DNA of 22,110 bases from a virus, in IMG/VR virus record IMGVR_UViG_3300031857_001559, positions 1-22,110 of that record; one strand, written 5' to 3'. A program made the translations under genes and the position numbers. Below the pieces are notes generated by a model. The model saw only the letters and a program-made list of their open reading frames with translations. It searched no databases and was not told the origin of the DNA. This document shows, one piece after another, positions 1 to 22,110 of the stretch (within the stretch, counting starts at the first letter, position 1; every line of letters begins with the position of its first letter).

Positions 1-2
1 TC

Positions 3-443
3 GTAGCCGTAGATCCTGGCGTCAGCGGGGGATTCGCGGTCAATACACCGGACGGCATTATCCTGCTGTCCATGCCAGAATCACTGCCGGAAATCTGCGC
101 GCTGATCAATCAGCTAAAGGTAGCCAATGCAGAGTTATGGATCGAGGAGCTTCCACTGTTCGTGTCTCCCATGACGAAAAGCTCGTCGATGGCGACACTT
201 CACAGAAACCTTGGTCGAGTTGAGGCTGCTGCATACGCGTACGGATACGCTCTTCACAGAGCAGCTCCAAAAGTGTGGCAGGCTCCTCTAGGACTCGGTG
301 GGAAAGCATCGTGCAAAGATCATTCGGAATGGAAGCGAAAGCTCAAGGCGAAGGCGCAGGAATTGTATCCTCATCTAGACGTAACCCTGAAGAACTGCGA
401 CGCGCTTCTGATCCTTCACTATGCCCTAGGAGGTGGCAGATGA
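3..443 (+). CDS. RuvC-like Holliday junction resolvase (5' truncated)
   Basis: The 3' part of a gene that runs in from outside the window; the frame is open from base 3 and gives 146 residues. It looks like a RuvC-fold endonuclease that would cut four-way DNA junctions and branched replication intermediates before packaging. What is seen: an N-terminal strand with an acidic residue and glycine turn (VAVDPGVSGGFA, Asp at visible residue 4), a second acidic strand (ELWIEELP, visible residues 44-51), and a C-terminal helix with an acidic residue (NCDALLILHYA, Asp 133). This spacing of acidic residues is the RuvC/RNase H pattern, and the KVWQAPLGLGG stretch fits phage members. It is first in a block with the primase-helicase, which suits replication or recombination. 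The nearest alternative is another RNase H-fold nuclease. The fold is fairly sure, the exact role less so. Confidence 0.65.
   Translation, partial: VAVDPGVSGGFAVNTPDGIILLSMPESLPEICALINQLKVANAELWIEELPLFVSPMTKSSSMATLHRNLGRVEAAAYAYGYALHRAAPKVWQAPLGLGGKASCKDHSEWKRKLKAKAQELYPHLDVTLKNCDALLILHYALGGGR
428..433 (+). promoter_or_regulatory. Shine-Dalgarno AGGAGG
   Basis: A perfect AGGAGG lies in the last codons of the resolvase gene, six bases before the ATG at 440. It decides the start of the 39-residue membrane protein and argues against the longer reading from 275. It is the strongest ribosome binding site in the window. Confidence 0.75.
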
Positions 444-559
444 TTCGCAGATCGAGCCGTCCTCCATCACCGGACGAACTCAAGCAGCTCCTCATCGCCG
501 CATTCTGCGCTGGCATGGTCATCACCGCTGCGTACTTCATTCTCTTCGTCGTCAAATGA
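440..559 (+). CDS. Small single-span membrane protein
   Basis: A 39-residue protein whose ATG overlaps the resolvase stop (ATGA), with a perfect AGGAGG six bases upstream. A charged N-terminus with three Arg and a Pro-rich stretch (residues 1-12) is followed by one hydrophobic segment (about residues 17-38, LLIAAFCAGMVITAAYFILF), so it should sit in the inner membrane with the basic end in the cytoplasm. No family is recognised. Small membrane proteins of this kind in phages include holin-like, spanin-like and superinfection-exclusion proteins, but no endolysin lies nearby, so a lysis role is not supported. The tight coupling on both sides suggests one co-translated operon. Confidence 0.6.
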   Translation: MIRRSSRPPSPDELKQLLIAAFCAGMVITAAYFILFVVK

Positions 560-750
560 GCGAACCTACCAAACCTCTCGCCCAAGAAACCGACATCGAA
601 ACCCTGCGCCATGCCGTCGAGGAATACCAATGGTTGGCCAAGGTTCTCTTCAAATCTCTCGGATGCGGATGCAACGCAGGACATGACCTGTGCTGGAACT
701 GCACCCAAGCTGAGCGACACTACAAACTAACAACCGAGATATACAAATAA
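556..750 (+). CDS. Small Cys-rich protein, possible metal binder
   Basis: A 64-residue soluble protein starting at an ATGA overlap with the membrane protein stop. It has an acidic helical N-terminal half and a C-terminal cluster GCGCNAGHDLCWNC (about residues 36-49) with four Cys and one His, a spacing that could hold one zinc ion. No family is recognised. The upstream in-frame extension to 433 would cover the preceding gene and has no ribosome site of its own, so the overlapping ATG is preferred. Function is unknown; it could be a small regulator or an adaptor of the replication module. Confidence 0.55.
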   Translation: MSEPTKPLAQETDIETLRHAVEEYQWLAKVLFKSLGCGCNAGHDLCWNCTQAERHYKLTTEIYK

Positions 751-752
751 GC

Positions 753-944
753 ATGAACAAAGTAGCAACAGTCCGAGTGGCAGACGCCGACGAATCGACC
801 CCGAGGATCGACTTCGCCTACATCGACCGAAAGTACAAGGAATGGCTGATCCGCCGTGGATTCGCCAATGAGGTTGGAACCGAGATGGGTATGCGCCGAT
901 CTGGCGGACGACGCGGCAAACGAATCGAACCCGATGAAATCTGA
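753..944 (+). CDS. Hypothetical small basic protein
   Basis: A 63-residue protein two bases behind the preceding gene. It is polar, with an Arg/Gly-rich end (MRRSGGRRGKRIEPDEI), which might contact nucleic acid. No domain is recognised and no Shine-Dalgarno sequence is visible, so translation probably depends on coupling. It belongs to the run of short genes between resolvase and primase-helicase. Confidence 0.45.
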   Translation: MNKVATVRVADADESTPRIDFAYIDRKYKEWLIRRGFANEVGTEMGMRRSGGRRGKRIEPDEI

Positions 945-1134
945 AATCACGCGACAACAGTTGTTGAAGGAAGCCCCTCAGTTGATCGAGTATGCACTTC
1001 TTCGCGGTTGGATGAGCAGGCCGAAGCCCCAGCAAAACGTGGATGGAGTCTGGCATTCGAGCGGTTCAGGCCATCTCGACGATGCCTCCGAAGATGAGAT
1101 ACAAGAACTTAAAAAACAGTTCGGTGCAGGTTGA
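934..1134 (+). CDS. Hypothetical small protein
   Basis: A 66-residue reading that starts inside the end of the preceding gene (11-base overlap). It has a helical N-terminus (SEITRQQLLKEAPQLIEYAL) and an acidic C-terminus (DDASEDEIQELKKQF). An earlier in-frame ATG at 856 would give 92 residues but overlaps the previous gene by 89 bases, so the later start is preferred. No family is recognised and no clear ribosome site is seen. Confidence 0.4.
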   Translation: MKSEITRQQLLKEAPQLIEYALLRGWMSRPKPQQNVDGVWHSSGSGHLDDASEDEIQELKKQFGAG

Positions 1135-1279
1135 ACTCCTCTCCGACGACGTAGAGATACGAATCGGAGAAACCAAGTGGGCTGGCGTGGCCTACATGCG
1201 GGAAGGCAAACGAAAGCTCTACGTTCGAACGAAGGCTGAATTCAATGCCAAGTTCGCGCTGATAGATGCGAAGCCCTAG
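1094..1279 (+). CDS. Hypothetical small protein
   Basis: A 61-residue protein predicted to be mostly beta strand (VQVELLSDDVEIRIGETKWAG, then KRKLYVRTKAEFNAKF). Starts at 1043 and 1082 are also possible; 1094 keeps the overlap with the upstream gene smallest (41 bases). An overlap of this size is more than its neighbours show, so the gene is less certain. No family is recognised. Confidence 0.4.
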   Translation: MRYKNLKNSSVQVELLSDDVEIRIGETKWAGVAYMREGKRKLYVRTKAEFNAKFALIDAKP

Positions 1280-1490
1280 CCATTACATCGCCGCACAAGA
1301 GCAGCTCTTTGCGAAGTTTAAGTCTCGCTCCATACCCATCCAACAGTGGAGCAAGTACCTGATGACTCCCAAAGAGCTGGCTCTCCTTTTTCAGAAGCTG
1401 GAGAAATCAAATTCTGTTCTTCAGGACATCGCCAAGACTGACCTTGGTAAGTCCGGGGAACTCGCGAGAAAACAACTTGGAATCGAATGA
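1266..1490 (+). CDS. Hypothetical small helical protein
   Basis: A 74-residue, mostly helical, basic protein overlapping the upstream gene by 14 bases and the primase-helicase start by 4 bases (ATGA). The middle (MTPKELALLFQKLEKSNSVLQDIAK) looks like two amphipathic helices. No family is recognised. Its tight coupling to the primase-helicase hints at an accessory replication role, which is only a guess from position. Confidence 0.5.
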   Translation: MRSPSHYIAAQEQLFAKFKSRSIPIQQWSKYLMTPKELALLFQKLEKSNSVLQDIAKTDLGKSGELARKQLGIE

Positions 1491-3307
1491 GCAATTCAAA
1501 TATCGACCGTGCGCGAGCATGGCTTCGTAACACCCCCGGTGCCGTCAGCGGCCAGGGCGGTCATAACACGACCTTCGCAGTAGCTACCGCTCTAGTGCAT
1601 GGCTTCGAGCTATCGCATGGCGACGCCGAGACTCTGCTGCATGAGTACAACGCGAAGTGCATGCCGCCGTGGAAGCCGAACGACTTGGTTCATAAGCTAA
1701 ACGAGGCGTTTAGAGTTTCTCACGACAAGCCGAAGGGATGGCTTCTATCCGCACAAAGCGGAACTCCCGTATCAACGACCGGCAAGTTTATCGTCCAGAA
1801 GATCCAAGCAATTCCGCAACCGGAATGCAGATTTACAACCATCGACTTCCTCAAAGCCTGCTTCGAGCCGGATGAGACTGTCTGTATCTGCAACGACATC
1901 ATCTGCGATGAGGAGGGTAAGGGTAGGCCAGCGTCCAAGGGTACATTCCTCAAGCGCGACGAATGGATTGAGAAGCATTTCACGCCGCCCATAAGTTCCA
2001 TGTGGAACGGTCCTGACAGCCGTGGCGCGTATGTCCGAGTGAATCCGTGTCTCGATGAAACCGGATCGGATTCCGGCGTGTCAGCATTCCGCCATGTGCT
2101 GGTCGAGATGGATGAGAAGACCAAGGATGAGCAATGGACGATCCTGAAGGATTCGAAGCTGCCGCTATCGGTCGTCATTGATTCCGGCGGCAAGAGTCTG
2201 CACGGCTGGGTCAGAGTCGAAGCGGCTAACAAGGAGGAATGGAACGAGCGTCGCGATGTTGTTTATCGCCATCTGGAAGCCCTCGGCATCGATCCGAAGA
2301 ACAAGAACGCGAGCAGGTTCAGCCGATTAGCCGGTGTGATGCGCGATGGCAATGAGCAGAGGCTTATCGCCATCAATGTGGGCGTCGTGAACTGGGATGC
2401 GTTCACAGACTATCTGGAGTCGCAGGATATGCCTCAGGAGTTCCCGCTCCAGAGCATCATCGATTACGATCCTGAGAATGACCCTGACAACCTGATCGGC
2501 GACAGATGGATTCGACGCGGTTCATCAATGCTCTTTGTCGGTCAAAGCGGATGCGGCAAAAGCTCGATGGCATTCTATCAAGGACTCAGGTGGGCCATAG
2601 GTTCAGATTGGTTCGGATGCCAGCCAGTACGACCGCTCAAGGTGGCCTACGTCCAAGCTGAGAACGACATTGCCGATCAGCATGATGCGCTGAAAGGAGC
2701 CGCGCAGATGGTCTTCGGAAGCGATTGGCGGAACGGATTGCGTCGTGCGGACATGCTCTTCTTCCGAGAGGCGGTTCGAACCGGCGCGGAGTTCACAACC
2801 ATGCTGCGTCGCCTCATTCGCAAGACGAAGGTGGATATCGTTTACATCGACCCTCTGCTCTCGTACATCGGAGGCAATCCATCGGACATTGAGGTCTGCG
2901 CGAACTTCACGCGACATCTGCTCCAGCCGATCATGATGGAGACAGGCGTCGTCATCGTGCTGGTCCATCACTTCCCCAAGCCGAAGGGTAAGGACGACAA
3001 ACCTGAGAGCGTGGCAGATATGGCCTACTCGGGATTTGGATCGTCTGACCTGACCAACTGGGCGAGAGAGGTGATTGTGCTGAAGGAGGTCGGATTCAAT
3101 CAGCCGCGACGCTTCATGCTCGGAATGGCAAAGCGCGGAGACAGGTCAGGACTGAAGGACAAGAATGGAAACAAAACCGGCTCCATCGTCATTCAACGAG
3201 GAGTCGGAACGATATCCTGGGACTACGCAGATCCTGAGAAGTTCGTAGTCGATAAGGCGGCGGCTACAACGAAGAAGCCGTGGGGCGGACGACCTAGGGG
3301 GCGTTAG
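1487..3307 (+). CDS. Primase-helicase (PriCT, primase-like and RepA-type ATPase domains)
   Basis: A 606-residue replication protein starting at an ATGA overlap. Residues about 8-76 look like a primase C-terminal (PriCT) helical domain (RAWLRNTPGAV then MPPWKPNDLVHKLNEAF). Residues about 200-300 resemble an archaeo-eukaryotic-type primase core: VLVEMD (204-209), SGGKSLHGWV (233-242) and NASRFSRLAGVMR (274-286). Residues about 335-580 are a RecA-fold ATPase of the RepA/AAA_25 helicase type: Walker A GQSGCGKS (352-359), Walker B KVDIVYID (448-455), and a VLVHHFPKPKG motif with His 494-495 before a flexible loop. It would prime and unwind phage DNA. The N-terminal position of the PriCT-like domain is unusual. 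The helicase part is sure; the primase part is inferred from motif order. Confidence 0.82.
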   Translation: MSNSNIDRARAWLRNTPGAVSGQGGHNTTFAVATALVHGFELSHGDAETLLHEYNAKCMPPWKPNDLVHKLNEAFRVSHDKPKGWLLSAQSGTPVSTTGKFIVQKIQAIPQPECRFTTIDFLKACFEPDETVCICNDIICDEEGKGRPASKGTFLKRDEWIEKHFTPPISSMWNGPDSRGAYVRVNPCLDETGSDSGVSAFRHVLVEMDEKTKDEQWTILKDSKLPLSVVIDSGGKSLHGWVRVEAANKEEWNERRDVVYRHLEALGIDPKNKNASRFSRLAGVMRDGNEQRLIAINVGVVNWDAFTDYLESQDMPQEFPLQSIIDYDPENDPDNLIGDRWIRRGSSMLFVGQSGCGKSSMAFYQGLRWAIGSDWFGCQPVRPLKVAYVQAENDIADQHDALKGAAQMVFGSDWRNGLRRADMLFFREAVRTGAEFTTMLRRLIRKTKVDIVYIDPLLSYIGGNPSDIEVCANFTRHLLQPIMMETGVVIVLVHHFPKPKGKDDKPESVADMAYSGFGSSDLTNWAREVIVLKEVGFNQPRRFMLGMAKRGDRSGLKDKNGNKTGSIVIQRGVGTISWDYADPEKFVVDKAAATTKKPWGGRPRGR

Positions 3308-3489
3308 CTTTCCTTCTCGCGTTCAGCGCGGCGACGACCTTTCGCAGCGAGCGATTGGAACTTCGCCTTGCCGAGCTTTTTGCGTCCGATGTAAGCCGCC
3401 AAAGCGCGAGGCTCTCTCACACCCTTCTTCTCAAGCTCGCCGATGAGCTTCTCGTAACGTCCGCCACCACCAAGTTTCATCTTGTCCAT
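3304..3489 (-). CDS. Conserved small phage protein, unknown function
   Basis: A 61-residue, very basic protein at the end of the leftward block. It opens with a glycine run (KMKLGGGGRYEKLIGELEKK), continues with a helix pair (VREPRALAAYIGRKKLGK) and ends in an Arg/Lys-rich tail. I recall short proteins of this layout in many phage genomes next to structural genes, without a defined function. Its stop overlaps the primase-helicase stop by four bases on the opposite strand. A second Met at residue 4 is an alternative start; neither has a clear ribosome site. Confidence 0.6.
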   Translation of the reverse strand: MDKMKLGGGGRYEKLIGELEKKGVREPRALAAYIGRKKLGKAKFQSLAAKGRRRAEREKES

Positions 3490-3519
3490 ATTAGTTAGAA
3501 TCAGTTGTTACCGACGAAA

Positions 3520-3789
3520 TCACCATGCTTTGCACGACCACGTTCTGGGCTTCGTAGGATCTTTCGCCGTATCGCAGTTATGCCGCGCACGGAAGTTCTT
3601 ACGACGCTCAGGATTGTCGCGCTTAATCTCCATATTCGGATCGCCGAAGCGAACCTTGATGACGTTTCCGCTGTCGTTCTTAACGTAGACAGCACTCTTC
3701 TTCCGCTCTCCCGGCGTGTAGAACGGCTTGTTGAGCGTCACCTTCTTGCCCTGGTAGCGATTACCTTTCTTGGAGAGGGAGGTTTTCAT
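3520..3789 (-). CDS. Conserved phage protein with FRARHNC / WSCKAW motifs
   Basis: An 89-residue basic protein that starts in a TAATG overlap with the stop of the large upstream gene. Its second half carries a distinctive signature: VYVKNDSGNVIKVRFGDPNM (residues 34-53), then RRKNFRARHNCDTAKDP (62-78) and a WSCKAW end (84-89). I recall this signature in many uncultured aquatic phages, where the protein is usually unnamed. Two Cys, a His and the aromatic end could make a small compact fold. Position at the end of the structural operon suggests a virion or assembly role, but this is inference. Confidence 0.65.
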   Translation of the reverse strand: MKTSLSKKGNRYQGKKVTLNKPFYTPGERKKSAVYVKNDSGNVIKVRFGDPNMEIKRDNPERRKNFRARHNCDTAKDPTKPRTWSCKAW

Positions 3790-6700
3790 TAGAAGCGTCG
3801 AACTGAAGCTGGGGGAATCTGGGGACGTTCAGCCTCCTCGCGCTCATCGTTTCTCATTTTCAAACGATCAGCTTCAAGCGTAAGAATCTTAGGCCAGCGA
3901 CGGTTGAACGCATCCATTTGAACCTTCGCAACCTGATCGATTGGTTTTGCAACCGTGGCAAGGTAATCAGGGTTTCTAAGAATCCTTCCAACGGCAGCAG
4001 CTCCTGTTACCGCAGCAAGGTTAGACAACGCCATCCTGCCGTACATGTTTGCCCCAAGAGTTGATGCAACAGCAGATGTCACAGCGGGGATGAGCTTGCT
4101 CTTAACGAGACTGTCCTTCTCGATGATGACAGAAAGCTGATCAGCAATCTTGTTCATCTGATCGACTCCAGACTTTCCGAACGCCTCAACAATGAGCGGA
4201 TTGTACTGACCAGAAATCAGCTCGCGCATTTTGTTGATGTTCACCTGCTTCTTACCGGCATCCAGAGATTCTCTGAAAAGGTTCCCAACGACCAAATTCT
4301 GAACGTCGCCAACAAGATCTGGCCTTTCGTTCCGCATGACATTCATAAACTCCTGAACGACATAACGCTGTTGCTTGCTGTAATCAGTTGTCAAAAACCT
4401 GACCACATCTTCCGGTTGAACTTGTTTGGCAGAAAGTCTTCCGGTCTTTGTGGCGTCCAAAACCATCTTCTGGAAGTCAGTCGCTTCTCTGGATGCTTGC
4501 TGAACGTAAAGTTGAAGATCCTTGGCCAACCTTCCCGAGTCTGGATTTGATAGGATTAGTCTGATCTGCTCGTCATCCAACTTGATTGGCAATTTCCCGT
4601 TTACAGCACTCTGAAGATCGGTCAAAGCGGCCACTATCTGCTTTGTCTTGGCATCCATCTCTTTCAACTCAACTCCAAGATCAGGACGAGGCTTCTCAAG
4701 CCGTTCAATCTCTTCATTAACGGATTTGAGCTTCTTTTCATTCTCCTTCAACAATCCACGAGCAGCCGTGTCGTCATTTGCAATCCTTGCCTCAAGCTCC
4801 TTAGATTTGGAAACTAGGTCGTTTTTCTGGGTGGTTAGAGTAGCCTTTCTGTCAACCAAACCCTTGTAACGAGTGGCAACATCTTGGATTTCAGAAAGCT
4901 GCGGAAAAAACTCATTCGCAACCTCTCCGGTAAGCTGACTTCCCTTGCCCATTTTTGCTTCCGTCAGCAAAGACAAGAACTCTTCAGGCTTTTGGCCAAC
5001 CTTACGCAGTCTGTTGTAAACAAAGTCTTGAAGAAGAGGTTTGAACGTAGGCTCCCATTCGGAACCAGCCACCTTTTTCATAACCTCTAACGCTTGTCCT
5101 CCGCGAGTTCCAAGAAGGCTCAACACCGCTTCAGGACTTCCTCCTCCCTCGCCAACGTCCCTCAGCAGACTTGAGATGATGCTTCCTTTGAACCTGTTTA
5201 TTCCTTCTCGATACTCTGCGTTTTGAGCTTTGAATGCGGCCTTGAAACCCGGATCAGTGTTAAGAGCCTCTTCCATCAAACCTTGAACACGATCAAGTTC
5301 TTGGAACGTATCGTAATCAGCTTGCTGAACCTTCTTGTTGAAATCTATCTGATTGAGAATCTCGGTTCTCTGATTTTTAAGATCATTAAGAGTAAAAGTC
5401 TCGATTACATCGTTTCCGTTTTCGTCTTTTACAACTTTACCAAGTTTGTCTTTTTTGGGAACAGAAACAGAAATTGAGTTCAGTTTAGGATCTAATTTTG
5501 CATATCCAGCCTTTTGCTTGTCCTTAAATTCCTGAAGGAGAATGTTGGCGTATTCTCCAAATTGTTTTCCAGTTTGATACTGTGTTACAGACTTTCCGTA
5601 ATCGAACTTCGGATCAAATCCGCTTTCGATTTCCTGAATCTGCCTCTGTTTGTCGGCTATCTCGTTGTCGATTTGGGTTCTTGTGATGTCATCAGATGCT
5701 TTGAGGTCTTTCTTTTGGATTTCAAGATTCCTGATGTCGTCAAAGAGAGACTTGGACTCCAACTGAAGTTCACCTTCAGCCCTTCTTGCAGCACCGAGCA
5801 GCTCAGCGTTTTTCTCTGCAAACGCAAAATCCACTTTTTTCTTCGCCTCCCCAATCATCTGCTGAGCATTCAGCACGATTCCGCTGATCAGATTATTGTC
5901 GATGTCTTTCCGTTCTGTAACACGCTTGAGTTCTGAAACGATTTGATTGGTCAGATCGTCTCCACTCAATCCAGCGGCAGATCCTTTCCTGATTGAATCC
6001 TGAAGAAACGTCTGAATGTTTTCTCCCCAAGCTCGGATGTCTTCAGGTCGAGTTCCAGAAAGCTCGGGTGAGTAAAGCGTGTCGGCCAACTGTCCAGCCA
6101 ATGCAGGATCAATTCCTCCACCTGATCCAAGCTCTCGACGAATTGCGTCTGCGCGTTCGGTTAAAAACTGCTGCGTGTAAGGACGCTGAAGTTCTCCAGC
6201 GAACCTTCTCAGGCTTGGCCCACTTCTAGAGAGCGCGCCAAGACCCCTCAAACCTCCCGCAAACGTGGGAAGAAAAAGGCCGCTTAGTGCCGCTTGCTTG
6301 ATCGTTTCTTCTGTTTTTCCAGACTCATCTCCAAGTGTTGAGGCAAAACCTTGAGCCGCCCCGGTCATCCCGCCAGCGGCACCCTCTTTGAGAATTTGCT
6401 TCAACCTTGAAGACTGCTGAGTAACTCCAGTTTCAGCGGTGGTCAAAAACTGCAAAGGACTACGAAACCCTCCAGCTCCACGCTTTGAAAGACTAAGAAG
6501 TGGAACACCCTGAGCAGCAGCTTCTTGGACATCGTACGGCTCTGGAGCTATTGTCTGGCGAAGAAGCTCACTTCCAACTCCAGCGAGCATTTCTCCACCA
6601 ACTGTTTGACCACCGGGAATTTGAGAAAGTCCAATTCCAGCGGCCAAGCCAGCAGCCATTCCAAGTCCTCGTCGAGCTTGATTGAATCGATACTCGTTTA

Positions 6701-7166
6701 GTAGCTTCTGTTCCTGAGGGGTAAATTCAATTGGAACAGTGGGATTGAATCCGGTGGCTTCTAGCTCCTGAAACTTCTTTGCACTTTCACGACCAAGCCT
6801 TAGGTCCGCTTGCTCGACCAAAAGACTCTTCGGCCTGAAAGTGTCACGACCAACAAGCGAAGATTGAGCGGCAGCTTGCTGAACCGCTTCCATTGAACCA
6901 ATGGGAGATTGTTCCGCAGTTTGATTGATTCCACCAATAGAACCCTCAGGGGTTTTTAGCGGTGTAAACCCAGCGTAGATGTCCTCTTGCGTACCAGATT
7001 GTGGTTCGCTTGGTGTAAAACCAGCGTAAATGTCCTCTTGCTCGACATTCGGAGGCTGTTGTTGATTTTGAACAGTCTCGCTAAAAGTAACATCAGCAGC
7101 ACTCAACGGCTGGCCAACCTGCGTTTGATCGGCTTGATTTCCATCCTGCAAAACATATTCGTCCAT
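3789..7166 (-). CDS. Large internal virion protein (ejection protein candidate)
   Basis: A 1125-residue protein, the largest here. It starts with an acidic, Gln-rich disordered region holding a duplicated QEDIYAGFTP motif (residues 43-52 and 60-69). A Gly/Ala-rich hydrophobic stretch follows (about 166-200, GLGMAAGLAAGIGLSQIPGG). Long Lys/Glu/Gln-rich helices that look like coiled coil lie at about 435-515 and 765-855, and a second hydrophobic Ala-rich stretch at 1025-1063. This layout, together with two more helical proteins in front of it, is that of podovirus internal core proteins (compare T7 gp16) that leave the capsid and form a channel through the cell envelope. No lytic transglycosylase motif is seen. 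It starts three bases after the upstream stop without a good ribosome site, so coupling is likely. A tape-measure protein is the main alternative. Confidence 0.6.
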   Translation of the reverse strand: MDEYVLQDGNQADQTQVGQPLSAADVTFSETVQNQQQPPNVEQEDIYAGFTPSEPQSGTQEDIYAGFTPLKTPEGSIGGINQTAEQSPIGSMEAVQQAAAQSSLVGRDTFRPKSLLVEQADLRLGRESAKKFQELEATGFNPTVPIEFTPQEQKLLNEYRFNQARRGLGMAAGLAAGIGLSQIPGGQTVGGEMLAGVGSELLRQTIAPEPYDVQEAAAQGVPLLSLSKRGAGGFRSPLQFLTTAETGVTQQSSRLKQILKEGAAGGMTGAAQGFASTLGDESGKTEETIKQAALSGLFLPTFAGGLRGLGALSRSGPSLRRFAGELQRPYTQQFLTERADAIRRELGSGGGIDPALAGQLADTLYSPELSGTRPEDIRAWGENIQTFLQDSIRKGSAAGLSGDDLTNQIVSELKRVTERKDIDNNLISGIVLNAQQMIGEAKKKVDFAFAEKNAELLGAARRAEGELQLESKSLFDDIRNLEIQKKDLKASDDITRTQIDNEIADKQRQIQEIESGFDPKFDYGKSVTQYQTGKQFGEYANILLQEFKDKQKAGYAKLDPKLNSISVSVPKKDKLGKVVKDENGNDVIETFTLNDLKNQRTEILNQIDFNKKVQQADYDTFQELDRVQGLMEEALNTDPGFKAAFKAQNAEYREGINRFKGSIISSLLRDVGEGGGSPEAVLSLLGTRGGQALEVMKKVAGSEWEPTFKPLLQDFVYNRLRKVGQKPEEFLSLLTEAKMGKGSQLTGEVANEFFPQLSEIQDVATRYKGLVDRKATLTTQKNDLVSKSKELEARIANDDTAARGLLKENEKKLKSVNEEIERLEKPRPDLGVELKEMDAKTKQIVAALTDLQSAVNGKLPIKLDDEQIRLILSNPDSGRLAKDLQLYVQQASREATDFQKMVLDATKTGRLSAKQVQPEDVVRFLTTDYSKQQRYVVQEFMNVMRNERPDLVGDVQNLVVGNLFRESLDAGKKQVNINKMRELISGQYNPLIVEAFGKSGVDQMNKIADQLSVIIEKDSLVKSKLIPAVTSAVASTLGANMYGRMALSNLAAVTGAAAVGRILRNPDYLATVAKPIDQVAKVQMDAFNRRWPKILTLEADRLKMRNDEREEAERPQIPPASVRRF
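6961..7042. repeat. Two near-identical copies, 51-base period, in the large virion protein gene
   Basis: Two near-identical copies of about 31 bases lie 51 bases apart (beginning at 6961 and 7012), both starting ggtgtaaa and ending atgtcctcttgc. They encode QEDIYAGFTP twice with a 17-residue period near the N-terminus of the 1125-residue protein. A recent in-frame duplication of a short linear motif is the simplest reading. Confidence 0.8.
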
Positions 7167-7169
7167 AAG

Positions 7170-8654
7170 TCAGTTTAGATTTCCCCGAACTCCGTTGATA
7201 ATCACCAAGTCTCCAGATTTCTTTCCTTTTGCCCTAGCTTCAGCCGTTGACTTAAAAGAGATTTCGGACACGGAATTTGTTCCAGACATTGCTGTGGAAT
7301 TCGTCGAACTCATCGCTTGAGGAGCAGGAGCCGTAATCATTGTGCCTCTTGAAGGCGTTTGGGATGTTCCGGCGGGAATGTCTTTTCCGTATTTCCTATA
7401 AATACTGTTTACCCGGTTCATTCCCTCGCTGACACGAGTATCAAGCTCGTCTTTCTTGATCTGAATTTGTTCAACAAATCTAGGAAGATCGGTTCCAAAT
7501 ACCCTTCCAGTTGCAAACCCTTTGACTGGGTTCAACTGAAACTCTAGGAACTGTCCAAGGCGTTTCGACTCTTCTACACCAACAGCGTCCTTGCCTTCTG
7601 CGCTGTTTAGAATCTTAAGGATGTTCTGAGCGGAAGCTCGTTTCACATATTCGTCAATTGACGGATCATCGAGAACGCCAATCTCATATCCAATTGCGTC
7701 AGAAATCCCCTGCTTGTTGGCGATGTCATCAGCGGCTTTTTTGACAAGCCTATCATCTACCGCATTAAGTTTAATTTCTCCAGCTTTTGCAGGTTGGAGA
7801 ATTTTTTGAACATAAGCGTCAGTTCTCTTTCCGAGCTGACTTACTCTGATTTTTTCAAGCGCAAGTTTGTCGAGTTGAAGCCCCTTGGTAAAATCAAACT
7901 TTTCACCCTCAAGTTTTGTCTTGGCTTCTTGAGTTGCCTTCTTAAGCCCAAATTCATCCCGATCAAGCTCAAGCCGAGCAGCATCTTTTAACTTTTGATA
8001 CTCCAGTTTTGCTTTTTCAATCTCAGCATCACTTGCATTGTTAGCAATCAACGCCGTCAGCTTGTCCCTAGTGAGTTCAAGATTGCCAAGAATTGATGCT
8101 GTTTTAGCTTCGGTTTGACCAATCTTTGAAGAGCCTAATTTTTCATAATAGGCGTTCATTTTCTGAACGTCGATGTTAGGGCTTCCGTCTTGATTGAATC
8201 CTATCCACGCACCGGCATCGATTGCCTTGTTTATCGTCGATGCTCTCAGCGTGTTGGAGGTAGCTTCCGCCCTATCTCTAGCCTTCAGAAGTTCAGCGCG
8301 AGCAGAATACTTCTCAAGATTGTTGAGCATCTTGTCCGCCTCAAGCCGGTACTGCTTGGACTTGAAAGCAGGAATGACCGGAAACTTTGCTTTTGCGCTA
8401 GGATTGTCGAGGTAATCTCCGACTTGCTTGCTAAGATCCGAGAACGCCTTGAACTCATCAACCTGCGCCTGCCGCTCCTCGATGGTGTCGGCAAGGGTGA
8501 TATCCCGAATCTTGTTCTGAAGCTCCAACCCCTGCCGTTGAAGCACAGATTCCGCAGTCTGCTGCTGGAACTGCTCCATCATGCGAGCCTGCGTCTGCGC
8601 GCGGTCGAACAGCGATGCGCCTAGCTGAAATGCTTGAAGAGATTGATCGGCCAT
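7170..8654 (-). CDS. Internal virion protein candidate, coiled-coil rich
   Basis: A 494-residue protein that is helical for most of its length. The N-terminal 60 residues are Gln-rich (FDRAQTQARMMEQFQQQ), the middle (about 190-290) is strongly charged coiled coil (AEIEKAKLEYQKLKDAARL), and a Ser/Thr/Pro/Ala linker (430-462) leads to a compact end (FKSTAEARAKGKKSGDLVII, 467-486). It lies between two other internal-protein candidates, the position of T7 gp15-type proteins. A start at 8654 is preceded at a distance by CAGG only. Base composition changes inside the gene: bases 8461-8520 have 35/60 GC, bases 7801-7860 have 22/60. Function is inferred from size, composition and order, not from sequence identity. 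Confidence 0.55.
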   Translation of the reverse strand: MADQSLQAFQLGASLFDRAQTQARMMEQFQQQTAESVLQRQGLELQNKIRDITLADTIEERQAQVDEFKAFSDLSKQVGDYLDNPSAKAKFPVIPAFKSKQYRLEADKMLNNLEKYSARAELLKARDRAEATSNTLRASTINKAIDAGAWIGFNQDGSPNIDVQKMNAYYEKLGSSKIGQTEAKTASILGNLELTRDKLTALIANNASDAEIEKAKLEYQKLKDAARLELDRDEFGLKKATQEAKTKLEGEKFDFTKGLQLDKLALEKIRVSQLGKRTDAYVQKILQPAKAGEIKLNAVDDRLVKKAADDIANKQGISDAIGYEIGVLDDPSIDEYVKRASAQNILKILNSAEGKDAVGVEESKRLGQFLEFQLNPVKGFATGRVFGTDLPRFVEQIQIKKDELDTRVSEGMNRVNSIYRKYGKDIPAGTSQTPSRGTMITAPAPQAMSSTNSTAMSGTNSVSEISFKSTAEARAKGKKSGDLVIINGVRGNLN

Positions 8655-8658
8655 AAGA

Positions 8659-9489
8659 TTAACCTGCGTCAGGAATTATACCCGTGAGACTCATGTCGGA
8701 GCCAGTTCCCACTCCAGCCCCCAAATACTCAGAACCAGCGGACAGCCCTCCAGATGACGGAGGCGGAGCCATCAACGCTTTCGACATTCCGTATTGCGAA
8801 AACGCGCCGCCAACTTGTCCCGCAAATCCAGTTATTGCGCTCTGCATTGCTTGCTGCATCGGCGACGCCTGAGCGGCAACTTGAGCAGCGGTCAAGTCGC
8901 GTCCGTACTGAGCTTGCTGTTGCTGCTGCATGAATCCAATTCGTTGACTTGGCGTAATGAACATGCTTCCAACCGAGAACGGCTGAACCATGCCAAACGT
9001 CCGCTGCTGCTGGATGAAGTTCTGAGCTTGAGCAAGACCCTGATTCTGAATCTGCATGCCGGTCAGGCCCAAATCGCGAGCGGTTAGCGCACGGCCAAAT
9101 CCAGATCCTGCGCCGAATCCACCAGACAAAGCGCGTCCAGCGGTAGAACGCTGAACCTGAGCGGAAACCTCGGGCGAAATTTCACCGCGAAGAGAAGCGG
9201 CAATGTTCTGTCCAGCCTGAGAAACAAGTTGATCATAGCCAGGAATCGCACGACGAAGCTGCGACTCAAGCTGAGACTGCTCAGCGGCGGTTGTTTTCTT
9301 GGCCAACTCGGTAGCAGGCTCAAGCGACGCGATGTTTTGCTGAATTGCCTGCTGCTGCTCCTTGGCGAAATCAATCGGCTTCAGCTCAGGAACCTTCGGC
9401 TTCTTTCCGCCGAACAGTCCACCGAGCAGACTTCCCGCTGCCGAGATTCCCGCTCCGCCCAAAATTGCCGCTCCAAGTCCTATTGCCAT
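8659..9489 (-). CDS. Internal virion protein candidate with N-terminal hydrophobic segment
   Basis: A 276-residue protein whose first 27 residues are a Gly/Ala-rich hydrophobic helix (LGAAILGGAGISAAGSLLGG), followed by a Lys/Pro linker, Gln-rich helices and a Gly/Ser/Ala-rich end. Small podovirus ejection proteins (T7 gp14 type) and DNA transfer proteins have this combination of a membrane-active N-terminus and Gln-rich helices. The start is well supported: AAGGA six bases before the ATG. It is the first of three ejection-type genes in transcription order. The Gly/Ala segment is too glycine-rich to be a typical signal peptide. Confidence 0.6.
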   Translation of the reverse strand: MAIGLGAAILGGAGISAAGSLLGGLFGGKKPKVPELKPIDFAKEQQQAIQQNIASLEPATELAKKTTAAEQSQLESQLRRAIPGYDQLVSQAGQNIAASLRGEISPEVSAQVQRSTAGRALSGGFGAGSGFGRALTARDLGLTGMQIQNQGLAQAQNFIQQQRTFGMVQPFSVGSMFITPSQRIGFMQQQQQAQYGRDLTAAQVAAQASPMQQAMQSAITGFAGQVGGAFSQYGMSKALMAPPPSSGGLSAGSEYLGAGVGTGSDMSLTGIIPDAG

Positions 9490-9506
9490 AAATTATCCTT
9501 TTTGGT

Positions 9507-10481
9507 TCAGAACCATTGCGAAAATCCTCCGCCGTTCAAACCGACGCCGACCATGCGTATCGTATGCACTGCATCGCCCAGATACTGCATCGTCTGCTCC
9601 TGCACAGCTTGAACCGCTTTAGCTTCGTAGGCCACTGCTTCCTGAATCAAATCGTTCTCCTCCTTGCGAATCGCCATGACCATCAGTTTGATGGCATCAG
9701 GACACGGAGGAATGAGGTAGTCGTTAACGCTCGTCGCGTTGATATGGCGCATCTTCGCCATGACCGTCACCGGCTTATCCTCGTCGTTATGGCAGCGGTC
9801 GGTCAGCAGACTGCGGCGATACTGCGGCAGAGTTTCATCGGGGTCGTAAACTGCCAGATCGAGTTCGGCTCCGCTTGTAAGATTCTTTTCATACAAGCGG
9901 CTCGCAGTGTTCGTCGCCTCGCGGATGACGCCAGTCAAAGAGGTGAACAGCTTTATGGACTGAACATATGGCATAGCCAACGTCAACTGTTCTCCATCAA
10001 TCCAGCTTCCACTCGGCAGTTGTGTGCGAATCCAGTTCCCGTTCGCGTCGGTTCCTTGGAGTATGATTGTTTTACCGATGTCTGAATTGTCTCCAGGGTA
10101 GACTCGTAGAACGCTGTTAAGACCACCAGACATGTCGCGGTAAGAGACGACAGTCCCACGGTCAATAAGCTGCTTACCGACGCAAGCGTCTCCTGAGTTG
10201 AGCAGTCCATAGCCGGTTTCCTGAAACTCGAACCATTGATTGCGGACAGTTCCGACTCCGCAGCAATCGGCTACGGCTTCGATGGTTTCGATCTGGCGCG
10301 GCCAAGTGATGCAACCGCCGACCGTATGAATCGTGAACCGCCCGTACGCACCGGCCCACAGACCCTTGTGTAGAAGCCTTCGACACGCTTGGTTGATGTA
10401 GTCGTAAACGCGCTGATCATCGACACATACGCCGATGACCCGAGCGATAGTCGAGCGGATGTCCTGAACAATCAGCTTCAT
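9507..10481 (-). CDS. Head-tail adaptor / tail tubular protein A-like candidate
   Basis: A 324-residue soluble protein with mixed helix and strand. The N-terminus (VYDYINQACRRLLHKGLWAG, residues 26-45) is a helix pair of the kind found in adaptor proteins that dock under the portal. A beta-rich middle (FTIHTVGGCITWPRQIETIE) and a helical end (IRKEENDLIQEAVAYEAKAV) follow. Its place next to a nozzle-like gene and a collar gene suits the podovirus adaptor (compare T7 gp11). Start and upstream stop overlap (ATGA), so translation is coupled. I do not see a diagnostic motif; the role is inferred from context and fold-level pattern. Confidence 0.5.
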   Translation of the reverse strand: MKLIVQDIRSTIARVIGVCVDDQRVYDYINQACRRLLHKGLWAGAYGRFTIHTVGGCITWPRQIETIEAVADCCGVGTVRNQWFEFQETGYGLLNSGDACVGKQLIDRGTVVSYRDMSGGLNSVLRVYPGDNSDIGKTIILQGTDANGNWIRTQLPSGSWIDGEQLTLAMPYVQSIKLFTSLTGVIREATNTASRLYEKNLTSGAELDLAVYDPDETLPQYRRSLLTDRCHNDEDKPVTVMAKMRHINATSVNDYLIPPCPDAIKLMVMAIRKEENDLIQEAVAYEAKAVQAVQEQTMQYLGDAVHTIRMVGVGLNGGGFSQWF

Positions 10482-11278
10482 TTGGTGTAGTATTCTCGGA
10501 TGGTTCGCTTGATGAAGTACACACCGTAGAACGGCGGAAGGTTGTTATGACCGATGGCGTTCTGGCTGTCGTTGCCAGTCTTGTCCGCGTTGGTCGTTCC
10601 AACTTCACCAGTCGTGATGCTTGGACCTGCTCCTCCGCCACCCGTTCCAGCGGCACCTTGGATAATTTGACTGGGGTAAGAGCCAAGGCCAGACCAAGAT
10701 TTTGAAACAAGGTAGTAGTCGTCGTTGTTGGGAGCAGCCAACTTGGCAACACCGTGTGTGTGTTCGTTGAACGGGGTTTCGCCAACGATAAGCGTGTGCT
10801 TGTCCTCTCCGACAACAGATGTAGTCGTTGAGGTTCCATTGACGTTCACGGTTCCGCTCGCCGCAAACGCTCCAACGCCAACCGGGAATCGAGCATCGAA
10901 ATTTGTGTCAATCTCCCACATTGGGCCAGTCATCAGGGCAGCGGTAGCGGTTCCGTCGCCGCCGTCGTAGCTCAAGATGTCTGCGGCAGTACCAGCAAAT
11001 ATGCGACGCTCGGAGCTGTTGGGTGCAACCGGATGCTGTCTTGCCCAGTATCCATTAACACGCACCCACCAGTTGCCCTTCTCATCCAGCCACGGATAAA
11101 CCTGATTGTTCAGCGCAGGAGTGGTCGATCCAAAGTTGAAGAACGAGTTTCCAATCGAGCTGTTGAACGTCGCCTGAGTGCCGCTGATGATATCGTTGGC
11201 CAACGTCTGGTAGTTCAGCGGACAGTATCCAACCGGCAAACTCGGCGGAGTAAGCGTGATGAGCGTAAGGTTTGGCAT
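10478..11278 (-). CDS. Tail collar-domain protein (tail tip / receptor-binding candidate)
   Basis: A 266-residue, Gly/Ser/Thr/Asn-rich beta protein. The second half carries the phage tail collar pattern known from T4 gp12-like tips: GEDKHTLIVGETPFNEHTHG (157-176) with the HTH metal-type histidines 173 and 175, a Gly-rich loop (210-220), and HNNLPPFYGVYFIKRT (244-259) as the closing strand. Such proteins form trimers whose His pairs hold metal at the tip, and contact the cell surface. Residues about 59-80 (QVYPWLDEKGNWWVRVNGYW) form an aromatic-rich segment that could bind sugar. The gene lies between the nozzle and adaptor genes. Confidence 0.7.
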   Translation of the reverse strand: MPNLTLITLTPPSLPVGYCPLNYQTLANDIISGTQATFNSSIGNSFFNFGSTTPALNNQVYPWLDEKGNWWVRVNGYWARQHPVAPNSSERRIFAGTAADILSYDGGDGTATAALMTGPMWEIDTNFDARFPVGVGAFAASGTVNVNGTSTTTSVVGEDKHTLIVGETPFNEHTHGVAKLAAPNNDDYYLVSKSWSGLGSYPSQIIQGAAGTGGGGAGPSITTGEVGTTNADKTGNDSQNAIGHNNLPPFYGVYFIKRTIREYYTK

Positions 11279-11288
11279 AATTGTTAGG

Positions 11289-13142
11289 CTATTCCGATGT
11301 GTAGGTCAGCGGGTTGATATCGCAGACATCAAGCGGTGTGCAGGCAGGGAAGACTGTCCGGCACTCTCCAACACTCGACTCTTGGATGTCGTAGGCGTGA
11401 ACTCGAAGACTCTTGACCCGACAGTACCCGATGATGTTCAGCATGACCTGAACCTCGTAAAGATTCCGAGCGGGAGTGCTGATTGTCGCGTTGCACGGCG
11501 CATCCGATGGAGTCGGGAAGCGCATCTTAGGCCGATACTGCGGTTTGAAGTTCGTAATCGGACAAAGATCAAAGCACTGCGTAACAGTCGCGCATTCGGC
11601 GAAGTCAATCCACTCGATCCAGCCAGGATACTGGTCAGGTCGATAGGTGACATTGAAGGAGACATCGCCTTCCAGCTTGTCGATGAACAAGTCGCCGGAA
11701 TCGAGCCGCTTCAGACCGAATGGAACCTCAAAGTTGTAGGCGCGAGTCTGCACCTGCCACTCGATTTCCTTCTTGGGAGTCTCACTCAAGTTCATGTCGA
11801 ACTTGTCACCCTTGGTGATTTCCCAAATCTGAATCGTGTCATCCGATCCGCGAGCGATTGCGAAACAAGCGTCTCCGTAAGCGTTCTCGGTCTTGACGAG
11901 CTGCAACACGTTCAGGCCGGTCCAGATGCCAGACCATGCTGGAGGAGCCTTCTTCCGCATCGAGGTGACAAGCTCCATATCCAGTACGGATATGGCCTTA
12001 TGAATCACGCCCTCCGAATTGAAGCGAGGCTGAGAGGTCATCAACACCCGATTGTCAAAGACGACGGCAGAACTGGCCCACAAAAGACTTGTTTGGTCGT
12101 TCTCAACGATGGGCGTCATCTCGCCGCTGATGGGTGTGTTGCCCCAGTCATTGAATGACCGACGAGCAATGATGAACGAGCGGATACCGTCGATAGCTCG
12201 GTAGAAGACATCGCCATTGACGGTGATGGCCGACCGTGCGCCTAACGCGCCGCTGGTCAGCAAGCTGATAGCCTGAATGGGATAGTTCAGGTTCTTCCAA
12301 ACATCGCGATCTACAGGGGCTTGGACGCTGAAAACGTATCGAGGCGTGAAGACAAGAAGCGGTCCTTGACCAAGCGACGTATCTGGATCGCCGGGGACGG
12401 CCATTGCTGTGATGCCTCCTGAATCCGACGGAACCGAAAAGTCTCCGCCTTCATTGAGGAAGGTGTTCTCGGTTTCCTTGAGAACGCTGGCTCGCGTACC
12501 GTCTCCATAAACGATGTCGGTGGCTCGGAATGAAAAGCCGTTTGGAAGCGCGTACCAGATACGGCCATTGACGTAGGCCATAACTCTGCCGGTCTTAATT
12601 TCGTCGTCCTTAGCTCGACGCAGACTTGTCCCGTTGAAGATCAGCGGCTTGCTGAATCCATCTTGAATGACGACGAAGTTCTCAGCTTGAACCATCCAGC
12701 CATCGAGCAGGTTGGAAGGATTTTCTAGGTCAGCGGAAACTGTGAGGTCTTGAGCCTTATTCTGAAGGCAGTCGTAAAGCCACACTTTACCACTGATCAT
12801 CAGCAGGATAAACGTGCGTCCATCGTCCGAGATGTAGGGTAGAGCGCATTGGAATGTGCCGGTCAGACCCTGAGGACCGTAGCAATCCTCCGACCATCCA
12901 TCCGCCGTTACGTTCGTCTGGTCAGCGGTAATCTCGGCATTATCTGCCGTAATCGTGACGCAGAGGTCGTAGTCTTTCTGAGTGAAACCAGGGCGAGGAG
13001 CTATGAACCCCTCGCGAAAATTGGCATTAACCGCGAACGCAACCTGATTCTTGTCCACCTCGGAAGGCATCACGCCAGCATCAATGCCACCCTCGAAGGT
13101 GACAGATCCGTCCGTGTACCTGCGTGGTGCGCGTTCGCTCAT
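11289..13142 (-). CDS. Tail nozzle / tail tubular protein B-like
   Basis: A 617-residue beta-rich protein. The beginning (VTFEGGIDAGVMPSEVDKNQ then VNANFREGFIAPRPGF, residues 14-53) is the usual opening of podovirus nozzle-type proteins, in which a strand set binds the adaptor ring. Repeated beta hairpins follow (GKVWLYDCLQNKAQ, GRIWYALPNGFSF, GDVFYRAIDGIRSFII), consistent with a propeller platform as in T7 gp12. The C-terminal part is rich in Cys (CATVTQCFDLCPI, then CRTVFPACTPLDVCDI), which is unusual for a cytoplasmically assembled protein. It lies directly behind the fiber gene with a three-base gap. Confidence 0.68.
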   Translation of the reverse strand: MSERAPRRYTDGSVTFEGGIDAGVMPSEVDKNQVAFAVNANFREGFIAPRPGFTQKDYDLCVTITADNAEITADQTNVTADGWSEDCYGPQGLTGTFQCALPYISDDGRTFILLMISGKVWLYDCLQNKAQDLTVSADLENPSNLLDGWMVQAENFVVIQDGFSKPLIFNGTSLRRAKDDEIKTGRVMAYVNGRIWYALPNGFSFRATDIVYGDGTRASVLKETENTFLNEGGDFSVPSDSGGITAMAVPGDPDTSLGQGPLLVFTPRYVFSVQAPVDRDVWKNLNYPIQAISLLTSGALGARSAITVNGDVFYRAIDGIRSFIIARRSFNDWGNTPISGEMTPIVENDQTSLLWASSAVVFDNRVLMTSQPRFNSEGVIHKAISVLDMELVTSMRKKAPPAWSGIWTGLNVLQLVKTENAYGDACFAIARGSDDTIQIWEITKGDKFDMNLSETPKKEIEWQVQTRAYNFEVPFGLKRLDSGDLFIDKLEGDVSFNVTYRPDQYPGWIEWIDFAECATVTQCFDLCPITNFKPQYRPKMRFPTPSDAPCNATISTPARNLYEVQVMLNIIGYCRVKSLRVHAYDIQESSVGECRTVFPACTPLDVCDINPLTYTSE

Positions 13143-13145
13143 GGT

Positions 13146-14348
13146 TTAAGCCTGAATCCGCTGGACGGAGAATGAGGAGTTAGCTCCGACTGTTCCGCCA
13201 GACCCAAAAGACGTAACAACAAGCTCGTAATAATCCCCGGCAATAGCTTGATCTATGTATTGAAGAAAAAACGGCCCAATCGCAACCGGAGAAATTGTTG
13301 CTGTTTCGCTTAACGGAAGAAGAGTTGTTGATCCGTTTTTTCTAATTGCAGCGTTGGCGTAACTGCCAGCAGCAGGTGTAAAAATAAATAAAGCGTCTAA
13401 CCTGTAGTATCCAGAGTAAGGAACGACAAACCTTCCGTTTACGGAATTGAATCCAGAGGCAGTGTCAATTCCGGTATAGTTTGTACTTGGATAATTTGTG
13501 CTGCTAAAAATGTTTTGATTCGCAGGTGATGGGTTAACATACGGAAGAGTTCCAGAGTCAACTCTCCGCGTAAACGTGACGTAGTTGAATGGAACAATCG
13601 AAGGCGCGGACAGCGTGATGTTTCCAGCCGAATTCGTCACAACAATCGGAGCTGTCCCAACGATTTCTTTCTGGAGATAGGTGGTTCCATCACCCACCGG
13701 AATCTTGTTCGCTGGAGCGGTTGTTAGATTCGTTCCACCCTTAGCAATCGGCAGCGTACCGCTGATGTCGCCAACTGGAACAGTCGCAACGGTCGAGACG
13801 ACGCCAGAACCGCCCGATCCGGCGGTCTTCATGTAACCGGCGGCAAGCGAATCGAGGGCTGTCTCGTTCGTCAGAGTTCCATCGGCTGTGCGGCAGATGT
13901 AAGAAGCTCCAACCGGCGCACCGCCAGACACACCGGCAGCACCCGTAGGCCCAATCGCACCAGCAAGCGTGATGAGCGAACCGGGAGGAATCAATGTAGT
14001 CGGAATCGCATTGGCAATGCCGAGAACACCAGGAGCAGGATTCTGCAAGGTCAGCAGCAAACCATCGACCGAGGTAACTTGCATGTACCCAAGACCTTGA
14101 ATCGAAACGAAGAACTGTCCGGCGACTGATTCAGGCAAAAACTCGGTGTTATCGACCGCAACCACAACCGACGCTCCGAGAGCAGGGACAAAAAATGCCG
14201 CAGTGGTGTAGGTGAACGAATCGATTCCGTTCGTGCCATTGGTGCCGTTTGTACCCGCTGCCCCTTGAGGACCAGGGATATTCACGACTACCGGCTCGGA
14301 GTCGCAAGGCTGGCAACAGCCGGATGAAGAAACAAGTTGCGACGGCAT
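13146..14348 (-). CDS. Collagen-like / C1q-like tail fiber
   Basis: A 400-residue fiber, first gene of the leftward block. The start at 14348 has AGGA five bases before the ATG, so the 12 extra residues of the longer reading are rejected. Order: Cys-rich head (CCQPC, 11-15), short collagen-like GPQGAAGTNGTNGTNG (26-41), a beta domain (about 45-130), a second short Gly-X-Y stretch (GPTGAAGVSGG, 133-143), fiber repeats including GDISGTLPIAKGGTN (193-207), and a C1q/TNF-like jelly roll (about 253-400; GRFVVPYSGYYRLDALFIF, 305-323, is the classical core). It would trimerise and bind a host surface. The C1q part is AT-richer (13381-13440: 22/60 GC) than the shaft (13801-13860: 39/60), suggesting a separately acquired tip. 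Confidence 0.78.
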   Translation of the reverse strand: MPSQLVSSSGCCQPCDSEPVVVNIPGPQGAAGTNGTNGTNGIDSFTYTTAAFFVPALGASVVVAVDNTEFLPESVAGQFFVSIQGLGYMQVTSVDGLLLTLQNPAPGVLGIANAIPTTLIPPGSLITLAGAIGPTGAAGVSGGAPVGASYICRTADGTLTNETALDSLAAGYMKTAGSGGSGVVSTVATVPVGDISGTLPIAKGGTNLTTAPANKIPVGDGTTYLQKEIVGTAPIVVTNSAGNITLSAPSIVPFNYVTFTRRVDSGTLPYVNPSPANQNIFSSTNYPSTNYTGIDTASGFNSVNGRFVVPYSGYYRLDALFIFTPAAGSYANAAIRKNGSTTLLPLSETATISPVAIGPFFLQYIDQAIAGDYYELVVTSFGSGGTVGANSSFSVQRIQA

Positions 14349-14402
14349 AATTTTCCTTTCGCAGAACCTCAAGTCCAACGACAACTAATGCAAGGCCAAA
14401 CT
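14349..14402. promoter_or_regulatory. Divergent intergenic region between fiber and terminase genes
   Basis: The only noncoding stretch of note (54 bases) between the leftward structural block and the rightward packaging block. It holds the ribosome sites of both (ttttccttt, 14351-14359, for the leftward fiber; aagg, 14392-14395, for the rightward terminase). Both blocks must get transcripts from here or from further inside the neighbouring genes. I see no convincing sigma-70 -35/-10 pair and no palindrome. Promoter placement is therefore inference from layout. Confidence 0.35.
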
Positions 14403-16082
14403 ATGGCAGAGCAAGTGTCTGAGAATCCATTGATCGACCACAAGTACGGAATACGCTCGCCCGTCAAGATTCCCGATCTTGAACTAGAGCTGTACGCTTT
14501 CCGAAATCGACTCCAACCAAACGAGGGTGGACTAGGCACTTTCGAACATTTTCAAAATGCGACGAAAATGCTCTGGCCGAAGATGAGTTGGAACCCGTGG
14601 TTAGAAGCTCAAGTCGAAAGCCTCTGTGAGCATAACTACGTTGGATGGGCGGGATGCGGAGCGAGCGGAAAGACCTTCGGCGCAACGCTTTTCGCGACAG
14701 TCTGGTGGTTGGCCAACCCTGCCAAGTCAACGGTTGTTCTGACATCGACGACCGCGAAGATGATCCGAAAGCGTATGTGGGCCAATCTTCAGGATCTTGT
14801 TCGGAAATCGCGAGGATTCCCCGGAAACATGGTCGATTCGAAGATGGCATTGCAGGCTGTCAAAGGTGACGACCGGCATTCAATTTCAGCTATCGCCGTC
14901 GCCGAAGGTAACACCTCGAAGGCAGTGGCCAACATTCAGGGTATTCACGCCGAGCGCGTGATGGTCATTATCGACGAAGCGACGGATACGCCCGAAGCAG
15001 CGTTCGAGGCTTGCACAAACCTCTCCAAAGGTTGCCGCGAGTTCAAGATGCTCGTCATTGGGAATCCGGCATCAAAGTTTGATCCGCACGGCAGATTCTG
15101 CACACCGGCAAAAGGGTGGCGCAGCGTCACGATTGAAGATCAGCATTGGCTGACTGAACGCGGCATGTGCCGACGCTTCGACGGCATGAAGTCGCCGAAC
15201 ATCACCGAGGGGCGAACGAAATACCCGTATCTCATCACCCAAGATCAGGTCTTGTCGGCAATGCGCCATGAGGGCGAGCAGAGTCCTACGTTCTGGAAGT
15301 ACACACGCGGATTCTGGAGTCCTGATGGCATGGTCAAGACGGTGCTGTCCGAATCGCTCATCGACACGCACACACCAAACAAGAAGCTCACTTTTACGAC
15401 CAACGTCCAGATTGTCGCGGCTCTCGACCCCGGCTTCGGAGGTGATAGATGTATCCTTCGATTTGCCAAAGTCGGCACCGCTAACGATAAGCTGAGCATC
15501 CTCTTTCAGGATATCATCCAGATATCGCCCAACGCTCAGCTCACCGAGCCAGTTCATTACCAGATAGCCAATCGAGTTAAAGAGGAATGCAACAAGCGCG
15601 GCGTTCCACCGGACAAGTTTGCTCTCGATTCAAGCGGTGAGGGTGGCGGTCTGGCGGACATTCTGACCAGAGAATGGGGTGTAGTTCACCGCGTCGAGTT
15701 CGGCGGCTCTCCATCAACCATTCCGGTCAGCGACGAGGACAGTAGGCCATGCAATGAGGCATACGACCGCAAGGTAACGGAACTCTGGTTCTCAATGCGT
15801 AAATGGGTTGTCGAGGAGCGGATTGGCGGCATGGACATCGAGACGTTGCAAGAGTTCTGTGCGCGAATGTTCGACGATGGGAAGCGGAAGATATCCGTCG
15901 AATCGAAGACTGTGATGAAACAAAGAACCGGCAAATCGCCTGACTTAGCCGACGCTGCTGTAGTCTTGCTTGATCTGGTGCGTAAAACCGCCTCCTTTGA
16001 ACCGCGAGCAACAAAGATGGACAAGGTATGGGAAAAGCTGGTGAGGGACGCAGACTCCATTTACTACGACGGGGACGTATGA
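14403..16082 (+). CDS. terL: Terminase large subunit
   Basis: A 559-residue packaging motor. ATPase: Walker A GCGASGKT (84-91), Walker B VMVIIDEA (186-193) with the catalytic Glu, and a coupling-type motif MLVIGNPAS (216-224). Nuclease: LDPGFGGDRC (341-350, Asp 342), ALDSSGEGGG (407-416, Asp 409) and SPDLADAAV (512-520, Asp 514 and 517), the RNase H-like metal triad that cuts concatemers. Length fits the family. The ATG at 14403 has AGG seven bases upstream; starts at 14337 and 14388 are open but weaker, and 14337 would overlap the divergent fiber gene. No small terminase gene precedes it in this block. Cys-rich protein and portal follow in the same operon. Confidence 0.93.
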   Translation: MAEQVSENPLIDHKYGIRSPVKIPDLELELYAFRNRLQPNEGGLGTFEHFQNATKMLWPKMSWNPWLEAQVESLCEHNYVGWAGCGASGKTFGATLFATVWWLANPAKSTVVLTSTTAKMIRKRMWANLQDLVRKSRGFPGNMVDSKMALQAVKGDDRHSISAIAVAEGNTSKAVANIQGIHAERVMVIIDEATDTPEAAFEACTNLSKGCREFKMLVIGNPASKFDPHGRFCTPAKGWRSVTIEDQHWLTERGMCRRFDGMKSPNITEGRTKYPYLITQDQVLSAMRHEGEQSPTFWKYTRGFWSPDGMVKTVLSESLIDTHTPNKKLTFTTNVQIVAALDPGFGGDRCILRFAKVGTANDKLSILFQDIIQISPNAQLTEPVHYQIANRVKEECNKRGVPPDKFALDSSGEGGGLADILTREWGVVHRVEFGGSPSTIPVSDEDSRPCNEAYDRKVTELWFSMRKWVVEERIGGMDIETLQEFCARMFDDGKRKISVESKTVMKQRTGKSPDLADAAVVLLDLVRKTASFEPRATKMDKVWEKLVRDADSIYYDGDV

Positions 16083-16699
16083 GCGGCTACAAGATCCTCA
16101 ATGAACACAATGTCATTCCTGGCGGATGGAACTACCGCGTTCCTGAAACCGGCATCGAGATACCGGCAGGTTCATTGCCGCAGCTCCGCGAGTTCGTTCG
16201 CAACCATTACGCGGCCAACGCGGTCAAGGTTCCAACCAACCTCGACATCTTAATCACCGAGTATCAGTGTCGTAACGGTGCTGACTGCTCTTACGACGAA
16301 GTTGAGATTCCTAGGCCGAAAGGTTTGAAATCTCTTCAAATCGGAGACGTTATCCGCTTCAGCATGAGCCTGATTCATGGGCTGACCGTTGGCGGCGGCA
16401 AGGTTGATCAGGCGGAAGCTGTTCGAAGGGCGAGCATTTGCGCCGGATGCCAATTCAATCGGAAGCCACTCGGATGCACCGGATGCAACGCTCGCGTCCT
16501 CAAAGAAGCTGTCAGGACACTTTCTCAACACGGAACAACACCACTAGACGACCAGCTTCAAAGCTGTGAATTTTGTGGTTGCTTCATTAGAAGCATGGTG
16601 TGGTTTCCCATTGAAACACTCCATAAATTTACGGACGCTACAGAGAACGCAAACTTGCCAGCTCACTGCTGGAAAAAACGACCATGTACGGAAACCTAG
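16079..16699 (+). CDS. Cys-rich protein between terminase and portal, unknown
   Basis: A 206-residue protein starting at an ATGA overlap with the terminase stop and running 16 bases into the portal gene. It has eleven Cys: C64, C70, C121-x2-C124, C133-x2-C136, C163-x2-C166-x-C168, C197 and C203. The paired CxxC motifs (CAGC, CTGC, CEFC) look like zinc ribbon or iron-sulfur ligands. The N-terminal half resembles neither a known packaging nor a known head protein to me (GGWNYRVPETGIEIPAGSLP, 15-34). Context places it in the packaging operon, so it may act in virion assembly, in packaging, or as a coexpressed regulator. Function is not known. Confidence 0.65.
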   Translation: MSGYKILNEHNVIPGGWNYRVPETGIEIPAGSLPQLREFVRNHYAANAVKVPTNLDILITEYQCRNGADCSYDEVEIPRPKGLKSLQIGDVIRFSMSLIHGLTVGGGKVDQAEAVRRASICAGCQFNRKPLGCTGCNARVLKEAVRTLSQHGTTPLDDQLQSCEFCGCFIRSMVWFPIETLHKFTDATENANLPAHCWKKRPCTET

Positions 16700-18933
16700 C
16701 CCAACTGCCGCTCGAAACCATTAACGAGGAGGGTAAAGCTCCCGAAACTCGTATTGCCGACGCGGCATCGGCTCGCGAGATATTCCAGAAGCTCATTATG
16801 GCCGACGAGCTGCGGAACAATACCCGCGCAAAGCTCCGTGGCCTTGTTGACGGCAATCCTCCGTACAACCCGTCAGAGCTTCGACGCAACAACCAAGCGT
16901 TCCGTACCAACGTCAACTTCCGCGAGTCGGAAGCGTTCCTCACGTTGGCCATGTCAGCCTTCTACGATGTGTTCGCCGAGGTTCCGACCTACGCCAACAT
17001 TCGCACCGCTTACGGCAACGACATGGATAAGCGGGAGGAGTGGTCGAAGATTATCACCGAGGAGTTCGACCGTCTCCAGAAGCTGGACAAGGACTTCGAC
17101 TACATCATGCAGCTCTCGCAGCGTGAGATGGTCCTTATTGGCAATGGTCCGCTAATCTTCGAAGACAGCTCCAACTGGCGATGCAAAGCCATCATGGCGA
17201 CGGACCTTCTCGTCCCCGATGGCACCAAGTCCAACGTCAGCGATTGGAAGGTGGCTTGCGTCCGCACTCGCATGGGTGTCGATGATCTGTTCGAGAAGAT
17301 CCAAGACGAGAAAGCTGCGACTGCTGCCGGTTGGAACGTGGACTACGTTCGCCAGCGTATCCGCGCTGCGATGCCCGAGCCGTACCGTTCCGGCGTTCAG
17401 TACGATTGGGAGTTCTTCCAACGTCAGCTCCGCTCGAACGACATCACGTTCTCCGCACGGTCAGAGGTCGTGCTGATGTCCCACATCTTCTACAAGGAGT
17501 TCGATGGCCAGATCAGCCATGCCATTATCGATGAGCGGGACAGCGAGAACTTCATGTATCGGAAGCTGCGCCGTTACAAGCGGTGGGAGCAGATCATTCA
17601 TCCGATGTATTACGACCGTGGTGATGGCGAGCATCACGGTGTGAAGGGTCTTGGCATCAAGATGCTTCAGGCGATGGAGCTGAAGAACCGGCTTCGCTGC
17701 TCGATGGTGGACAGCGCATTCGCTCGCACCCAGATCCTCTTCCGTCCCCTCAACCCGAACGCTCTCAGCAAGACCAGCGTCGTTCAGCAAGGACCGTATG
17801 CCATTCTCCCGCCAGACTACGAAGTCATTCAGCAGAACATTGCTGGCGTTCTGGACGCTCCTATGGCGGTCAACGCGGACCTTGAGAATGTTCTTCAGGG
17901 CAATCTCTCTCAGTATCGCCAATCGCTCAACAAACCGGCTGGCAACCCACGAACTGCGACTGAAATCCAAGCCATCGTGGCACAGCAGTCAGCAATCGGT
18001 AAGACGCAGCTCAGCCGGTATTACAACCAGCTCGATTCCTTCTTCGAAGAGCGGTACAACCGAGCCTCCAATCCCAACCTGAATCCGATTACCAAGTCGG
18101 ACAAGGACGCGATTGAGTTCCAGCGTCGTTGCGCCGAACGTGGTGTTCCGGTTCAAGCCATGCTGGACATCGACTTCGTGGAAGCGACTCGCACGGTCGG
18201 CCAAGGTTCTCAGTTTGCGAAACAGCAGCTCCTCGGCTCTCTGCTTGGACTTCTCGGTTCTCTGCCAGAGGGGGGCAAAGTCAGCCTCTTGCGCGACTAC
18301 ATCGCCGCTCAGGTTGGCCAACAAATGGTGGATCGGTATCTGCCGACCCAGATCCAATCTTCACGAATTCAGGATCAGACCGCGCTGGCCGTTCTGGAGC
18401 ATTCGTCCTTGCGCCAGGGTAACATGGCAATCGTCACGGACACGCAGAACCAAATCGTTCACATCGACACGCATCTTGCGGCGGCGAACGAGGCGGCTTC
18501 CTCGATTCAGCAGGGAGGCAATCCGCAGGAGATTATGCTCTTCCTGCAAGGTATCGGTCAGCACGTTCAGGATCATCTGGCTCGTCTCTCCACCGATCCT
18601 ACTCGTCGTCCTCAAGTTGATGCTTACGCGCAGCAGCTCCAGATGCTTGTCCAGACCGTTGAGCAGCTTGGTCAGCTATTGGCCGAACAGCAGCAGGCAA
18701 TGGCGCAGCAACAGCAGGCGATGGCCATCCAGCAGGGTGTCGATCCGAAGACTGCGGTGATGAATGCGGAGGTTCAGGCGAAAATCGCTCGCCAGAATGC
18801 CGAGACTATGGCCAACATTCAGCGTCAGAACACGAAGGCGATGGCCGACTTGGCTCGCCGGAATGCCAAGACAACCGCTGATATTCAGCGAGCGAATGCA
18901 ACTGCCGAGTCCAACTTGGCGCGTCAGGGATGA
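16684..18933 (+). CDS. Portal protein
   Basis: A 749-residue protein, the size and position (two genes after the large terminase) of podovirus portals. It forms the ring through which DNA enters and leaves the head. The N-terminal half is mixed alpha/beta with many Arg and Trp (FYKEFDGQISHAIIDERDSE). A GNPRTATEI motif (420-428) matches the TATE-type helix typical of podoviral portals. The C-terminal 170 residues are helical: a Gln/Met tract (668-685) and four and a half 11-residue repeats with Arg and Asn at fixed positions (699-749, AxIxRQNAxTM type), predicting a long right-handed coiled coil or crown. The start lies in a 16-base overlap with the upstream gene; GGAAAA stands about eight bases before it. 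Confidence 0.85.
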   Translation: MYGNLAQLPLETINEEGKAPETRIADAASAREIFQKLIMADELRNNTRAKLRGLVDGNPPYNPSELRRNNQAFRTNVNFRESEAFLTLAMSAFYDVFAEVPTYANIRTAYGNDMDKREEWSKIITEEFDRLQKLDKDFDYIMQLSQREMVLIGNGPLIFEDSSNWRCKAIMATDLLVPDGTKSNVSDWKVACVRTRMGVDDLFEKIQDEKAATAAGWNVDYVRQRIRAAMPEPYRSGVQYDWEFFQRQLRSNDITFSARSEVVLMSHIFYKEFDGQISHAIIDERDSENFMYRKLRRYKRWEQIIHPMYYDRGDGEHHGVKGLGIKMLQAMELKNRLRCSMVDSAFARTQILFRPLNPNALSKTSVVQQGPYAILPPDYEVIQQNIAGVLDAPMAVNADLENVLQGNLSQYRQSLNKPAGNPRTATEIQAIVAQQSAIGKTQLSRYYNQLDSFFEERYNRASNPNLNPITKSDKDAIEFQRRCAERGVPVQAMLDIDFVEATRTVGQGSQFAKQQLLGSLLGLLGSLPEGGKVSLLRDYIAAQVGQQMVDRYLPTQIQSSRIQDQTALAVLEHSSLRQGNMAIVTDTQNQIVHIDTHLAAANEAASSIQQGGNPQEIMLFLQGIGQHVQDHLARLSTDPTRRPQVDAYAQQLQMLVQTVEQLGQLLAEQQQAMAQQQQAMAIQQGVDPKTAVMNAEVQAKIARQNAETMANIQRQNTKAMADLARRNAKTTADIQRANATAESNLARQG
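18778..18930 (+). repeat. 11-residue repeats at portal C-terminus
   Basis: The last 51 codons of the portal gene encode four full and one partial copy of an 11-residue unit: AKIARQNAETM, ANIQRQNTKAM, ADLARRNAKTT, ADIQRANATAE, SNLARQG. Ala at position 1, an aliphatic residue at 3, Arg at 5 and Asn at 7 are kept; the period is that of a hendecad coiled coil. Confidence 0.85.
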
Positions 18934-18938
18934 GAATT

Positions 18939-19556
18939 ATGGGAAACGAAGAAAACATCGTTCAATTCATCGCCGACAACTTCCCTAAGATGGGCGGTTG
19001 GTGCGATCCGAAAAAAGGTTTAGAAATCGCCAAACTTGTTCTCGAAACGAAACCTCAACGCATCGCTGAAGTTGGTGTTTTCGAGGGCAAGTCCACGCTC
19101 GCACTCGCACAAGCCTGCAAGCTGAACGGAAGCGGAACCGTCTACGCTATCGATTCTTGGAAGAAAGAGGACTGCATCGACGATGAAACGAATGCCAATC
19201 AGGAATGGTGGGCGACACTCGATCTGAACAAGCATTACGAATCTTTCGTTGGTCATTGCGTTCGCGCGCAGGTCGTAAAGCAGATTCAGTTCTGCCGCAT
19301 GTCCTCATGGGATGCGTCGCGATTCCTGCCGGACATGGACATGGTTCATATCGACGCCAATCACGCCGAATGGCCGTCTACGAGCGATGTCGTCAACTGG
19401 CTTCCAAAGCTCAAGGTTGGCGGATATCTGGTCATGGACGATGTGAATTGGGAATCGACCCAGACCGCTCTCAAGTTTGTCCTGAAACGCTGCGAATTTG
19501 TTTCGCGATTTGATCTGAGCGAGAGCGTTTTTGCTATCTATCGAAAACTGAAATAA
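18939..19556 (+). CDS. Class I SAM-dependent methyltransferase
   Basis: A 205-residue methyltransferase of the Methyltransf_24 type. Motif I is IAEVGVFEGKSTLALA (42-57, SAM-binding glycine loop), motif II the acidic strand end VYAIDSW (68-74), then MVHIDANH (135-142) and GGYLVMDDVNW (161-171). Such enzymes methylate sugars or other small groups in surface polysaccharide and antibiotic clusters. The start at 18939 has AGGGA eight bases upstream; a start at 18930 overlapping the portal stop (ATGA) is possible and would add three residues. It is the first gene of a sugar-type cassette and is coupled to the portal gene. The substrate cannot be read from the sequence. Confidence 0.78.
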   Translation: MGNEENIVQFIADNFPKMGGWCDPKKGLEIAKLVLETKPQRIAEVGVFEGKSTLALAQACKLNGSGTVYAIDSWKKEDCIDDETNANQEWWATLDLNKHYESFVGHCVRAQVVKQIQFCRMSSWDASRFLPDMDMVHIDANHAEWPSTSDVVNWLPKLKVGGYLVMDDVNWESTQTALKFVLKRCEFVSRFDLSESVFAIYRKLK

Positions 19557-19560
19557 CCCC

Positions 19561-20163
19561 GTGCAAACGGTCGTTATCACGATGCGAGGCAGCTCTCGCA
19601 TTCCGCGCCTACAAAGAAACCTTGATTCCGCTGGAGTCACGGACTACCGCATTTTCTATGGCCTGAACGGCGCGAAGTCTGGACTGAAAGCGAGCATTCC
19701 GTACGAGATAGATGACCCCGGCTCAGGCTATCTCATCTGCTCTAAGCACGTTGGATGCAGTATGTCCCATTGGATGCTATGGAACGCGCTGGATTTCGAT
19801 CCTTCCACACCGGACATGGTGATGGTTCTAGAGGATGACATCCTCTTCCGTCCGCATTGGCGCGAAACAATCGAACGTGCGCTGACAAAACTGCCAGAGG
19901 ATTGGGACATCCTCTATCCTGGCTCTTGTTGCGCGCACGGGAAGCTCTCGCGCGAGCTGGATTCAAACCTATTCGAAGGGATGCCGCTTTGCACTCACTG
20001 CTACATTGTCCGCAAGAAGGCTCTCAAGACTCTTATCGAGACGAACGAAGAGGTCTTCGCTCCAATCGATTTGCAGATGTACTTTAAGAGCCGACAGCAT
20101 CTGAAATGCTTCACAATTTTCCCGCGAGTTGCCGATCAAGAAGACTGTCCTTTGGCCGACTAA
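19561..20163 (+). CDS. Glycosyltransferase family 25 (LPS-type), copy 1
   Basis: A 200-residue protein starting at GTG; an in-frame stop lies twelve bases upstream, and the next ATG (19582) would cut the first beta strand (TVVITM). Family signature: CSMSHWMLWNAL (66-77), VMVLEDDILF (87-96, the metal/nucleotide-sugar acidic motif), DWDILYPGSCC (114-124), CTHCYIVRKKALKTL (144-158) and FAPIDLQM (166-173). GT25 enzymes move galactose or glucose onto LPS core or glycoproteins. It is shorter than typical bacterial LPS enzymes (about 250 residues) but has all main motifs. Lies between two methyltransferases and is related to the second GT25 copy downstream. Confidence 0.82.
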   Translation: MQTVVITMRGSSRIPRLQRNLDSAGVTDYRIFYGLNGAKSGLKASIPYEIDDPGSGYLICSKHVGCSMSHWMLWNALDFDPSTPDMVMVLEDDILFRPHWRETIERALTKLPEDWDILYPGSCCAHGKLSRELDSNLFEGMPLCTHCYIVRKKALKTLIETNEEVFAPIDLQMYFKSRQHLKCFTIFPRVADQEDCPLAD

Positions 20164-20167
20164 AATT

Positions 20168-20758
20168 ATGGGTTCACCTTTCAATGGAGACACGTTCATC
20201 GAGCAGGAGTTTCTCTACCTCAAAGAACGCTTCGAGCTGACGACCGCCGTCGAAACCGGCACTCACGAAGCGGACACTACCGTTTGGTTGGCCAAGAACT
20301 TCCTCAAGACCGTTTCATGCGAGCTGAACCATGATCTGGTTGAGAGGGCTAAGGAGAAGTTTAAGCGCGAGAATGTCTACGTTGAGATGTTCGAAGGCAG
20401 TAGCGATGCCTGCATGAACTGGTTCATTCCGCATCACGGAATTGGACACGACACGATCTTCTTTCTCGACGCCCACTGGAACGACTACCTGCCGCTGCTT
20501 GAAGAGCTTGAGGCAATCAATCGCTACGACCTACATCCGGTCATCGCCATCCACGACTTCAAGGAACCGACCGGACAGCTCGGGTACGACAGCTACAACG
20601 GCCACGACATCTGCCTCGGCTACATCAAGGAGAAGCTGGACGCGATTTACCGTGCCAAGACGCTGACGCAGAAGTACGGCTACAGCTTCTACTACAACCA
20701 CCCTAGCCGATGCGTAGGCGCGCGTCGCGGCATCATCTACATCCTCCCGAACCGATGA
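20168..20758 (+). CDS. SAM methyltransferase-like protein
   Basis: A 196-residue Rossmann-type protein. The first motif is AVETGTHEADTTVWLA (27-42), a common variant of the SAM glycine loop; then VSCELNHDLVERAKEKF (49-65) with the acidic residue after beta 2, IFFLDAHWNDYLPLLEEL (97-114) and VIAIHDFK (125-132). The FLDAHW motif is typical of small methyltransferases in surface-polysaccharide and phage glycan clusters. The upstream frame is open to 20129, but that would overlap the GT25 gene by 35 bases. The start chosen is in an AAAATTATGGG context like that of the first methyltransferase. Cys and Tyr are frequent near the C-terminus. Confidence 0.68.
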   Translation: MGSPFNGDTFIEQEFLYLKERFELTTAVETGTHEADTTVWLAKNFLKTVSCELNHDLVERAKEKFKRENVYVEMFEGSSDACMNWFIPHHGIGHDTIFFLDAHWNDYLPLLEELEAINRYDLHPVIAIHDFKEPTGQLGYDSYNGHDICLGYIKEKLDAIYRAKTLTQKYGYSFYYNHPSRCVGARRGIIYILPNR

Positions 20759-21384
20759 AACTACAGCTCGAAAAGACGCCGTGCTTCATCATCTCGAAGC
20801 CTGAGAGTGAGAAGGAGCGACGCTGCATACGCTACATGAAGTCATTCGGAATCGATGCGGTTCCGATGTACGGATTCAGGGCTGAGAACTGCGGCATATC
20901 GACCGACTACTACCACACACGCGAGAAGGAGAAGGCGAAAGTCAAAACAATCGTCGCCGGACTGAGCCATTTCTCTGTCTGGTCGGCCATCAAGTGGATG
21001 GTTGAGTCGAAGATAACCGATCATCGGACATTCCTTATCGTTGAGGATGACGTTGAGTTCACATGCTCCGATTGGAAGGCTAAGCTGGCCGACAATCTGG
21101 ACTATCTCCCGAGCGATTGGCATGTCGTCTACATCGGAAGCTGCTGCGCTGACCCGATTGAAGACCACAGCTACATCGCGTCGAACCTTTACAAGCTGGT
21201 CCGAGGCATGTGTACGCATGCTTACCTTGTAAATTACGAAGGTGTCTGCAAACTCCTCGAAACGAACCAGAAGGTTTGGGGTCCAATCGACATCCAGATG
21301 CTGGTCGATTCGATGCCTAGGATGAACTTTTACGGGATTCTTCCGAGGCTTGCGACGCAGGAGAACACAAAATTGTATCCATAA
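20755..21384 (+). CDS. Glycosyltransferase family 25-like, copy 2
   Basis: A 209-residue protein starting at an ATGA overlap with the preceding stop. It shares the first copy's motif order: AGLSHFSVWSAIKWM (68-82), FLIVEDDVEF (93-102), DWHVVYIGSCCADP (121-134), CTHAYLVNYEGVCKLLETNQ (153-172) and WGPIDIQM (175-182), ending in LPRLATQEN where copy 1 has FPRVADQED. The two are diverged tandem paralogs in the same cassette, which suggests two successive sugar additions. The strand order is the same, but the first 60 residues are quite different (FGIDAVPMYGFRAEN), so acceptor binding may differ. Confidence 0.8.
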   Translation: MKLQLEKTPCFIISKPESEKERRCIRYMKSFGIDAVPMYGFRAENCGISTDYYHTREKEKAKVKTIVAGLSHFSVWSAIKWMVESKITDHRTFLIVEDDVEFTCSDWKAKLADNLDYLPSDWHVVYIGSCCADPIEDHSYIASNLYKLVRGMCTHAYLVNYEGVCKLLETNQKVWGPIDIQMLVDSMPRMNFYGILPRLATQENTKLYP

Positions 21385-22110
21385 TGAAAGACATCATCCG
21401 AAGTCTGTCTCTTAAAGCTCTCAAGCGATTCGCAAATGGCGGTGATGGTCAGGCCGATTTGCTGATGCAGATCGAGGATTTGCAGAAGACGCTTGAGATT
21501 CGAACCAAAGAACATGACGAGCATCTGACCGAGGTCCGCGAGGAGCGCGATCATTGGCTTGCTCTCTACGACGAAATCAAATTCGCAGCCGAGTTTCTAA
21601 TGAGCTACGCAAAAAACGACGTACCCAAGCTGGCCGAACAATGCGACTGGGAGGTTGGCAAAATCACGCTTCCTGAGGAGGTTGGAACCTACTACTTCAA
21701 CCCCGCAATCGTTCAGGAGCCAAGCGGTCAGATCCTTCTTTTCGCCCGACGCTGCCGCAACAAGCGCGAGAAGGATGAGGACGTTTACCTTGAGAAGAAC
21801 GACATCGTTGTCTTCGAGCTGACCAAGGATCTTGGAGCCATCAAGAAGGCGTTGATCAACCTCACCTCGCACATGCCGGGTGAGCAGTTCGAAGATCCGC
21901 GAGTGGTCAAGTTTGGCGACAAATACGGACTAAGCTGCTGCACGTTTGTACCGTTCAAGAGCTACGCGCATCAGGCGATGTTTGTCTTGGACAAGCAGTT
22001 CCTGAACGTCGCCCGATTCGATCCGATCTACGGCAACAACTACGCCCAGGCGATGGTGAACGATGGCCATGAGAAGAACTGGCTCTACTTCGTCCACGAT
22101 AACACGCCAC
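21384..22110 (+). CDS. GH130/GH43-like beta-propeller protein, 3' truncated
   Basis: An open frame that starts in a TAATG overlap with the GT25 stop and runs off the window; 242 residues are visible. Residues about 25-60 are charged helix (DLLMQIEDLQKTLEI), likely coiled coil. From about 100 a five-blade propeller pattern of the GH130/GH43/GH32 superfamily begins: YFNPAIVQEPSGQILLFARR (104-123), GEQFEDPRVVKFGDKYGLSC (166-185) and GHEKNWLYFVHDN (228-240). The EDPR and KNW motifs are those of GH130 mannoside phosphorylases. It could process or bind a sugar polymer, or be a truncated or inactive relative. The catalytic Asp of GH130 cannot be checked because most of the fold is missing. Confidence 0.6.
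   Translation, partial: MKDIIRSLSLKALKRFANGGDGQADLLMQIEDLQKTLEIRTKEHDEHLTEVREERDHWLALYDEIKFAAEFLMSYAKNDVPKLAEQCDWEVGKITLPEEVGTYYFNPAIVQEPSGQILLFARRCRNKREKDEDVYLEKNDIVVFELTKDLGAIKKALINLTSHMPGEQFEDPRVVKFGDKYGLSCCTFVPFKSYAHQAMFVLDKQFLNVARFDPIYGNNYAQAMVNDGHEKNWLYFVHDNTP

Follow-up and report, generated by a model that had tools for sequence, protein, structure and literature searches.

A swappable glycosyltransferase and methyltransferase cassette behind the portal gene of uncultured phages, a probable set for virion-protein glycosylation

Phage-borne glycosyltransferases are familiar from the Gtr-type serotype conversion cassettes of temperate phages, in which gene content differs between relatives. 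Phage-encoded glycosylation of the virion is, in the literature found here, documented mainly in a few mycobacteriophages. In the cluster O phages Corndog and Firecracker, an O-methyltransferase and three glycosyltransferases lie directly behind the portal gene (PMC4351075, PMC12363180, PMC11600133), and capsid and tail-tube proteins are reported to be glycosylated (PMC12363180, PMC11600133). All four enzymes of Corndog were detected in infected cells and were not detected in virions (PMC4351075). GH130-like propellers also include transferases, the dual transferase-phosphorylases of GT108 having fold and mechanism in common with GH130 (PMC8950772).

The window analysed here, a viral stretch of 22,110 nucleotides, carries a comparable locus (Table 1). 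All five ORFs after the portal gene were confirmed; they are tightly packed on the + strand after position 18933, so the first-pass annotation had placed the cassette correctly, directly behind the portal in the head operon. Their counterparts occur in many related viral contigs with intact frames and conserved lengths, and this recurrence makes them genes far beyond chance. The terminase large subunit is likewise conserved (175 ORFs of related loci). For the portal, 168 relatives were found in viral contigs and none among 50,697 cultured phages, and Pfam and PHROG searches gave no match above noise. A scan for promoters and terminators returned nothing exceeding chance.

Table 1. Features of the window around the cassette slot
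Feature	Position	Strand	Basis and remarks
Collagen-like tail fibre (GPQGAAGTNGTNGTNGID), candidate acceptor	13146..14384	-	Gly-X-Y stretch, ~six triplets
Terminase large subunit	14337..16082	+	PHROG 2, E=1.8e-22; start of head/packaging operon; TTG start uncertain
223-aa conserved protein with cysteine pairs, no assigned function	16028..16699	+	Homologues in related loci
Portal protein (left border of cassette slot)	16684..18933	+	Named by position and size
MT24a, sugar-type O-methyltransferase	18939..19556	+	Methyltransf_24 E=9e-20
GT25a, glycosyltransferase family 25	19561..20163	+	Glyco_transf_25 E=4e-10; GTG start
MTdahw, class I O-methyltransferase with LDAHW motif	20168..20758	+	Family profile and model; alternative ORF start TTG 20129
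GT25b, second glycosyltransferase family 25	20755..21384	+	PHROG 2835 glucosyltransferase 3e-7; alternative ORF start ATG 20710
GH130-like propeller with N-terminal coiled coil (right border of slot)	21384..22110	+	Cut by contig end, 242 of ~447 aa

By Pfam, PHROG, profile and model comparisons, the enzyme types named in the first-pass annotation were mostly right: glycosyltransferases of family GT25 and class I O-methyltransferases, two of each, beside a GH130-like propeller. The start of MT24a is taken as ATG 18939, and an alternative ATG at 18930 overlaps the portal stop; its profile matches the sugar O-methyltransferase NovP and 6g7d, and motifs resembling SAM and metal sites (HIDANHAEW and MDDxNW) are present in 58/58 members. 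GT25a scores 40.3 bits against Pfam PF01755 (curated cut-off 24); GT25b, whose start overlaps the MTdahw stop (ATGA), stays below the same cut-off when searched alone (18.8 bits) and joins the GT25 family alignment. The acidic metal-binding motif EDD is kept in all 111 GT25 members of 111, including GT25a (57/57) and GT25b (43/43). The GT25 family profile matches solved GT25 enzymes at ~1e-14, the best relatives being mimivirus R655 (1e-14) and procollagen galactosyltransferase 1 (4e-14), which have the GT25 domain and the EDD motif in common with the cassette enzymes. For MTdahw, the single-sequence Pfam match is weak (E=0.03), the family profile reaches the COMT family (3e-4), and the AF2 model of the family is confident (pLDDT 88.6), with Foldseek matches of ~1e-8 to NovO/COMT-like enzymes; LDAHW is present in 43/43 members. 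We are thus confident in assigning MTdahw, from its modelled fold, to the class I O-methyltransferases, whose SAM-binding fold or motifs are found in both methyltransferases of the window. Within the cassette dN/dS is 0.05-0.08, similar to the portal, indicating purifying selection.

The propeller fragment in the window reaches only E=0.11 (11.8 bits) against GH130; the full-length relative L007:14701-16044 passes Pfam GH130 (PF04041) with 36.7 bits at a cut-off of 26 and matches to PDB 5b0p are at 8e-6. Like GH130 mannoside phosphorylases, it carries an EDPR motif, here invariant, and the GH130 basic positions are not surely placeable in the weak alignment. It differs from those enzymes in an extra coiled coil, falls far under the NCBIfam cut-offs for named phosphorylases, and its AF2 model, built from 15 close relatives, has a pLDDT of 37.9; activity and fold are both putative. 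Cultured phages gave no match to the propeller fragment and one marginal match to the full-length protein. Among the other families, both methyltransferases gave no match in cultured phages and GT25a gave three remote ones; when MT24 and GT7C were also used to scan viral sequences, essentially the same clade came up. A genome-collection scan with MTdahw gave no host.

Comparison with cluster O reveals similarity of arrangement. The window cassette occupies the same slot directly behind the portal as Corndog gp35-gp38 and Firecracker gp33-gp36, and in both cases an O-methyltransferase gene comes first, adjoining the portal stop or overlapping it. Firecracker has portal, O-methyltransferase, glycosyltransferases and then a protease; the window likewise has two O-methyltransferases and two glycosyltransferases between the portal and the head-maturation genes. 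GT25- and Glyco_transf_7C-type glycosyltransferases are common to cluster O and the clade described here. Firecracker gp33 belongs to TylF/Methyltransf_24, and gp36, which is equated with Corndog gp38 by position and length, is a GT25 (24.5 bits against a cut-off of 24.0) that aligns with the GT25 family of the window in hhalign at 95% probability (E=3e-8). Profile alignments of gp33 with the cassette methyltransferases were unconvincing, so the likeness is one of family and position, not of close kinship, and GT7C gave no pairwise match to Firecracker gp35 although both match Glyco_transf_7C (weakly for gp35). The clade differs from cluster O in a portal without detectable match in cultured phages, in having a propeller, which Firecracker lacks, and a scaffold-like gene downstream where cluster O has a protease, and in gene content that is swapped between close relatives.

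This exchange was followed in 78 distinct portal-to-propeller intervals from metagenome assemblies, selected for having both border genes, with cassette arrangements taken from homology-guided gene calls. The propeller follows the cassette directly in all 78. Between portal and propeller there are nine enzyme families in nine arrangements, and that of the window is found in 30 of the intervals. The first-pass annotation had described five consecutive coupled genes and had named their joint conservation in relatives as its own check; the coupling holds in the window, but the five do not form a fixed set, and only the propeller is constant. Likewise, the nine arrangements lead us to reject a fixed five-gene pathway, while the proposed building and methylation of a glycan agrees with the content of the intervals: none lacks a GT25 or a methyltransferase, and some have a single glycosyltransferase. 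The first four genes make up the exchangeable part, with the propeller as a fixed neighbour.

The boundaries of exchange are sharp. In the 30 closest pairs, left breakpoints lie -4 to +7 bp from the portal stop, with the exception of one pair in which the first genes of both cassettes are the same, and right breakpoints lie at -16 to 0 bp, just before the propeller start. Between the window and L002, the flanks are ~97% identical and two genes are replaced by one. Slot length is variable (sd 323 bp), in contrast to neighbouring spacings (sd 4-6 bp; terL-to-portal sd 6 bp), and the portal tree requires 27 or more changes of arrangement.

We consider it probable that the cassette is a cytosolic glycosylation set for virion proteins, whose type is switched by homologous exchange. 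Late in infection, in the cytosol of the infected cell, GT25a and GT25b would draw on the host's nucleotide-sugars to glycosylate a structural protein of the phage, be it capsid, tail or fibre, and both O-methyltransferases would cap the added sugars with methyl groups. The constant propeller may act on, or add to, a common part of the glycan; that it trims the glycan, as the first-pass annotation had it, is a guess. Cassette sets would be exchanged by homologous recombination through the two conserved border genes, portal and propeller. The probable driver is the phage's own RecT/exonuclease VIII pair, of which both members were found in the relative G001. Since every alternative cassette again combines glycosyltransferases and methyltransferases, the glycan reading is strengthened, and clade members with a different set in the slot should make a different sugar coat.

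The head-operon position is no proof of a virion target, and the same enzymes could remodel LPS or capsule on the host surface at a late stage of infection, so as to keep out superinfecting phages or stop progeny from re-adsorbing to debris, with variation tracking host surface types. The GT25 family does include LPS enzymes, the only two cellular relatives of MTdahw in the genome-collection scan both adjoin glycan genes (one in a sugar-nucleotide/polysaccharide cluster), and the tail fibre gene near the cassette also varies between close relatives. Against this, no membrane span is evident in any cassette family or in the propeller (top 19-residue hydropathy 0.97-1.75), which indicates that there is no flippase or lipid-carrier glycosyltransferase of Gtr type. 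The cassette thus resembles Gtr systems as a phage-borne glycosyltransferase cassette of varying content, and differs from them in lacking a membrane flippase or bactoprenol glycosyltransferase and in sitting in the head operon, where the same-slot precedent targets virion proteins. Alteration of the host envelope, which the first-pass annotation had left beside virion decoration, is therefore unlikely, and its preference for the virion agrees with cluster O, where glycosylation genes in this slot go with virion proteins reported as glycosylated. Modification of phage DNA by glycosylated or methylated bases against restriction is very improbable. Base glycosylation does occur in phages, as reported for Shewanella phage Thanatos (PMC12838424), and MT24a matches PHROG 2675, which carries the label DNA methyltransferase; yet no base-synthesis enzyme was seen among ~25 proteins scanned (part of the ORFs of the window and G001), methyltransferase fold and motifs are those of small-molecule or sugar O-methyltransferases, and protein and saccharide acceptors are known for GT25.

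A different question is whether the propeller is an enzyme at all. It could serve the head as a structural or assembly protein whose GH130 fold has degenerated, with enzymes among the variable genes only. This is in keeping with its universality beside a varying cassette, its N-terminal coiled coil and charged tail, and its constant distance of 272-284 bp to the scaffold-like gene. The invariance of the GH130-type EDPR motif speaks for an enzyme, as does PHROG 28262, the N-terminal part of which matches the cassette family GTsug and the C-terminal part the propeller, suggesting a functional link (weak scores). We regard a purely structural propeller as doubtful. This alternative concerns the propeller alone and is compatible with virion glycosylation by the other four genes.

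If virion proteins are indeed the acceptors, virion glycosylation would extend, in the same genomic slot, to an uncultured lineage for which no cultured relative was found, and near-identical phages would swap glycan types as whole units. More tentatively, and with rather less expectation of being right, we suggest that the slot between portal and propeller serves as a 'glycotype' locus, where complete glycan-synthesis sets are swapped at a constant position, much as in bacterial O-antigen loci. Near-identical phages would then differ in virion surface chemistry, and the diversity may be selected by whatever recognises virions, such as host surface lectins, capsid-sensing defences, grazers or competing phages. 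The function of virion glycans outside the animal immune system would become testable, and the clade offers a natural collection of ready-made enzyme combinations for comparison.

Among possible acceptors, the collagen-like fibre stands beside the likeness of the GT25 enzymes to procollagen galactosyltransferase 1. Mimivirus R655 is itself a putative enzyme (PMC9546862). The fibre differs from the procollagen system in a Gly-X-Y stretch devoid of lysine, and no lysyl hydroxylase was observed; the stretch of about six triplets is present in most related loci.

The first-pass annotation had observed five sugar-type genes directly behind the portal gene of this 22,110-base viral record, and this observation is confirmed: genes 1–4 are full length and tightly spaced, and gene 5 is interrupted by the contig end. 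The 749-aa protein preceding them is taken as the portal on its position and size. Gene 1 (MT24a) is a Methyltransf_24 enzyme, gene 2 (GT25a) is a GT25, and gene 4 (GT25b) is a GT25 according to PHROG and its family profile. Gene 3 (MTdahw) is a class I O-methyltransferase, as seen only through its family and predicted structure. Its closest cellular relative, from a Mucilaginibacter MAG, immediately follows a protein that is GT25-like as judged by eye; an FkbM-like methyltransferase and a peptide-export ABC transporter are encoded close by.

Features with their coordinates and neighbouring genes
Feature	Location	Strand	Description
Head operon	window	+	terminase large subunit, 223-aa protein, 749-aa putative portal, then the five genes
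Collagen-like tail fibre	window 13146-14384	-	conserved N-terminal GPQGAAGTNGTNGTNGID
Likely (major) capsid gene	L223:6762-8012	+	about 412-416 aa; few kb past scaffold-like gene, on the opposite strand to it
Relative of MTdahw behind GT25-like protein	L271:6632-8618		Mucilaginibacter MAG
HNH-endonuclease-like ORF	L007:21753-22247	-	adjoins capsid gene
HNH-endonuclease-like ORF	G007 19975-20640	-	adjoins capsid gene

Data from all 78 distinct portal-to-propeller intervals, the window among them, showed that this interval is a slot with changing content rather than the site of one fixed pathway. Nine enzyme families (three GT25 groups, the sugar-binding DXD glycosyltransferase GTsug, a Glyco_transf_7C-type glycosyltransferase and four methyltransferase groups) occur in nine arrangements, that of the window in only 30 intervals. 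GT25 and methyltransferase are both present in every interval. Thus, a glycan gene set in the head operon holds, but the five-gene pathway that had been proposed does not. Interval length ranges from 1,236 to 3,054 bp (sd 323); the spacings from terminase to portal (sd 6 bp) and from propeller to scaffold (sd 4 bp) are nearly fixed.

A tree of 75 portal genes requires at least 27 changes of arrangement, the lowest possible number being 8. The window and its relative L002 share ~97% base identity as far as the portal stop and 96.6% across the propeller, but a single Glyco_transf_7C gene stands in L002 where the window has MT24a and GT25a, and identity is only ~70% for MTdahw and GT25b. Over 12,248 bases, loci L014 and L016 match at 99.95%; this stretch ends within 2 bases of the portal stop, after which the two diverge. 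In the 30 closest pairs with differing arrangements, which have rows in common and so are not independent, the left break falls between −4 and +7 bp relative to the portal stop, except in one pair whose cassettes open with two genes of the same kind, and the right break between −16 and 0 bp relative to the propeller start. Some individual exchanges may be artefacts of chimeric assembly, most of all that of L016; recurrence of exchange across many samples argues against chimeras as its general cause. The related genome G001 (L223–L225) encodes homologues of a RecT-like annealing protein, an exonuclease VIII-like nuclease, SSB and a helicase, and it is plausible that this recombination set drives cassette exchange.

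Motifs and lengths are kept in all cassette families, median dN/dS values of 0.047–0.083 resemble those of the portal (0.060) and the propeller (0.082), and no cassette family has an evident membrane span. These sequence features argue that selection maintains enzyme function and that the enzymes probably act in the cytosol. The full-length homologue of gene 5 scores above the Pfam GH130 cut-off, has an extended N-terminal coiled coil and retains the EDPR motif, and it scores far below the cut-offs of named phosphorylases. It is GH130-like in sequence; the predicted structure model of the propeller is unusable. Because the propeller is constant and the cassette variable, either the propeller works on a portion that the glycans have in common, or it is no enzyme of the cassette pathway. 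Moreover, GH130-fold proteins include transferases besides phosphorylases and hydrolases (PMC8950772); hence the suggested trimming of the glycan is just one possibility.

The best solved relatives of the GT25 profile are mimivirus R655 and human procollagen galactosyltransferase 1, a protein glycosyltransferase that has the GT25 domain in common with the cassette enzymes. The collagen-like fibre encoded near the cassette is a candidate acceptor only. Its Gly-X-Y repeat is without lysine, and beyond the conserved N-terminus its gene is another site of variation among close relatives. In a few relatives (L021–L024), another ORF of ~241 aa has a far longer run of Gly-X-Y triplets.

Cluster O mycobacteriophages provide the direct precedent for the target of the sugars. 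Between its portal and protease, Corndog encodes an O-methyltransferase, two glycosyltransferases and a putative N-acetylglucosaminyltransferase, all four reported as detected in infected cells but not in virions (PMC4351075). Two papers, citing Freeman et al. 2023, report glycosylation of the capsid and tail-tube proteins of cluster O phages and state that capsid glycosylation in Corndog requires gp38 (PMC12363180, PMC11600133). Firecracker gp36, the counterpart of gp38 on position and length, is a GT25 and aligns with the cassette GT25 family (95%, E=3e-8). Firecracker gp33 is a TylF/Methyltransf_24 protein, and the Firecracker O-methyltransferase gene has a four-base overlap with the portal stop, as does the alternative start of gene 1. 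We regard both gene groups as one kind of system occupying the same slot; we do not claim a recent common origin, since the methyltransferases of Firecracker and the cassette give no convincing alignment. The earlier interpretation is partly supported, in favouring virion glycosylation and not in its fixed gene set. Portal-adjacent virion glycosylation was already known, and what would be new here is the uncultured clade, the GH130-like partner and the sharply bounded exchange.

Viral contigs contain 168 relatives of the portal, of which at least 80 are close; none is detectable among 50,697 cultured phages. Related genomes measure 41–48 kb, and one of them has a direct repeat of 127 bp at its ends. 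The locus is also present in contigs of 92,531 bp (L019/L310) and 95,212 bp (L333), about twice the usual size, which may be assembly concatemers or hybrids. In relatives, cassette and propeller are followed by a gene of 107–110 aa and the scaffold-like gene. The likely capsid protein is without any Pfam or PHROG match, and in some relatives HNH-endonuclease-like ORFs, judged by eye, adjoin its gene.
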